Source: Desulfobulbaceae bacterium (lineage in GTDB: Bacteria > Desulfobacterota > Desulfobulbia > Desulfobulbales > Desulfurivibrionaceae). Taken from it: 64,000 bases of DNA. Every line of letters begins with the position of its first letter. Position 1 is the first letter of the stretch. This document shows, in pieces, positions 1 through 64,000 of the stretch. The stretch is from NCBI GenBank assembly GCA_004332195.1, contig SJBG01000003.1, positions 1 through 64,000 of the forward strand, in the 5' to 3' direction. The notes below the pieces were generated by a model. That model was given only the letters and a program-made list of their open reading frames with translations. It did not search any database and was not told where the DNA came from. A program made the position numbers and the translations under genes.

Positions 1-674
1 ACCACTATCTTTTGAACTGGAGGCCATGGCAGCCAAACTGTTCGTGAAAACGGGGGAAGATCAACTTTGGCGTCCAGTTCGGATTTCAGCGTTGAAGCAT
101 CCTGAGACGCAACAAAGCGAATAGCGCGACTCGGCGCTGAAAGAATACTGCCGCAGGCGGCATCGTCTACGCCAAATTTGATCCCAGACGGTGAGATGTT
201 ATTCGTTGCCTCGACAAGTCGGGGAAGGTTGTCGTCGAATCCGATCCCCGCATGAATCTCAAAGAGACGTGCGATGTTCTCACCGCAATTCTCAATTCCC
301 TCGAACTCTCGCATAATGTCGGAGCCGTTGAAACTCCCTTGGATGTTATTTTCCCGGAGTTCTTGGGAGCTGTGACTTATCTTCCTTAGGAACGTCGTGT
401 TTGCGATAAGACAGAAGTTCTGTGCTGGTGTGACAAGACAGACGATAAACGGTCGGTCGTCATACTTGTGCAAGTTGGATAGCGATAGAACCGTATTCCC
501 GAAATTCCTGGAAGACGACGAACTAAACCGGATTGCATATTCAGCGCGATAGTAAACGGATCGATCCCTTGTTAGGCCGAATGTATCCGCTACGATTTTG
601 GCCAGCCGCGCCTTATCGTTGATGCCGTTATTCTCTCGGATCAATGCGATGAGCGCTGTGATGGGTTCACACAT
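1..674 (-). CDS. Putative type II restriction endonuclease, partial (3' end outside window)
   Basis: An uninterrupted minus-strand frame opens with ATG at 674 (protein begins MCEPITALIALIRENN) and runs without a stop through position 1, so at least 224 residues are visible and the C-terminus lies outside the window. The ATG overlaps the stop of the upstream methyltransferase by 8 bases, which indicates translational coupling. Recognisable stretches include DDRPFIVCLV and ISHSSQELRENNIQGSFNGS. I cannot name the family from memory with certainty. The cognate-endonuclease call is inferred from its coupling to a DNA methyltransferase. It could instead be another restriction-module partner. Base composition is AT-richer than the ribosomal-protein genes that follow, which fits acquisition by transfer. 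Confidence 0.6.
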   Translation of the reverse strand, partial: MCEPITALIALIRENNGINDKARLAKIVADTFGLTRDRSVYYRAEYAIRFSSSSSRNFGNTVLSLSNLHKYDDRPFIVCLVTPAQNFCLIANTTFLRKISHSSQELRENNIQGSFNGSDIMREFEGIENCGENIARLFEIHAGIGFDDNLPRLVEATNNISPSGIKFGVDDAACGSILSAPSRAIRFVASQDASTLKSELDAKVDLPPFSRTVWLPWPPVQKIV

Positions 675-1938
675 CGAAAAGACTCATCGTTTGCCCGTTG
701 CCTGATTTCGCCTGCGATGGGTTCTGGTCGCTTAGACTGTTTCTCTCCCAAAACACACCGTCAGAATACCCCTGTATGGTAGGGTCTGATTTGGCGGTCT
801 GAATCCTCTTAAGCGCCCAGCAGCAATATTCTTTGTTCAGTTCGATGCCGCAGAAACGCCGTCCAAGTTTGGACGAGACAACCGCCGTTGTACCGCTTCC
901 GAGAAACGGGTCGAATACAAGATCGCCAGCCAAAGAGCTTGCGAGAACCAGTTTAGCTATGAGTTTCTCTGGCTTCTGGGTGGGGTGATCTGTATTTTCT
1001 GGCATCGACCAGAAGGGTACTGTTATGTCAGTCCACACATTTGACGGATGAGTAAGTCTGTAATTACCGCTGTTCGACTCCTCCCAATCCTTCGGTCTGC
1101 CATCCTCCTGCCGATATGGAGCAATGACCTTTCGCTTGAGCTTCACTGCATCTATATTGAAGGTATAATCTTCGCCAACCGTGCAAAACCAGATGTCCTC
1201 TGTGTTGTTTTTCCAGTTCGCTTTAGCGCCGCGACCTTTCTCTCGCTCCCATGTAATTCTGTTTTGAACATGAAGATACCGGTCAAGAACCGGAAAAATT
1301 AGCGTTGATGTCCGCCAATCACTACAAACGTATACAGAAGCTTTTGATGTTAGCAGTGGAAGCATGGCTGACAACATGTCTTCGAACCACACGGCATACT
1401 GCTCCGCTTCTTTGGCGCGAAACACATGCCCGTTAAAGTTTTTTGTCAGATTGTAAGGCGGGTCAAGGATTAGCAAATCCACAAAGGAGCGGGGCAGCAA
1501 CGGAACGGCCTCGCGAAGGTCCTGGTGGATAACGCGGTCTGTTATGTCCTCCATGGCGGTAGGATTTGACAATTGCAAAAGATCCGAGGAAAAAACAGTG
1601 ATTTCATCCTCTGTGCATGTTAGCGTTCTGTTTCGTGGTGCGCGTGTCTTCATAATCCGTTCTTCAATCCTCTTGAGGGCTAACGACTTGGTTAGCCAAA
1701 AATTTGTATAGACCGTCGAACGAAGATTCGAATTGCTTGTCGTGACTTCGCCATATTGCGTTTTAGTGTCACCCGGCTCTAATGAGATGGCGCTCGCAAT
1801 TTTGATGCGCTTTAGACTCTGTTTGTTTGCCAATGCCATCGAGGCACCCAAAGACCCGGTGGGCGACGTAAGCGCTATTTGTTCTTGGCCAGGAGCTCTC
1901 ATCGCCTGCTCCAAGACTCCGGGTGTAACCTTCAACAT
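667..1938 (-). CDS. Beta-class DNA adenine/cytosine-N4 methyltransferase of a type II R-M system
   Basis: This is an SAM-dependent amino-methyltransferase that should protect host DNA from the adjacent endonuclease. Motif IV, DPPY, is at about residues 159-162 and the SAM-binding motif DPFLGSGTT is at about 343. The order IV before I, with the target-recognition region between, defines the beta class of N6A/N4C enzymes. I chose the ATG at 1938. The frame is open further upstream to a TTG at 1989, but those 17 codons lie in the inverted-repeat element at 1941-2081. The element's end reads AAGGTGG just before this ATG and could act as its ribosome-binding site. The catalytic domain begins near residue 100, so an internal start (ATG at 1653) is a further alternative. 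The target sequence cannot be predicted. Confidence 0.85.
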   Translation of the reverse strand: MLKVTPGVLEQAMRAPGQEQIALTSPTGSLGASMALANKQSLKRIKIASAISLEPGDTKTQYGEVTTSNSNLRSTVYTNFWLTKSLALKRIEERIMKTRAPRNRTLTCTEDEITVFSSDLLQLSNPTAMEDITDRVIHQDLREAVPLLPRSFVDLLILDPPYNLTKNFNGHVFRAKEAEQYAVWFEDMLSAMLPLLTSKASVYVCSDWRTSTLIFPVLDRYLHVQNRITWEREKGRGAKANWKNNTEDIWFCTVGEDYTFNIDAVKLKRKVIAPYRQEDGRPKDWEESNSGNYRLTHPSNVWTDITVPFWSMPENTDHPTQKPEKLIAKLVLASSLAGDLVFDPFLGSGTTAVVSSKLGRRFCGIELNKEYCCWALKRIQTAKSDPTIQGYSDGVFWERNSLSDQNPSQAKSGNGQTMSLFDV

Positions 1939-1940
1939 TA

Positions 1941-2081
1941 GGCCACCTTGAAAAATTGCTCTTTCGCCCGATTTCTGCGTTATGCTCAAAAAATTATCCT
2001 CGGAATATCAACCATATGCCTGCGGCAATTTTTTTTACGTGCCTTGAGCTCGAACAAAATAGCTGATTTTTCAAGGTAGCC
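1941..2081 (-). mobile_element. MITE-like element, copy A (141 bp)
   Basis: One of six near-identical copies in the window. Its ends are imperfect inverted repeats (GGCCACCTTGAAAAAT on the left, and the complement of GGCTACCTTGAAAAAT on the right). Flanking tetranucleotides are ATTA (1937-1940) and GTTA (2082-2085), a 4-bp target duplication with one mismatch. No transposase is encoded. The right-type end (CAAGGTGGCC) points at the methyltransferase and ends two bases before its ATG. It separates the restriction-modification module from the rplS operon. Confidence 0.85.
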
Positions 2082-2128
2082 GTTAGTGTTTCCATGCGAT
2101 CCCTCTTCGACTCAGCCTTGACACGACA

Positions 2129-2476
2129 CTAGTGGGTATCGCGTTCGCGAATCCGAGCGGCCTTACCGCGCAGGTTGCGCAGATGGTAGAGCCGGGAGCG
2201 ACGGACTCGGCCATTACTGATTAGTTCGATTTTTTCCAGCTTGGGAGAGTGCAAAGCGAAAGTTTTTTCCACCCCGATTCCATGGGAAATTTTGCGCACG
2301 GTAAAGCTGGCTCCCATGGCGCCGCGACGGCGGCGCATTACCACCCCCTGAAACACTTGAATCCGCTCCTTGGTTCCTTCAATAATTCGGATATGCACCT
2401 TGACGGAATCCCCGGGGCGAAAAGCCGGGAGGTCGTGACGCATCTGTTCCTGATCAATCTGGGCAATTGCATTCAT
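2129..2476 (-). CDS. rplS: 50S ribosomal protein L19
   Basis: Protein of 115 residues, the usual length for bL19, located at the 30S-50S interface of the ribosome. Typical family stretches are [29 protein letters not shown] and the conserved ending [17 protein letters not shown]. It is the last gene of the ffh-rpsP-rimM-trmD cluster, 132 bases after the RNA methyltransferase gene. In many relatives rnhB follows rplS, but here the next feature downstream is a MITE-like element and an R-M module. Its ATG at 2476 is preceded by GAGGAACCGAC, a plausible ribosome-binding site. Confidence 0.97.
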
Positions 2477-2608
2477 GTCGGTTCCTCTTACAACGGTTGA
2501 TAATCCACACGGTTAATGATCACGATTACAGGGAGGCAGACGATCCGTCCGCACCAATTCATATCCATTCTCGGGCCCTGATTCGTTGAACACGCAAAAG
2601 GGCAGACT

Positions 2609-3256
2609 CTACCAGGATCTCAACAAACGATCAAGGATTATAGCCACGGCCGCTCGTACCGGTAGATAATTGTAAGCGTCAACCCCGTCGATCGGCGGCA
2701 GAAAAGCATCAACCTCAGCCATGGCTGCCGGAGCCAGACCTGAAGCCGTGCCAAATAAAATCAAAATCTGATCCCCGGCGGCCAGTCGCTGTCGGGCCTG
2801 ATCGTAAGCCATGGTTCGGGACTGCACCATGGCACTGGTGGCCAGAATCAATGGATTACGTGGACCCTGAGGCCTTTGAGAGATCTGATGAGATTGCTCT
2901 TGCAGCGCGCCAAGCTCGGCATAAAGGGTGGCCAAATCCGGCGCCACCTTCACCAGTTCCAGCGCGGCTTTGCGGGTTGGATTAAGCTCCCCGCCCCGTC
3001 CGCTCAACCAATGGGCTAACAGTTCGGCCACCAAGCGCTGTTGATCTTGGTAGGGCGTGACCAGATAAAAACGATTAATCCCGTAAGTGCGGCTAATTCT
3101 GGCAATATCGTGGATATCCAGATTGGTGACGGCCGAACCGATTATCTCCCCCCGGCGATTGTGTACCGGATAATGAACCAAAGCGATATTTATCTGGGCC
3201 CCAGCATGAATCCCTGGCCGAACCATTGCCTGAGATCTCGCCTGAGCCTCGGGCAT
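2609..3256 (-). CDS. SAM-dependent RNA methyltransferase, SPOUT type (adjacent to trmD)
   Basis: A 215-residue protein of the small RNA methyltransferase family commonly coded next to trmD in Desulfobacterota. Visible features are the N-terminal INIALVHYPVHNRRGEIIGS, the segment ITRTYGI-like RISRTYGINRFYLVTPY, and a C-terminal SPOUT-type part with ILILFGTASGLAP and YNYLPVRAAVAIILDRLL, which match the knotted SAM-binding fold. The start chosen is the ATG at 3256, whose A is the last base of the trmD TAA stop (TAATG), giving translational coupling. A longer frame to 3388 overlaps trmD and is rejected. The RNA target is unknown. Confidence 0.85.
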   Translation of the reverse strand: MPEAQARSQAMVRPGIHAGAQINIALVHYPVHNRRGEIIGSAVTNLDIHDIARISRTYGINRFYLVTPYQDQQRLVAELLAHWLSGRGGELNPTRKAALELVKVAPDLATLYAELGALQEQSHQISQRPQGPRNPLILATSAMVQSRTMAYDQARQRLAAGDQILILFGTASGLAPAAMAEVDAFLPPIDGVDAYNYLPVRAAVAIILDRLLRSW

Positions 3257-4011
3257 TATGCCATCTCCGATTTGTTCAGCAAATCGTGGCGCGCCAGCAG
3301 TTTTAGTTCCGCTGGCGTGAAGGTTGCGGTATTCAGTAATTCTGGACGTCGCTCCACGGTTCGCCGCACCGCCGCTAAAAAACGCCACTGAGCAATGACT
3401 GCGTGATCGCCGGAAAACAAGACCTCCGGCGCCTTTTGACCTTCAAAAACCCGAGGTCGGGTGTATTGTGGATATTTTAAGCCACCCCGACTACCCGGAC
3501 TGAAGGTATCGTTTGCCGCCGATTCATCGCAACCTAAAACCCCCGGTAACAAACGAATCACGCAATCCAGCAGGACCAGGGCCGCCGGTTCCCCGCCGGT
3601 GAGCACATAGTCGCCGATGGAAACCTCCCGATCCACATAAGCGCTCCGAAAACGCTCATCAACCCCCTCGTAGCGACCACAAACCAGGATCAGATGTTGT
3701 TCCCCGGCCAACTCGGTAGCCAGGCGCTGGTCCAGAGTCCGCCCCTGAGGGCTGAGCAAGACCACCTTGCCTCCCGCCGAGTCTACTCGGGCATGACGCA
3801 CAGCCGCGGCTAAAGGCTCGGGCTTCATTACCATGCCCGCCCCGCCGCCAAAGGGTCGGTCGTCGGTCATGGCGTGCTTGTTTGCGGTAAAGTCACGAAT
3901 ATTGTGAACCCGGACATCAATAATTTGGCCCTGCCAGGCCCGCCGGATCATCCCCGCGGCCAAAGGGGAATCAAAAAAATCCGGAAAAATAGTTAGAATA
4001 TCAAATCGCAT
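3256..4011 (-). CDS. trmD: tRNA (guanine-N1-)-methyltransferase
   Basis: TrmD methylates G37 next to the anticodon of tRNAs and prevents +1 frameshifting. The 251-residue protein starts MRFDILTIFPDFF, the usual N-terminus, so I placed the start at 4011 rather than 4035. It contains the knot motifs VCGRYEGVDERF and SIGDYVLTGGEPAALVLLD, then the helical C-terminal domain ending HDLLNKSEMA. It overlaps the downstream RNA methyltransferase gene by one base. The 173 bases separating it from rimM contain a short tandem repeat of CTGAGTTTTGAACC near 4100-4125 and no gene. Confidence 0.96.
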   Translation of the reverse strand: MRFDILTIFPDFFDSPLAAGMIRRAWQGQIIDVRVHNIRDFTANKHAMTDDRPFGGGAGMVMKPEPLAAAVRHARVDSAGGKVVLLSPQGRTLDQRLATELAGEQHLILVCGRYEGVDERFRSAYVDREVSIGDYVLTGGEPAALVLLDCVIRLLPGVLGCDESAANDTFSPGSRGGLKYPQYTRPRVFEGQKAPEVLFSGDHAVIAQWRFLAAVRRTVERRPELLNTATFTPAELKLLARHDLLNKSEMA

Positions 4012-4184
4012 AATGCTAAGCGCAAAGGTTGGCAAAATTTCGCTGAAGGCATTTTTTCTTTCTGTAGCCTGAAATTGAAGATCCGGAATTGGGGCTCTGA
4101 ACCCTGAGTTTTGAACCCTGAGTTTTGGGCGCTGCGTGTTGATCTCTGAGATTCGGGCTTCGCTCGATCGCCCCCTGGTAATCT

Positions 4185-4817
4185 CTACTTGACACCCGTC
4201 AACTCCAACAAGCCTGGAGGCGGAGTGAGCAACAGCCAGCGGGACTGCGCCGCGCCGTCAGCCTGGGCTTGACCATCGCGAGCCAAGGCGGTCGGGATCC
4301 GGCTGGTCTGAACCTGCATGAACTCATCATGCACCGGCACCAAATATTCTCGTCCCTCTTTATCAACTATCACCAGGACGGAGTGACCGGCAGTAGGCAA
4401 CAAACTATCAACCCAGCCAAGCTCCCGACCGTTTTCAAGTCGCACCACCATCCCTGCCAACTGGCACCAGTATATCTCTCCGGCCGCCAAAGAGGGCAGG
4501 CGGAGGGCGGGGATTGCCACCACCAAGTCCCGCAGTTTTTCAGCCTGATCCCGATTCTCTACCCCGGCCAAAAGAACAATAACCGCCTCTCCCTGGTCCC
4601 GGACCTTCAGCAACAGGCAACGCCGGGGATCAGCCCGAAAACCAGGCGGGCTGGTCTCAGTTGCGCTCAGCAAAAAAACTTCGCCGCAACCGCTAAAATC
4701 GAACAGATCATCAACCCAGCGAACTACCTTGATCTCGCCTCTGACCCCTTGCGGCTTAACAATTTTGCCAATCTCTACTAAATCGCCCCGCTGGAGACCG
4801 GTAAAAAAAATCCGCAA
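4185..4817 (-). CDS. rimM: Ribosome maturation factor RimM
   Basis: RimM helps assemble the 30S head and binds S19. The 210-residue protein has the N-terminal beta-barrel (EIGKIVKPQGVRGEIKVV, about 16-33) and the C-terminal PRC-barrel (VDSLLPTAGHSVLVIVDKEG then YLVPVHDEF). The start is a TTG at 4817 preceded by AGGAG at a good distance; no in-frame ATG lies near the conserved N-terminus. It sits 32 bases after rpsP. The KH-domain gene that often lies between rpsP and rimM is absent. An insertion AQADGAAQS near the C-terminus is unusual but small. Confidence 0.93.
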   Translation of the reverse strand: MRIFFTGLQRGDLVEIGKIVKPQGVRGEIKVVRWVDDLFDFSGCGEVFLLSATETSPPGFRADPRRCLLLKVRDQGEAVIVLLAGVENRDQAEKLRDLVVAIPALRLPSLAAGEIYWCQLAGMVVRLENGRELGWVDSLLPTAGHSVLVIVDKEGREYLVPVHDEFMQVQTSRIPTALARDGQAQADGAAQSRWLLLTPPPGLLELTGVK

Positions 4818-4849
4818 AGATCCACTCCTGAACAGTTACGAATCGCCGC

Positions 4850-5134
4850 TTATTCCGGCGTCGCCGGAACCGCACCCACTGAAGCCGAAGTTGAAACCAA
4901 AGCGGCCCCCTTGAGCAGGCTGCGCACCGTATCACTGGGTTTGGCCCCCCGGGAGAGCCAATCGGCAACCCGATCATGCTTGAGTATCACCGCTGCTGGT
5001 TTTTGCATGGGGTCATAGGTGCCGACTACTTCCAGAAAACGGCCATCGCGCTGGGCCTCGGAATCCGCCACTACAAGCCGGTAAAACGGCTTCTTTTTCC
5101 TGCCCATCCGGGTCAGGCGAATGCATACTGCCAT
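4850..5134 (-). CDS. rpsP: 30S ribosomal protein S16
   Basis: Protein of 94 residues (bS16 is usually 80-95). It starts [20 protein letters not shown], the family signature, and continues with [22 protein letters not shown] and the typical [21 protein letters not shown]. The C-terminal tail ([15 protein letters not shown]) is a short variable extension. ATG at 5134 is preceded by GGAGG. It lies 78 bases downstream of ffh and just before rimM, the common ffh-rpsP-rimM-trmD-rplS order. Confidence 0.97.
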
Positions 5135-5212
5135 CTTGATGTTGCCTCCAGTTTACTTTTGATTGGTTAAACGTTCGGGGTCAGTTCCCCCTCTATTGTT
5201 GGGTGGTGCCGG

Positions 5213-6577
5213 CTAACGAGATAACCCCTTGGGTCTTTTGCGTTTCTTTTTGCCGCCGATCAGAGAGCCCAGGCCCCCCGGTTTGCTGCGGAACTTTTTC
5301 ATCATCTTGAGCATCTCGGTGTAGCCCTTGATCACTTTGTTGACATCCCGGACCTCAGTGCCGCTGCCCTTGGCAATTCGCCGCCGCCGTGAAGCGTTGA
5401 TGATTGCGTAATTACGTCGCTCTTTGGCGGTCATGGAGTTGATCACCGCCTCCACCCGGCTAAGCTCTCTTTCATCGGGCTTGGGTATCTCTCGCGCCTG
5501 CTTGAAACGGTTTATCCCCGGAATCATGCCCATGATCTGCTCCAGGCTGCCCATTTTACGGATCTGCTTAATTTGGTCGAGAAAATCCTCCAAGGTAAAA
5601 CTGTCATGATGGAACTTCCGGGATAGCTCATCGGCCTTCTCTTTATCGATGACCGCTTCGGCTTTTTCGATCAGGGTAAGGACATCCCCCATCCCCAGAA
5701 TGCGTGAAGCCATCCGGTCGGGATGAAACACCTCCAGCGCGTCAAGACCCTCACCCAAGCCCATAAACTTTATGGGTTGGCCGGTGGTCTTCTTGATTGA
5801 AAGGGCGGCCCCACCCCGAGCATCACCGTCAAGTTTGGTCAGGATTATCCCGCTTAAACTGAGGTCCTGGTGAAACTTTTTCGCCACCGCCGCCGCATCT
5901 TGGCCGGTCATGGCATCAGCCACCAGGAGAACTTCCGTCGGCTGCAGGACCGCCTTGATTCGTTGCAGTTCACCCATGAGAACCTGATCCACCTGGAGAC
6001 GACCAGCGGTGTCGATGATCAGGGTATCACAACCAAGCTCCCCGGCCCGCCAGACGGCCTGGCGGCAGATATCCACCGGATCCTGGTTGCTCTGCGAAGG
6101 ATGAACCGGCACTTCCAGTTGGCCAGCCAATACCGTCAACTGCTCGATGGCGGCGGGCCGATAAACATCGACGGGAACCAGGTAAGGTTTCTTGCCATCG
6201 TTTTTGAGCCGCCGGGCCAGCTTGCCGGCGGAGGTGGTCTTGCCCGAGCCCTGAAGACCGACCAGCATGACGGCTATCGGCTTGCGTCCACCAAAGTCCA
6301 GATCGACATGGCTGCCGCCCAGCAGTTCCACCAACTCCTGGTGGACAATTTTAATCACCTGCTGACCGGGGGCCAAGCTTTTCAGCACCTCACGCCCCAC
6401 TGCTTTTTGGGTCACAGCGGCGATAAAATCTTTAACCACCTGGAAGTTGACATCGGCCTCCAGCAGGGCCAGTCGCACCTCGCGCAAGGCTTCCTGAACA
6501 TTTTCTTCGTTCAGGCTACCATGGCCGCGCAGTTTCTTGAATACTTCCTGCAGACGATCGGAAAGATTGTTAAACAT
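5213..6577 (-). CDS. ffh: Signal recognition particle protein Ffh
   Basis: SRP54 homologue, the GTPase that binds 4.5S RNA and targets nascent membrane proteins to FtsY. 454 residues, normal length. N domain, then G domain with GLQGSGKTTSAGKLA (about 107-121), DTAGRLQVD (about 190) and TKLDGDARGG (about 247), then the methionine-rich M domain (MGSLEQIMGMIPGINRF; later MLKMMKKF) ending in a lysine/arginine-rich tail. It is the first gene of the minus-strand translation cluster, so its promoter should lie in 6578-7042. Confidence 0.97.
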   Translation of the reverse strand: MFNNLSDRLQEVFKKLRGHGSLNEENVQEALREVRLALLEADVNFQVVKDFIAAVTQKAVGREVLKSLAPGQQVIKIVHQELVELLGGSHVDLDFGGRKPIAVMLVGLQGSGKTTSAGKLARRLKNDGKKPYLVPVDVYRPAAIEQLTVLAGQLEVPVHPSQSNQDPVDICRQAVWRAGELGCDTLIIDTAGRLQVDQVLMGELQRIKAVLQPTEVLLVADAMTGQDAAAVAKKFHQDLSLSGIILTKLDGDARGGAALSIKKTTGQPIKFMGLGEGLDALEVFHPDRMASRILGMGDVLTLIEKAEAVIDKEKADELSRKFHHDSFTLEDFLDQIKQIRKMGSLEQIMGMIPGINRFKQAREIPKPDERELSRVEAVINSMTAKERRNYAIINASRRRRIAKGSGTEVRDVNKVIKGYTEMLKMMKKFRSKPGGLGSLIGGKKKRKRPKGLSR

Positions 6578-7042
6578 ATTCTAACCTGACAGTGAAACAA
6601 TATCGGTTATATCGGTTATTCTATTTGCCCGTTCGCGCGACTTTGGTTACTCTTATGTCGAAGTCGAACCCGCTTAATTGGAGCGGCAGGGATTGGCACG
6701 CCGCCAGCGAACATGATGCCCTGCGGGCGGAAAAGGAAAAAGTCAGACTTTTTCGATCAACTCATCACGACATTATAATGACGCACCTGTACTCGTGACC
6801 GTAAACGTGACGAAATGTTACCAGAAAACAGGCAACGGCACGCTATACAGGAAGCTAATAAGCGTACCTGGAAGCGTGGACGATGTCAAGCTAACAGCAA
6901 CAACTAACAGCAACAAGCTGTTAGCAACCCGCGCAACAACTGGATACTATACCAACAAAAAACGAGTCTATTTGAGTTTCCCAAATCAAGTATAGCGCCA
7001 GAAGCCAAGTTTCATCATCCTTGAAAATAAAGGAGTTCACTT
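6578..7042. other. Divergent intergenic region between ffh and rng, with a 9-bp inverted repeat
   Basis: No convincing gene. Two short open frames (6592-6798, 6795-6995) lack family features. The region must carry the divergent promoters of ffh (minus) and rng (plus). It contains a direct TATCGGTTA repeat at about 6601-6619. Around 6892-6927, GCTAACAGC and its perfect complement GCTGTTAGC flank a second CTAACAGCAACAA copy, which could form a hairpin in the rng leader. The function of either is unknown. Confidence 0.4.
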
Positions 7043-8701
7043 TTGTCCACCGAATTACTGATCAATGCCACCCCCTATGAAATTCGAATTGCCCTGCTGG
7101 AGCATGGCAATCTTGCCGAGTTTTATCTTGAGCATCCGGCGGGAAAAGGACTGGTGGGTAATATCTATCGCGGTCGGGTGGTGCGGGTTCTGCCCGGCCT
7201 GCAAGCCGCTTTTGTCGATATCGGCCAGGAACGTACCGGTTTTCTTTACGTCGATGATGTCTTTATCAGCTTGCATGGAACGGAAATGGAGAAACGCCTG
7301 ACCCGTTGTGAACAAGACGACGGCCCCTTGGACTTGCCGTGCTGCGAGGGAAATACTGATCATCTCCGGCGGCGGATCCCCGGGCAAAATATCGAGGACA
7401 TCTTGACCGAGGGCCAGGATGTGCTGGTCCAGATCTGCAAAGATCCTTTGGGCGGCAAGGGCGCCAGGCTGACCGGTCAAATCACCCTGCCTTGTCGTAA
7501 TCTGGTTTTTATGCCAATGACCGAGCACATCGGCATTTCGCGCAAAATAGAGGATGAAGAAGTTCGCCAGAGTCTGCGTCGAGATATCGAGGCCCTGCGT
7601 CCCGCCGGAACCGGTTTTATTGTTCGGACGGTGGCGGAAACAGCCACCAGAGAAGACCTGGAAGCGGATATGGAGTTTTTGCTCCACACCTGGGAGGAGA
7701 TTCAGGTCCGAGTCGCCGCCGCGCCGGTACCCAGTCTGATTTACGAGGACCTTGATATCACCCTGCGGGTGGTCCGCGATGTTTTCTCTCCGGAAGTCGA
7801 TAGGGTGTTAGTGGATGACCCTCAAACTCATCAACGGGTGTTGAACTTTGTCGCAACCTTTGCCCCGCACCTTAAGGGCCGGGTTTTTCTGGCCAACGAG
7901 CTAGGACAGCTTGCTGGGACAGCAGGGTCGGCAGGAGCGGCCGGATCAGCTAGAGCAACCGAGCCAGAGGGACCGGGAGAAATCAAAGAAGTAGGGGGAG
8001 TTGCAAGAGTTGCCGGTCAATCCTCGCTTTTTGAGTCCTTTGGAGTTGACCTGGAGGTTAACCGAGCCCTGGATCGTAAAATCTGGTTGCGCTGTGGCGG
8101 TTATATCATCATTGAGCCCACCAAGGCCCTCACCGTTATCGACGTTAATACCGGACGTTATGTAGGGAAAAACGGTCTTGAGGAAACGATTTTCAAGACC
8201 AACATGGAAGCGGCCAAGGAGATCGCCTACCAATTGCGCTTGCGCAATATCGGCGGCATCATCATCGTTGATTTTATCGATATGGAGGATGAGTCCCATC
8301 GAGAGGCCGTGTTTGACGCCTTAAAAGAGGCGGCCAAAAAGGATAAAAGCCGACTCAACATTCTTCGGGTTTCTGAGTTTGGCCTGGTTCAGATGACCCG
8401 CAAACGCAACCGGGAGGATCTCGAACATTTGATGTGCGAGCCCTGCGCTTGTTGCCAGGGCACCGGGGTGTTACGTTCCGTTAGTAGTTTGAGTTATGCG
8501 ATTTTTCGCCAAATCACGCGCGAGGCCGGCCAGCGAGCGGGCAAGGTGGTGACGATCCGGGTCCATCCCCGAGTGGCCGAACACCTGCTCCGTGAAGAAT
8601 CTCAGACCATTGATTACCTCGAAAAAAAATGCGGCAAACGAATCCAAATCATGCCGATCAAAAACTCTCATCCAGAGAAATACAAATTTACCTGGCAGTA
8701 A
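7043..8701 (+). CDS. rng: Ribonuclease G/E family endoribonuclease
   Basis: Cytoplasmic endoribonuclease for rRNA maturation and mRNA decay. 552 residues. Start TTG at 7043 with AAAGGAG in front. The S1 domain (about 33-125) begins GNIYRGRVVRVLPGLQAAFVDIG. The DNase I-like catalytic domain holds the metal-binding aspartates in IDVNTG (about 366) and VDFIDM (about 410), followed by the Zn-link region CEPCACCQGTG (about 466) and a small C-terminal domain. It lacks the long scaffold tail of RNase E, so RNase G is the better name. Odd point: residues about 290-328 are an Ala/Gly/Glu-rich insertion (GTAGSAGAAGSARATE) that separates two conserved parts. Confidence 0.93.
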   Translation: MSTELLINATPYEIRIALLEHGNLAEFYLEHPAGKGLVGNIYRGRVVRVLPGLQAAFVDIGQERTGFLYVDDVFISLHGTEMEKRLTRCEQDDGPLDLPCCEGNTDHLRRRIPGQNIEDILTEGQDVLVQICKDPLGGKGARLTGQITLPCRNLVFMPMTEHIGISRKIEDEEVRQSLRRDIEALRPAGTGFIVRTVAETATREDLEADMEFLLHTWEEIQVRVAAAPVPSLIYEDLDITLRVVRDVFSPEVDRVLVDDPQTHQRVLNFVATFAPHLKGRVFLANELGQLAGTAGSAGAAGSARATEPEGPGEIKEVGGVARVAGQSSLFESFGVDLEVNRALDRKIWLRCGGYIIIEPTKALTVIDVNTGRYVGKNGLEETIFKTNMEAAKEIAYQLRLRNIGGIIIVDFIDMEDESHREAVFDALKEAAKKDKSRLNILRVSEFGLVQMTRKRNREDLEHLMCEPCACCQGTGVLRSVSSLSYAIFRQITREAGQRAGKVVTIRVHPRVAEHLLREESQTIDYLEKKCGKRIQIMPIKNSHPEKYKFTWQ

Positions 8702-8727
8702 CGCTAACATAAAAGCTGACATAAAGC

Positions 8728-8756
8728 TTGACAATTGACGGAAGCGGAGCTATAAA
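8728..8756 (+). promoter_or_regulatory. Sigma-70 type promoter of rplU-rpmA-obgE
   Basis: A perfect -35 box TTGACA (8728-8733), a 17-base spacer and TATAAA (8751-8756) lie just after rng and read toward rplU. Transcription would start near 8763. This gives an untranslated leader of about 330 bases that includes MITE copy B. The box match is direct; activity is inferred. Confidence 0.6.
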
Positions 8757-8930
8757 TACCGGTTTCTTTTATCGGTCGAGTCACTCATTTTTGTGTGCAT
8801 GCGTCAAGGGACAAGGGACAGGGGGTCGGGAGACAGGATACCGAGCATATTCATCAAGGTGGCCTCAAATCTTTGCCCCCTAACCCTTAATTCCTTTGCC
8901 CGAATGACCGCATGTTCGCTGAACGTTTGA

Positions 8931-9072
8931 GGCTATCTTGAAAAATTAGCTATTTTGTTCGAGTTTACGGCACGTAAAAAAAAATTACCGCAGGCATATA
9001 GTTGATATTCCGAGGATAATTTTTTGAGCATAATGCAGAAATCGGGCGAAAGAGCAATTTTTCAAGGTGGCC
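8931..9072 (+). mobile_element. MITE-like element, copy B (142 bp)
   Basis: Same family as copy A, in plus orientation, flanked by a perfect TTGA duplication (8927-8930 and 9073-9076). Left end GGCTATCTTGAAAAATT, right end CAAGGTGGCC. It sits between the rplU promoter and the rplU start codon, 24 bases upstream of the ATG, so it is transcribed as part of the leader. The gene keeps its own ribosome-binding site (GGAGGAA) downstream of the element. Confidence 0.85.
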
Positions 9073-9096
9073 TTGAGTAAGAATTTGGAGGAAATC

Positions 9097-9405
9097 ATGT
9101 ACGCAATAGTCCGTACCGGTGGCAAACAGTATCAGGTAACGCCCGGCGAGCGCCTGCGGGTGGAGAAACTTGCCGGCGAGGTCGGAGATACGGTGGAATT
9201 GGCGGAGGTGCTGCTGGTAGCCAACGGCGATGAAATCAAGGTTGGTCAGCCGGTGGTGACCGGGGTTAAGATCACGGCCCGGATCGTTGAGCAGGACAAG
9301 GCCAAAAAGATTTTGGTCTTCAAGAAGAAACGGCGCAAGGGCTATCGCTTGAAACAAGGTCATCGCCAGCCTTATACGGCCTTGGAAATCAACGAGATTT
9401 CGTAG
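9097..9405 (+). CDS. rplU: 50S ribosomal protein L21
   Basis: Protein of 102 residues, normal for bL21. It starts [20 protein letters not shown], the family signature, and contains [27 protein letters not shown], the conserved RNA-binding end. The ATG at 9097 has GGAGGAA in front. An upstream ATG at 9067 in the same frame overlaps the MITE end and gives a non-conserved N-terminus, so it is rejected. First gene of the rplU-rpmA-obgE operon. Confidence 0.97.
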
Positions 9406-9485
9406 CCGTTCAGCAAGTGATTTTGTCAATTGTTTGGCCCTACCTGAGTAGTTACGAGATTTCCTTAAGGCGGAGGATTTGAGTT

Positions 9486-9746
9486 ATGGCCCATAAAAAA
9501 GCGGGCGGCAGCTCGAAAAACGGTCGCGACAGTAATGCCCAGCGGCGCGGGGTTAAGCGTTTTGGCGGTCAGGTGGTTAAGGCCGGCAATATTCTAGTCC
9601 GCCAGCTTGGAACCAAGATTCACCCTGGCAGCAATGTTGGTCTGGGTCGAGATTACACCTTGTTTGCCAAAGTTGCCGGCGTGGTCACCTTTGAAAACTT
9701 TGGCCGCAATCGCAAGCGGGTTAGCGTATATCCGGAAAACGGATAA
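9486..9746 (+). CDS. rpmA: 50S ribosomal protein L27
   Basis: 86 residues, start [20 protein letters not shown], the diagnostic bL27 N-terminus that reaches the peptidyl-transferase centre. There is no cleavable N-terminal extension as seen in Firmicutes. It continues with [21 protein letters not shown] and [12 protein letters not shown]. It lies 80 bases after rplU with GGCGGAGGA upstream, and 66 bases before obgE. Confidence 0.98.
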
Positions 9747-9812
9747 GTTTGGTGTAGTTCCGGCCACCTCTCTTGTCCCGTCTCTTTCCTTCAGCGTGGC
9801 ATCCGTTTTCCT

Positions 9813-10997
9813 ATGTCTTTTATTGATAAGGCTAAATTCTTGGTCCGGGCCGGCGCCGGTGGCAACGGTTGTGTCAGTTTCCGGCGGGAAAAGTTTGTCC
9901 CCAAGGGTGGACCCGATGGCGGGGATGGGGGCAAAGGAGGCGACGTTAACATGGTCGCCTCTTCGCGCCTGGGCTCCTTGCTTGATTTCAAGTATCGTTC
10001 CCATTTTATCGCGGCCAAGGGTGGCGTTGGCCGAGGCAAGAAAATGCACGGCCGTAACGGCGAGGACTGCCTGGTCACGGTGCCGGCGGGTTCGCTGATC
10101 CGCGATGCGGCAAGTGGAGAAATTCTGGTCGATCTGGTTCGGGACGGCCAGCGTTTTTCCGCAGCCCGTGGTGGGGTGGGGGGGAAGGGCAATGTCCATT
10201 TCGCCTCTTCAACCAACCGAGCACCCCGAACTGCCACCAAGGGCAAACCCGGTGAGGAGTTCTGGCTTACCATCGAGCTGAAATTGCTTGCCGATGTCGG
10301 CCTGGTTGGCTTACCCAACGCCGGCAAATCCACCCTGCTTTCCCGGCTTACTGCCGCCACTCCCAAAATTGCCGATTATCCCTTTACTACCTTAGCGCCC
10401 CAGCTTGGGGTGTTGATTCTGCCGAACCATCGTCCCTGTACCATTGCCGATATTCCCGGTTTGATCGAGAATGCTCATCAGGGAGCCGGTCTGGGTCACA
10501 CCTTTCTGCGTCACATTGAGCGGACCAGCCTTTTGCTTCAGGTGATCGACGCGGCTCCGCTGGCCGGAGATGATCCCTTGGCGCAGTATCGGCTTTTGGC
10601 GCGAGAGTTGGGGCTTTATCGCCAAGATCTGCGCCAACGACCCAGGCTGGTAGTTTTGAATAAAATTGATTTGTTACCGGCCGCGGCGACTTCAGATCAA
10701 GCGAAAGATCAAAAACCAGGTATGGCTGATAATCAATTTTTATCGCGGCCCGAGGATCAAACCGTTACGTTGCCAGAACTGTTGCAACGTTTTGCCCGGG
10801 AAAATATCCCAGTATTTCCAATCTCTGCCGTCAGCGGTCAGGGCTTGGCCGCGTTGATCGAAGCCGTTGCCGACCGGCTTGATCGGTTGAACCCAACCGG
10901 AGACGGCAACTACGAGGGCGACGGTCACGAAGGCGACGACTACGAGGACGGCAACTACGAGGGCGGCGAGCACGATGACCAGAGAAAAACCTTCTGA
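9813..10997 (+). CDS. obgE: GTPase ObgE/CgtA
   Basis: Ribosome-associated GTPase acting in 50S assembly and stress response. 394 residues: glycine-rich Obg fold (1-158, GGPDGGDGGKGGDVNM), then the G domain with GLPNAGKSTLLSRL (about 166), DIPGLIENAHQGAGLGH (about 213) and NKIDLLP (about 281). The C-terminus is an acidic tail made of repeats of the type NYEGDGHEGDDYE; the matching DNA repeats GACGGCAACTACGAGGGCG twice. It overlaps the start of proB by 23 bases. An insertion rich in Gln/Lys/Asp (DQAKDQKPGMADNQ) is also present in the G domain. Confidence 0.96.
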   Translation: MSFIDKAKFLVRAGAGGNGCVSFRREKFVPKGGPDGGDGGKGGDVNMVASSRLGSLLDFKYRSHFIAAKGGVGRGKKMHGRNGEDCLVTVPAGSLIRDAASGEILVDLVRDGQRFSAARGGVGGKGNVHFASSTNRAPRTATKGKPGEEFWLTIELKLLADVGLVGLPNAGKSTLLSRLTAATPKIADYPFTTLAPQLGVLILPNHRPCTIADIPGLIENAHQGAGLGHTFLRHIERTSLLLQVIDAAPLAGDDPLAQYRLLARELGLYRQDLRQRPRLVVLNKIDLLPAAATSDQAKDQKPGMADNQFLSRPEDQTVTLPELLQRFARENIPVFPISAVSGQGLAALIEAVADRLDRLNPTGDGNYEGDGHEGDDYEDGNYEGGEHDDQRKTF

Positions 10998-12168
10998 CTC
11001 GCAACTCAGGTATTCGCACTTGGCCAAGGCCCGACGGGTGGTGGTCAAGATTGGCTCGGCGGTGCTGACCACCAATGTTGGCCTGGACTATCCGGTTTTG
11101 GACAGCTTGGCGACTCAGGTTGAAGGTCTGCGTCAAAACGGCGGGGAGGTGATTCTGGTCAGCTCCGGAGCGGTGGCGGCGGGTCGTCGCAAATTGAGTT
11201 TGGGCAACCGAGTTCTTAGTCTGCGGGAAAAACAGGCCGCTGCCGCGGTTGGTCAAGGCAGCCTGATGCGAGCTTATGAAAAAATTTTTGAGCATCTTGG
11301 CACCAAAGTGGCTCAAGTCCTATTAACCCATGACGCTTTTGCCCGGCGTGACCGTTACCTCAACTCGCGCAACACCCTCTTTACCCTGCTGCAATGGGGG
11401 CTGGTGCCGATCATTAACGAAAACGACACGGTATCGGTCGAGGAGTTGCGTTTCGGCGACAATGACACCTTAGGGGCCATGGTTGCCAACCTCGTCGAGG
11501 CTGATCTTTTTATTTGCCTGACCGATGTGGCGGCGTTATACAACGCTAACCCGGTTTTTGACCCCCAGGCCCGTCCTCTGCGCGTCGTTAAGCGGATCAC
11601 CCCCGAGATCGAAAAAATGGCCGGCACGGTCAACAGCTTGGTCGGTACCGGCGGCATGTTGAGTAAAATCAAGGCGGCCCGAATGGTGACCTCCCGGGGT
11701 GGGGCTTCCATTATCGGGCCGGGCCGGGAGCCGGATATCTTGACCCGGATTTTCGCCGGGGAGGAGTTGGGTACTTTTTTTCTGCCCGAACCGCAGAAAA
11801 TGCCGGGACGCAAACACTGGATCGCCTACACTCTACGCCCAAAGGGTTTTCTGGTCTTAGATGACGGGGCTTGTCGGGCCATTATTGGGGGTGGCAAAAG
11901 CCTGTTGCCCTCTGGAATAATCGAGGTGCGCGGCAAATTTGGGGTAGGCGAGCCGGTTCATTGCCTGGACCGAGCCGGGCTGGTGCTGGCCGCCGGTCTG
12001 GTATCTTACACCTCTGCCGCCGTCGGCCGCATTAAGGGGGTGAAAACTTCCGTCATTGCGGATATCCTGGGTTACAAGGATGCCGATGAGGTGATTCATC
12101 GCGACAACCTGGTGATTCTGTCAAGCGACCCGCAAAAATGGGCAGCGACACACAAAAACGAGCAGTGA
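10975..12168 (+). CDS. proB: Glutamate 5-kinase
   Basis: First enzyme of proline synthesis, forming gamma-glutamyl phosphate from glutamate and ATP. 397 residues. Amino-acid kinase domain with VVVKIGSAVLT (about 22), LVSSGAVAAG, NENDTVSVEELRFGDNDTL (about 142-160) and VGTGGMLSKIKAA. A C-terminal PUA domain (about 290-375) contains VRGKFGVGEPVHC. The ATG at 10975 overlaps the end of obgE, and proA follows after 25 bases, so obgE-proB-proA appear co-transcribed. Confidence 0.96.
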   Translation: MTREKPSDSQLRYSHLAKARRVVVKIGSAVLTTNVGLDYPVLDSLATQVEGLRQNGGEVILVSSGAVAAGRRKLSLGNRVLSLREKQAAAAVGQGSLMRAYEKIFEHLGTKVAQVLLTHDAFARRDRYLNSRNTLFTLLQWGLVPIINENDTVSVEELRFGDNDTLGAMVANLVEADLFICLTDVAALYNANPVFDPQARPLRVVKRITPEIEKMAGTVNSLVGTGGMLSKIKAARMVTSRGGASIIGPGREPDILTRIFAGEELGTFFLPEPQKMPGRKHWIAYTLRPKGFLVLDDGACRAIIGGGKSLLPSGIIEVRGKFGVGEPVHCLDRAGLVLAAGLVSYTSAAVGRIKGVKTSVIADILGYKDADEVIHRDNLVILSSDPQKWAATHKNEQ

Positions 12169-12193
12169 AACGAAAAAACGGGAGAATAGTCAG

Positions 12194-13450
12194 ATGACCC
12201 TGGAAGCAACCATAGCTGGCCTGACCAAAGAAAGCAAAAAAGCGGCGAGAGTGGTGGCTAATTTAGCCACCACCGCGAAGAATCAGGCGCTCTTGGCCAT
12301 GGCCGAGGCCCTAGTGCGCCGGAAAACTTATATCCAGGCGGAAAACGAAAAGGATCTGGCCGCCGGACGCGACCAGGGTTTGTCGGCCGCCATGTTAGAC
12401 CGTTTGGCTCTGAGTGATAAGGTGATCAGCGCCATGGTCGATGGCTTGCGGGAAGTGGCGGCCCTGCCTGATCCGGTAGGGGAGATCGCCGAGATGCAGC
12501 GTCGGCCCAGCGGAATCATGGTAGGTCGAATGCGAATTCCCTTGGGCGTGATCGGAATGATTTACGAATCCCGGCCAAACGTCACCGTCGATGCCGCCGC
12601 CCTTTGCTTAAAAGCCGGCAATGCCGTGATTCTGCGGGGCGGATCCGAGGCTCTGCGCTCCAACCTGGCCTTGGTCCAGGTTTTGCGAGATTGTCTGGCG
12701 GCGGAGAAAATTGATTCCGCCGCCATTCAAGTCATTCCGGTAAGCGACCGAGCGGCGGTGACTTGCATGTTGCAGCGGGAGGAGGAGATCGATTTGATCA
12801 TCCCGCGGGGGGGTGAAGGCCTGATTCGTTTTGTCGCCGAAAATTCACGGATTCCGGTACTCAAGCACTACAAAGGGGTCTGCCACGTCTTTGTTGATGC
12901 CGGGGCTGATCCGGAAATGGCGATGCGCATCGCGCTTAACGGCAAAACCCAGAGGCCCGGAGTTTGCAACGCCCTGGAGGCGCTGCTGGTGCATCGCGAC
13001 TCCGCGGCTAAATTGCTCCCCGCCCTCGGGGATCGTTTGGCCGCCGCCGGGGTGGAAGTTCGGGGATGTCCCCAAACCCTGGCCCTGATCCCCTCCGGCA
13101 AGCCCGCGGTTGCCGAAGATTGGGGCATGGAGTTTCTCGACCTGATCCTGGCGGTCAAGGTGGTGGCCGATATCACCGAGGCCATGGCCCACATAGCTCA
13201 GTACGGTTCCCAGCACACCGAGGTTATCATCACCAATAACCATAGCCACGCCCAGCGTTTCTTGCGCGAGGTTGACGCCTCCTCGGTGATGGTTAACGCC
13301 TCCACCCGGTTCAGCGACGGCGGCCAGTATGGTCTGGGGGCGGAGATCGGCATCAGCACCACCAAGCTCCACGCTTATGGCCCTATGGGCCTGCGGGCAT
13401 TGACTACCCGCAAGTTTGTTGTTTACGGCGAGGGGCAAATTCGGGAATAG
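12194..13450 (+). CDS. proA: Gamma-glutamyl phosphate reductase (glutamate-5-semialdehyde dehydrogenase)
   Basis: Second enzyme of proline synthesis, NADPH-dependent. 418 residues, normal length. The aldehyde-dehydrogenase fold contains PLGVIGMIYESRPNVTVDAA, GNAVILRGGSEA, the catalytic cysteine in QRPGVCNALE (about residue 257) and the C-terminal DASSVMVNASTRFSDG and GLGAEIGISTTKLHAYGPMG. It follows proB directly and is followed by nadD, whose start codon lies 16 bases after its stop. Confidence 0.97.
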   Translation: MTLEATIAGLTKESKKAARVVANLATTAKNQALLAMAEALVRRKTYIQAENEKDLAAGRDQGLSAAMLDRLALSDKVISAMVDGLREVAALPDPVGEIAEMQRRPSGIMVGRMRIPLGVIGMIYESRPNVTVDAAALCLKAGNAVILRGGSEALRSNLALVQVLRDCLAAEKIDSAAIQVIPVSDRAAVTCMLQREEEIDLIIPRGGEGLIRFVAENSRIPVLKHYKGVCHVFVDAGADPEMAMRIALNGKTQRPGVCNALEALLVHRDSAAKLLPALGDRLAAAGVEVRGCPQTLALIPSGKPAVAEDWGMEFLDLILAVKVVADITEAMAHIAQYGSQHTEVIITNNHSHAQRFLREVDASSVMVNASTRFSDGGQYGLGAEIGISTTKLHAYGPMGLRALTTRKFVVYGEGQIRE

Positions 13451-13466
13451 TTTGCAGTGGAGGGTC

Positions 13467-14132
13467 ATGATGACGGGCAAGCCGGGCCGAATAGGCGTGC
13501 TGGGAGGAACTTTTGATCCAGTGCACAATGGCCATCTGGCATTGGCCGCGGCCGGCCTGCGGGAATTCAACCTGGATAAGGTATTTTTTGTTCCCGCAGG
13601 CCGACCGCCCCACAAACTGGATGATCCGGTCACGCCCTTTCATCACCGGGCCATTATGTTAGAGTTGGCGCTGGCCGCCTGTCCCGCCTTTTTCCTTGAT
13701 CGGATGGAGAAAAAACGCCCCGGGCCTTCCTACAGCGTAGATACCTTGCGGGAGCTCCGGGAGCGTCTGGGTTGGGATTGCGCCCTCTACTTTATTATCG
13801 GCTCCGATGCTTTTGCCAACATCACGACCTGGAAAGACTTCAACGACCTCTTCCGCTATGCCGACTTCCTGGTGGCTGAACGTCCGGACACCGCCCCCGG
13901 CCGTCTCGACGACTTACTCTCGCAACAATCGGGATTCCAGCAAGATCGGATCAACAACTGCTGGCGTCACCCCCTGGGAGCCAGGCTACACCCCCTACCG
14001 GTGGATGCCCTCCCGATTTCCGCAACCACCACCCGTCATCGGATCCAGGCAGGCGAGTCTATTCAGGACCTGGTTCCCGCTCCAGTAAACGCTTATATTC
14101 AACAAAACCACTTGTATGGCGCAAGCAGATAG
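13467..14132 (+). CDS. nadD: Nicotinate-nucleotide adenylyltransferase
   Basis: Adenylates nicotinate mononucleotide in NAD synthesis. 221 residues. N-terminal nucleotidyltransferase motif GVLGGTFDPVHNGHLALA, then VPAGRPPHK, IIGSDAF, and the C-terminal ISATTTRHRI, corresponding to the ISSTxIR motif. The ATG at 13467 follows GTGGAGGG. A longer frame from 13416 overlaps proA and adds non-conserved residues, so it is not used. The rsfS gene that often follows nadD is absent. Confidence 0.94.
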   Translation: MMTGKPGRIGVLGGTFDPVHNGHLALAAAGLREFNLDKVFFVPAGRPPHKLDDPVTPFHHRAIMLELALAACPAFFLDRMEKKRPGPSYSVDTLRELRERLGWDCALYFIIGSDAFANITTWKDFNDLFRYADFLVAERPDTAPGRLDDLLSQQSGFQQDRINNCWRHPLGARLHPLPVDALPISATTTRHRIQAGESIQDLVPAPVNAYIQQNHLYGASR

Positions 14133-14436
14133 CAAGTTGACGAGTACTTTTTGTTGCTGACAGGCTCTTGACAGGCGCACAAAAAAGCTTTAACTTCTCG
14201 CAGGAGATTGTGCCATCTTTATGCGACCTTATCGCTTGTCGTATGCTGTTTTTACAGTTGAGCTGAAATCTATTCTGACCCCAGGGGAGGAAATATAGTG
14301 CGTCTGAGTGCAATAGTGTCTCCACCTTAAAAAAGGAGGTGATGTGGTTATGTGACCTGAAATAGACGGAATGAGCGTCTCATGCGTACGAAAATAAACA
14401 AAATGTTCAAAAATCACAATTGACGGGAGAAATGCC
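14133..14436. other. Intergenic leader upstream of hsp20
   Basis: About 300 bases without a supported gene. A weak TTGACA (14168-14173) with TAACTT 17 bases later could be a promoter for hsp20. Two translation-start-like arrangements occur: GGGGAGG before a GTG at 14298 that opens a 10-codon frame, and AAAAAAGGAGGTGA at 14330-14343. These could mark a leader peptide or a structured 5' region, but there is no further support. Confidence 0.25.
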
Positions 14437-14874
14437 ATGAATTTGTCAGTTTGGGATCCGTTCCGTGAGATGGAAGCGCTGCTGGACAGGTACGGCAGAT
14501 CGGCAAGGAAAACATTGGCAAAAAGTGACGATAAAACCTTTGAGGTCGGAGATTGGATGCCGGTCGTTGATATTGACGAAACAAAAGATGCTTTTGTCGT
14601 TAGCGTTGAACTGGCGGGCGTTGAAAAAGATGATGTAAGTGTAAATATCGATAATGGTGTTTTAACCATCAAAGGTGAAAAGAAAACTAAAACCGAAGAT
14701 AAAAAACGTCATCGAGTTGAATGTGCTTATGGATATTTTGTAAGAAGTTTTACTCTACCCCGGGAAACTAAATCCGAGCAAATTGAAGCGGCATATAAAA
14801 ATGGCGTTCTCAGTTTGACCATTCCAAAGGCGGAGGAGGCAAAGCCAAAGCAAATTGAGGTGAAAATCAAATAA
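14437..14874 (+). CDS. Small heat-shock protein, Hsp20/alpha-crystallin family
   Basis: ATP-independent holdase chaperone that binds unfolding proteins in the cytoplasm. 145 residues. Short N-terminal arm (NLSVWDPFREMEALLDRY), then the alpha-crystallin domain with ELAGVEKDDVSVNIDNGVLTI, the GVLTIKGEKK motif and FVRSFTLPRE, and the C-terminal GVLSLTIPKAEE with the closing KQIEVKIK. GACGGGAGAAATGCC precedes the ATG. Its DNA is clearly AT-richer than nadD and the GC-rich core, like the pst block, which suggests transfer. Sigma-32 is encoded at 37219, but I see no convincing sigma-32 promoter here. Confidence 0.95.
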   Translation: MNLSVWDPFREMEALLDRYGRSARKTLAKSDDKTFEVGDWMPVVDIDETKDAFVVSVELAGVEKDDVSVNIDNGVLTIKGEKKTKTEDKKRHRVECAYGYFVRSFTLPRETKSEQIEAAYKNGVLSLTIPKAEEAKPKQIEVKIK

Positions 14875-15045
14875 GAACCTGTCCGCGGCCTCGTACACGC
14901 GAGTTCATATACGGCGCGGGATACGGTGCGGTACCCTGCCGTTTATTCCCGGTGTTCGTGATTGGGTAACGCCTCTTTTTGAAGAGTTGGGAGGCGGAGA
15001 GGTCGCGCGCCAGCCTCGTTCGGCGATGCTGTCAGGCCGCAGAGT

Positions 15046-16283
15046 CTACCTCCTGAGGCGGCGTTTGGCGTGGATGGTCCAGACCGCTCCGGGCAGTAGA
15101 AAAATCAGGGCCAGAACCACAGTGATATCCCGTGGATCCCAGCCGTAGTTCAGGGCGGCCCCGGTGAGGTAGATGGAGATGCTTAGCACCAGGGTCAGCA
15201 GGGCCATTTCAGCGGCGAAAACCCGGCCCCGGTAGCGGTTCGGCCACCGCCTTTTGCAGCAGAGTAGTGCTGAAAACCCACTGAACCGAACCGCCTAAGT
15301 GACCCAGCATAACGCACAGAGCTGCCCAGGCCAAAGTCGGGGCTTGACTGAAGGCCAGATAGGAGAGGCAGGTCACAAAAAAGGCCAGGCCCCAGGCCGA
15401 TGGAGCGATACATCTCCCGGTCGCTTTCCCCCAGCAAGCGCCACGCCAGAATTGGGCCGATGGCCGCCCCGATTCCCCGCATACTGTAAAGAATCCCACT
15501 GCCGCCGCCCTGACCCCCCAGATGAAAAACTTGTTCACCAAAGATGGCCAGCATCACCATCAACCCCCCGGAAAGAGCCCAACCGCTCTTGACCAGGATC
15601 AGGGCCGACACATGGCCATGACCGATCAGGTAACGCAAGCCGCGACCAGATCGTTGATTCCACTATAGTCCCGCCAGGTGTTTTTTCCTTGCCGTTTCTT
15701 GGGAGTATGGGGCAGAACGACGGTGATCAGCAGGACGGCGGAGAGCGCGAAAGTTAAGGCATCAAGAACAATGACGGTTTGCCAGCCCCAGGTGGCGGTG
15801 GCCAAACCACCCAGGGCCGCACACCCACCGCCAGCATGATTGACCAGGTGGCGCCGGATAGAACATTGGCCAGATGCAGTTCCTCCGGTCGACAGATATT
15901 GGGCACCGCGGCCCGCCGAGCCGGGTCGTAAAAAGACCAGATCGACTCCTGAAGCAGAGCCAGGGCAAAATCAGCCAGACCTGGCCAGGCTCTCGCACTA
16001 AAAGAAAACCCAAAACCACGAAAATCCGGCTGACATCGCAAAAAATCATGATCTTGCGTCGAGAAAAACGATCGGCAATGACCCCGGAGACCGGGGCTAG
16101 GATGGCAGTGGGCATGAATTTGGCGATCAGAAACCAGCTCACCGCGGCGCCTGAGCCGGTTAACTCGTTGAGCAGGACGAAAATAGCGATATAGTTAAAC
16201 CAGTTGCCCAGTTGACTGATCACCCCGGCCAGCCAGAAACGTAGAAAGTTTTTATTGCCACAAAAAAACCACGTAAGAGTGCC
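15046..16283 (-). pseudogene. Decayed major-facilitator (MFS) transporter
   Basis: Conserved pieces of one drug-exporter-like MFS protein are spread over several minus-strand frames in the right order. They are NKNFLRFWLAGVISQLGNWF and ISPV-like PTAILAPVSGVIADRFSRRK (about 15950-16260), then PARRAAVPNICRPEELHLAN, then GWQTVIVLDALTFALSAVLL, then ALILVKSGWALSGGLMVMLA, then LAFSQAPTLAWAALCVMLG, and finally NRYRGRVFAAEMALLTLVLS ending at a TAG at 15046-15048. At least four frameshifts separate them, so no full-length product can be made. The N-terminal start codon region is also unclear. It lies downstream of the truncated phoU. Confidence 0.85.
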
Positions 16284-16458
16284 AGTGTCCAGCGGGCAGG
16301 TGGGGCGAACCAGAGAAAGCCGTCGAAGTGGGAAAGGACGAGGAGGTTGAATCGGCTGGAGTTGAAGATTTGAGAGACGACATTGGGCCAGAATGGATTT
16401 TTTCCCCGGACCTGTCAAGGGCAAAAGTACCACCGGAGCAGGATTTCATTATCAAACG

Positions 16459-16551
16459 TCAAGGGGTTTTTTTGATATTGACCTCAACGAACGACGCCAT
16501 ATTTAACAATATCTCCTTGAGATGTTTAAGTTCTTCACTTCTGGCGATCAT
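16459..16551 (-). pseudogene. phoU: Truncated phoU (N-terminal 30 codons)
   Basis: Directly after pstB, an ATG at 16551 opens a 30-codon frame whose product contains SEELKHLKEILLNMASFVEV. This matches the start of PhoU, the helical regulator of the Pst transporter and PhoR, which normally follows pstB and is about 220 residues long. The frame then hits a TGA, and the next recognisable sequence is the unrelated MFS pseudogene, so the rest of phoU is missing. The PhoU identification rests on the helix pattern and the position after pstB. Confidence 0.6.
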
Positions 16552-16555
16552 TACA

Positions 16556-17332
16556 TTATCCAAACCTCCCCGTAATGTAGCTCTCGGTAAGTTTTTTAGC
16601 GGGGTTGGTAAAAATCTTGTCGGTTTTATCAAACTCGATTAACTCTCCCAACATCATAAACCCTGTCCAGTCAGAGATGCGAGCTGCCTGTTGCATGTTG
16701 TGGGTAACAATTAGCATCGTTACTTCTTCCTTTAATCCTACAATGAGATCCTCAATTTTTGAAGTTGCGATGGGGTCAAGGGCGGAAGTGGGTTCATCAA
16801 AAAGGAGCATCTCAGGGCCTGTAGCCAGTGCTCTTGCTATGCAGAGTCGCTGCTGCTGCCCGCCTGAAAGATTGAATGCCGACTCTTGCAACCGGTCTTT
16901 CGTTTCCTCCCAAAGCGCTGCCCGGGTTAGGGACTTTTCAATCTGTTCGTCCAGAATGGTCTTTTTTCTGACCCCTCTGACCCTAAGCCCAAAGGCAATA
17001 TTTTCATATATTGACTTTGGAAATGGATTAGGCTTTTGAAAGACCATGCCGATGCGCATCCTGATATCTAAGGGATCTATGCCTCTGTCCACGATATTAA
17101 TATTGTCCGGAAAGATGGTAATCTCACCCTCATATTTGTTATGGGGGTACAGGTCATGCATACGATTAAAGCACCTGAGCAACGTGGTCTTTCCGCAGCC
17201 TGATGGCCCTATTAAGGCTGTAACTTCTTTTTCTGTCAGTGGCAGTCTTATATCCTTAAGTGCTTGAACATTCCCATAGTAAAAACTAAGGCCCTTGGTT
17301 TCTGCTTTTAACTTTTCCGAATTAGCGACCAT
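16556..17332 (-). CDS. pstB: Phosphate ABC transporter ATP-binding protein
   Basis: Cytoplasmic ATPase of the high-affinity phosphate importer. 258 residues. Walker [10 protein letters not shown] (about 42), Q-loop [20 protein letters not shown], which is typical of PstB, signature [15 protein letters not shown] (about 155), Walker [14 protein letters not shown] and H-loop [13 protein letters not shown]. The last residues ESYITGRFG are also PstB-like. It follows pstA by 15 bases. Confidence 0.96.
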
Positions 17333-17347
17333 ATTGCAATATACCTC

Positions 17348-18208
17348 TTACCACTTTTTCTGTTTACGCAGGCGGATGCGTATTATTATAGCAGTTAGGC
17401 TCAAACTCAGCACTAAAAGCACCAGCACCAACGCCGTGCCATAGGCTATAGGCACCTGCTTTTCAGGGACAGCGCCCTCGGTCATCAAACCGTATATATG
17501 GTACGGCAGCGCCATCACCTCGCTGAAGATGCTGTCAGGCAGGGCAATGGTAAAAAATGTTACCGCAGTAAACATTATTGGCGCGGTCTCGCCTGCCGCC
17601 CGGCTTATTGATAGAATAACTCCCGTTAATATTCCTGGAGCGGAGGCGGGTAAAACAACCATTCTTATGGTCTGCCATTTTGTTGCGCCTACAGCAAACG
17701 ACGCCTCCCGGAAAGAGTTGGGCACCGCAAATAACGCCTCTTGAGTTGCCCTGATAAGTATAGGCAAAAGCAAAATTGCAATGGTGAGACTGCCGGCAAG
17801 AATAGAAACCCCGAAACCAAAAACCTTGACAAATACAGCAAACCCAAAGAGACCATAAACGACTGATGGCACCCCGGCAAGGGTATTGACAGCTATTCTT
17901 ACTGCCTGCATGGTCTTGCTCTGTGTATAGGCATACTCCGTCATGTAAATCGCGGTAAAAACAGCCAGGGGAAAGGCAACAATAATTGCGCCCAATGTCA
18001 AATAAAAAGTTCCCAACAGCGCCGGCATGATCCCGCCTTCGGTCATGCCGGCGCGGGGACGCTCAATTAGAAAAGATATACTCAATACCTTTAACCCCTC
18101 AACAGCGAGAAAATATAAAATAATAAAAAATGACAGCATAATAGCTATAGCCGACAGCCTCAGTATATTAAGCAGCAATATCTCTTTGATAGCCCTCGCT
18201 TTTACCAT
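17348..18208 (-). CDS. pstA: Phosphate ABC transporter permease
   Basis: Inner-membrane permease, 286 residues, with about six hydrophobic segments. The cytoplasmic coupling loop is present as EASFAVGATKWQTIRMVVLP followed by ISRAAGETAPIMFTA, both diagnostic for PstA. It overlaps pstC by 7 bases, which implies coupled translation of the two permease subunits. Codon use is AT-richer than the flanking core genes. Confidence 0.95.
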   Translation of the reverse strand: MVKARAIKEILLLNILRLSAIAIMLSFFIILYFLAVEGLKVLSISFLIERPRAGMTEGGIMPALLGTFYLTLGAIIVAFPLAVFTAIYMTEYAYTQSKTMQAVRIAVNTLAGVPSVVYGLFGFAVFVKVFGFGVSILAGSLTIAILLLPILIRATQEALFAVPNSFREASFAVGATKWQTIRMVVLPASAPGILTGVILSISRAAGETAPIMFTAVTFFTIALPDSIFSEVMALPYHIYGLMTEGAVPEKQVPIAYGTALVLVLLVLSLSLTAIIIRIRLRKQKKW

Positions 18209-19086
18209 AACTTTTCCCTTCTAAACTTCTTCTCTATCAAGTTCACCAATATAAAAAGAATGAGTGTTATGACAAAAAGTACAATGCCAATGGCAAAAAG
18301 GGCGTGGTAGTGGTCACCTCCCACAACTGTTTCGCCCATTTCCGCGGCTATAGTCGCAGTCATGGGCCGCGCCGGCTCAAAAAAGGATGTTGGCACCATC
18401 GCCGCGCCCCCCGCCACCATCAGAACGATCATGGTCTCGCCAATCATCTGTCCTCCTCCAAGAATAACCGCGGTTGAGACCCCTGGAAAGGCAGCGGGCA
18501 AAACCACTTTTGTTATAGTCTCCATCTTGTTTGCGCCGACGGCATAAGAGGCTTCTCTAAGTGACATGGGAATAGCGTTTAACGCGTCTTCGGCGATTGA
18601 GACAACATAGGGCATGTACAGCAGCGCTAACATCACTGATGCGGTAAATATTGTTAAGCCGACGGGAAGATTAAAAAGATTCATGACGGCAGGGGCAAGG
18701 ATGAGCAGACCAATAAACCCCATTACCACCGATGGCACACTATTTAACAGCTCAATAATTGGTTTTATAACATCTTTGACCGCAGGGCGCGCCACTTCAG
18801 ATATATAAATCGCTGCTCCTACGCCAAAAGGCACGGTGATTATCAACGCCCCGGCAGCTACCCATAGTGTCCCCATAATCAAAGGCAATATACCAAATTC
18901 AGGCTCGTAAACATGAGTGGGATGCCAGCCTCTGCCGGTTAAAAAATCCCATAGGCCGACAAAATTAAAAGCAGGCAAGCCTTGCGCAAAAAGAACTACG
19001 GCAATGCCCAAAAAGGAAATTACAGAAGTGAGAGCAATTAAAGTAATGCCCCATTCGATTATTTTATCTTTTGTAGCTCTGGTCAT
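18202..19086 (-). CDS. pstC: Phosphate ABC transporter permease
   Basis: Inner-membrane permease, 294 residues. Typical segments are FLTGRGWHPTHVYEPEFGIL, the coupling loop EASYAVGANKMETITKVVLP and AVILGGGQMIGETMIVLMVA. Six hydrophobic helices can be seen. It follows pstS after a 136-base gap that contains a terminator-like hairpin, and overlaps pstA at its 3' end. Confidence 0.95.
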   Translation of the reverse strand: MTRATKDKIIEWGITLIALTSVISFLGIAVVLFAQGLPAFNFVGLWDFLTGRGWHPTHVYEPEFGILPLIMGTLWVAAGALIITVPFGVGAAIYISEVARPAVKDVIKPIIELLNSVPSVVMGFIGLLILAPAVMNLFNLPVGLTIFTASVMLALLYMPYVVSIAEDALNAIPMSLREASYAVGANKMETITKVVLPAAFPGVSTAVILGGGQMIGETMIVLMVAGGAAMVPTSFFEPARPMTATIAAEMGETVVGGDHYHALFAIGIVLFVITLILFILVNLIEKKFRREKLW

Positions 19087-19158
19087 AGGCTTTGATTTTT
19101 AAAAAAAACTCCTGTCGTAATGTTAATGCATCATGATTTGCAAGATAGTTTTCAGACC

Positions 19159-19205
19159 AAAAAACAGGCCCGGACAAGAAGGAGTTAATGCCTTGCGCGG
19201 GCCTG
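19159..19205 (-). terminator. Terminator or attenuator between pstS and pstC
   Basis: On the minus strand CAGGCCCG (19198-19205) pairs perfectly with CGGGCCTG (19165-19172). The intervening bases can extend the stem (GCAAGG with CCTTCTTG), and the hairpin is followed by TTTTTT. It lies after the pstS stop codon and before pstC. A partial terminator here would give more PstS than permease, a common arrangement for binding-protein operons. Confidence 0.75.
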
Positions 19206-19222
19206 AATTTAAGTAGCGGGCA

Positions 19223-20059
19223 CTATTTTACAGGCCCTACAGGGACAAATTCTGCCTCCTTAACTATCTTTTGCCCGTCAGGGCTCATTATAAAATCCAA
19301 AAACCTCTTTGCAAGGCCCGTGGGCTCACCAGCGGTATAGATGAAAAGCGGCCTTCCGAGTGGATATTTTCCGGCTACTAGATTTTCGGCTGTCGCAGCC
19401 ACGCCGTCAACGTGCAGCGCCTTAATCTCCGGCCTCAGGAAGCCCATGCCGACATAGCCTATTGCACCCGGGGTGCCTGTAACCGTGCCTACGACCGCGG
19501 CGCTGGATGCCAGAAACAGGGCATCGGGTCTTTGTTTTTCTTTTCCTAAGATCTTCTCGTTAAATGCCTTAAAGGTGCCGCTCGCGACATCTCTGGAAGT
19601 TACCACAATTTTCTGGTCCTTGCCGCCCACCTCTCTCCAGTTGGTGGTCTTGCCCAGATAAATATCCCTAATCTGAGCCTTTGTAAGATTAGCGACCGGA
19701 TTTTCGGGGTGGACAATTACGGCCAGGGCATCCCCTGCAATGGTGTGTTCAACCACCTTTATCCCCCTTGCCTTTGCCTCGAGAATCTCCCCATCCCTTA
19801 TGGATCTTGAGGCTTGCGCCATCCCAATAGTGCCTTCTATAAGCGCTTTAATTCCGGCTCCGGAACCCCCGCCTCGCACTGATATTTCCGTGCCTGGATT
19901 CCTCTTCATAAACTCCTCTGCGTGCTTGACGGTGATTGGCAGGACGGTGGTAGAGCCTTGAAGCACTAACCTCTCTCTTGATTCAGCAACCGGCGCTGCT
20001 ACTAACCCTGCCATTAGGCCAAAAATGGCCGCCATCGTTACTGCAATTGACTTTTTCAT
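19223..20059 (-). CDS. pstS: Periplasmic phosphate-binding protein
   Basis: Solute-binding protein of the Pst transporter, 278 residues. A signal peptide (MKKSIAVTMAAIFGLMAGLV, cleavage near AES) precedes the mature domain, which starts with LQGSTTVLPIT. Phosphate-contacting motifs GGGSGAGIKALIEGTIGMAQ-type and TSRDVASGTFKAF are present. The start at 20059 is preceded by AGGAGG. First gene of the pstSCAB operon; regulation by phosphate is likely (see the Pho-box-like site upstream). No phoB or phoR is in the window. Confidence 0.95.
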   Translation of the reverse strand: MKKSIAVTMAAIFGLMAGLVAAPVAESRERLVLQGSTTVLPITVKHAEEFMKRNPGTEISVRGGGSGAGIKALIEGTIGMAQASRSIRDGEILEAKARGIKVVEHTIAGDALAVIVHPENPVANLTKAQIRDIYLGKTTNWREVGGKDQKIVVTSRDVASGTFKAFNEKILGKEKQRPDALFLASSAAVVGTVTGTPGAIGYVGMGFLRPEIKALHVDGVAATAENLVAGKYPLGRPLFIYTAGEPTGLAKRFLDFIMSPDGQKIVKEAEFVPVGPVK

Positions 20060-20319
20060 TCCACCTAACCTCCTGATCTTTTAGTTTTTGTAGTTTTTGC
20101 TTCGCCAGTGTCCGGTTACGCCAGCCGTTTCCGGTTTGGCTGTCAATACGGTTATCTACGGTTATCTACGATTATCAATGTTAAAATTTGACGGTTTTAG
20201 CCGCCTTGGTTATTGTCTTGCCTGATATTGCGCTGAAAATCAGTGCAATACGCAGGAAAACGGTAAAACAGGAACGTCACTTAGACATAGCAACCCATTC
20301 AGCTAAACCATACTAGAGC

Positions 20320-20353
20320 TATTATGTCGCCGGAATGTTACAGTAGTGTTAAG
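20320..20353 (-). promoter_or_regulatory. Candidate Pho box and -10 element upstream of pstS
   Basis: On the minus strand two 7-base units, CTTAACA and TGTAACA, are separated by four bases (20336-20353), the 7-4-7 spacing of PhoB sites. CATAAT follows 10 bases later (about 20320-20325) and could be the -10 box. It is about 275 bases from the pstS start. The region 20148-20180 also contains three near-repeats of GGTTATCTAC with a 10-base period. Sequence match only; degenerate against the E. coli consensus. Confidence 0.35.
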
Positions 20354-20489
20354 AAAAAATTATTTTTTTGTGAGCTGCCACTGGCGATCGGCCCCCGCCT
20401 TTTGCGGCAGGGCGGATTTCATTTGACCCGCTCAGGCTTCTTGCTTAAGGTGTGAGACTGACTGTGACCACCTGTCACTTTTCACTAAA

Positions 20490-20630
20490 GGCCACCTTGA
20501 AAAATTGCTCTTTCGCCCGATTTCTGCGTTATGCTCAAAAAAACATCCTCGGAATATCAACCATATCCTGCGGTAATTTTTTTTTACGTGCCTTGAACTC
20601 GAACAAAATAGCTAATTTTTCAAGGTAGCC
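20490..20630 (-). mobile_element. MITE-like element, copy C (141 bp)
   Basis: Same family, minus orientation, with a perfect TAAA target duplication (20486-20489 and 20631-20634). It lies between the pstS promoter region and fbp, 59 bases before the fbp start codon, with the left-type end (CAAGGTAGCC) facing fbp. Confidence 0.88.
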
Positions 20631-20689
20631 TAAAGAGTTGGAACAGCATAATCCGCACGCATAAAACATCCAACTAAGGAGAGCAAACC

Positions 20690-21709
20690 ATGAACAGACC
20701 ACTTGGCATCACGGTAAGTCGTCATATTATGGACAGCCAGCGCCTCCACCCCGAGGCCACCGGTGATCTCACCGGCTTGCTCAACGAATTGATTGTTGCC
20801 GCCAAAACCATTTCAGCTGAGGTCAACATGGCCGGGCTGGCCGATATTTTAGGGATGAGCGGCAAGACCAATATCCAGGGCGAGCATGTGCAGAAGCTTG
20901 ATGAGTTCGCCAACAATACCATCAAGCGCCGGATGGCCCGTTGCGGTTATCTTTGCGCTATGACCTCCGAGGAGGAGGCGGATATCATTCCGGTGGCTGA
21001 GGGTTATGAAGGCAAGTACACCTTGGCCTTTGATCCCCTGGATGGTTCATCCAACATTGATGTCAATGTCAGCATTGGCACCATTTTTTCCATCCATAGT
21101 CGCCTGAGTCCAGACGGTTCCCCTGGAGAGGAATCCGATCTGCTTCAGCCGGGACGTCGCCAAGTGGCCGCCGGCTACATCGTTTACGGTTCCAGTACCA
21201 TGCTGGTTTTCGCCACTAGCGACGAGGTTCATGGCTTTACTCTGGATCCCAGTGTTGGCGAATTTTATCTTTCCCACCCGGATATCCGCACCCCCAAGAA
21301 GAGCAAATATTTCAGTATCAACGAGGGCAATTACCACTACTGGCAGGAACCGGTGTGTCGCTATCTCGAACATGTTAAGAAGGTGGACAAGGCCACTGGC
21401 CGACCCTATAATGCCCGCTATATCGGCTCCATGGTCGCTGATTGTCACCGCAATCTGATCGCCGGAGGTATTTTCCTTTATCCCCGCGACAGTAAGAGTC
21501 CGACCAGGGCCTACGGCAAGATCCGTCTGTTGTACGAGGCCGCTCCTCTGGCCTTTATCGTAGAACAGGCTGGTGGCCGGGCGGTTACTGATGACGGCCG
21601 GGAAATTCTCGATATCCAGCCGAAAGAACTGCACCAGCGAGTGCCGGTGATCATCGGTAGCTCCCATGACGTGGACACGTTTCTGGAGTTCATGAACGGC
21701 AAAAAATAA
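20690..21709 (+). CDS. fbp: Fructose-1,6-bisphosphatase class I
   Basis: Gluconeogenic phosphatase, 339 residues, the usual length. Metal and substrate motifs FDPLDGSSNIDVNVSIGTIF (about 115-134), GYIVYGSSTMLVF, the ARYIGSMVADCHRNLIAGGI region and KIRLLYEAAPLAFIVEQAGG near the end are all present. AAGGAGAGC precedes the ATG. It stands alone, between a MITE copy and a convergent diguanylate cyclase gene. Confidence 0.96.
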   Translation: MNRPLGITVSRHIMDSQRLHPEATGDLTGLLNELIVAAKTISAEVNMAGLADILGMSGKTNIQGEHVQKLDEFANNTIKRRMARCGYLCAMTSEEEADIIPVAEGYEGKYTLAFDPLDGSSNIDVNVSIGTIFSIHSRLSPDGSPGEESDLLQPGRRQVAAGYIVYGSSTMLVFATSDEVHGFTLDPSVGEFYLSHPDIRTPKKSKYFSINEGNYHYWQEPVCRYLEHVKKVDKATGRPYNARYIGSMVADCHRNLIAGGIFLYPRDSKSPTRAYGKIRLLYEAAPLAFIVEQAGGRAVTDDGREILDIQPKELHQRVPVIIGSSHDVDTFLEFMNGKK

Positions 21710-21808
21710 CCGTGGTTAAGGTAAAAACTCTGCGATAGCTCACCTCCGCGCAAGTAGGAAGTGAGAAACGGCAAGCTTCTTGGTTACTTACTTATCCGGA
21801 TATGCCAA

Positions 21809-23959
21809 TCACGATATGCCGACCACCTTATCGCGGCCACTGTTTTTCGCTTCATAGAGGCGGGTGTCGGCCAGACGGAAGAGGTCGTCGAGTTGGTGGG
21901 TGGCGTTTTCCTCGCTGGATGAAATGCCGATGGACACGGTGATGGTCCCTTGATCCAAGCCGGAGAATGAATGTTCGGCCACCGCCTGGCGCAGCTTTTC
22001 GGCGGTCTGTTCGGCTTGAACGACGGTGTTGTGGGGTAGACAAACGACAAATTCCTCGCCGCCGTAGCGGGCCCAGATGTCGGTGCCGCGGGTTTCCCGG
22101 CGTAGCAGCTCGGCCAGTTCGGCCAGGACCACGTCGCCCTGTTGGTGCCCATAGGCGTCATTGATCCGCTTGAAGTGATCGACATCCAGGATCACCAACG
22201 CCACCGGGAAGTGGTGGCGTTGGGCCTCTTGTAGTTTGGTGGTGACCAGCTTGATGAAGTGGCGGCGGTTGTAAAGAGCGGTGAGAGGATCAGTAATGGA
22301 GAGTTTTTCGATTTCCTGGTGAATTAAGGCGTTATCCAAGGCGACGGCAATCTGAGCGACCAGGTACTCCAGGTGACGTATCTCGTCGTCGCTATAGTCC
22401 CGCAGGCTGCCGATGGCAAAAACTCCGAGCAATTTTTCCTTGTAGCACATGGCAAACCAGGCCAGACTCCGGGGTTTGATCTGGCCGAAACCGGTATCCA
22501 GCAGCAGGTTTTCCCCCGGAATATCTAGCATCACCAGGGACTTACGTTCAACGGCGCAGGCTCCGACCATGCCTTCGCCGACCTTGGTTGGCCGTAAACT
22601 TTCCTCACTGAGGCCAAACGAGGTCATCGGCATCAACAGGTTCTTCTTCTCGTCGTGCACATAAACCACCCCCAGACTGGAGTCGGTGAACAGCGCCATG
22701 GATTTCAAGGCCTTGGTGAGCAGCACATCCGGTTCCAGGGAGGTGATCAGCAACTTGAAAAGTTCGTTAAAACGGCTGATTCGCTGGTTACGGGTATCAA
22801 GATTGTCCAGCATCCGGTTGAAGCCCTGGCCCAGTTGCTCAAACTCGTCGTAGGTTTTCAGGTCAACCCGGACATTGAAATTGCCTTCAGCGGTATCTTG
22901 CATCGCCGCCACCAGGGCTTTAACCGGTTTGTTGGTATCTCGGTAGGCCAAGGCCGCCATCCCCAGGCTGACCAGAATGCCAATGGTAGTGAAGAGCAAG
23001 GCATCCCGATTGATGATGTGAATCTGTTCCTGGGCCTCATCTACGCTGATGCCCACCGCCACGCCCCCCAGAACGTTGCCCGCCGGATCGGTGATCGGAT
23101 CAGCCGCCACGAAAACCGGCACCCCTTCCAGATGAACTCGGCCGACAAAACCTTCCCCGCGAAGCAGTCGATTGGTGATTTCCTGGGGAACCAAAACCAG
23201 GGGACTGAACATGCTTCTGGGCATATCGGTGGCGCTGATGATTCGGGATTCCTGCAGAATGGAACCGAAAATCGCAGAGTCGACCGAGAGAAAACGATAA
23301 ATATTGTCCGGTAACCAAGAATCGTCGTTGAGCAGAATCCCACCAGTCAGAGTGCCTACTACCTCGTCGTCGTGGATTACCGGCACTGCCACCACCTGAA
23401 CCAGGCCATAGCGTTCTACCAGGGCGGCCAGTGCTTCGTCCTCCAGGTTCAACTGATTTCGGTGGAGACGAATGGTGGCCCGGATTGCCTCGCCGCCGGC
23501 AATGGCCTGGCCCACTACCCCTTCCAGTTTGAGGGTGTCGCCGCGGTGGGTTTTTTTACCCCGGCTGAGCACAACCTGGTTGCCATCGGTGACATACCAG
23601 AAATGCACGTGAGGTTGTACTTCGGCTAGGTTAACGAGCAGTTTGTCCAGTGCTACTTTCCTGGAAGCGGCCACCATCTCCTTGACCTGTTGCTGGCCCG
23701 CGGCCTGGATCAGGCTCAGCTTCAGGTCATCCATCCGTTTATGGTAGAGATGCCAACTGCTCTGAAGTTTGGCATAAAGGTCGGTGGCTACCCTTGCTTC
23801 GACTTGGTCGACCAGGCGGCCGGTGGTGTACCAAAAGATTCCCCCGGCCATGACGGCAATGACGATAAGGAAAGAGGAAAGGATCTTAAGACCGATGGGT
23901 AAGTAAAAGCGGCGAGCGCCCCAAGCTACCCGATGGACTTTTCGTTTCTCGTTCGTCAT
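21809..23959 (-). CDS. Membrane-bound diguanylate cyclase (sensor, HAMP, GAF, GGDEF)
   Basis: Makes cyclic di-GMP in response to an unidentified signal. About 716 residues. Order: transmembrane helix (about 20-42), a periplasmic sensor of roughly 280 residues of double-CACHE type, a second helix, a HAMP linker (about 335-385), a GAF domain (about 400-540), and a C-terminal GGDEF domain. The active site is YGGEEF, and RGTD five residues upstream forms the product-inhibition I-site, so the enzyme should be active and feedback-controlled. I chose the ATG at 23959 (GAGGGAAC upstream) over 23986. A PilZ protein that could respond to c-di-GMP is encoded at 26048. Confidence 0.93.
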   Translation of the reverse strand: MTNEKRKVHRVAWGARRFYLPIGLKILSSFLIVIAVMAGGIFWYTTGRLVDQVEARVATDLYAKLQSSWHLYHKRMDDLKLSLIQAAGQQQVKEMVAASRKVALDKLLVNLAEVQPHVHFWYVTDGNQVVLSRGKKTHRGDTLKLEGVVGQAIAGGEAIRATIRLHRNQLNLEDEALAALVERYGLVQVVAVPVIHDDEVVGTLTGGILLNDDSWLPDNIYRFLSVDSAIFGSILQESRIISATDMPRSMFSPLVLVPQEITNRLLRGEGFVGRVHLEGVPVFVAADPITDPAGNVLGGVAVGISVDEAQEQIHIINRDALLFTTIGILVSLGMAALAYRDTNKPVKALVAAMQDTAEGNFNVRVDLKTYDEFEQLGQGFNRMLDNLDTRNQRISRFNELFKLLITSLEPDVLLTKALKSMALFTDSSLGVVYVHDEKKNLLMPMTSFGLSEESLRPTKVGEGMVGACAVERKSLVMLDIPGENLLLDTGFGQIKPRSLAWFAMCYKEKLLGVFAIGSLRDYSDDEIRHLEYLVAQIAVALDNALIHQEIEKLSITDPLTALYNRRHFIKLVTTKLQEAQRHHFPVALVILDVDHFKRINDAYGHQQGDVVLAELAELLRRETRGTDIWARYGGEEFVVCLPHNTVVQAEQTAEKLRQAVAEHSFSGLDQGTITVSIGISSSEENATHQLDDLFRLADTRLYEAKNSGRDKVVGIS

Positions 23960-24012
23960 GATTGTTCCCTCAACGGTGATGCTCAATAATGCTTGGTAGC
24001 GGGGGTATAAGG

Positions 24013-24963
24013 TTATAGAGCTTCAATTTGGTGATGGTCCGGATAGTCTGCCAGGAAGTGTTCAAGTTTTGATAGGTTGTCAAGATTATAGATGGTTTTC
24101 CTGATGTCGGCCCCACTGGGCACCGTTTTGAAATAGCGGCCAATCTGGTTGCAGATGCGGGCCGGATGATGGCCGGGGTGATGCTCCCTGATCAAGGCGA
24201 GATGACGTCGGGCCGCTTGCCGACGAGTGGCAAGATTCGGGATGATGGGCCGGTCGGGAGAAAAAACCCAGGGTGCGCCCAGGGAGCCGCGGCCGATCAT
24301 GACCCCGTCGCAGCCGGTGACCGCCATCAGGGCCCTTGCTTCCTGGCATGAAGTGACATCGCCGTTGCCGATCACCGGGATTTGCACCGCCGCCTTCACC
24401 GCCGCTATCACCTCCCGGTCTGCCCGGCCGGTGAAACCCGCACTCCAGGTGCGGGCGTGGATGGTAACGGCGGCCCCACCACAATCGGCAATCATCCGGG
24501 CAAAATCAGGAGCGTTGATCGTTTGCCGGTTCCAACCGGAGCGGATTTTGACCGTCACCGGCAGCGGTGTCGCCCCCACCACTGCCTTAATAACCGCCGC
24601 CGCCCGGCCCGGGTCCCGCATCAGGGCCGCCCCCGCGCCTTTTTTGACCACTTTTTTGACCGGACAGCCCATATTGATATCAATGCCGTCAATGGGCGAC
24701 TCACTTAAAATTGCCGCCGCCGCCCCCATCACTTCCGGTTCCGCCCCGAAAAGCTGCATGATCACCGGACGCTCCGCGGCCACGGTCCGAATCAGCTCCA
24801 AAGTGCTGGCCTGATGGCGGACCAGCCCGTGACAACTGACCATTTCCGAATAACCGAGCCCCGCCCCGTATTCCCGGCAAAGCAGACGAAAGGCCAAGTC
24901 GGAATAACCGGCCATAGGGGCCCCGATCAGGGAGGACTCCAGGATAATGGCCCCAATTCGCAC
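24013..24963 (-). CDS. tRNA-dihydrouridine synthase (DusB-like)
   Basis: FMN-dependent enzyme reducing uridine to dihydrouridine in tRNA. TIM-barrel with LIGAPMAGYSDLAFR, GIDINMGCPVKKVVKKGAGA (catalytic cysteine in GCP), VTVKIRSGW, VTIHARTWSAGFTGRAD and IPVIGNGDVTS, GCDGVMIGRG. The likely start is a GTG at 24963 (RIGAIILESSLIGAP), preceded by AAGGTAGGG; the frame also opens with a TTG at 24990. It lies just upstream of the cyclase gene on the same strand with a 53-base gap. Confidence 0.93.
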   Translation of the reverse strand: MRIGAIILESSLIGAPMAGYSDLAFRLLCREYGAGLGYSEMVSCHGLVRHQASTLELIRTVAAERPVIMQLFGAEPEVMGAAAAILSESPIDGIDINMGCPVKKVVKKGAGAALMRDPGRAAAVIKAVVGATPLPVTVKIRSGWNRQTINAPDFARMIADCGGAAVTIHARTWSAGFTGRADREVIAAVKAAVQIPVIGNGDVTSCQEARALMAVTGCDGVMIGRGSLGAPWVFSPDRPIIPNLATRRQAARRHLALIREHHPGHHPARICNQIGRYFKTVPSGADIRKTIYNLDNLSKLEHFLADYPDHHQIEAL

Positions 24964-25106
24964 TTTTTCCCTACCTTCATCCCCAGTCAACGGTATCCCT
25001 CCTTCACCCCCTCTCAGCCAACCGCCATCTTATCATCAAAATTGGCCGATAATAGCCATTATGCTCTTTGGGCAAAAAAAAGAAATATAATAATTCTGCT
25101 TCCTGG

Positions 25107-25910
25107 CTAGAAACGAAAGAGATAACGAAAAAGCTGGTCGATTTGCTGAGGGAAGAAGAGCCAGAGCCAGGCGGCCATGACCAGGAAAGGGCCGAAACTG
25201 ATCACACTCTTGCCGCCCTTACCCTGGCGAATCATGGCCCCGATGCCCACCACCAGGCCCAGCGCCGAACTGGCAAGAATGATGAAGGGCAGAGCTTGCC
25301 AACCCAGAAAAGCGCCAAGCATGGCCAGCAGTTTAATGTCCCCGCCCCCCATGCCATCGCGACCGGTGAGCAGATAATACCCCTGGGCCACCAGATAGAA
25401 GGAGCCACCACCCAATAAAATGCCCAGACCGGAAGATTGCCAGTCCAACCCACTCAAGATGAAAGAGGCGGCAAACCCCAAAATAATCCCAGGCAGACTG
25501 ATGACATCCGGGATTAATTGATGATCGTAATCGATAAAAAAGATCGCCAGCAAGGCGGCGGAAAAAATCAGGTATACCAACCAGTCCAAGCTCAGCCCCA
25601 GACGCAACAGCAAACCCAGCGAGAGCAAGGCCATCATCGACTCCACCAAGGGATAACGCCAGGCAATTTTTTCGTTGCAAGCCCGGCAGCGTCGAAGGAG
25701 CACAACAAAACTGGCCAGAGGGATATTGTCGTACCAGCGGATTGCTGTCCGACAAAGAGGACAGCGCGAGGCCGGCCAGGCAATGGATTCGGCCGCTCCC
25801 GCCATCTGGGCGGGTAAACGCCCGATGACCACGTTGAGAAAGCTGCCGATCACCGCCCCCAGCACCAGAGCCGCAGTTATCAAAAGGTGATAAGGGATGA
25901 AATCTTCCAT
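25107..25910 (-). CDS. pilD: Type IV prepilin peptidase / N-methyltransferase
   Basis: Bifunctional inner-membrane aspartic protease that cleaves and methylates type IV pilin-like precursors. About 267 residues, seven or eight hydrophobic segments. The methyltransferase domain begins GAVIGSFLNVVIGRLP and holds two CxxC pairs (CPLC and CRAC). The protease aspartates are in DYDHQLIPD and GGGDIKLLAMLGAFLG. ATG at 25910 fits the usual N-terminus; an upstream GTG/ATG frame reaches 25937. No pilin genes are in the window. Confidence 0.93.
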   Translation of the reverse strand: MEDFIPYHLLITAALVLGAVIGSFLNVVIGRLPAQMAGAAESIAWPASRCPLCRTAIRWYDNIPLASFVVLLRRCRACNEKIAWRYPLVESMMALLSLGLLLRLGLSLDWLVYLIFSAALLAIFFIDYDHQLIPDVISLPGIILGFAASFILSGLDWQSSGLGILLGGGSFYLVAQGYYLLTGRDGMGGGDIKLLAMLGAFLGWQALPFIILASSALGLVVGIGAMIRQGKGGKSVISFGPFLVMAAWLWLFFPQQIDQLFRYLFRF

Positions 25911-26047
25911 CCGGCCATGGTATATGTAAATTGACAAAATCGCTGCTAAAATTTAGACTGTCCTTTCACCGTCCAGGTCTCGAGAAAATCAAGCTTTGCC
26001 GATCCAAGCTCGACAGCCACTTTTAATCGGACGAGAGATCAACTGCC

Positions 26048-26440
26048 ATGAATAAAAAAATTATCCGTAAAAACAGCCGGGTACCCTTCAAAACCGCTAT
26101 CACCATGCGTTTTGCCGACCGCAGCTACGAACACCGCGAAACCTCTGATCTCAGCCTCAAGGGGGTATCGGTGATCGGGGTAACCGGCCACAGGGTCGGG
26201 GAACAATGCGCCGTGGAGCTACACTTAAGTGGCGGCGACAGCAATGTCAGCCTCAAAATGCAAGGCGAGGTGGTGCGGGTAGGGCCGAGCGGTCTGGCGC
26301 TGCATCTTTTCGCCATCGACCTGGACAGTTTTTCCCACCTGAAAAACATCATTGCCTACAATCTCGACGATCCTGATCAGGTGGATAAGGAGTTTCTCCA
26401 CCAGCTTAAAACCGGAAAAACCAACGACTTAGATCGTTAA
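26048..26440 (+). CDS. PilZ domain protein, probable c-di-GMP receptor
   Basis: 130 residues consisting of one PilZ domain. The c-di-GMP binding motif RxxxR is RKNSR (residues 7-11) and the DxSxxG motif is DLSLKG, both intact. Such single-domain proteins usually convert c-di-GMP level into changes in motility, exopolysaccharide or pili. It is divergent from pilD and three genes from a diguanylate cyclase, which makes a pilus-linked role plausible but not shown. Confidence 0.88.
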   Translation: MNKKIIRKNSRVPFKTAITMRFADRSYEHRETSDLSLKGVSVIGVTGHRVGEQCAVELHLSGGDSNVSLKMQGEVVRVGPSGLALHLFAIDLDSFSHLKNIIAYNLDDPDQVDKEFLHQLKTGKTNDLDR

Positions 26441-26483
26441 GCGGACGAGACCTCGCCCCACCGTCCTCTTCAGGAGCAAAACC

Positions 26484-26699
26484 GTGTCTGTAAAGCGTCG
26501 CCACAATTCCAAGCCCGGGGCCAGACCATCCATTCACAAAACCCCCTTCGTGGTTATCCTGGGCTTCATGGTCCTCGGGATATTGATCAGAAGTGCCACT
26601 AAAGGCTACCTTGAAAAATTAGCTATTTTGTTCGAGTTCAAGACACGTAAAAAAAATTACCGCAGGCATATGGTTGATATTCCGAGGATAATTTTTTGA
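26484..26699 (+). pseudogene. Small single-helix membrane protein gene apparently cut by MITE copy D
   Basis: GTG at 26484 with CAGGAG upstream opens a frame with a basic N-terminus and one hydrophobic helix (TPFVVILGFMVLGILI). Codon 40 (AAA at 26601) is inside the target duplication, and the remaining 31 codons are MITE sequence. If the 141-base element and one TAAA copy are removed, the frame stays open for 45 more codons (beginning ESQRAPGQAILLGLSWYRKV) and ends in a TGA at 26884-26886 that overlaps the DHH gene ATG as ATGA. I infer that an 86-residue gene was interrupted. The family is not recognised. Confidence 0.45.
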
Positions 26700-26744
26700 G
26701 CATAACGCAGAAATCGGGCGAAAGAGCAATTTTTCAAGGTGGCT
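26604..26744 (+). mobile_element. MITE-like element, copy D (141 bp)
   Basis: Same family, plus orientation, with a perfect TAAA duplication (26600-26603 and 26745-26748). Its last base is T where other copies have C. It is 138 bases upstream of the DHH phosphoesterase start and lies inside a reading frame (see the 26484 entry). Confidence 0.88.
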
Positions 26745-26882
26745 TAAAGAGTCTCAGCGGGCGCCGGGGCAGGCTATTTTGCTCGGTCTGAGCTGGTATC
26801 GAAAAGTGAATTATCCGTCATCAAGAGAAATAAGGCCGCGTTTCAGTGTCAAAGACCATGCGTTGTATGGTATAAGTCAGAT

Positions 26883-27926
26883 ATGAAGAACAACAACTCC
26901 ACGCCAAACTATGGCGGCGCCCTGCCTGGTCGCGGCCCCGAGCGTAAGTGCAATTCCAAAAAGACCGCTAGAGAGCGTCTTCATGAGTTCTGGGACGTTT
27001 TTGTCAAGGAAGACCAGGTTTTGGTGGTGATCAATGCCGATCCCGACGCCCTGGCCTGCGCGTTTGCGGTCAAGCGCCTGCTGCGCTATCGGGTCAAGAG
27101 TGTCGTCATCGCTTATCCCAACGAGATTCGTCGGCGTAATAATCTGGTGATGCTGGACTTACTCAAAATTCCGGTTGAGCGTCTGCACACGCTCAAGCCC
27201 GCAGAGTTCAGCAAAAAAGTGATGTTGGACTCTCAGCCTTCCCATCTGCCGGCCTTTGCAAACATTCCTTTTGATGTGGTGCTCGATCATCATCCGGCCA
27301 CCAAAGGCTGGCTTGCCACCTTTGTTGATATTCGCAAGGACTACGGGGCCACGGCCTCGATGATGGTGGAGTATCTCCGGGCCGCCGGGATCCGTCCCTC
27401 GGTGGCGCTGGCCACCGCGCTGTTTTATGCGATCAAGGTGGACACCCAGAATTTTGAAAAAAAAGTTGCCTTGGCCGATGCTATTTCTTTTCGCCATCTC
27501 TTTAACCTAGCTAACATCAGCCTGGTCCGCAAGATCGAGCTTTCCTCGATGCGGTACTCGGAGCTCAAATATTTTCGCACCGCGCTGAGCGAGGCTAAGC
27601 TGAACAAACAGCGTTTGTACGCTCATATCGGTAAGGTGCCAAGCCCCGATGTTTTGGTTTTGATTGCCGATTTTCTTAAACAGGTCCATGAGGTGGCCTG
27701 GGTTTTTGTTTCAGGCATTTACCATGATAAACTGGTGGTGATTTTTCGCTGTGACGGCTACAAAAAAAATGCCGGCCGGTTGGCGGAAAAGGTCTTCGGC
27801 TCGCCCGGTTCCGCCGGCGGCCACCGGGAATCTGCCCGGGCCGAGGTGCCGCTCAGAAAGCTGGACAAAGATGCCGCCACCATCAACACCAATGCTCTGG
27901 TGCGTTTTATCACCCAACATATTTGA
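26883..27926 (+). CDS. DHH family phosphoesterase (NrnA-like)
   Basis: 347 residues. DHH superfamily phosphodiesterase: first metal motif in VVINADPDALACAFAVKRL (about 49-67), the DHH triad in VVLDHHPATKGW (about 136), and a C-terminal DHHA1-like part (VAWVFVSGIYHDKLVVIFRC). Relatives degrade nanoRNA, pAp or cyclic dinucleotides, or act as exopolyphosphatases, and the sequence does not decide between them. The N-terminal 40 residues are variable and basic. No clear Shine-Dalgarno precedes the ATG at 26883, consistent with former coupling to the upstream frame. Confidence 0.85.
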   Translation: MKNNNSTPNYGGALPGRGPERKCNSKKTARERLHEFWDVFVKEDQVLVVINADPDALACAFAVKRLLRYRVKSVVIAYPNEIRRRNNLVMLDLLKIPVERLHTLKPAEFSKKVMLDSQPSHLPAFANIPFDVVLDHHPATKGWLATFVDIRKDYGATASMMVEYLRAAGIRPSVALATALFYAIKVDTQNFEKKVALADAISFRHLFNLANISLVRKIELSSMRYSELKYFRTALSEAKLNKQRLYAHIGKVPSPDVLVLIADFLKQVHEVAWVFVSGIYHDKLVVIFRCDGYKKNAGRLAEKVFGSPGSAGGHRESARAEVPLRKLDKDAATINTNALVRFITQHI

Positions 27927-27968
27927 CCCAGTTTTGTCGCGCTAACCCAACAAACTATGAGGTGTGAG

Positions 27969-29219
27969 ATGCCGAAACTCAAGCCCGAGGTGCTTGCCGT
28001 GGTACTGGCTGGGGGCAGGGTAGATGAGCTGAGTGTACTCACCGCTTATCGTCCCAAATCCGCGGTGCCTTTTGGCGGTTTTGCCCGAATTATTGATTTT
28101 CCCCTGAGTAACTTGATGAATTCGGGCTTGGAACTAGTGGCGGTGTTGAGCCAGTATCGCAGCTTTTCTCTGATCAGTCACATTGGCATCGGCGCTTCCT
28201 GGGACATGATCGGACGCCACCGGGGGGTTTTCGTCCTGCCGCCCTACCAGGGCTTTGATCAAAGTAGTTGGTACCGGGGCTCAGCGGATGCGGTGCGTCA
28301 AAACCTGGACTTCATTCAGTTTTATCAACCGGAAACCATCCTGATTGTCTCCGGTGACCATATCTATCGCATGGACTATCGGGAAATTATTGCCTATCAT
28401 CGCCGCAAGGAGGCCGATTGCACCATGGCCTGCGTTGAGGTCCCCGAGCAAGAGGCCGGTCGTTTCGGGATCGCGGAGATTGACGATGAGGACGGGGAGA
28501 TGGGCGGTCGGATTCGGCAATACCAGGAAAAACCGGCCGATCCGACCTTCAACTGGGCCTCAATGACTGTTTACTGTTTTAAGCCGCAGGCGCTTTACGA
28601 CTTGCTGGAGGCCAATGCTCGCGAGGATCAGTCCTTTGAGTTTGGCCGTGATATTATTCCCCGGGCCATGGCGAGTCGCAAGAAAGTTTACGGCTACCGA
28701 TTTACCGGTTACTGGGGTTATACTCGGACCATCGAGGAGTATTGGCGGACCAGCATGGAGCTGCTGGGCGTAAATCCTCTCCTGCCTCTGGCTGCCTGGG
28801 GGATTCGCACCAACCTGGATCATCGTGATATCCGCGACTGTCAGCCGCTTAAGGTCGGGGCAACGGCCAAGATCAGCAACAGCCTGATCCATAATGGCTG
28901 CATAGTCGATGGCACGGTGGCCAACTCCATTCTCTTCCCCGGAGTTCAGGTGCAGGCCGGGGCGACGGTCCAGGATTCAGTCCTCTTTTTTGGTGACGTG
29001 GTGGGTCTGGGGGCGCGAATTAACAAGGTGATCAGCGATGTCAACGTCATCGTGGGCGAGGGGGCGCAGATTGGTCGTCCTACCGGGATTACCGTGCTGG
29101 GCTGTAATAACCAGATCCCGGCTGGCATGCTTATTGGGGCCGGTTGCACCCTTTATCCGGCCTTGGGGCCGAAGAAATGGGCCCGCGGCCAAATTCTCGA
29201 CGGGGAGGTGGTAAAATGA
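27969..29219 (+). CDS. ADP-glucose pyrophosphorylase-like subunit with altered nucleotide-binding loop
   Basis: 416 residues (420 if the ATG at 27957 is used; GAGGTG precedes 27969). Fold: nucleotidyltransferase domain then a left-handed beta-helix. It retains PKSAVPFGG, YRGSADAVRQNLDFI, SGDHIYRMDY with the catalytic aspartate, and FEFGRDIIPRA. The N-terminal signature GGxGTRLxxLT is replaced by GGRVDELSVLT, so the arginine that contacts the triphosphate is missing. Its stop overlaps the start of a second, intact GlgC (ATGA). I infer a regulatory or modulating subunit of a two-subunit enzyme, comparable to GlgD of Firmicutes. Confidence 0.85.
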   Translation: MPKLKPEVLAVVLAGGRVDELSVLTAYRPKSAVPFGGFARIIDFPLSNLMNSGLELVAVLSQYRSFSLISHIGIGASWDMIGRHRGVFVLPPYQGFDQSSWYRGSADAVRQNLDFIQFYQPETILIVSGDHIYRMDYREIIAYHRRKEADCTMACVEVPEQEAGRFGIAEIDDEDGEMGGRIRQYQEKPADPTFNWASMTVYCFKPQALYDLLEANAREDQSFEFGRDIIPRAMASRKKVYGYRFTGYWGYTRTIEEYWRTSMELLGVNPLLPLAAWGIRTNLDHRDIRDCQPLKVGATAKISNSLIHNGCIVDGTVANSILFPGVQVQAGATVQDSVLFFGDVVGLGARINKVISDVNVIVGEGAQIGRPTGITVLGCNNQIPAGMLIGAGCTLYPALGPKKWARGQILDGEVVK

Positions 29220-30490
29220 GGCTCGACCAAAATGAGCCCCTGGTGCTGCTTTTGGCCGGCGGGGTGGGCAGCCGCCTGAACAACCTGGTTCAAAGTCGGA
29301 CCAAGCCGGCGGTGCCTTTCGCCGGGATTTACCGGATCATTGATTTCAGCCTGAGCAACGTGATGAAATCGGGGTTTTCCCAGGTGGGGATTCTGACTCA
29401 GTATAGGCCCCTGTCGTTGATGCGCCATGTTGGCGATGGCGCCGCCTGGGATCTAACCGGTCGTACCCGCGGAATTAAGATTCTCCCGCCGCGCACCGGG
29501 GCCAAAGATTCCGATTGGTATAAGGGAACCGCCGACGCGGTGCGGCAGAACCTCGATTTTATCAAGGCTCATCTTTCAAACGAGGTTATCATTCTCTCCG
29601 GGGATCATATTTACAGCATGGATTTGGCCGACATGCTCAAGATGCACCGCCGCAAACGGGCCGACATGACCGTGGCCACCATGGTGGTGCCCCCTGAGCA
29701 GCTACACCAGTTCGGGTGCGCGATTACCGCGCCTGACGGCCGCATCGTAGAATGGGAGGAAAAACCGCTGGTCCCCCGTACCAATCTCGCCTCCATGGGG
29801 ATTTATGTCATCAATACCGCCTATCTTCTGCGGACTCTTTTGGCCCATCTCCAGGACCTTGATTTTGGGGTGAATGTGATCCCCCGGGCTATTGCAATGG
29901 CTCGGGTTTACGCCTATCCTTTCCGGGGTTACTGGCGCGATGTCGGCACCATTCAGGCCTACTGGGAGGCCAATATGGACGTGTTGCGACCCGATTCGCC
30001 GATCAATCCGGCGGCTTGGGGAATTTGCTCCAACACCGAGGCTGACGGGATTGTTGCCGATCGTTGCCCAACCAGATTCTGCGGGGCCGGGCAGGCCCAA
30101 AATTCCCTGATCGCCGCTGGCTGTTTAATTGAAGGCACGGTGATCAACTCGGTGCTTTCGCCCGGCGTGCAAATCGAGCCGGGGGCGAAAGTCCGCGACT
30201 CGATTCTCTTTCATGATTGCCGGGTAGCCCGGGATGCGGTGATTGATCTGGCGATTCTCGACAAGCGGGTAGAGGTGGGAGCCGCGGCGGTAGTGGGGAT
30301 CGGGGATGAGGCGGAAAAGCGCCAGGCCAACCGGGAGTACCCCAAACATCTTTATACCGGAATCAGCCTGATCGGCAAGGGGGCGCAAATTCCACCGGCG
30401 ACCAAGATCGGCCGTAACTGCATTATCGCCCCTTGGTGTCGGGCCGAGCAGTTTCCGGCATCAAACATCAGCAGCGGTGAGAGCGTTTGA
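29216..30490 (+). CDS. glgC: Glucose-1-phosphate adenylyltransferase, catalytic type
   Basis: Makes ADP-glucose for glycogen synthesis. 424 residues. The loop LLAGGVGSRLNNLV keeps the arginine, followed by TKPAVPFAGIYRIIDFSLSN, WYKGTADAVRQNLDFI, SGDHIYSMDL, WEEKPLVPRTNLASMGIYV and GYWRDVGTIQAYWEANMD, and then the beta-helix C-domain. Start ATG at 29216 overlaps the upstream stop by four bases and has GGGGAGGTGG in front. An earlier in-frame ATG (29144) lies inside the preceding gene and is rejected. Confidence 0.93.
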   Translation: MRLDQNEPLVLLLAGGVGSRLNNLVQSRTKPAVPFAGIYRIIDFSLSNVMKSGFSQVGILTQYRPLSLMRHVGDGAAWDLTGRTRGIKILPPRTGAKDSDWYKGTADAVRQNLDFIKAHLSNEVIILSGDHIYSMDLADMLKMHRRKRADMTVATMVVPPEQLHQFGCAITAPDGRIVEWEEKPLVPRTNLASMGIYVINTAYLLRTLLAHLQDLDFGVNVIPRAIAMARVYAYPFRGYWRDVGTIQAYWEANMDVLRPDSPINPAAWGICSNTEADGIVADRCPTRFCGAGQAQNSLIAAGCLIEGTVINSVLSPGVQIEPGAKVRDSILFHDCRVARDAVIDLAILDKRVEVGAAAVVGIGDEAEKRQANREYPKHLYTGISLIGKGAQIPPATKIGRNCIIAPWCRAEQFPASNISSGESV

Positions 30491-30601
30491 TTGAAGGTCG
30501 AATAGAGAGTTGTGAATTTCGATATTCGACATTAAGGCTGAAACTTGAGTCGCCAGGATGAGCTAACCGCGACCTCGCAGTAAAACCGAGCAAGTAGCCG
30601 C

Positions 30602-31366
30602 TCAACGCAGGCCGGCAATAAATGGGCCGACCGCTTCCGGTCCCTGTTGATCTACCAGGCGAATGGTGGCGGAGCCGATTACCGCGATATCGGCCTTGCC
30701 GCGCAAGAGATCCACGTCCTGGCGGTTGCTGATACCAAAGCCCACGGCCAAGGGCAGTGCGGTGGCTTGACGACAGCGCTTGATATAATCGTTAAAGTTT
30801 TCATCAAAACTGGTCGGGCTTCCGGTAACTCCGCGACGAGCCACGCAGTAAATGAAACCGGCCCCGTGGGCGGCCAGGGTGGCCATCCGCGCTTTGCCGC
30901 TGGTGGGGGCAAAAATTTGAATCGGCGCCAGTTCCAGGCGGCGGCAGGCCGCCAGATATTGACCCCCCTCCTCCGGTGGCAGGTCAGGGATAATCAGGCC
31001 ACGGATCGAGTTTTCTTTAGTTTGCTCCAGAAAATCCTCCACCCCGTACCTAAACAAAATGTTGTAGTAGGTCATCAAGAGCAAGGGGATTTGGTGTTGG
31101 GCGGCCATTTCAGCGGCAAACTCCAAGCACTGACCGACCCTTACCCCGTGGTTAATGGCCTCATGGTTGGCCTTGAGGATCACCGGACCGTCGGCTATCG
31201 GTTCGGAGAAGGGGATTTGCAGTTCGATGATATCCACCCCCTGGTCGACCATTTGAGTGATGACCTGACGGTTGATCCCAAAGGACGGATAACCCAAAAC
31301 CAGATGAGTCATCAGGAGTATTTCTTTTGACTTACGGACTTGTTTGATGTCTTGGCTCAGGCTCAT
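30602..31366 (-). CDS. trpA: Tryptophan synthase alpha chain
   Basis: Cleaves indole-3-glycerol phosphate to indole, which is channelled to TrpB. 254 residues. Motifs: the catalytic glutamate in IIELQIPFSEPIADGPVI (about 47-64), GLIIPDLPPEEG with the catalytic aspartate, and the phosphate-binding VGFGISN and VIGSAT. The N-terminus has LGYPSFG in place of the usual GDP-containing loop. Start ATG at 31366; an upstream TTG (31378) is possible. It follows trpB by about 100 bases on the minus strand. Confidence 0.95.
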   Translation of the reverse strand: MSLSQDIKQVRKSKEILLMTHLVLGYPSFGINRQVITQMVDQGVDIIELQIPFSEPIADGPVILKANHEAINHGVRVGQCLEFAAEMAAQHQIPLLLMTYYNILFRYGVEDFLEQTKENSIRGLIIPDLPPEEGGQYLAACRRLELAPIQIFAPTSGKARMATLAAHGAGFIYCVARRGVTGSPTSFDENFNDYIKRCRQATALPLAVGFGISNRQDVDLLRGKADIAVIGSATIRLVDQQGPEAVGPFIAGLR

Positions 31367-31462
31367 GGTTAAGGTCAAACTCTCTGCGCTCCTTCGGTAT
31401 TCAGCGTTTCTAAGTTCGATCTTCGATATTCACTATGCAAACAGGTCACTAAAGTCAACATC

Positions 31463-32713
31463 CTAATCACTTTCTTGTCTTGCACCGTCGGCGTATTCCT
31501 CTCCTTTGTTGCGAATAAATTCCCGCCAGGAGGGATCGCTGAAGGCGTCGGCAATGGTGAATATATCCTTGTCGCCCCGACCTGACTGGTTGATGATGAT
31601 GGCCTCCTCCGGGGGTAGATCCCCAACCTCCTTAAAGGCTTGGACGAAGGCATGGGCCGACTCCAGAGCCGGGATTATGCCCTCACTGCGGATTGTTAGT
31701 TGCAGGGCCGCCATGACCTCATCGTCGGTGGCGGCGCTAAAGCGGACTCGACCCTGCTCCCAGAGATCGACTAAAATCGGTGAAACCCCGATATAATCCA
31801 GCCCGGCGGCCACCGAGTGGGTGTCCAGCATCTGGCCGTCCTCATCCTGCAAAAACATGGTTTTATAGCCCTGAGCCACCCCCGGGCTGGCATCGGAGCC
31901 GGCCAGCCGAGCCGCGTGCAGGCCGCTCGCAAGCCCCTTGCCGCCAGCTTCCACCCCTGCCAGTTCCACCCCGTTATCGGCCAGAAAGCCCTGGAAGATG
32001 CCGACGGCGTTTGATCCCCCACCCACACAGGCGTAGATCCGGGCCGGCAATTTACCGTGGATGGCCAGGATTTGCCGACGGGCCTCATCGCCGATGATTT
32101 TTTGGAACCAGGCCACCATTTCCGGGAAGGGATGCGGGCCGCAGACTGTACCCATTACGTAATGGGTACAGTCCATATTGGCCACCCAGTCGCGAAAAGC
32201 TTCGTTGATCGCGTCTTTTAGGGTGCGGGAACCCGAGGCGACCGGAACCACGGTGGCGCCCAACTTTTCCATCCAAAAGACATTGGGTCGCTGGCGCTGG
32301 ACATCCTCCTCGCCCATGTAAATCGTGCAGTCAAAACCGAACTTGGCGGCCATGGTGGCGGTGGCCACTCCGTGCTGCCCAGCGCCGGTTTCGGCGATCA
32401 CCCGAGTCTTGCCCATCCGTTGGACCAGCAAACCCTGGCCCATGACGTTATTAGCCTTGTGCGCCCCGGTGTGGTTGAGGTCCTCGCGCTTGATGAAAAT
32501 TTTTGCCCCGCCAAAACGGCGACTGAGATTTTCCGCAAAAGTCAAAGGAGTAGGGCGGCAGGAATAACTGCCCATCAGTTCGACGTAGCGGGGCCAAAAG
32601 TCGGGGTCGGCCTTGGCTTCAATGAAGGCGACGCCCAGTTTACGAAAAGTTTCGTGCAAAATTTCCGGCACGAAGGCCCCGCCCCAGTTGCCGTAATAAC
32701 CTGTTTTGCTCAC
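31463..32713 (-). CDS. trpB: Tryptophan synthase beta chain
   Basis: PLP enzyme condensing indole and serine. 416 residues. REDLNHTGAHKANNVMGQGL contains the PLP lysine (HKANN, about residue 90), followed by ETGAGQHGVATATMAAKFG, CVGGGSNAVGIFQGF (phosphate loop), VAAGLDYIGVSP and IINQSGRGDKDIF. It is the TrpB1 type that pairs with TrpA. Start GTG at 32713. trpB-trpA form a separate transcript here, with no other trp genes in the window. Confidence 0.97.
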   Translation of the reverse strand: MSKTGYYGNWGGAFVPEILHETFRKLGVAFIEAKADPDFWPRYVELMGSYSCRPTPLTFAENLSRRFGGAKIFIKREDLNHTGAHKANNVMGQGLLVQRMGKTRVIAETGAGQHGVATATMAAKFGFDCTIYMGEEDVQRQRPNVFWMEKLGATVVPVASGSRTLKDAINEAFRDWVANMDCTHYVMGTVCGPHPFPEMVAWFQKIIGDEARRQILAIHGKLPARIYACVGGGSNAVGIFQGFLADNGVELAGVEAGGKGLASGLHAARLAGSDASPGVAQGYKTMFLQDEDGQMLDTHSVAAGLDYIGVSPILVDLWEQGRVRFSAATDDEVMAALQLTIRSEGIIPALESAHAFVQAFKEVGDLPPEEAIIINQSGRGDKDIFTIADAFSDPSWREFIRNKGEEYADGARQESD

Positions 32714-32901
32714 CGGTAGAGTTTCCCTTGAATGTTGGCGTTGCGGTGGCGGCTGAGCTTGGGGCGCACAAGGTAGCCGGAAGTAAATTACATGAGTGAG
32801 CCCTAACTTCGCCCCTTACCGGGGTCATTATGCCGAAAAACGGCGAGCGACACAAGAAAATTGACCAAAAACCGACAAAGTTTTGCATAAATCTCGTAAA
32901 A

Positions 32902-33009
32902 ATGCTAAGTTCACAACATCGCAAAAAAAACAAGCCGGTGGGCGGTGGAGCGGTGGAGATGATCGCCGCCCTGGTCGGCGTCCCGGCTGTCGTTATCAGG
33001 GGATACTGA
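32902..33009 (+). CDS. Possible short peptide upstream of the Cys-rich protein
   Basis: ATG at 32902 opens a 35-codon frame (ends VEMIAALVGVPAVVIRGY) whose stop lies 4 bases before the start of the next small gene. The ending looks protein-like and the close spacing would allow coupling, but there is no clear ribosome-binding site and I recognise no family. Confidence 0.25.
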   Translation: MLSSQHRKKNKPVGGGAVEMIAALVGVPAVVIRGY

Positions 33010-33013
33010 CCAG

Positions 33014-33250
33014 ATGGATTTGTTTTGTGAAAAGTATAGTGAAACCGTGCCGGAGGCGGAGACTGTTTGTCGGCGTCCCGATGAGTACTGTAAATTCCGC
33101 TCGGCCTGTATTGTTCATTTTCTCGGCCGGGAGCACGACAGGAGCGGTAGCGTGCAAGGCGGCGCCACCGGTCAGGAGAAGGAGACTTTGGGTGTTGGGG
33201 TTAATGGCCATGAAAACCGGTGGATCTTAAATCAAAAAAAACATAAATGA
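33014..33250 (+). CDS. Small cysteine-containing protein upstream of hisI
   Basis: 78 residues, ATG at 33014 preceded by AGGGGA. The N-terminal half has four cysteines ([24 protein letters not shown]) in a spacing that could bind zinc or an iron-sulfur cluster. The [14 protein letters not shown] stretch resembles small conserved proteins of Desulfobacterota, from memory only. The C-terminal half is glycine-rich and low in structure. It is 7 bases before hisI and probably in the same transcript. No function is assigned. Confidence 0.55.
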
Positions 33251-33257
33251 GCAATTC

Positions 33258-33659
33258 GTGAACAACAAGTCAGCCAATATCCTCAGCTTCAGCAAGGGGA
33301 CAGACGGCCTTTTGCCGGCCATCGTCCAGGACCATCAAAGCGGCGAGGTGCTGATGCTGGCTTATATCAACGAGGAGTCCTGGTGCCGTACTCTAGCCAG
33401 CGGCCAGGCCCATTATTGGAGTCGCTCACGTAACAAGATTTGGCTTAAGGGCGAAAGTTCGGGCCACATTCAACTGATTAAAGAAATCCGGGTGGATTGC
33501 GACGCCGATGCCGTGATCTTTAAGGTCGAGCAGTTGGGTAAAGCGGCCTGCCATACCGGTCATCGCACCTGTTTTTACCGGCGCCTGACGAGCAACGGCG
33601 ACCGGCTGGAAAGCGCTGAAACCCCCGTTTTTGATCCCGCGGAGATTTACCAACAATGA
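33258..33659 (+). CDS. hisI: Phosphoribosyl-AMP cyclohydrolase
   Basis: Third step of histidine synthesis, opening the adenine ring of PR-AMP. 133 residues, monofunctional (no HisE pyrophosphatase domain). Metal-binding motifs: [30 protein letters not shown] and the cysteines in [13 protein letters not shown]. The start is a GTG at 33258. It overlaps hisG by four bases (ATGA). Confidence 0.95.
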
Positions 33660-34528
33660 AACAGTTGAAGCTGGGCATTCCCAAAGGCAGCTTGGAAAAA
33701 GCAACCATTGAACTTTTTGCTAAATCTGGCTGGGAAATCGAGCTCTCCTCCCGCAATTACTTTCCCGAGGTCGACGACCCGGAACTTAGCTGTTCGATCT
33801 GCCGGCCTCAGGAAATGTCAATCTACGTTGAAAAGGAGGTTCTTGACGCCGGCATCACCGGCAAGGACTGGACTTTAGAAAATCGTTCCAAGGTGGTGGT
33901 GGCGGCGGACCTGATTTATTCCAAGGTCAGCCGCAAGCCTACCCGCTGGGTGCTGGCGGTGCCGGGGAACTCGCCAGTCAGGCGGCCGGAGGATCTGGCG
34001 GGCAAGAAGATTGCCACCGAGCTGGTTAATTTCACCCGGAGGTATTTCGCCGCCCGCAAGATCAATGTTGATATCAGTTTTTCCTGGGGGGCGACCGAGG
34101 CCAAGGCGGTTTCCGGTCTGGCCGATGCCATTGTTGAAGTCACCGAGACCGAGAGCACCATTCGGGCTCATGGTTTGCGGGTTATCGCGGAGTTGATGAT
34201 ATCCAACACCCAGCTTATCGCCAGTAAGAGCGCCTGGGCTGACCCCTGGAAACGAGAGAAGATCGAAAATATGGCCCTGCTGCTTAAGGGGGCGCTCAAG
34301 GCCGATAAGATCGTCGGCCTGAAGATGAACGTGCCCCAAGAGCGCCTAACAGCGGTGGTCGCCATCCTGCCCAGCCTCAACGCCCCCACCGTCTCGCCCC
34401 TTTATCATCAGGAGTGGTTTTCGGTGGAGACGGTAATCTCCGAGTATGAGGTGCGCGACCTGATTCCCCGCCTGCTCAAAAGCGGTGCCGAAGGCATTAT
34501 CGAGTACCCCTTAAACAAGGTAATTTGA
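33656..34528 (+). CDS. hisG: ATP phosphoribosyltransferase, long form
   Basis: Committed step of histidine synthesis. 290 residues: catalytic periplasmic-binding-like domain ([43 protein letters not shown], then [20 protein letters not shown], which includes the PRPP loop) plus the C-terminal regulatory domain of about 75 residues ([20 protein letters not shown], ending in a regulatory segment). The long form is inhibited by histidine directly and needs no HisZ. It is translationally coupled to hisI. Confidence 0.95.
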
Positions 34529-34555
34529 ACAAGGTGACCTGAGGAGGGGATGTGG

Positions 34556-35242
34556 ATGCAGGTTCAGCCCATCAGTTTCGTCGACAGCGTTTTCAGACTG
34601 GCCCGGTTACCGGAGGGGGGGTTGCCGGAAATAGCCTTTGCCGGGCGATCAAACGTCGGCAAGTCAAGCTTGCTTAATTGCCTGATTAATCGCAAAAACT
34701 TCGTCAAGGTCAGCAGTCGGCCGGGCAAAACCCAGAGCCTGAATTTTTACCTGGTTGGCGAAGATCTGCATCTGGTGGACCTGCCCGGCTATGGCTATGC
34801 CAAGGTTGATAAAAAACTCCAGGCCAAGTGGCAGGCGCTGGTCACCACCTATCTTGAAACCCGCGTCAATCTGCGGTGCGTGGTGTTGATCATCGATTTG
34901 CGTCACGCCTTAAAAGACCTGGACCGGATGCTGGCCGGTTGGCTGCAAAGCCAGGCCATTCCCTGGTTGCCGGTTTACACCAAAATCGACAAGCTCTCCC
35001 GCAACGAGCAGAATCGCCAGGCCCAGCGGCTCGATACCGCTTTGGGTATCAGCTCTACCGAGCGCCTGCTCTTTTCCGCCAAAACCCGGGAGGGTCGCGA
35101 GCAACTTCTAGCCCGCCTCGATGCCTTCCTGGTTCCCCAAACTCCTGATGACGGGAGGTCAGATGAGCCCGATCAAGATGAGATGAGGCCGGTTGAGTCC
35201 AATCATTTGGTGGATTTGAGCACGGCCAAAAAAGCGCTCTGA
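34556..35242 (+). CDS. engB: Ribosome biogenesis GTPase YsxC/EngB
   Basis: GTPase for 50S assembly. 228 residues. G1 [15 protein letters not shown]2/G3 [14 protein letters not shown] and [12 protein letters not shown]4 [11 protein letters not shown]5 [11 protein letters not shown] chose the ATG at 34556 because GAGGAGGGG lies at a better distance than for the ATG at 34550. The C-terminus carries an extra acidic tail of about 35 residues ([14 protein letters not shown]) whose last 13 codons overlap the end of lepA on the other strand. Confidence 0.94.
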
Positions 35243-36996
35243 GGAATTTCGACATTCCCCACCATTTTCATCTTTTTCTTGCCGGCCCGCTGTTTTTCCA
35301 GCAGCTTGCGCTTGCGACTGATGTCGCCGCCGTAGCATTTAGCTAACACATCCTTGCGTATTGCCGAGACGTTGGTTCGGGCCACGACGTTGCCGCCGAT
35401 CGCCGCCTGGATGGCAATCTTGAACATGTGCCGGGGAATTTCCTCCTTGAACTTCTCGCAGGCCGCAAGCCCACGGGCTCGGGCGCTAACTCGGTGGACC
35501 AGTTGGGAGAGGGCGTCGACTTTCTCTCCGTTGACCAAAAGATCCAGTTTGACCAGATCGCCTGGGCGATAATCGCGCAAGTCGTAGTCGAAGGAGCCGT
35601 AACCCTGGGTCAGGGATTTCAGTTTGTCGTAAAAATCGTAGATCACCTCGCTTAACGGCAGCTCACAAGTGTATTCGATTCGGCCGGGTATCGGGTAGCT
35701 ATGATTGCTGTTGACCCCACGCCGCTCCATGCAAAGGTTCATGATTGGCCCCATGTAGCGCTCCGGCATCATGATGGTGGCTTTGATGTAAGGCTCTTCC
35801 ACCCGTGCTATGCTGCCCGGATCGGGGAAATAGGCGGGATTGTCCACCTCCACCATCTTGCCGTCGGTGAGATAGACGTGATAGTTGACCGAAGGGACGG
35901 TGAGAATCAAAGAAAGATCAAACTCCCGCTCCAGCCGCTCCTGAACCACCTCAAGGTGAAGTAGGCCTAAAAAACCGCAACGAAAGCCAAAACCCAGGGC
36001 GGAGGAGGAATCTTTCTGGAAGGTAAGGGCGGCGTCGTTTAAGGTCAGTTTTTCGACGGCGGCGCTCAGGTCTTCGTAGTCGTCGCTGGAGACCGGATAG
36101 ATTGAAGAAAACACCACCTGCTTGGCCGGCTTAAAACCGGGCAGGGCTTTAGCGCAGGGATTTTCCTTGATGGTGATGGTGTCGCCGGCCTGGGCATCAC
36201 TGATAGTCTTGATGCCGGCAAGAATGTAACCGACCTCGCCGGCCCTCAACTCTTTGGCCGCTTCTCGTTTGAGATGGAAATAGCCCACCTCTTCCACCTT
36301 GTGGCTGGCTCCGCTGGCCATCAAGCTGATGATATCGCCGGTCTTAACCCGACCATTAACAACTCGACAGGAGATGATCGTGCCGCGAAAAGCATCATAC
36401 TGCGCGTCAAAAATCAGGGCCTGTAGGGGCTTGTCCCCATCACCCACCGGCGGGGGCAGAAACTTGATCACCGCCTCCAGAACGTCCTGGATCCCGGCTC
36501 CGGTCTTGGCCGAGCACCGCTGAATCCGTTCGCGGTCCAACCCCAAGTCCTCTTCGATTTCGGCCGCTACCTTTTCCGGTTCGGCGGCGGGCAGATCAAT
36601 TTTGTTGATCACCGGAACTATTTCCAGATCGTTTTCCATCGCCAGATAGAGGTTGGCCAGGGTCTGAGCCTCAACCCCCTGGGCCGCGTCCACCAACAGC
36701 AATGCCCCCTCGCAACAACTCAAAGCCCGGGAGACCTCGTAGCTGAAATCAACGTGCCCGGGGGTGTCGACCAGGTTGAGCAGGTAATCCTGGCCATCGG
36801 CGGCCTTATAGAGCAGACGGATAGTCTGGCTTTTGATGGTGATCCCCCGTTCTCGTTCAATATCCATACTATCCAGTAACTGTTCTTTGAATTCGCGAGC
36901 GCTGACCCCGCCGCAGAGCTGAATAAAACGGTCGGCCAAGGTCGATTTGCCGTGGTCGATATGGGCAATGATACTGAAGTTTCTGATGTTTTTCAT
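35203..36996 (-). CDS. lepA: Elongation factor 4 (LepA)
   Basis: Ribosome back-translocase/assembly GTPase, 597 residues, normal length. G1 [18 protein letters not shown]3 [16 protein letters not shown]4 NKIDLPAAE, followed by the elongation-factor domains and the LepA-specific C-terminal domain ([20 protein letters not shown], then [20 protein letters not shown]). It is divergent from the sigma-32 gene and converges on engB with a 40-base overlap of the 3' ends. Confidence 0.97.
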
Positions 36997-37218
36997 TTCA
37001 TCGCGATCCAGGTTTTGTCATGTTGCTTGTTTGAAAAAGCGATTGTAGCGATTAGCGGTTAGCTGAAAAAAATTAAACAGGAAAACATCCTATAAGTTTT
37101 AATAACTAACATAAGTTTTGTTACCGGGCCAATGATATTTCCCGCTTTAGAAATTTCGACAAATCGGGTAGAAATAGGAGTTTTGACCTTTCTCGATATT
37201 TAAGCTACTCTTTAACTT

Positions 37219-38184
37219 ATGAAAAACGCAGCAAAACCAAGGGAAAATTCCAGTGAAGACCAGGTTGCTAAGGAGTTTTACCCCTTGGTCAGCTTGGACG
37301 ATTCGGCTTTCCCGCCAGTGGTGGGGAATGCCGCGCTGCATCGCTATCTCCAGGAAATCGGCCAGTATCGCTTGCTCAGCCGCGAGGAAACCGACGAACT
37401 AGCCCGCCAATTTAAGGAGACCGGGGACCCGGATCTGGCCTACAAGCTGGTTACCGCCAACCTGCGCCTGGTGGTCAAGGTGGCGATGGATTTTCAAAGA
37501 TACTGGATGCACAACTTTCTTGATCTGATTCAGGAAGGCAACATTGGTCTGGTGCAGGCGGTCAAGAAGTTTGATCCATACCGTCAGGTTAAGTTCTCCT
37601 ATTATGCCGCTTACTGGATCCGGGCTTACATTCTCAAGTTTATCATGGATAATTGGCGGCTGGTCAAAGTTGGGACCACCCAGGCCCAACGCAAGCTCTT
37701 TTTCAGCCTTAATAAGGAGAAAAAACTGCTGGAATCCCAGGGATTTAAGGCTGAACCTAAGTTATTGGCCCAGCGTCTCAACGTCAAGGAGAGTGAAGTA
37801 ATCGAGATGAGCCAGCGCATGGACAACTGGGACGTGTCGCTGGAGGCCCCGGTTCGTGAGGATTCCGGCGACGAGCGTAAAGATTTTCTGCCGATGACCG
37901 GCCCCAGCGTGGAAGAAAAGGTGGCCACCAACGAGATCCAGGGATGGATGGCGGGGATGCTTGCCAAGTTGCGTCAGAGCTTGAACGATAAGGAGCGGGT
38001 GATCTTAGGCGAGCGTCTGCTCAGTGATGAGCCGGTTACCCTTCAGGATATCGCTGACCGGTTTGCCATTTCCCGCGAGCGGGTCCGCCAGATTGAGGCA
38101 AGCCTGCTCAAAAAGCTGCGAACCTATTTAGAAAACGAAGTGCCTGATATCAAGGATTTTCTCGAAGATTTTTTTAACCCCTAG
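37219..38184 (+). CDS. rpoH: RNA polymerase sigma-32 (heat shock) factor
   Basis: 321 residues. Region 1.2 (LHRYLQEIGQYRLLSREE), region 2 (NLRLVVKVAMDFQRYWMHNF, YYAAYWIRAYILKFI), the RpoH box QRKLFFSLNKEKK, and region 4 with a helix-turn-helix (LQDIADRFAISRERVRQIEA). The RpoH box makes this a sigma-32 rather than a primary factor. The ATG at 37219 follows an in-frame TAA and has no evident Shine-Dalgarno. TTGACC (37183) and TACTCT (37206) with a 17-base spacer would put the transcription start at the ATG, so a leaderless message is possible. Confidence 0.94.
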   Translation: MKNAAKPRENSSEDQVAKEFYPLVSLDDSAFPPVVGNAALHRYLQEIGQYRLLSREETDELARQFKETGDPDLAYKLVTANLRLVVKVAMDFQRYWMHNFLDLIQEGNIGLVQAVKKFDPYRQVKFSYYAAYWIRAYILKFIMDNWRLVKVGTTQAQRKLFFSLNKEKKLLESQGFKAEPKLLAQRLNVKESEVIEMSQRMDNWDVSLEAPVREDSGDERKDFLPMTGPSVEEKVATNEIQGWMAGMLAKLRQSLNDKERVILGERLLSDEPVTLQDIADRFAISRERVRQIEASLLKKLRTYLENEVPDIKDFLEDFFNP

Positions 38185-38203
38185 AACTGATGGAAATAAA
38201 AAG

Positions 38204-39454
38204 ATGCCGGTGCCATTACTTGATTTGCGGCCGCAGCTAGCACCGTTGCGGGCCGAGATTCTTGCCGCCATTGCCGAGGTGCTTGACTCCACCGCTTATA
38301 TTCTTGGGCCGCGGGTTGCAAGTCTGGAATCGGCGATGCAAGCTTATTGTGCCACCCCCGCCGCCATTGGCGTGAGCAGTGGCACCGATGCCTTGCTGTC
38401 GGCCCTGATGGCCCTTGAGGTCGGGCCGGGCGATTTAGTCCTGACTTCTCCTTACAGTTTTTTCGCCGCCACGGGCAGTATCCTCCGCCTGGGGGCCCGC
38501 CCGGTCTTTGTCGATATCGATCCCCAAAGCTACAACCTTGACCCCGACGGTTTGCAGGATTTTTTCACCAGACGGCCGGCTGAGACGGCGCGGGTCAAAG
38601 CCTGCCTTCCCGTGCATCTTTACGGCCAGAGTGCGGACATGGCCAGGATTTTGCCCCTATGCGCCGAGCATGGCATCCCGGTGGTGGAGGACGCGGCCCA
38701 GGCCATTGGGGCCCGATGCCCCTTGGGCCCGGCAGCGCGCCGAGCGGCCGAGGCAGCAATGTCGACAACGGCCCCCGGCGGCGACTTTGCCGTCGCCGCC
38801 GACTGGCACAGGGTTGGGAGCATGGGGCTGGTCGGCTGTTTCTCTTTTTTCCCCAGCAAAAACCTTGGCGGCATTGGGGATGGCGGCATGGTGGTTTGTC
38901 GGGATCAGGAGTTGGCAGCGAAAATTCGGACTCTGCGGATGCACGGCGGCACCAGCCGCTATCATCACGACTTGCTGGGCGGCAATTTCCGTCTGGATCC
39001 GATTCAGGCCGCAGTGCTTGAAATCAAGCTACGTCACCTGCCGGGTTGGCACCTCGCCCGGCGCCGAAACGCCGAGCGTTACCGACAGCTTTTCACTAGC
39101 TCCGGCTTGGTGGCCGAGGGGGCCGTATCCCTGCCGGTGGCGGTTTATCAGCGAGAAGCTGTGGCGGCGGGAATCGCTGATTTTCATGTTTACAATCAGT
39201 TTGTCGTTCGCGTACGCCAACGTGATGAGCTGCGAACATCCTTGCATCAGGCCGGGATCGGTTGTGAAATCTATTATCCGGTGCCCTTGCATCAGCAGGG
39301 TTGTGTGGCTAAGCTGGGTTACAATCAGGAAGTCTTTCCCGAGGCCGAACGCGCGGCCCGGGAAACCCTGGCCCTGCCCATTTATCCGGAGTTGACCGAG
39401 GAGATGCAACAGGAGGTGGTGCGGGCGATCAGGGCTTTTTATCGGCACTCTTAG
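38204..39454 (+). CDS. DegT/DnrJ/EryC1/StrS family PLP-dependent sugar aminotransferase
   Basis: Likely transfers an amino group to a nucleotide-linked keto sugar for surface polysaccharide. 416 residues. Substrate/PLP motifs: GVSSGTDALLSALMAL, TSPYSFFAATGSILRLGARP, PVHLYGQSADM, VVEDAAQAIGAR and the PLP-lysine region FFPSKNLGGIGDGGM, then MHGGTSRYHHDLLGGNFRLD. Between the two PLP motifs (about residues 172-203) there is an Ala-rich insertion (ARRAAEAAMSTTAPGGDF) not typical of the family. It lies 19 bases after rpoH, next to a decayed TPR protein and a VanZ gene. Confidence 0.9.
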   Translation: MPVPLLDLRPQLAPLRAEILAAIAEVLDSTAYILGPRVASLESAMQAYCATPAAIGVSSGTDALLSALMALEVGPGDLVLTSPYSFFAATGSILRLGARPVFVDIDPQSYNLDPDGLQDFFTRRPAETARVKACLPVHLYGQSADMARILPLCAEHGIPVVEDAAQAIGARCPLGPAARRAAEAAMSTTAPGGDFAVAADWHRVGSMGLVGCFSFFPSKNLGGIGDGGMVVCRDQELAAKIRTLRMHGGTSRYHHDLLGGNFRLDPIQAAVLEIKLRHLPGWHLARRRNAERYRQLFTSSGLVAEGAVSLPVAVYQREAVAAGIADFHVYNQFVVRVRQRDELRTSLHQAGIGCEIYYPVPLHQQGCVAKLGYNQEVFPEAERAARETLALPIYPELTEEMQQEVVRAIRAFYRHS

Positions 39455-39539
39455 GGCTGACCGCAGGGGATGAGCGGAATGGCAAGAAAAGAATCAGGCT
39501 CAAACATCAATTTCCTGAATTTTTCGCAGACAAGCCCAG

Positions 39540-42261
39540 AGTGAGCCGGATCAGGCCCTGCCGCACCTTGAATTGTTGCGGGAACTTGCCCCGATCGCGG
39601 GGAATATACCCAGGGTTTGGCGGCTACCTTACTTGGCCACCGGCCGTTTTGCCCGTTCCGCTGAATTGTTTCAGCGACTTTTAAGCCAGCGGCCCGATGA
39701 TCCCGACCTCCTGCTTGGTGTGGCCGCGGCCTTGATCAGTCAAGATTTGTCGGGCCAATCCTTACCCTATTGGGAGCGACTGGTGGCCCTGGACGGGGGG
39801 AACCCTGATTTCAACGAGCAACTGGCTCGCCTTTACCATCAGTTAGGTCTGCCCGCTAAAGCCCGCCCCCTGGTTCATCGGTTGGCTGAACCGATCACGG
39901 CCCCCGACCGTCTTTTGGCGTTGGCCGCCGAGGTTTATGAAGCCTTGGGCCGCAACCGTCAGGCGGTTGGCTACTGGCGGCGGTTGTTGGCCCGTGACCC
40001 CGGGCACGCCAAGGCTGCAGCCCGGCTGCAAACCTACTTGCTGGCCCGGAAGCCTTGGAGCATCTTTTGGCCGCTCTGCAAAATGATCCGCGCAACCCTC
40101 GGCTGTTGCGCCGGACGATTCAGGTTTATCACGATCTGGGCCGCTTTGTCGAAGCCTTGCCCGACCTTGAGCGCTACCTTGAAGTCCGACCCGCCGACCC
40201 GTCAAGCTCTGATTTTAGCCCTGGATACTTACCAGGCTCTTGATCGACAAGCGGAAGTTCTGTTGGTCCTCGAGCAAATGTTGGCCATGGACGGCGAATT
40301 GGCGCCGGACAAAATCCTGCGGGCGGCAATTTTGTTCGAGCAACAAGGACAGTATCTCAGGGCTTTGGAGCTTTATCCGCAAATATTGGCCCATTTCCCG
40401 GCCGATGCCGAGATTATGGCCAGAAAACTCAGCTTGCTTACCCGACTGCAAAGGCCGGCCGAAATTGGGGAAATATTGAGCCATCCCGAACAGCGCGAGC
40501 GGGCCTGGGAGATCCTGGTCGCCTGGCATAAGCTTGACCCGGACGATCGTCAGGTTATGACGGCTCTGGAATCCTAGCGGGAGCGGGGACCGGCGGTCGG
40601 ACCGGCGGTCCCCGCTCCCGCCACCGCCGCCGCAATTGAAGAGTTGCTGGCCAAGTTGGCTCAAGACGGGGATGCTGACCCCGACTTATTGCTGGCCCGG
40701 GCCACCTTTTATCAGTGGCGTGATCTGCCCTACGCGGCCTGGCGTGATTACGAATGAGCACCGCAAAGTCCGGCATTGGTTGCGGCAACTGTCGGCAGAA
40801 AATCGCTTAACCGGTCAAACGCGGCTGTTAGCGGTTCGCCTGCTGCTGGCAGCCGACTCCCTTTATCTGGCGGAAAATTTGATCCAAACGGCGGTGGCGG
40901 TTGAGAATCCGGAACCGCTGGCCCTGGTGCTGGCCGCTACCATCAAGCAACGGCAGGGGCATGATGAGTTAGCGGCCAACTTTCTTGAACAGGCCCGAGC
41001 CTGGGCGGATCAAGACCCGGGTCGACTCTTGCGGTTGGCGACAACCATCGCCAATTACGCCGGCTACGATTTTCCGCGACAACTGCAAATCATTAGCCAA
41101 GACTTGGCCCGACTGATGCCGGACTCCCTGACGGGCCACCTGCTGCGCATCGATGCCTTGGCGGTGGTCGGCAAAGTCGAACAAGCCCTGGACGAACTTG
41201 GCCAACTGGCCGTGATTTTTCCCGAATTTTACCCGGTGACCAAGCGCCAGAGCGCGAAGCTCCTACAACTTGGTCGTTTACCCGAGGCCTTTGCGCTGGT
41301 TGAACAGACCCGGATTGATCATCCCTGGAGCACACCGGATCTGGTTTTGGCCCGAGTTAATATTTTATGGTTGCAGCGGCGCTGGCGGGAGGCGCTACAA
41401 GAGCTGGAGGAGGCCCTCACCTCATCGGTGTTTGATCTTTTTGCGGCCGCCGCCCGGACCGCGGAGGTGGTGGTGCCATCTGATGACCCACCTGGCCTTT
41501 GGCCGCTCCTTGGCCAAGGAGTAAGCCCTTTACGGGAATTGGTCGATACGGCCATGAGTCCCGAATCTGCCGTAGCCGTTAAGCCGATTGATGAGCGGAT
41601 CCGCCAACTGGCAGCCCCCCTTTATGCCGATTATCGCCGACAGCTCCGTCTGGCGTTAGAGTTGAATGCGCGCCAGGCTGTGGACCGGCGGGAGTTTTTT
41701 GCCGCGACCAGGCACTATGAGCTTTTGCGGCGGCAATATCCCGATGAGTGGCCGATTCTTTACGATCTGGCGGGGTTGTACGGGCGAATGGCACAGTTTG
41801 AGGACGCGGCGGCGATTTATCGCCAACTGGCGGCCGCTCATCTGCCATATCCCGGGGTGGCTGAGGCCGCCTTGCGCAATGCGCAATGAGTTGCAGCGCC
41901 GCCCGCATACGGCCTTGCACTTTGGTTATCGCCGGGAGGAGGGCCGGGGCGGCCGTAAAGCCATGCGCCAGGAGTGGCAGGGCCTAAGGCAGTGGCTGAC
42001 CCCCGCCTTGGGTCATGAGCTTGAGAGGTGTTATTTCGACACCAGTTGACCGATGATCCTTTTTTGCGCGATATTCCCCGTTACTATACGCTGCGCTACG
42101 CCACGATCTATGACTCCCAGGGCTATGTCATCCAAACCCTGGCCGGCGCTTTTTCCTTGGAGTGGTCAGCTCGGTTGCGCACCGAGGCGAAGGTTGAATT
42201 GACTTCATCGTCGGAATACCAAGTCCGAGAGTTTGGTTTTTCGCTGATTTATCGCTGGTGA
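39540..42261 (+). pseudogene. Decayed TPR protein with C-terminal outer-membrane beta-barrel
   Basis: Tetratricopeptide-like helix pairs are read over about 2.4 kb but in changing frames: LELLRELAPIAGNIPRVWRL (from 39560), a shift near 40050 to EHLLAALQNDPRNPRLLRRT, back near 40200 to QALILALDTYQALDRQ, a stop at 40575, another shift near 40755 to VRHWLRQLSAENRLTGQTRL, and a shift near 41880 to NELQRRPHTALHFGYRREEG. The last part, up to GFSLIYRW at 42261, is amphipathic beta-strand sequence ending in an aromatic residue, like outer-membrane barrels. At least five disruptions mean no full product. It resembles TPR/barrel exporters of exopolysaccharide. Confidence 0.75.
40577..40621. repeat. 45-base GC-rich palindrome
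   Basis: GCGGGAGCGGGGACCG (40577-40592) is repeated as its exact complement at 40606-40621 around a 13-base centre. It begins at the TAG that ends the first part of the TPR pseudogene and interrupts the protein-like frame. It may be a small inserted palindromic element or a strong hairpin. Confidence 0.8.
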
Positions 42262-42282
42262 AAGCGGAAGAGGCAACGAAAC

Positions 42283-42639
42283 GTGGTGGGAAAAATTCGG
42301 GCTATAACTATTTGGCGGTTGTTTTTCTGGCTACTGTTACTCTTGGGGACAGCTATGGCCTGGCTGCCGGTCGATAATCCGGCCTTGACCCCAAACCATG
42401 CGGACAAGGTCAATCATCTCGGGGCTTTTACCGCGTTGACTTTGGCTCTGTCCCTGGCTTACGGCCTGCCCCTGCGAACGGTCGCCCTGCTCATGTTCGG
42501 CTACGGTCTGCTGATTGAAATGGTCCAAATACCACTACCCTATCGCCACGGCAGTTCGACCGATGTGGCGGCAAATGCCATTGGAATTCTGTTGGGCCTG
42601 GGGTTACGCTTCAGTGGGCGGTGGTTTACTAGACAATAA
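42283..42639 (+). CDS. VanZ-like family membrane protein
   Basis: 118 residues with four hydrophobic helices. The VanZ signature is visible: DKVNHLGAFTALTLALSLAYG with the conserved histidine, LIEMVQIPLPYRHGSSTDVAANAIGILLG with the E, R and D residues typical of the family. Function is unknown in most bacteria, though relatives change lipopeptide or glycopeptide resistance. GTG start at 42283 (GTG at 42286 also possible) with GGAAGAGG upstream. It follows the TPR pseudogene by 22 bases. Confidence 0.85.
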   Translation: MVGKIRAITIWRLFFWLLLLLGTAMAWLPVDNPALTPNHADKVNHLGAFTALTLALSLAYGLPLRTVALLMFGYGLLIEMVQIPLPYRHGSSTDVAANAIGILLGLGLRFSGRWFTRQ

Positions 42640-42672
42640 ACAACTAGTGTCCCCTTGGGGAAGGAGAAAAAA

Positions 42673-42702
42673 ATGAGGATCCTGGTGACCGGCGGCGCTG
42701 GC
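42673..42702 (+). pseudogene. Start of a lost NAD-dependent sugar epimerase gene
   Basis: After a good ribosome-binding site (GGGGAAGGAG) the ATG at 42673 codes for MRILVTGGAG, the first ten residues of short-chain epimerases/dehydratases such as UDP-glucuronate decarboxylase. The following residues (PCLSTYALPSC) do not continue the dinucleotide-binding fold. The gene body appears to have been deleted. Evidence is only ten codons plus a start site. Confidence 0.45.
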
Positions 42703-42860
42703 CCCTGTCTCTCGACATATGCGTTGCCCAGTTGTGACGCAGGAAATGGCATGGTTTTTTGTGCCGAGTTGTTGTACAATGGCTTCCAAGGTGGTCTGAA
42801 TACCGCCTCTTTCCATAGGCCGGTTAACCGTCATTGAACAAACCTTATAGGGAGATAACC

Positions 42861-43136
42861 ATGGGGAAAGAAAAAAGACTATTCAAAACTGAAGAACGAA
42901 AAAATCGATCAGACGTGAGCGATTTTCTCCATCAACTTGCTGACAAAATTTCGGCTGGGCAAGTTCTACTAGGTCGGGGTGATGAGGAAATCACGTTGAA
43001 ACTCTCCCAAAACTTAATTCTCGAAGTACAGGTAGAAGATGAAAACAAAGGAAAAAAGGGGATTCAACACAGCTTGGAGGTTGAAATCAAGTGGTTTGAT
43101 AACGACGAGCAAGGTGGGTCACTTGAACTAAAATAA
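42861..43136 (+). CDS. Amphi-Trp domain protein
   Basis: 91 residues, ATG at 42861 with AGGGAGAT before it. Pattern FKTEERKNRSDVSDFLHQLA, ADKISAGQVLLGRGDEEITL, LEVQVEDENKG and the closing LEVEIKWFDND fit the amphi-Trp domain family, small proteins of unknown function often found next to gas-vesicle or stress genes. The DNA is AT-rich compared with upstream genes. It is followed 17 bases later by MITE copy E. Confidence 0.75.
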   Translation: MGKEKRLFKTEERKNRSDVSDFLHQLADKISAGQVLLGRGDEEITLKLSQNLILEVQVEDENKGKKGIQHSLEVEIKWFDNDEQGGSLELK

Positions 43137-43153
43137 AAAATGAGGCGCTTGAA

Positions 43154-43294
43154 GGCTGCCTTGAAAAATTAGCTATTTTGTTCGAGTTTACGGCACGTAA
43201 AAAAAATTACCGCAGACATCTGGTTGATATTCCGAGGATAATTTTTTGAGCATAACGCAGAAATCGGGCGAAAGAGCAATTTTTCAAGGTGGCC
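43154..43294 (+). mobile_element. MITE-like element, copy E (141 bp)
   Basis: Same family, plus orientation. Flanking tetranucleotides TGAA (43150-43153) and TAAA (43295-43298) differ at one base. Left end GGCTGCCTTGAAAAATT. It lies 61 bases upstream of the cfa start with the right-type end facing cfa. Confidence 0.85.
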
Positions 43295-43355
43295 TAAAAT
43301 AATCAAAGAGGCTATTGAATGTCATATCGCCCCTGAACAAAAAAACTGATTCGAT

Positions 43356-44474
43356 ATGGACATGAGTATCTTTCGGGACAGGTTCGAAGAGTTATTGTCA
43401 TTTGCCGATGTCAGGATAAACGGAGACCGCCCCTGGGACCTCCAGGTGCATGATGAAAAGTTCTACTCAAGGACGCTGGCGCAAGGCTCGCTCGGTCTGG
43501 GGGAATCCTACGTTGATGGCTGGTGGGACTGTAACCGGCTTGATGAGTTCTTCCATCAAATTTTGCGGGCCAAACTCTATGATAAAGTCAAGTCCTGGAA
43601 AGATCTTATAAATGTTGCAAAGGCCAAGCTTTACAATCGGCAAAACCGCGCCCGCGCCTTTCAGGTCGGTGAACATCACTATGATATCGGCAACAACCTG
43701 TATCGGTGCATGCTCGACGACCGGATGATCTATAGTTGCGGTTACTGGCAGAGCGCGTCCTGCCTTGATGAAGCCCAGGAGGCCAAGCTCGATCTGGTCT
43801 GCAGGAAGCTCGGGATAAAACCGGGAATGCGGGTGCTTGATATCGGTTGCGGCTGGGGCGGCACCGCTAAATTTATCGCGGAAAACTATCAAGCCGAAGT
43901 AGTGGGCATCACGGTTTCGCAAAAACAGGCGCAATTTGCCAAAGAACACTGCAAAGGGTTGCCGATCGATATACGTCTTCAAGACTACCGCTCTCTTGAC
44001 GAAAGCTTTGCGTGTATCCTTTCTATCGGCATGTTTGAACATGTGGGCTGCAAAAACTATCAGGTATACATGCGGACGGTTCGTCGTAACCTAAAAGACG
44101 ACGGCCTTTTTCTCCTGCATACCATTGGCGGCAACCAAACGGTGACAGCCACCAATACCTGGCTTGATCGGTACATCTTCCCGAATTATATGATTCCGTC
44201 ATCCAGGCAAATCAGCGCCGCTGCCGAAGGAGTATTCGTTCTCGAAGATTGGCATAATTTCGGTGTTGATTACGACAAGACGCTTATTCAGTGGTTTCAT
44301 AATTTTGACAGAAACTGGCCGGCGCTGAAAAACGATTATGATGAGCGGTTTTACCGGATGTGGAAATATTATCTTCTTTCGTGTGCCGGCTCTTTCAGGG
44401 CAAGGATAAATCAAGTATGGCAGATAGTCTTTTCACCTGAGGGTGTTCCTAGAGGGTATGCCGCTGTACGATAA
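43356..44474 (+). CDS. cfa: Cyclopropane-fatty-acyl-phospholipid synthase
   Basis: Methylates double bonds of membrane phospholipid acyl chains using SAM. 372 residues: N-terminal substrate domain (SLGLGESYVDGWWDCNRLDE), then the methyltransferase domain with VGEHHYDIGNNLYRCMLDDR, MIYSCGYW, SAM loop VLDIGCGWGGTAKFIAENY (about 163), CILSIGMFEHVGCKNY (about 228) and HNFGVDYDKTL. ATG at 43356 was chosen for lack of a better one. Base composition is intermediate between the AT-rich and GC-rich blocks. Confidence 0.95.
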   Translation: MDMSIFRDRFEELLSFADVRINGDRPWDLQVHDEKFYSRTLAQGSLGLGESYVDGWWDCNRLDEFFHQILRAKLYDKVKSWKDLINVAKAKLYNRQNRARAFQVGEHHYDIGNNLYRCMLDDRMIYSCGYWQSASCLDEAQEAKLDLVCRKLGIKPGMRVLDIGCGWGGTAKFIAENYQAEVVGITVSQKQAQFAKEHCKGLPIDIRLQDYRSLDESFACILSIGMFEHVGCKNYQVYMRTVRRNLKDDGLFLLHTIGGNQTVTATNTWLDRYIFPNYMIPSSRQISAAAEGVFVLEDWHNFGVDYDKTLIQWFHNFDRNWPALKNDYDERFYRMWKYYLLSCAGSFRARINQVWQIVFSPEGVPRGYAAVR

Positions 44475-44522
44475 CCCGTTTTTTATCGGGGTATTTCTTT
44501 CCGGCTTTAATGATACGCTGAC

Positions 44523-44556
44523 ACCTTGCCGGCTGTTATGCCGACTCCGGCAAGGT
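44523..44556. terminator. Hairpin between the converging cfa and nrfD genes
   Basis: ACCTTGCCGG (44523-44532) pairs exactly with CCGGCAAGGT (44547-44556) around a 14-base loop. It ends at the nrfD stop codon. It is placed to terminate both converging transcripts. No long T-run follows on either strand, so it may be Rho-dependent or only structural. Confidence 0.55.
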
Positions 44557-45723
44557 TTAATGCCTTGCTGCTTCCGCATCTAAATTGAAAACTCGGCTGG
44601 CAACGAAGTAAAGCGCTAAACACAGGCCGAACCCGCCGATAACTATGGCGAATTCAGTAGCTGAGGGATTGTAGCTTACTAAGCCGGTGATCGGGTGCGC
44701 CCGGTCGACATCTGGGCGCAAAGGCACGAGCTGGCCAACCACCACCATGTTGTAACGCATGAAAAACAGGCCGATCAAGCTGCTGATCGCCGCAACAACT
44801 GATATTTCAAGTCTCTTGCCTCCGGTTGCCAACAGCAGAATAAAGGGCAGCAACAACCCAAGGAAGACGGCGAAAAACCAGTAGTGTAAGGCCATTGGCC
44901 CGTTGAGCAGGATCATCATGGCGTCGTGCTTGCCCGGAATACCGCCATAAATTGTAGTCATAACCTTCCAGAATTCAGCAAAGAGCAAGATACCCAGCAA
45001 GATGGTGAAAATCCTGCCGGTGGTTCTCACGGCTTGGTCAACATCCCTCGGCATTTTTTCCCGGTAGTAACGGTGAGCAAGAAGCAAAATCACGATGGCA
45101 CAGCCGCCGGCCGCGGCGGCGACAATGGTTGAGATCGGGATAAAGGGTCCCTGCCACCAGAGTCGGGCGTCCAGCAGGCCAAAGACCGATCCCAGGGTGG
45201 AGTGTTTGACTATTCCGCTGACAAAGCCGACCAGAATGGCGTAGCCGACATAGCGGTGCAGGCCCTTGGTCATCAAAATGAACGCGACTACGATTGCCGT
45301 TAGGTAGAGGCCGTATAGGGTCCCCATCCACCAGAGCGGGGCAGCGAGGTTGGGGCTGATTATGTTGTAAATCATCCGCAGGGGCTGGCCCAGTTCAAGG
45401 CCAATCACCACGAAAGCGGCGACCAACGTGATGATCGCCATGACAATGACCCTTTTGCCGATCACCTCAAAGGGTTCGAGGCCAAAGACGCGCGACAGCG
45501 AAGCAACCAGGCACAACCCGGTGGAGCTGAGCCCGAAAAAAATATAGGTTGAGATTAAAAGACCCCACGGCACCTGACGGTGGACGTTATAGGCGTCATG
45601 GCCCTGGATCAGGAAGTTGGTCAAGCCGATCAAGCCGATCAGGCAAAAAAGCCCGGTAGTAATGACCCAGATTCGATCGCCGCGGGAGTTGATCATTTTG
45701 CCGTTTATTGTAAGGAAATTCAT
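44557..45723 (-). CDS. NrfD/PsrC-type membrane subunit
   Basis: 388 residues, about ten transmembrane helices. PsrC/NrfD family anchor that exchanges electrons with the quinone pool for the adjacent FeS and molybdopterin subunits. Typical stretches: VPWGLLISTYIFFGLSSTGL, LELGQPLRMIYNIISPNL and the C-terminal LIGLFFMRYNMVVVGQLVPL. Start ATG at 45723 with AGAGGTGA in front. Last gene of the molybdoenzyme operon, 12 bases after the ferredoxin gene. Confidence 0.9.
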   Translation of the reverse strand: MNFLTINGKMINSRGDRIWVITTGLFCLIGLIGLTNFLIQGHDAYNVHRQVPWGLLISTYIFFGLSSTGLCLVASLSRVFGLEPFEVIGKRVIVMAIITLVAAFVVIGLELGQPLRMIYNIISPNLAAPLWWMGTLYGLYLTAIVVAFILMTKGLHRYVGYAILVGFVSGIVKHSTLGSVFGLLDARLWWQGPFIPISTIVAAAAGGCAIVILLLAHRYYREKMPRDVDQAVRTTGRIFTILLGILLFAEFWKVMTTIYGGIPGKHDAMMILLNGPMALHYWFFAVFLGLLLPFILLLATGGKRLEISVVAAISSLIGLFFMRYNMVVVGQLVPLRPDVDRAHPITGLVSYNPSATEFAIVIGGFGLCLALYFVASRVFNLDAEAARH

Positions 45724-45735
45724 ACTGATCACCTC

Positions 45736-46305
45736 TCAGGAAAGATAGAAAAGACTTGGTTGGGTGCCGCTTTTCGGCTTGAGCACAAAATAGTGATGTC
45801 GGGCAAGCAGCCTTGAGACTTCGCTCTCGGGGTCGTTGAGATCGCCAAAAACCCGCACCTTGGTCGGGCAGGTATCTACACAGGCCGGCTGTTTGCCCAC
45901 GGCAATCCGGTGATTGCAGAAGGTACACTTATCGATGACCTTGGTCTGGGGTGACTTAAAGCGGGCATCGTAAGGACAGGACAAAATACAGACCCCGCAG
46001 ACAATACAGCGCCTGCCATCAATCTGAACCAACCCATCTCGGTCGAGATGGGATGCCCTGGTCGGGCAGACCCGCACGCAAGGTGGATTAGCGCACTGCT
46101 GACACTGGCTGGGCTCAAAGCGCTGTTTGAGATTGGGGAAAGTCCCCTCTATTCCCCTGCTGGTGATCCAGTTGCGATAAACATCGCGGTTACCTTTGGC
46201 CTCGATGCCGTTTTCTCGTTTACAAGCAACATCACAGGCCTTGCAATCGAAACACTTGCGAGAATCGATCACCATGACCCAGCGTTTTTTACGATTTTCA
46301 GTCAT
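45736..46305 (-). CDS. 4Fe-4S ferredoxin subunit (DmsB/PsrB/NrfC-like)
   Basis: 189 residues. Four cysteine clusters of ferredoxin type: CFDCKACDVACK, CQQCANPPCVRVCP, CIVCGVCILSCP and CTFCNHRIAVGKQPACVDTCP. This is the electron-transfer subunit that links the molybdopterin protein to the membrane subunit. It has no signal peptide and would be carried through the Tat system with its catalytic partner. It is 3 bases downstream of the molybdoenzyme gene and 12 bases upstream of the NrfD gene. Confidence 0.94.
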   Translation of the reverse strand: MTENRKKRWVMVIDSRKCFDCKACDVACKRENGIEAKGNRDVYRNWITSRGIEGTFPNLKQRFEPSQCQQCANPPCVRVCPTRASHLDRDGLVQIDGRRCIVCGVCILSCPYDARFKSPQTKVIDKCTFCNHRIAVGKQPACVDTCPTKVRVFGDLNDPESEVSRLLARHHYFVLKPKSGTQPSLFYLS

Positions 46306-46308
46306 GAT

Positions 46309-48507
46309 TTAGGCCCTCCTAATTTCGACAATTGTTTCGTGTAGCAAGGCGCTGCCGGAGATCGACTCGAAGTGAGACTCCAAAATGGCCGCCTGGGAGG
46401 CGCCTTTGCCATAAACCAGGGGCTTGTCTGGTGAAAGAGAGTCAAAACCGTTGGCGTAATAAAGGCAGTCCGGACGGATGCCTTCGGTTAGCAGGGCTTT
46501 GATTTTGACCTCGCCCCCGGTGCGATTTTTCATCAGCACCGTATCTCCGGTCTTTATGCCTAATTTACGGGCCGATACCGGGTTAATCCAGACGGCGTTT
46601 TCCTTCATGTGCCAGTTAAGGTCCGGAAAAGCGGCGGTTGATGAGTGGGTATGGATGGCATGGCGGCCAACAACAAAGCGGAACTTGCCTTCCCCAATAT
46701 CTGCCGGTCGGCGATAAACAGGCAGAGGTTCGAGTCCGCGCCTGGCAAAATCCTCACTGTATAATTCGACCTTTCCGGTTTTGGTCCTGACGGTCTTTTT
46801 ACCGCTGCGATACTCGCCGAATTTGAGCTTAAGGTCAGTGCTAAAAAAGCCTTTTTCCCGTAACTTATCAAGGGATCCGGGGTGGTCGGCAAGAGCGGCC
46901 TTGGTGTGTGATTCAACGCTGCCCTCAAAATAGTCGCTGAGGGGTGCGCCATCCTCATCCTTAAAGTAGGCAGCCAGCTCGCTAACGATCTCAAAGCAGG
47001 GTTTGGTGTCGTACAGCGGTTTGATCAGCGGTTGGCGAAAAATCACCACCGGTTCGATCTCATCCAGGGCAACCGCGGGATCAAGGCGCTCCAGATAAGT
47101 GCTCTCCGGCAGGACCACATCCGAGTACCAAGCAGTGCCACTCATAAAAGGATCTACACAGACAATAATATCCAGCTTGGCAAATAACTCGAGGGTTTTG
47201 TTACGATCCGGGAGCATTTCAAGGACGTTCTGCTTGTAAATGAACAGTCCCCGAATGGCATAGGGGTCGGAACGCAAAGCCCGATCACGCCAAGGGATCC
47301 AAGCCCCGTCGCCGGGACTCATAAAGGTGACATCGCCCTGTTCCAGTCTGGGTCGAAATTTGGTGTACCAGGCGGGCTCGTAGAAGTAGGGCGCAAGGGG
47401 GATTTCAAGTGCGGGGATCAAGCCGCCGGGCCGGTCGAAGGCGCCAACGATGGCGTTGACCATAGCAATGGCCCGTCTGGTCTGGACTTCATCTCCCTGC
47501 CAGGTTGTACGGCGACCGTGATAAAAAACCGCGCTGGGAGTGGTGGCAAATTCGCGGGCAATTTGCCGAATATCGCCAGCGCTAATATCGGTCTCCCTCT
47601 CTGCCCACTCGGGGGTGTATTGCCTAACATGTTCGGCCAACTCGGCAAAGCCGACGCAGTGCTTATCGATAAAGTCCTGGTCGTGTAAACCCTCGCCGAT
47701 AATCACATTCATCATGGCCAACGCAAAAGCCATATCGCTGCCAGGTTTGATTGGGAGCCATTTGTCGGCCAGCGCGGCGGTTTTGGTGAAACGGGGATCA
47801 AGATAGATGAGCTTGCGGGAACCTATCGGCCGCTTAAACAGATCAATGGTGGCCGGGGGGATTATGCCCTCGGCGAGGTTAGCGCCGGCCAGAATCAAAT
47901 AATGGCTGTTGCGAACATCGACCGCCGGGTAAGTCCCGAAAACTGATTGAAAGCCCCGGATAACCGCGCTTAGGCAGAGGGTGGGGTGGCGCACGGCATT
48001 TGGTGACCCAAACACCTCGCGAAACTGATGGAAGTAATGTTCCTGAAAGGTGCCCTTGGTCGAGGCGAAGGCGATGCAGGAGCGGTGTCCCCCCTCCTCT
48101 GCCACCACCCTGTTGGTTTTTTCGGCGATATAGCGGTAGGCCTCATCCCAGGATGCTTTACGCCACTTGCCTTCACCTCGTTTGCCGGTGCGAATCATCG
48201 GACTCTTGACCCGGTTGGGATCATATGGAGTAGCCGCCCCGGCGTTACCCCGGGCGCACATCATGCCGCGGGATTTGGGAAAATCCGGTTCCGGCTCCAG
48301 GCGCTTGATCACTCCGTTGACCACCTGGCCGCGAAACACGCACGCGCTGACGCAGATATTGCAACTGGAGTTGACATAGCGGGTCTGCTCGGTCCTTGTC
48401 GGTTGAGCCATGGCCTGACTCACATAACGTAAGCCGGCCGATCCCGCCCCCAGGGCCCCGACGCCGGCCAGTGAGCCGGCAATGAATTTTCTGCGGGTAA
48501 CCGTCAT
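46309..48507 (-). CDS. Tat-exported molybdopterin oxidoreductase, PsrA/PhsA/TtrA type
   Basis: 732 residues. Tat signal TVTRRKFIAGSLAGVGALGA at the N-terminus, so the enzyme acts in the periplasm. A 4Fe-4S site (CNICVSACVFRG, then MMCARGNAG) is followed by the molybdopterin domains (YLDPRFTKTAALADKWLPIK, KIKPGSD-like, VVLPESTYLERLD) and the dinucleotide-binding domain ending (VWINPVSARKLGIKTGDTVL). The cysteine in HPTLCLSAVIRG may ligate molybdenum. Together with the FeS and NrfD subunits it forms a CISM-type reductase for a sulfur compound, arsenate or similar; the substrate cannot be read. Start ATG at 48507, with AAGGAG upstream. Confidence 0.88.
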   Translation of the reverse strand: MTVTRRKFIAGSLAGVGALGAGSAGLRYVSQAMAQPTRTEQTRYVNSSCNICVSACVFRGQVVNGVIKRLEPEPDFPKSRGMMCARGNAGAATPYDPNRVKSPMIRTGKRGEGKWRKASWDEAYRYIAEKTNRVVAEEGGHRSCIAFASTKGTFQEHYFHQFREVFGSPNAVRHPTLCLSAVIRGFQSVFGTYPAVDVRNSHYLILAGANLAEGIIPPATIDLFKRPIGSRKLIYLDPRFTKTAALADKWLPIKPGSDMAFALAMMNVIIGEGLHDQDFIDKHCVGFAELAEHVRQYTPEWAERETDISAGDIRQIAREFATTPSAVFYHGRRTTWQGDEVQTRRAIAMVNAIVGAFDRPGGLIPALEIPLAPYFYEPAWYTKFRPRLEQGDVTFMSPGDGAWIPWRDRALRSDPYAIRGLFIYKQNVLEMLPDRNKTLELFAKLDIIVCVDPFMSGTAWYSDVVLPESTYLERLDPAVALDEIEPVVIFRQPLIKPLYDTKPCFEIVSELAAYFKDEDGAPLSDYFEGSVESHTKAALADHPGSLDKLREKGFFSTDLKLKFGEYRSGKKTVRTKTGKVELYSEDFARRGLEPLPVYRRPADIGEGKFRFVVGRHAIHTHSSTAAFPDLNWHMKENAVWINPVSARKLGIKTGDTVLMKNRTGGEVKIKALLTEGIRPDCLYYANGFDSLSPDKPLVYGKGASQAAILESHFESISGSALLHETIVEIRRA

Positions 48508-48531
48508 AATTCTGATTCTCCTTAGATTAAT

Positions 48532-48673
48532 GGCCACCTTGAAAAATTAGCTATTTTGTTCGAGTTTACGGCACGTAAAAAAAAAAAACGCAAGCATATG
48601 GTTGATATTCCGAAGGATAATTTTTTGAGCATAACGCAGAAAACGGACGAAAGAGCAATTTTTCAAGGTGGCC
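48532..48673 (+). mobile_element. MITE-like element, copy F (142 bp)
   Basis: Same family, plus orientation, with a perfect TAAT duplication (48528-48531 and 48674-48677). It has several private changes (for example an extended A-run and AAACGGACG in place of AAATCGGGCG) and looks older than the others. It separates torD from the molybdoenzyme gene within one likely operon. Confidence 0.88.
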
Positions 48674-48755
48674 TAATGATTATCAGTCGTATAATTTTGC
48701 TCAGACCAATATGACCGATTTCCTCTTTCCTCACAAGTCCTTCGTTTTTGGTCGG

Positions 48756-49292
48756 TCAAGCTCGCAGAGCGTATGGAGACTGGAGACTCTGGTGGCCCTG
48801 CGGCAGGCAATCGTGCCGCAGGGCCACCAGAGTCTCCTTGATCTCAGCCCCCAGCGCCGCATAAAAACCGGTGCGGTCATGTTGGTCTAAGGCGGCGGCA
48901 AAGGCGGTCGGCCAGTGGTGGTAATAAGTGTCAAGCAGGATAAAAATATCCAGATCGGCTGAATCGTCGGCCCGGGCCGACAGCAAGGTCAGAGCCTCCA
49001 GCATGGCCGGGATGTGGTCGGGGGGGTGTGATGTTCCGAGTACAACCCCGTGACGCAGACAAAGACCGTTGAAGTTAATCATGAACCGGTGGCGATCTTC
49101 AGAGTCAAGGTAGCAGCCGGCGTAGGGTGGAGCCTTGACTCCACCCCGATCGCTCATAAACAAACGAACATGATTGTTTTCCAGATCCGTAAGATCGAGT
49201 TGGAGTTGTTCGGCCATTTCCGCCGATGGATAGACGAAACATCCAGCCAGGTTAAGCAGTTTGCCAGCAATGGCAACCGGGTTGCTGTTCAT
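48756..49292 (-). CDS. TorD/DmsD family chaperone for the molybdoenzyme
   Basis: 178 residues. Helical cytoplasmic chaperone that delivers cofactor-loaded molybdoenzymes to Tat. The family segment appears as VKAPPYAGCYLDSEDR and LDIFILLDTYYHHWPTAFAA. The enzyme subunit gene follows downstream on the same strand, after MITE copy F. The last 16 codons (LPQGHQSLQSPYALRA) are largely produced by the complement arm of a 24-base inverted repeat, so the C-terminus is probably not ancestral. Confidence 0.8.
   Translation of the reverse strand: MNSNPVAIAGKLLNLAGCFVYPSAEMAEQLQLDLTDLENNHVRLFMSDRGGVKAPPYAGCYLDSEDRHRFMINFNGLCLRHGVVLGTSHPPDHIPAMLEALTLLSARADDSADLDIFILLDTYYHHWPTAFAAALDQHDRTGFYAALGAEIKETLVALRHDCLPQGHQSLQSPYALRA
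48782..48837. repeat. 24-base perfect inverted repeat at the torD 3' end
   Basis: Bases 48782-48805 (starting GGAGACTCTGGTGG) are repeated as their exact complement at 48814-48837 with an 8-base spacer. The repeat lies inside the torD reading frame just before the stop, so it both forms a strong hairpin and writes the C-terminal residues. A direct repeat TGGAGAC TGGAGAC adjoins it at 48774-48787. Confidence 0.9.
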
Positions 49293-49321
49293 TCAGCGAT
49301 TTCGCTTACTTTATAGCGCTT

Positions 49322-49669
49322 TCAGCAACCTTCCGGTCTCGTAACCATCGGGTTAGCGGAATCCTTGGCATGGTTCTGGAGGAAGAGGAAAATATGCTTG
49401 ACAAACCGGTCACTGATCCCGGCCCCGCCACAAGGTAGTTTGTCCTTGTCGGTGGTAAACTTTTTTTCCCACTCGGCCTTGGTGTGGTGACCGGGCATTG
49501 GGATTTTGTCCTCACACTTGCGGGACTGGCCGGTAAACCAGCCCCATTGGCCACGGGCAGGGTCAGCTTTTTCCCATCCGGTTAGGTCCCAGGCAAGCAC
49601 CTGGCTGGGCAAGGCGACGCTGAGGGCAAAGGCAGCGATAAGGGCCGCGGTGACGAATGATCGTTTCAT
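49322..49669 (-). CDS. Periplasmic cysteine-containing protein at the head of the molybdoenzyme operon
   Basis: 115 residues with a signal peptide (MKRSFVTAALIAAFALSVAL, cleavage near VLA). The mature part has WDLTGWEKADPARGQWGWFT, then SRKCEDKIPMPGHHTKAEWE, KLPCGGAGISDRFVKHIFLF and a C-terminal cysteine. No CxxCH haem motif is present, although the CGG/H spacing is reminiscent of small redox proteins. It is the first gene of the torD-molybdoenzyme operon, 29 bases before torD. Function unknown; a periplasmic electron or substrate partner is possible. Confidence 0.65.
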   Translation of the reverse strand: MKRSFVTAALIAAFALSVALPSQVLAWDLTGWEKADPARGQWGWFTGQSRKCEDKIPMPGHHTKAEWEKKFTTDKDKLPCGGAGISDRFVKHIFLFLQNHAKDSANPMVTRPEGC

Positions 49670-49782
49670 GGTTTTTCTCCTAGGTGTTGGCTGTTTGAAC
49701 CGAACAGTCTGATGGCAATTCGGTTTGCTATATCGGGAGCTGAAGAGAATATATGGTATCAAGAAACTTTGGCTGGTAAGAT

Positions 49783-49800
49783 GTAAACAGTTTGTAAACA
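49783..49800. promoter_or_regulatory. Direct repeat GTAAACA-N4-GTAAACA, candidate operator
   Basis: Two exact 7-base units, GTAAACA at 49783-49789 and 49794-49800, separated by GTTT, an 11-base period. This is the arrangement bound by OmpR-family response regulators. It is about 115 bases upstream of the 49669 start and may control the molybdoenzyme operon. The divergent gene at 50011 is about 210 bases away. Confidence 0.4.
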
Positions 49801-50010
49801 TTCTCGGCGAGATATAAGGATGTAGTCGATGAAAGTCAACAGAAAAACGTTCGTTTTGAACATGTTTCGCTGAAAAAATGCCGCCACTACTATATTGTGG
49901 CAAGTGAACCATCTGTTTGTTTACCGTTTATAATCCGAAAAAATCGACCAAATAGTCAGGTCAGAAAAAAACATGTTGGTTGGTCTGGCGCCAGGCGGTG
50001 GTGACAAGAG

Positions 50011-51669
50011 ATGCGGTGGACAAAATATTTGGCTGGCATTGCTTGGCTCTCTTCTCAAAGAGGTTTGAGCGCTTGGGGCCTAAAACCGTTTTGCCTTAAA
50101 CTGCTGCTGATAGTCCTGGTTTTTGCACCCTCGGCGGGACAAGCAGACAAAGGCAGCCTGTTCTATTTTGGCGGAGGCGGTCAACAAACCATCAGTGGCT
50201 CGCTCCATGTTCTGGCAACCGCCAAGGGTTTATATTTGATTGATGTTGGCAACTTTATGGGGGCCGATGGCGCCAACTACCCTTGGCCGGCCGAGATTCC
50301 AGTGGATAAAATCCGCGCGGTTTTTATCACCCATGTCCATGCCGACCATATCGGGCGTTTACCCCTCCTCTTGCAAGAAGGTTACCGGGGGCCGATCTAT
50401 ATGAGTCGGGTCAGCTATGAACTTGCCCGGATTGTTTTGCCGGCCAGTCTTCGATTTCTAAATTTCGGCCAAGAGCGCTTCTATTACTCCCGTCATCATG
50501 AAGGTCGCAAGCGGATTCCGGTTTACCTTGCGAGCTATGTCGGCGATAGTCCCGTGACCCCGCCCAACCGAGTTTACTTTGAAACGCAGTGCCGTCAACT
50601 GGCCACAAATGGTTACTTTTTAGCCGGGTCGCAACGAAAGCAACTGGAAAATGAATTGTTGGCGCGCCTGGCGGCCCAGGTCACGATCATTGACCCTGGT
50701 GACGCGCCCGTTGCCGTCGGTGATTTTAAGGTGCAGTTTTTTGCCACCCCTCATATTGCCGGCAGCGTGATGGTTAAACTGGATTATCAGGGGTTTACCC
50801 TACTGTTTTCGGGAGATATTGGCCCGGAAGGTTCACCCTTGTTGCCGGCCAACCCCCGTTTTGTGTCAAATATAGACGTGCTGGTGCTGGGAGGCACTTA
50901 CGCTGAAGACCGGCGGGTTGCGCTTACTCAGGGGCGCCGCGAGTTTCGTGAAAAACTGGCCGCCTGGATTCGGGCCGATTACCGAGTAGTAATTCCGGCC
51001 TTTGCGCTGGATCGCAGTCAGCAGGTGATGTTTGAAATCAGCCGGGCAATGAGCGCCAACTTGTTAGCCGAAGACCAGGTGATCCGGGTGTGCAGCCCGA
51101 CGGCTAACCGCCTGCTAAAACTGTACGCCAACTTTGTGGGCCGACAAGATGAGTTTGGCGCTTATTTTCAATCGGAAACGATAGACCCAGCGGATTTTCT
51201 CCCGCCGGGTTATCGCTTTGGCTGCCGCAGCGGTGATTCCGCCAATCCGCTGGGTCTGCAACATGGTGAGATCGGCATCATGTCTTCCGGGATGGCCCAG
51301 CACGCCTCCGCTCGTCAGGCCCTGCTCGATTACCTGGGAGATCCTAAAACAGTCTTTGTCTTTGTCAGTTATCAGGCCCCAGACACCCCCGGCGGTCGCC
51401 TCACCGCCGGGAGCGACCCGCCGCGAGAATTGAAGCTGGACGGTCAGCGCCATAAGGTCCGAGCTAAAATTTACCATACTGCCGCCTTCGGTGGTCATGC
51501 CGATCCCGCGACCATAATTCAAATTTTTGCCGCCACCCAGCCGCAACAGATCTTTTTGGTTCATCTCGATAAGCCTAGTATCCCGGCTTTGATCCGCCGT
51601 TACCGGGAATCTTTTCCGAAAGCCATCATAACCGTCCCTCGCTTGGGCGAACGGCACCGCTTGCAATAA
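50011..51669 (+). CDS. Exported beta-CASP metallo-beta-lactamase-fold protein
   Basis: 552 residues. N-terminal signal-like segment (KPFCLKLLLIVLVFAPSAGQ, cleavage near ADKGS), then a metallo-beta-lactamase fold with FITHVHADHIGRLPLLLQEG, LLFSGDIGPEGSPLLP, and the beta-CASP insertion with VVIPAFALDRSQQVMFEI, IMSSGMAQHASARQALL and TAAFGGHADPATI. These match the metal-binding and beta-CASP motifs of RNA-processing nucleases. Normal relatives are cytoplasmic, so export is unusual. The motif ESTYGDR is replaced by GGTYAEDRRV. ATG at 50011 is preceded by GGTGGTGACAAGAG. Confidence 0.8.
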   Translation: MRWTKYLAGIAWLSSQRGLSAWGLKPFCLKLLLIVLVFAPSAGQADKGSLFYFGGGGQQTISGSLHVLATAKGLYLIDVGNFMGADGANYPWPAEIPVDKIRAVFITHVHADHIGRLPLLLQEGYRGPIYMSRVSYELARIVLPASLRFLNFGQERFYYSRHHEGRKRIPVYLASYVGDSPVTPPNRVYFETQCRQLATNGYFLAGSQRKQLENELLARLAAQVTIIDPGDAPVAVGDFKVQFFATPHIAGSVMVKLDYQGFTLLFSGDIGPEGSPLLPANPRFVSNIDVLVLGGTYAEDRRVALTQGRREFREKLAAWIRADYRVVIPAFALDRSQQVMFEISRAMSANLLAEDQVIRVCSPTANRLLKLYANFVGRQDEFGAYFQSETIDPADFLPPGYRFGCRSGDSANPLGLQHGEIGIMSSGMAQHASARQALLDYLGDPKTVFVFVSYQAPDTPGGRLTAGSDPPRELKLDGQRHKVRAKIYHTAAFGGHADPATIIQIFAATQPQQIFLVHLDKPSIPALIRRYRESFPKAIITVPRLGERHRLQ

Positions 51670-51813
51670 TTGCCGACTTTTGACAAATCAGGTAGCATCA
51701 TTTTTGTCTGAAGATTCACCAGCGCCGGATTTCGCTAAACTTAATTTTAGGTGAACTATTCTTGTTTTCGCAACACTTTTTATAGACTTAACAGCCACTT
51801 GCCAGAAGGGGAT

Positions 51814-53049
51814 ATGAAAACAAGCCCGGTTTATCCACGTTTTCTCGGCGACGAAGCCGAGGTTGGAGTTCCCCCCCGCTTTGCCGTCATTTCCGCCCCA
51901 CTGGCTAAAACCTTGAGCTGGGGTTTGGGGGCCGACGCCGGTCCCGCCGCAATCCTGGCAGCTTCCCCAGCCCTGGAGGTTTTCGATGATGAACTGTTGC
52001 AGGAAACCGTGCAAGCCGGGATTATCACCCGGCCTCCGCTCAACTTTAACGATTGCAACTTGGTCGAGGCCTGCGAGCTGATTCGCAAAGCGGTAGCCCA
52101 CGAATTGGCGAGCGAGATTTTTCCGGTAGTGCTGGGCGGTGAACACACGGTAAGTGGCCCGGCAGTAACCGCCATGGCTGCCAGGTATCCCGATCTGCAT
52201 GTAGTTCAGGTGGATGCCCATCTTGATCTGCGTGACGTTTACGGTGGCGCTCCCTTAAGTCATGCCAGCGTAATGCGGCGGGTGGCCGATCTTAAGCTGC
52301 CCTTCACCCAGGTGGGAATTCGTTCCTTTTCCGGCGAGGAGTGGCAATTAGTTCGGGAGCGAGGCTGGCGGCCCTTCACCATGACCCGAATCCATGAGCA
52401 GCAAGACTGGCTGACCCAACTGCTGGCGACAATCAAAGGCCCGGTTTATCTTACTATCGATGTTGATGGTCTAGATCCGGCGATCATGCCGGCTACCGGC
52501 ACCCCGGAACCCGACGGACTTTCCTGGCGCCAAGTCACCGCCCTGACCAGGGCCTTAGCCCGCCAACCTCGCGGCCTGGTGGGCCTTGATCTGGTGGAGT
52601 TATCTCCCCGGCCCGGCTTGGAACACGCCGCCTACACCGCGGCCAAGCTGATTTATCGCACCCTGGGTTATGTGGTGGCCGCTGGGGAGTTGTTTTCCTG
52701 TCGCAATTGCGGCTATTGTTGTCAAGGAGAAACCACGGTTTCGCTGGATGAAGAGGACCGGGAGCGGATGAGCGCCCATCTAGGATTGCCGTTTGCCGAG
52801 CTTAAACGGCGTTATCTGCGGGTTTCCGGCAACACCGTGCAGATGAAGACCGTAGACGGCCACTGTGTTTTCCACGATAACGGTTGTACCATTCACGAGA
52901 GCAAGCCCTGGCGCTGTCGGCAGTGGCCCTTGCACCCCAGTGCTCTTGCCGATCCCGGCAACTTCGCGGTAATCAGCGAGTCCTGCCCCGGTTTCAGGCC
53001 CGGCTTGAGCCACGAAGCATTTCGTCGTAGCCTGGGTTGGCGCAAATAG
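51814..53049 (+). CDS. Agmatinase/arginase-family enzyme fused to a YkgJ CxxCxxCC domain
   Basis: 411 residues. The N-terminal ureohydrolase part has GGEHTVSG (about 109), the manganese motif DAHLDLRDVYGG (about 133) with SHASVMRR, and TIDVDGLDPAIMPATGTPEP (about 214). From about residue 293 the chain continues into CRNCGYCC, then CVFHDNGCTIHESKPWRCRQ and SCPGF, the YkgJ zinc/iron-chelating family (CxxCxxCC domain). Start ATG at 51814 has AAGGGG in front; a longer frame from 51751 adds a non-conserved stretch. Substrate could be agmatine or another guanidino compound. The fusion is uncommon in my knowledge. Confidence 0.85.
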   Translation: MKTSPVYPRFLGDEAEVGVPPRFAVISAPLAKTLSWGLGADAGPAAILAASPALEVFDDELLQETVQAGIITRPPLNFNDCNLVEACELIRKAVAHELASEIFPVVLGGEHTVSGPAVTAMAARYPDLHVVQVDAHLDLRDVYGGAPLSHASVMRRVADLKLPFTQVGIRSFSGEEWQLVRERGWRPFTMTRIHEQQDWLTQLLATIKGPVYLTIDVDGLDPAIMPATGTPEPDGLSWRQVTALTRALARQPRGLVGLDLVELSPRPGLEHAAYTAAKLIYRTLGYVVAAGELFSCRNCGYCCQGETTVSLDEEDRERMSAHLGLPFAELKRRYLRVSGNTVQMKTVDGHCVFHDNGCTIHESKPWRCRQWPLHPSALADPGNFAVISESCPGFRPGLSHEAFRRSLGWRK

Positions 53050-53210
53050 GTGGGGTTGCTCCTTTTATTCCTGAAAAACCGGGAGATTGCAAGTATAAGG
53101 TTAAGGCAAACGGTGAAAGAGTGACTGAGGCCCTCAGCCCGGACCAACCGCGCTTGACTACGGGCGTTTGCCGGTTCACGTTTAATCGCTAACCGCAGAG
53201 GAGAAAAAGA

Positions 53211-54185
53211 ATGAGTCAGACGGCCGCTTCTCGAAGCAATATTTTACTTGAGTCCGGCACCAACGAGCTGGAAGTGATTACTCTTTATTTGCGATGGCTC
53301 GACCCCTTATCCGTCGGGACGGCAGCCCAGGCCGCCTACGGGATTAACGCTGCCAAGGTCCGGGAGCTGGTGGCCATGCCCACCGAATTGACCGAGATCC
53401 CCGACTCGCATCCCTCGGTACGCGGAGTTTTTCTTTTGCGCGGTCGGACTATTCCCTTGGTCGACCTTTGTCACTGGTTCGGCTATACCCCGGACACCTC
53501 ACCGGAGGCTATGGTCAAATGGGTGGTAGTGGTATCTGAAATCAACGGCAAGCTCTTCAGCTTCATCTCCCACGGGGTGGATAAGGTTTACCGAATTTCC
53601 TGGAGCCAGATCATGCCGCCGCCTGAAATAATTGCCAGGCACAGCAGTCTCACCGGCATGTGCCTGGTCAATGATCGGGTTATCCAGATGATCGACTTTG
53701 AAAAAATTTGTGCGGATATCGATTCGTCGATGGCCGTAGACCACGTCACTCACGCCATCAAGGAGCGTGCCGACGCCGACCAGGTCAACAAGCATGTGGT
53801 TATCGCCGACGATTCCGCCACCATCCGGGAGCAGATCAAGCGCACCCTGGAAAGGGCTGATTACCGGGTCAAGGCTTTTTCCGATGGCCAGTCGACCTGG
53901 GATTTTCTGGAGCAAACCATGGGTGATGGCGCGGTGGATAGTCAGATTCTGGCGGTCGTCTCAGACATCGAAATGCCGCAGATGGACGGCCATCATCTAT
54001 GTATGAAAATCAAGCAACAACCGGATTTCAAGCGGGTGCCGGTGCTGCTTTTTTCCTCCCTGATCAATGCTGCCACCCGCCACAAGGGAGAGCAGGTCGG
54101 GGCTGACGACCAGATCACCAAGCCCGAGCTGGACACCCTGGTGAAGCGGCTGCAGGGGTGTTTGAAAAAACTTGCTAATGGCTAG
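53211..54185 (+). CDS. cheV: Chemotaxis coupling protein CheV
   Basis: 324 residues: an N-terminal CheW-like domain (YGINAAKVRELVAMPTELTE, VRGVFLLRGRTIPLVDLCHW) and a C-terminal receiver domain starting VVIADDSATIREQIKRTLER, with the phosphorylatable aspartate in VVSDIEMPQMDGHHL and the conserved threonine/serine and lysine in LLFSSL and ITKPEL. CheV couples receptors to CheA and is modulated by phosphorylation. GAGGAGAAAAAG precedes the ATG. It stands alone; no other chemotaxis genes are in the window. Confidence 0.93.
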   Translation: MSQTAASRSNILLESGTNELEVITLYLRWLDPLSVGTAAQAAYGINAAKVRELVAMPTELTEIPDSHPSVRGVFLLRGRTIPLVDLCHWFGYTPDTSPEAMVKWVVVVSEINGKLFSFISHGVDKVYRISWSQIMPPPEIIARHSSLTGMCLVNDRVIQMIDFEKICADIDSSMAVDHVTHAIKERADADQVNKHVVIADDSATIREQIKRTLERADYRVKAFSDGQSTWDFLEQTMGDGAVDSQILAVVSDIEMPQMDGHHLCMKIKQQPDFKRVPVLLFSSLINAATRHKGEQVGADDQITKPELDTLVKRLQGCLKKLANG

Positions 54186-54262
54186 TAGCCGCCGGCTTCG
54201 GCTTTACTTTTTTTCTGTTTTTTTTAAGGGTTTGGTGATTAACGGTGGATAGCGTCTAAGCC

Positions 54263-57200
54263 ATGGCCGATGAACTTCGTTTGATTCTTTATCGCAGCAA
54301 TCGGGTTGAAGCCCTGCTCGATTGCCTGGTTGAACGGTTGCGGGAGGCGCCGCCAGATCCCCTGGCGGCGGAATGTATTGTGGTGCCGAGTCGAGGGATG
54401 GCAACTTGGCTGGGGCAAGGCCTGGCCGATCGTCTCGGCGTTTGGGCCAACCCGGACTTTCCCCACCCTCGCCGCTTCATCGAACGTATTTTGCAGGCTG
54501 CTCTGGGGCCAGACTTAAGACCGGTCGCGGGCTCCGTTCTTTCGTCCCCCGCGTCCATCTCGCCTCTCGCGCCCTCCGTGCCCCCCGTCACCGGTTTCAC
54601 TCCTGGTTTATTCAGTCGGGAACTGCTTGGTTTGGCAATTTTTGATCTCCTGCCCACTCTGATGGCGCGGCGAGAGTTTTTTCCCCTGCGTCGCTACCTG
54701 GCCGACGCTAACGACCTGAAAGCGCTGCAACTGGCCGAACGTATTGCTTATGTCTTTGATCAGTACGCCGTGTATCGTTTCGCAATGGTTATGGCCTGGG
54801 AGGACGGCGCAGGTGGTGATGTAGTCCCGCCGGTCGACCCGGCAGCCGATTCGCTTGTCGCTTCGGGTGCCGCTAAAAATGACCGGGGCGACTTTTGCCC
54901 GATCGGGCCGACTGGTCGAGGAGGACTCTTCGCGGCGGGGCAGACGACCGAGAGTGATTGCTCCCTGGTTGGGGGGTCGGCGAGTGAAAATCGCTGGCAA
55001 CCGCTGCTCTGGCGGGAACTGGTCGCCCGATTGGGTTCACCCGTGAGGCTTCTTCGCGAAGCCTGGCGACGTTTGCGGGCCGGGACTTTGGCCGCGCCGG
55101 AGTTGTTGCCCCGGCGAGTTTTTCTGTTCGGAATTACCGCTCTACCCCCCCTGTACCTCGGTCTGCTCAACGAGGTCGCCAAACTGATCCCCGGTCATTT
55201 GCTGGTTTTCAGCCCGACTCAGGATTATTGGGCCGATACTAATTCGCCGCAGGCTCTTAATCGGTTGCTGCTCCGCTACGAGTCGGCCGCGACCAATCCC
55301 AAAGCGCTGCATTTGGCCGTCGGTCATCCCCTGCTGGCCTCCCTGGGAACGGCGGGGCGAGATTTTCAGGAGATTATCGAGGAATACGCCGAATGCCTGC
55401 ACCCCCCGGACGGGGAACGTTTTGTTGCCCCCGAGCTGGGAGCTTCAGGGCTTCTGGCCCGGCTCCAGGGCGATATTTTTGCTTTGCGGCGGCCGCTGGT
55501 TCAAGCCAGGACAATCGCGGATGATTCCATCGTCATTCACTCTTGTCATAGTCCTCTGCGAGAGGTGGAGGTCTTGCAGGATCAGGTGCTGGCCATGCTG
55601 GACGATGGAAAATTAAAACCCCGCGACATCGTGGTGATGGTGCCGGATATCGAAACCTACGCCCCGCTCATCGCGGCGGTTTTCGGCCGTTCGCCCCAGG
55701 ATCGGCGTTATATTCCCTTCCGCATCGCCGACCGCCGCATCAGTCGCGAGGCCCCGTTACTTGATGCCCTGCTGACCCTCTTTGAACTGGTTCGGGGTCG
55801 TCTGCCGGCCTCGCAGGTCTTGGATTTTCTGGCTCGGGAGCCGGTGGGTCGGGGTTTTAACCTGGATCGCGAGCAGGTCGGCCGGATCGCTCAATGGGTA
55901 AACCGCTGCGGGATTCGTTGGGGCATTGATGAGGAACACCGCCGGTCTCACGGTCAACCCCCGGACCCGCAGAACACCTGGCGTTTTGGCCTGGATCGGC
56001 TTATTATTGGTTACGCCGTGGACGGAAAAGGGCAACAATTGGTGGCCGATATCCTGCCCCATGACGATATCGAGGGCCAGGACAGTCTGAGTGCCGGCAT
56101 TTTGCTTAAATTCGCCACAAAACTGTTCGCCCTGGCCCGGGAAGTTCGAACTCCACGCTCTCCGGCCCATTGGGCGGAACTGATTCAGCGCGCCCTGGTC
56201 ACTTTTTTTGCCGTCGACTCGCGAGCCGTTGCGGGCGAAGATTGGCAAAAGCAAAGCCTGCATGAAGCCTTGGTCGCCGTGGTTCAAGACAGTGATCAGG
56301 CCGGCCTGGGGCGTACCCTGGAGCTTCCCGCCTTTCTTCATTTGCTGCGCAGTCGCCTGAACGAAGCGGGATCCACCGCCGGTTTCCTCGATGGCGGCCT
56401 GACCTTCTGCGCTATGCTACCGATGCGAACCATCCCTTTTGCGGTGATTTGTCTGCTGGGGATGAACGACGGCGCTTTCCCCCGGCGGGAAACCCACTCC
56501 GGTTTTGACCTGGTGGCCAACGATCCCCGCCCCGGTGATCGTTCCCGCCGCCATGACGATCGCTATCTCTTCCTCGAATCCTTGTTGGCGGCCCGTCGCA
56601 AGCTCTACATCAGCTACGTGGGCTACAGCCTCAAAGACCACCGCCGACTACCGCCTGCGGTTCCAGTAAACGAGCTACTTGATTGTCTGGCCCTGATGAC
56701 GGCAACTGAGTCCGAGGTTGAGGCTAGAGCTGGAGCTGGGGTCGGGGCTGGGTCCGAGCACGAGGCTGGGGATGAGGCGAATGTCGCTCAGTGTGAGCTG
56801 GCCCGACGCCAATTTGTCGTCGAACATCCTTTGCAACCCTTCAGTCCTCGTTATTTTCAAGCCGGCGCCGGGCCGCTTTTTACTTTTGCCACGGAATACG
56901 CCGATTTTGCGGTAAATGGGGACACCGACCTTCCACCTTGCCCCCTTCCTGGGCCTTGGCCGTCCCCGCAGGTTTTCAACTTAGAAAGTCCTTCGTGTAA
57001 AAGGTTGCAGTCCCCGCTTGTTCCATCCCCTTTTATTCCGCCGTCCCCTTTTGTTGCCGAAAAGTCGCTGTCCCTGTTTGCCACGGACGAGAGAGTTGCC
57101 CTGGATTTAGCCGGTCTTCACGCCTTTTTTCGTAATCCTAGTTCCTGGTACGCCCGCCATTGCTTGCATGTAACTATGCCTTTGCCGGATGAAACCCCGG

Positions 57201-58081
57201 CGGACCGGGAACCACTCTTTATTGATGGCTTGGTTAAACACCGGATTGGGATGTTGCTGCTGCAAAACCCCAAGACCCTGGGCGCGCATCATGATGGCGG
57301 TTCCGCTGGCGGTTCCGCAATGCTGCGGCTGTTCCGGGCCCGGGGAGATTTGCCCTTGGCCGGTTCGGCTCAACCGGCTTTAGAGGAAATCAGCACTGCG
57401 CTGGAACCGATGGCCGTCTTCCTGGCCTCCCAACCGGCCGGTAAGGCCCTGCCGTCTTTAAGCATTGATCTGGATCTGGACAGTGGAATTCATTTGACCG
57501 GCGAGCTGTCCCAGCGCTTTGACTCTGGTTTGTTGCGCTATACCGCCGGCAAAACTTCGCCCTCTTTTTTGCTTACGGCCTGGCTTGATCATCTTGCTCT
57601 TTGCGCCCAGGCCCCCGACAATCAGGATCGGCAGTGTATCACGATTAGCCGGGCTGATAAGGGGGCGGACATCTATATTTTTCGTGAACTTTCGCCGACG
57701 CGGGCGTGGACCCTGCTGCGTACTCTAGCGGATTTATGGCAACGAGGGCGACAAGCAGCTTTACCATTTTTTCGTTATAGTTCGCACGCTTACGTTTATA
57801 AAATGGTCTTTGGCCGAGCCAAGGACCAAGCAACGCGCTGCTTGGTCGCTCGTCAGGCCGCTCTTGAGGCCTACCATGGTAGCGGCTATGACCGCTGGCC
57901 GCCGCCGGATGGCGCCGACCCTTACGTTCGAGCTATGTTTCAGGGGGCTAATCCGGCATGGTCATGGTCGGCGCAAAAAGATCCGGCGGCGCCTGGCGGT
58001 GGCTCTTGGGAGGACTTCATCGCCGTTGCTCACCAGGTTTACGAACCCATGTTACAGGCGCGGGAAAGGCTGCTCAGGTAA
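54263..58081 (+). CDS. recC: Exodeoxyribonuclease V, gamma subunit (RecC)
   Basis: 1272 residues, longer than E. coli RecC (about 1120). N-terminal LRLILYRSNRVEALLDCLVE, IVVPSRGMATWLGQGLADRL, the central inactive-helicase region (IPFRIADRRISREAPLLDAL, RTIPFAVICLLGMNDGAFPR) and a C-terminal nuclease-like domain with LAGLHAFFRNPSSWYARHCL. Four Pro/Ala/Gly-rich insertions (for example SSPASISPLAPSVPPVTG and EVEARAGAGVGAGSEHEAGD) explain the extra length. recB and recD, normally beside it, are absent here. It converges on selD with 3 bases between the stops. Confidence 0.9.
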   Translation: MADELRLILYRSNRVEALLDCLVERLREAPPDPLAAECIVVPSRGMATWLGQGLADRLGVWANPDFPHPRRFIERILQAALGPDLRPVAGSVLSSPASISPLAPSVPPVTGFTPGLFSRELLGLAIFDLLPTLMARREFFPLRRYLADANDLKALQLAERIAYVFDQYAVYRFAMVMAWEDGAGGDVVPPVDPAADSLVASGAAKNDRGDFCPIGPTGRGGLFAAGQTTESDCSLVGGSASENRWQPLLWRELVARLGSPVRLLREAWRRLRAGTLAAPELLPRRVFLFGITALPPLYLGLLNEVAKLIPGHLLVFSPTQDYWADTNSPQALNRLLLRYESAATNPKALHLAVGHPLLASLGTAGRDFQEIIEEYAECLHPPDGERFVAPELGASGLLARLQGDIFALRRPLVQARTIADDSIVIHSCHSPLREVEVLQDQVLAMLDDGKLKPRDIVVMVPDIETYAPLIAAVFGRSPQDRRYIPFRIADRRISREAPLLDALLTLFELVRGRLPASQVLDFLAREPVGRGFNLDREQVGRIAQWVNRCGIRWGIDEEHRRSHGQPPDPQNTWRFGLDRLIIGYAVDGKGQQLVADILPHDDIEGQDSLSAGILLKFATKLFALAREVRTPRSPAHWAELIQRALVTFFAVDSRAVAGEDWQKQSLHEALVAVVQDSDQAGLGRTLELPAFLHLLRSRLNEAGSTAGFLDGGLTFCAMLPMRTIPFAVICLLGMNDGAFPRRETHSGFDLVANDPRPGDRSRRHDDRYLFLESLLAARRKLYISYVGYSLKDHRRLPPAVPVNELLDCLALMTATESEVEARAGAGVGAGSEHEAGDEANVAQCELARRQFVVEHPLQPFSPRYFQAGAGPLFTFATEYADFAVNGDTDLPPCPLPGPWPSPQVFNLESPSCKRLQSPLVPSPFIPPSPFVAEKSLSLFATDERVALDLAGLHAFFRNPSSWYARHCLHVTMPLPDETPADREPLFIDGLVKHRIGMLLLQNPKTLGAHHDGGSAGGSAMLRLFRARGDLPLAGSAQPALEEISTALEPMAVFLASQPAGKALPSLSIDLDLDSGIHLTGELSQRFDSGLLRYTAGKTSPSFLLTAWLDHLALCAQAPDNQDRQCITISRADKGADIYIFRELSPTRAWTLLRTLADLWQRGRQAALPFFRYSSHAYVYKMVFGRAKDQATRCLVARQAALEAYHGSGYDRWPPPDGADPYVRAMFQGANPAWSWSAQKDPAAPGGGSWEDFIAVAHQVYEPMLQARERLLR

Positions 58082-58084
58082 GCA

Positions 58085-59128
58085 TCAGACCATGCTGATC
58101 CGACCGGGGGGGGCGGGAAGGACTTCACCGATAATCCCGAAATCGAAGGGATATTTGCCGACGCTTAGTCGGGCGGCAATGGCGGCGATATCCTTGGGGG
58201 CAGCGGCAATGAGCAGGCCGCCGGAGGTTTGGGGGTCGTACATGACTATTTCCAGGGGATCGTTTTCCCCCGGTAAGGCGCAATTAACGAACCGCCGGTA
58301 GTGGCAGCGGTTGTTGTGAGCGCCCTCGGGGATGATGCCCATTGCCGCAAAATGAAGGACTTCGGGCAGCAGCGGCACCGCCGCGGCTCGAAGTTCAATG
58401 GCTACCCCGGAGGCGGCGGCCATCTCGTAAAGATGACCAATCAGGCCAAAGCCGGTGATGTCGGTGCAGGCGTGGGCCCCTGAACCCGCCAGGGCCTGGG
58501 CCGCTTGCCGATTGAGATAGGCCATAACCCGGCCAATCATTTTCTCGGTGTCATCCCCGGCCAGACCACCCTTGATGGCGGTGGCGAGAATTCCGGTGCC
58601 GATGGGCTTGGTCAGCAGCAGTTGGTCTCCCGGCTGAGCCCCGGAGTTGAGCAGCACCTGGTTGGGGTGAACGGTGCCGGTCAGGGACAGACCGTATTTG
58701 ATCTCGTCATCCTCAATGGAATGACCACCGACCAGCAGGGCTCCCGCCTCATTTAGGGTATCCAGGCCCCCACGAAGAATTTCTTTTAGGATTGCTAAAT
58801 CCAGCTTTTTGCTTGGAAAGGCCACCAGATTCATGGCCAGCAGGGGTTTGCCGCCCATGGCGTAAACGTCGCTTAAGGCGTTGGCCGCAGCGATGCGACC
58901 GAAGAGGTAAGGATCATCGACAATGGGAGTGAAAAAATCCACCGTCTGGATCAGGGCCGTTTCGTCGTTGAAGCGATAAACTCCGGCGTCCTCGCCGCCG
59001 CCGATCCCGGCCAGCAGGCGGGGATCAGTCGGCGCCCCAAGGTCCGCCAATGCTCGGTCCAGGTCCCCTGGGCCCAGCTTGGCAGCTCAGCCGGCAGCTT
59101 TTATGGTGCTGGTCAATTTTACTTTCAT
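58085..59128 (-). CDS. selD: Selenide, water dikinase, itself a selenoprotein (Sec at UGA)
   Basis: Makes selenophosphate for selenocysteine and selenouridine. The frame from ATG at 59128 (AAGGAG upstream) reads MKVKLTSTIKAAG, then TGA (59087-59089), then AAKLGPGDLDRALADL and continues into the full SelD fold: VDFFTPIVDDPYLFGRIAAA, ANALSDVYAMGGKPLLAMNL, VGGHSIEDDEIKYGLSLTG and DPQTSGGLLIAAAP. The TGA occupies the active-site Cys/Sec position in the family (the U-A-A-K pattern), so the true protein is 347 residues and not the shorter frame from 59050. It follows gpsA by 9 bases in the gyrB-gyrA-gpsA-selD operon. Confidence 0.92.
59056..59074 (-). promoter_or_regulatory. Candidate bacterial SECIS hairpin in selD
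   Basis: Downstream of the UGA the minus strand reads CCAGG-GGA-CCTGG (59059-59071), a five-pair stem with a G-containing apical loop, extendable by two G-C pairs beyond one mismatch. The loop lies about 20 bases after the UGA, within the 16-37 base range for bacterial SECIS elements. Structure was judged by eye. Confidence 0.55.
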
Positions 59129-59137
59129 TTAAACTCC

Positions 59138-60391
59138 TTAGGTAAACTCCAGCTCCTCTCGTCCCTGACGGGCCAGCAGGTCTCGCCCTGCCTCCCGACA
59201 GGGCTTGTCACGATAAAGCACCTGGTAAACCTGCTCCATAATCGGCATTACCACCTGCTCCCGCTGGGCCAAAGCCCAGACTGAAGCGGTGGTTTTGACC
59301 CCTTCGGCCACCATTTGCATGGCTGCTAAAATCTCGGCCAGCTTCAAGCCCTGACCCAGCTTGAGACCAACACCCCGGTTGCGACTTAGTGCGCCGGTAC
59401 AGGTGAGCACCAGATCTCCAAGGCCGGCCAGGCCGGAAAAAGTCAGGGGACTGGCCCCCATTTTTACTCCCAGCCGGGTAATTTCCGCCAAGCCCCGGGT
59501 GATCAGGGCGGCCCGGGCATTGGCGCCGTAATTTAAGCCGTCACTGATTCCGGCGGCGATGGCGATAATATTCTTTAAGGCCCCACCCAGTTCCAAACCG
59601 ATCAAGTCGGCACCGACATAAACCCGAAAACGTTCGGTGAAAAAAAAGTTTTGGAAAAAACGGGCGTCTTCGACGCCGGTGGCGGCCACGGTGACCGCGG
59701 TAGGCAGACCCATCGCCACCTCCCGGGCAAAGCTGGGACCAGACAGCGCTCCGAGACGAAACAACGATTCGGTCAAACCCTGCTCGCGCGTTTCACGCTT
59801 TTCGTGTTTTTCGCTTTTTTCGCGATTTTTGTTGTCTGAGTCAGGATCAAAGCCGAGTAGGGAGCTTTCTAAGCCGTGGTTGGGGCCGGATCGCGAGCTG
59901 TTTGCCAATTCAGGGCTTAACCGGCGGTCGTCCTTGCTAACCGGCCCACAAACTGCGGGGAGAAAATGGGAGACTGGAAGCTTAAAGCACCGGGCCAGCT
60001 CTTCAGCCATAACTCGGGTCATGGTCATCAGCGTTTGGTTTTCAATCCCTTTAGCGGCGGAGATAATGCCGACGCCAGGGCTAAGGTGGGGAATAATCCG
60101 CTTAAAAACTGCGCGAAAACCGTGAGAAGGCACGGCCATAACTACCGCGGCGCAACCTGCCGCCAGGCTGAGATCGGATCCGGGGTGGATGTTTTTCGGC
60201 AGGGGAAAGCCGGGCAGATACTGGCGATTTTCCTTGTCGCTCAGGATTCGCTCCGCCTGCTCCGGGGTGTTGCAAAAGAGCTTTACCTGGTAATTTTTGT
60301 GAGCCAAAACCAGGGCCAGAGCGGTGCCCCAACTGCCGGCCCCTATCACCATCACGCGGCTGGGGTTGTTTTTCCCTGGGCTCTGATTCAT
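59138..60391 (-). CDS. gpsA: Glycerol-3-phosphate dehydrogenase [NAD(P)+]
   Basis: Supplies glycerol-3-phosphate for phospholipid synthesis. 417 residues against about 335 in relatives. N-terminal [29 protein letters not shown], then a catalytic domain with [49 protein letters not shown] and [15 protein letters not shown]. The extra length is a charged low-complexity insertion at about 160-215 ([20 protein letters not shown]) before [12 protein letters not shown] at 60391 overlaps the gyrA stop (ATGA). Confidence 0.94.
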
Positions 60392-62964
60392 GCGCAAAAA
60401 GTCTTTTCAGTTAAATCATCGTCGTCCTCGCTGGTGACGTCCGATTCGGCCAAGCGATCCAGGGCCACAACCCGTTCTCCCTCCTCCAGCTTGAAAAGTC
60501 GGACTCCCTGGGTGGAGCGACCGATCACCCGCAGGTCGCACATCGGGGTGCGAATGATCTTGCCGCGATTGGTGATCATCATCAGTTGGTCCTCATCGAC
60601 CACCTGCAACATCCCGACCACCTCACCGTTGCGAACACTGGCCTTGATGGCGATAACCCCCTTGCCGCCGCGCCGAATCAGACGATAATCTTTGACGTTG
60701 CTCCGCTTGCCGTAACCGTTTTCGGTGACTACCAAAATCGAGCCCGCGGCGTCGCCGGAGAGGACCGTAACCCCCACCACCTCATCGTCGGCCGTTTCCC
60801 GACCTTCGACAAGGTCCTGCGCGGCATCACGGTGATCACTGGATTCCGCAAAATCAACCCTGGCCGCAGCCAACTTGATTCCCCGCACTCCGCCGGCCGT
60901 ACGCCCCATCGGGCGGACATCACCCTCGTGAAAACGTATCGCCATCCCTCTGCGGGAGAGGAGCAGAACCTCGTTATCACCAGAGGTAAGGGCGGCAGCG
61001 AGAATTTCGTCATCATCGTGAACAGTCAGGGCGATTTTACCGCGACGGATGGGGCGGCTGAATTCACTGAGCGCTGTTTTTTTGACTACCCCTTTCTTGG
61101 TGACCATCATGATGTAGCATTCTGCCCCTGATGGCTCTTCAAATGACGGCACCGGCAAAATAGCCGCCAGTTTTTCCTCCGACCCCAGATCCAGCAGGTT
61201 GACCACCGCCTTGCCCCGGGCAGTTCGGCCCGCTTGAGGAATTTCGTAAACCTTACGCCAGAAAACCCGGCCCTTGTTGGTAAAAAAGAGCAGGGTGGAG
61301 TGGGTGGAGGCTACCAGCATCCAACTGACAAAATCCTCGTCGGTGGTGCCGGCTCCACGAACCCCCTTGCCCCCCCGGCGCTGGGCCCGATAAAGATCAG
61401 CCGGGTTGCGCTTGATGTAGCCGGCACGAGTGATGGTAACCACCATCTCCTCGCGGGGAATCATATCTTCCGGCAGGATTTCGTCGGGGGCATCGATGAT
61501 TTCAGTCCGACGATCATCGCCGTAGGTTTCTCGAATTTCCTCAAACTCCCCACGAATTATTTTCATCACCAGAGTTTCGTCGGCCAGCACCTGGCGCAAC
61601 CAAACGATTTCCTTCATTAAAGCCTGATGTTCGACTATAATTTTTTCTCGCTCAAGACCGGTGAGGCGATGGAGGCGCATCTCGAGAATGGCCTGAGCCT
61701 GAATAACACTCAAGCCGAAACGGGCCATCAAGCCATTTTTGGCCTCCAGCGGGGTAGCTGAGGCCTTGATCAGTTCCACCACCTCATCGAGGTTGGTGAT
61801 GGCGATTTTGAGGCCCTCAAGGATATGGGCCTTTTCCTCGGCCCGGCGCAGGTCATAAGCCGTTCGTCGGTAAATTATGGTCTTGCGGTGAAAGATGAAG
61901 TGATCCAGAATTTGGCGCAGGTTAAGAATTTCCGGCCGATTGTTGACGATAGAAAGCAGGATGACTCCGTAACTGCGCTGCAGGGGGGTCATCTTGTAGA
62001 GCTGATTAAGAACCACCTCGGCGTTTTCGTCCTTTTTCAGTTCAATCACCACCCGCATGCCCTGACGGTCGGATTCGTCACGAATTTCGGCGATGGACTC
62101 GATCTTTTTATCCTTGATCAGCAGTACCATGCGTTCAATCAGCGTCGCCTTGTTCTGTTGATAAGGAATTTCGTCGATAATGATGGACTCCCGGCCGTTT
62201 TTCTGTTTTTCGATATGGGACTTGGAACGCAACAACAGAGAGCCGCGGCCGGTTTCGTAGGCCTCACGGATTCCCGCCCGGCCGCAGATAAAAGCCCCGG
62301 TGGGGAAATCCGGACCCTGGATAATCTCCATCAGGGCGCTGACCGTAATATTTGGGTCTGCGATCATGGCGATCAGGCCATCGATGATCTCACGCAGGTT
62401 GTGAGGAGGAATGTTGGTGGCCATCCCCACCGCGATTCCTGCCGAACCGTTGATCAGCAGGTTGGGAATTCGGGCCGGAAACACCAGGGGTTCCTGGAGG
62501 GAGTTGTCGTAGTTGGGGACAAAATCGACGGTTTCTTTGTCGAGATCGGTAATCAGCTCCTGGTCAATTTTAGTCATCCGCGCTTCGGTGTAACGCATGG
62601 CCGCCGGCGGGTCGCCATCGACCGAGCCAAAGTTGCCCTGGCCATCCACCAAGGGATAACGCAAGGAAAAACCCTGGGCCATCCGCACCAGGGTCTCGTA
62701 AACAGCGGAATCACCATGGGGGTGATATTTACCAATAACGTCACCGACGATGCGGGCGGACTTGAGAAAGGGTCGGTTATAATAATTATTCAGCTCCCGC
62801 ATGGCGAAAAGAACCCGGCGATGAACCGGCTTAAGACCGTCGCGGACATCGGGCAGGGCTCGACCGATGATCACGCTCATCGCGTAGTCGAGGTAGGATT
62901 TGCGCAACTCCTTCTCGATGGAAATGGTCGGGAAGGGGATTGGTTCTTTGTCAGCTTCAACCAT
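60388..62964 (-). CDS. gyrA: DNA gyrase subunit A
   Basis: 858 residues. N-terminal winged-helix/tower: [39 protein letters not shown] (quinolone region with Ser and Glu at the hotspot positions), [13 protein letters not shown] with the catalytic tyrosine. The C-terminal pinwheel has the GyrA box QRRGGKGV, which distinguishes gyrase from topoisomerase IV. The tail is acidic ([15 protein letters not shown]). It follows gyrB by 100 bases and is coupled to gpsA by a four-base overlap. Confidence 0.97.
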
Positions 62965-63064
62965 GAGATACGAAACCTTTAGTTAGTTTGGGATGTTGGG
63001 CTTAGCGCTCTTCGTTTGCGCGCTAAATCAACTTTGGGGGCAAAAGTGGCGGACGTTTTAAACG

Positions 63065-64000
<936 letters not shown>

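Follow-up and report, generated by a model that had tools for sequence, protein, structure and literature searches.

Agmatinase and YkgJ in one open frame: a fusion most likely private to one lineage of Desulfobulbales and without a new function

Do an agmatinase and a YkgJ-type cysteine-cluster domain that share one reading frame form a new functional unit, or does the frame record the joining of two neighbouring genes? The question is raised by a gene in the window analysed here, a stretch of 64,000 nucleotides from a Desulfobulbaceae genome. At 51814-53049 (+), a single open frame of 411 aa runs from ATG to stop with no internal stop, and in it an agmatinase-type ureohydrolase passes without a linker into a YkgJ-type CxxCxxCC domain that is complete. 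The two families (PF00491 and PF03692) are known, their combination appears to be new, and no description of agmatinase combined with YkgJ was found in the literature searched. The original prediction had placed an in-frame fusion of an arginase/agmatinase with a YkgJ-type domain at exactly these coordinates and had called both halves intact. Both statements are borne out, the second by the PF00491, TIGR01230 and PF03692 scores together with the motifs and eight cysteines described below. Its host group, the Desulfobacterota, also fits, as the closest relatives of the window genome are Desulfurivibrio genomes. The fusion is most likely true but private to one lineage, and without a new function.

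Table 1. Positions in the window of the fused gene, its parts and its downstream flank
Feature	Positions	Strand	Remarks
Shine-Dalgarno-like AGAAGGGG	51804..51811	+	Precedes the fused gene; good site 5' of the ATG at 51814; seen in the sequence
Agmatinase-type ureohydrolase half	51814..52683	+	Residues 1-290; PF00491 at 23-282
Junction, LGYVVAAGELFS then first YkgJ Cys	52666..52698	+	Site, in relatives, of the agmatinase stop and of the start of ykgJ with a ribosome-binding site; all gone in the window
YkgJ-type CxxCxxCC half	52684..53049	+	Residues 291-411; first cysteine codon 52699; eight conserved cysteines
161-nt gap to next gene	53050..53210	+	Genus-mates have rlmH and (in the genus) a gene for a 135-aa membrane-like protein; both missing in the window
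CheW-response-regulator (CheV-like) gene	53211..54185	+	Downstream synteny with genus-mates kept

The first half has the hallmarks of an intact ureohydrolase. It matched the Arginase family with an E value of 9e-62 (209 bits against a cut-off of 22; Pfam) and scored above threshold with the agmatinase model TIGR01230 (193.3 bits against 174.3; NCBIfam). Agmatinase structures were the top Foldseek matches, with 3pzl at E 8e-23, which points to the arginase/agmatinase fold. This half shares 73-76% identity with the stand-alone agmatinase of the genus-mates. It contains the motifs GGEH (residue 108), DAHLDLRD (134), SHAS (149), DVDGLDP (216) and DLVELSP (259), which from general knowledge of the family we take to supply the six Mn ligands and the catalytic His and Glu. 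In other words, the window protein shares motifs, fold and an above-cut-off score with the SpeB/ureohydrolase family (3pzl, 1wog, 3lhl and 7lba among the structures), but it alone has an extra C-terminal YkgJ domain, and its substrate is a predicted one. Agmatine fits as the substrate because speA is present elsewhere in the genome (713 bits with TIGR01273, whose cut-off is 624) and its product, the arginine decarboxylase SpeA, would make agmatine; a search for a pyruvoyl arginine decarboxylase as the agmatine source found none. Judged by its family, this half has most likely retained the hydrolysis of agmatine, which yields putrescine and urea, at a dinuclear Mn site.

The second half is equally recognizable. 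The CxxCxxCC family (PF03692) matched residues 296-391 at E 1e-9, with 39.4 bits against a cut-off of 23 (Pfam). The eight cysteines, at residues 296, 299, 302, 303, 351, 358, 368 and 391, are invariant in all 28 aligned rows (27 separate YkgJ proteins and the window). There are 31 invariant columns across these 28 sequences, and every residue that is invariant among the 27 separate proteins is also kept in the window. The separate YkgJ of Desulfobulbales is encoded by a gene of ~130 aa in front of rlmH; the window half shares all its invariant residues but has no start of its own, is joined to the agmatinase and is missing the downstream rlmH, a neighbour that characterizes the Desulfobulbales subgroup and does not define the family. 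The 121 additional codons would stay open in a random frame with a probability of ~0.003, and the domain that they encode shares 66-71% identity with the separate YkgJ of the genus-mates.

What might the cysteines do? The flagellin lysine methyltransferase FliB contains an oxygen-sensitive [4Fe-4S] cluster that is needed for methyl transfer, and its authors themselves liken its cysteine-rich motif to PF03692 (PMC8598068). FliB and the window YkgJ half each have eight conserved cysteines (PMC8598068), whereas the spacing differs, being CX4CX3CC in FliB, as described in that paper, and CX2CX2CC in the window. By analogy with FliB, an Fe-S cluster, probably [4Fe-4S], is most likely still held by the cysteines of the YkgJ half. 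There was no sign of a link to flagellin for the window half. It most likely also keeps whatever activity the separate YkgJ proteins have. No solved structure related to YkgJ was found. In the AlphaFold2 model of the full 411-aa protein (mean pLDDT 88.7), from which no relative placement of the domains is taken, the agmatinase half was predicted with confidence and the cysteine motif was poorly defined (residues 297-307, pLDDT <50). The YkgJ half modelled alone had a mean pLDDT of 67, not enough to support a fold search.

How are the two genes arranged in relatives? Both were present in 23 other genomes of the family and were separate in all 23. They were neighbours in 20 of these, each with an agmatinase stop and a ykgJ start of its own when the frames were read, and lay ~7, ~7 and ~50 kb apart by their coordinates in the other three. 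Several of the neighbouring pairs share a few bases (ATGA), an arrangement typical of co-translated genes. A search covering 395 genomes of the phylum and all 27 family genomes available to it turned up no other fused copy; an unbroken full-length match came from the window genome only. Likewise, when 84,980 species genomes were scanned, a procedure that reaches close relatives only and may omit the window's own species, 80 loci were retained and none of them was fused. A second fusion had seemed to exist in G404 and G405, whose listed frames are 472 and 464 aa; it was rejected because the DNA shows an agmatinase stop and a separate ykgJ.

The junction indicates how the two genes may have become one. 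In genus-mates, the agmatinase ends with LGY, a few residues and a stop, followed by, for example, GAGGAAGCACCATG and a YkgJ that opens with MSVEDFYQCRQCGYCC. The window protein reads LGY-VVAAGELFS-CRNCGYCC across the join, so that the agmatinase tail touches the YkgJ head, with just 9 codons from the Y of LGY to the first Cys. Alignment places the join between the final agmatinase residues LGYV and the ELFSC that precedes and includes the first Cys (compare EELFHC and EDFYQC in relatives). There is no in-frame ATG at the junction and no Shine-Dalgarno sequence before its in-frame GTG and TTG codons; a separate YkgJ start is therefore hardly possible. The simplest account of the junction is a real in-frame deletion.

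The flanks of the gene have changed as well. The gene upstream differs, being a divergent DUF362 gene in the genus-mates and a beta-CASP metallo-hydrolase in the window. Downstream, the large gene 3' of the CheV-like gene also retains the order of the genus. The locus is thus rearranged on both sides, and the join fits as one among several local changes. The beta-CASP metallo-beta-lactamase protein itself (50011-51669, +, 552 aa) has an apparent N-terminal signal or membrane segment and shows weak similarity, far below cut-off, to archaeal aCPSF1 and type VII Cas14 models; an exported beta-CASP protein, if true, would be unusual. Further upstream, at 44557-49292 (-), lies a molybdopterin oxidoreductase operon encoding an NrfD-type membrane subunit, a 4Fe-4S subunit, a catalytic subunit and a NarJ/TorD-like chaperone. 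The encoded enzyme is probably a reductase of the polysulphide/thiosulphate/tetrathionate type.

It is quite probable that the gene arose as a lineage-specific in-frame fusion of the neighbours agmatinase and ykgJ, both halves likely remaining in their old jobs and merely tethered. A small deletion or rearrangement would have taken the agmatinase stop along with the ykgJ start and its ribosome-binding site while preserving the frame. The same locus also lost rlmH, which otherwise lies 3' of ykgJ, and carries an upstream gene unlike that of the genus-mates. The two activities are probably just tethered, one polypeptide having come out of the breakage of the locus with neither domain serving the other.

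Does the YkgJ half still work? A second reading overlaps with the lineage-specific fusion on the origin of the gene and differs only on this point. It holds that, after the loss of rlmH, YkgJ became a decaying passenger and the agmatinase gained a tail. The missing rlmH is consistent with decay, as is the branch of the YkgJ half, which is somewhat longer than those of its relatives, at 0.32 compared with 0.15 for the closest separate YkgJ; the branch of the agmatinase half is not lengthened (0.20 against 0.18). The longer branch could reflect relaxed constraint or a new constraint. However, all residues invariant in the 27 separate YkgJ proteins are kept, including the eight cysteines, and pN/pS of the YkgJ half is ~0.3. 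In pairwise comparisons with genus-mates and one further genus, pN/pS was 0.25-0.37 for the agmatinase half and lay at 0.26-0.36 for the YkgJ half. Separate relatives compared with one another fall in this range too, and the values indicate purifying selection on both halves similar to that on the separate proteins. Synonymous sites are near saturation in these comparisons and, if the fusion is recent, most of the measured history is older than it, so these values show intact genes and say nothing firm on the fused form. In other words, conservation relative to relatives may mostly predate the join, and the function of the fused protein is a presumed one. Overall, a decaying YkgJ half is unlikely.

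A third reading is that the frame is an assembly or sequencing artefact and the genes are really separate, as in every relative. The original prediction took homologues that are always two genes to point to such an artefact. They are indeed two genes in 23 of 23 genomes and the join was seen in one, but an artefact is not clearly indicated: neither stop nor start nor ribosome-binding site is left and the frame is kept, which argues for a lineage-specific join. A single-base error is a poor explanation because neither alternative frame gives the layout of the relatives. In one, the agmatinase would continue well into ykgJ, to a stop 52 nt beyond the codon for the first Cys; in the other, there is no stop from the ATG at 52670 to the end of the stretch read. 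The agmatinase reaches the first YkgJ cysteine codon in no relative. A chimera would need its breakpoint to lie precisely between the two conserved parts and to preserve the frame, and both sides are similarly diverged from the genus-mates. An artefact is therefore quite improbable. With the join in a single genome, a possible frame-keeping assembly error weakens the lineage-specific fusion, which still stands as the likely explanation.

Could the fusion instead be a new functional unit, in which the YkgJ domain tunes polyamine synthesis, either by sensing iron or the redox state or by supplying metal? Both domains are intact with all key residues, the neighbouring position of the two genes in most of the family makes co-expression likely, and the last agmatinase helix (270-293) is predicted to extend as far as the YkgJ domain at a join that has no linker. 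However, the fusion occurs in one genome only, agmatinases of solved structure have no YkgJ domain, and within the flank examined no agmatinase was found by ykgJ in Desulfobulbales beyond the Desulfurivibrio family. The constant partner of ykgJ is a different gene, rlmH, which encodes the 23S rRNA pseudouridine-1915 methyltransferase. It directly follows ykgJ in every Desulfobulbales locus of this ykgJ subgroup that was checked and extends that far, whether an agmatinase lies upstream or, as in 22 loci of the species scan, none lies in the compared flank. In one locus (L146), the agmatinase is 7 kb off and ykgJ yet adjoins rlmH. Adjacency to an agmatinase is thus a feature at the level of the family. 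The roles first proposed for YkgJ, namely metal delivery, redox sensing or substrate modification, are thus unsupported by a one-genome fusion whose ykgJ counterpart lies 7-50 kb off in some genomes and is constantly paired with rlmH, and a functional unit is very unlikely. Also very unlikely is a bifunctional enzyme in which an Fe-S-type YkgJ domain acts on the agmatinase, controlling or modifying it, and so couples the synthesis of polyamines to iron or to the redox state; if true, it would expose a link already hinted at by the gene neighbourhood of the family.

The window genome measures 1.66 Mb and is listed as 100% complete; two genus-mates of 99-100% completeness have 2.8-3.1 Mb. Neither RlmH nor RsfS had a match anywhere in the searched window genome, although both are present in all four genus-mates. 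Either the lineage is reduced or the assembly has missing parts.

The pairing of ykgJ with rlmH reaches beyond this fusion. A highly conserved YkgJ-type cysteine-cluster gene lies right before rlmH across Desulfobulbales loci (L004-L160; for example, L141:8313-9156), and a second search found the same order in 11 of 11 further loci of the order. Outside Desulfobulbales, rlmH was found within ~1.5 kb of ykgJ in none of 18 loci. The constant pairing suggests a ribosome-related role for this YkgJ family, as a lead rather than a result. It is the more useful by-product of the analysis, a clue to a widespread and barely studied cysteine-cluster family that is perhaps connected to the ribosome.
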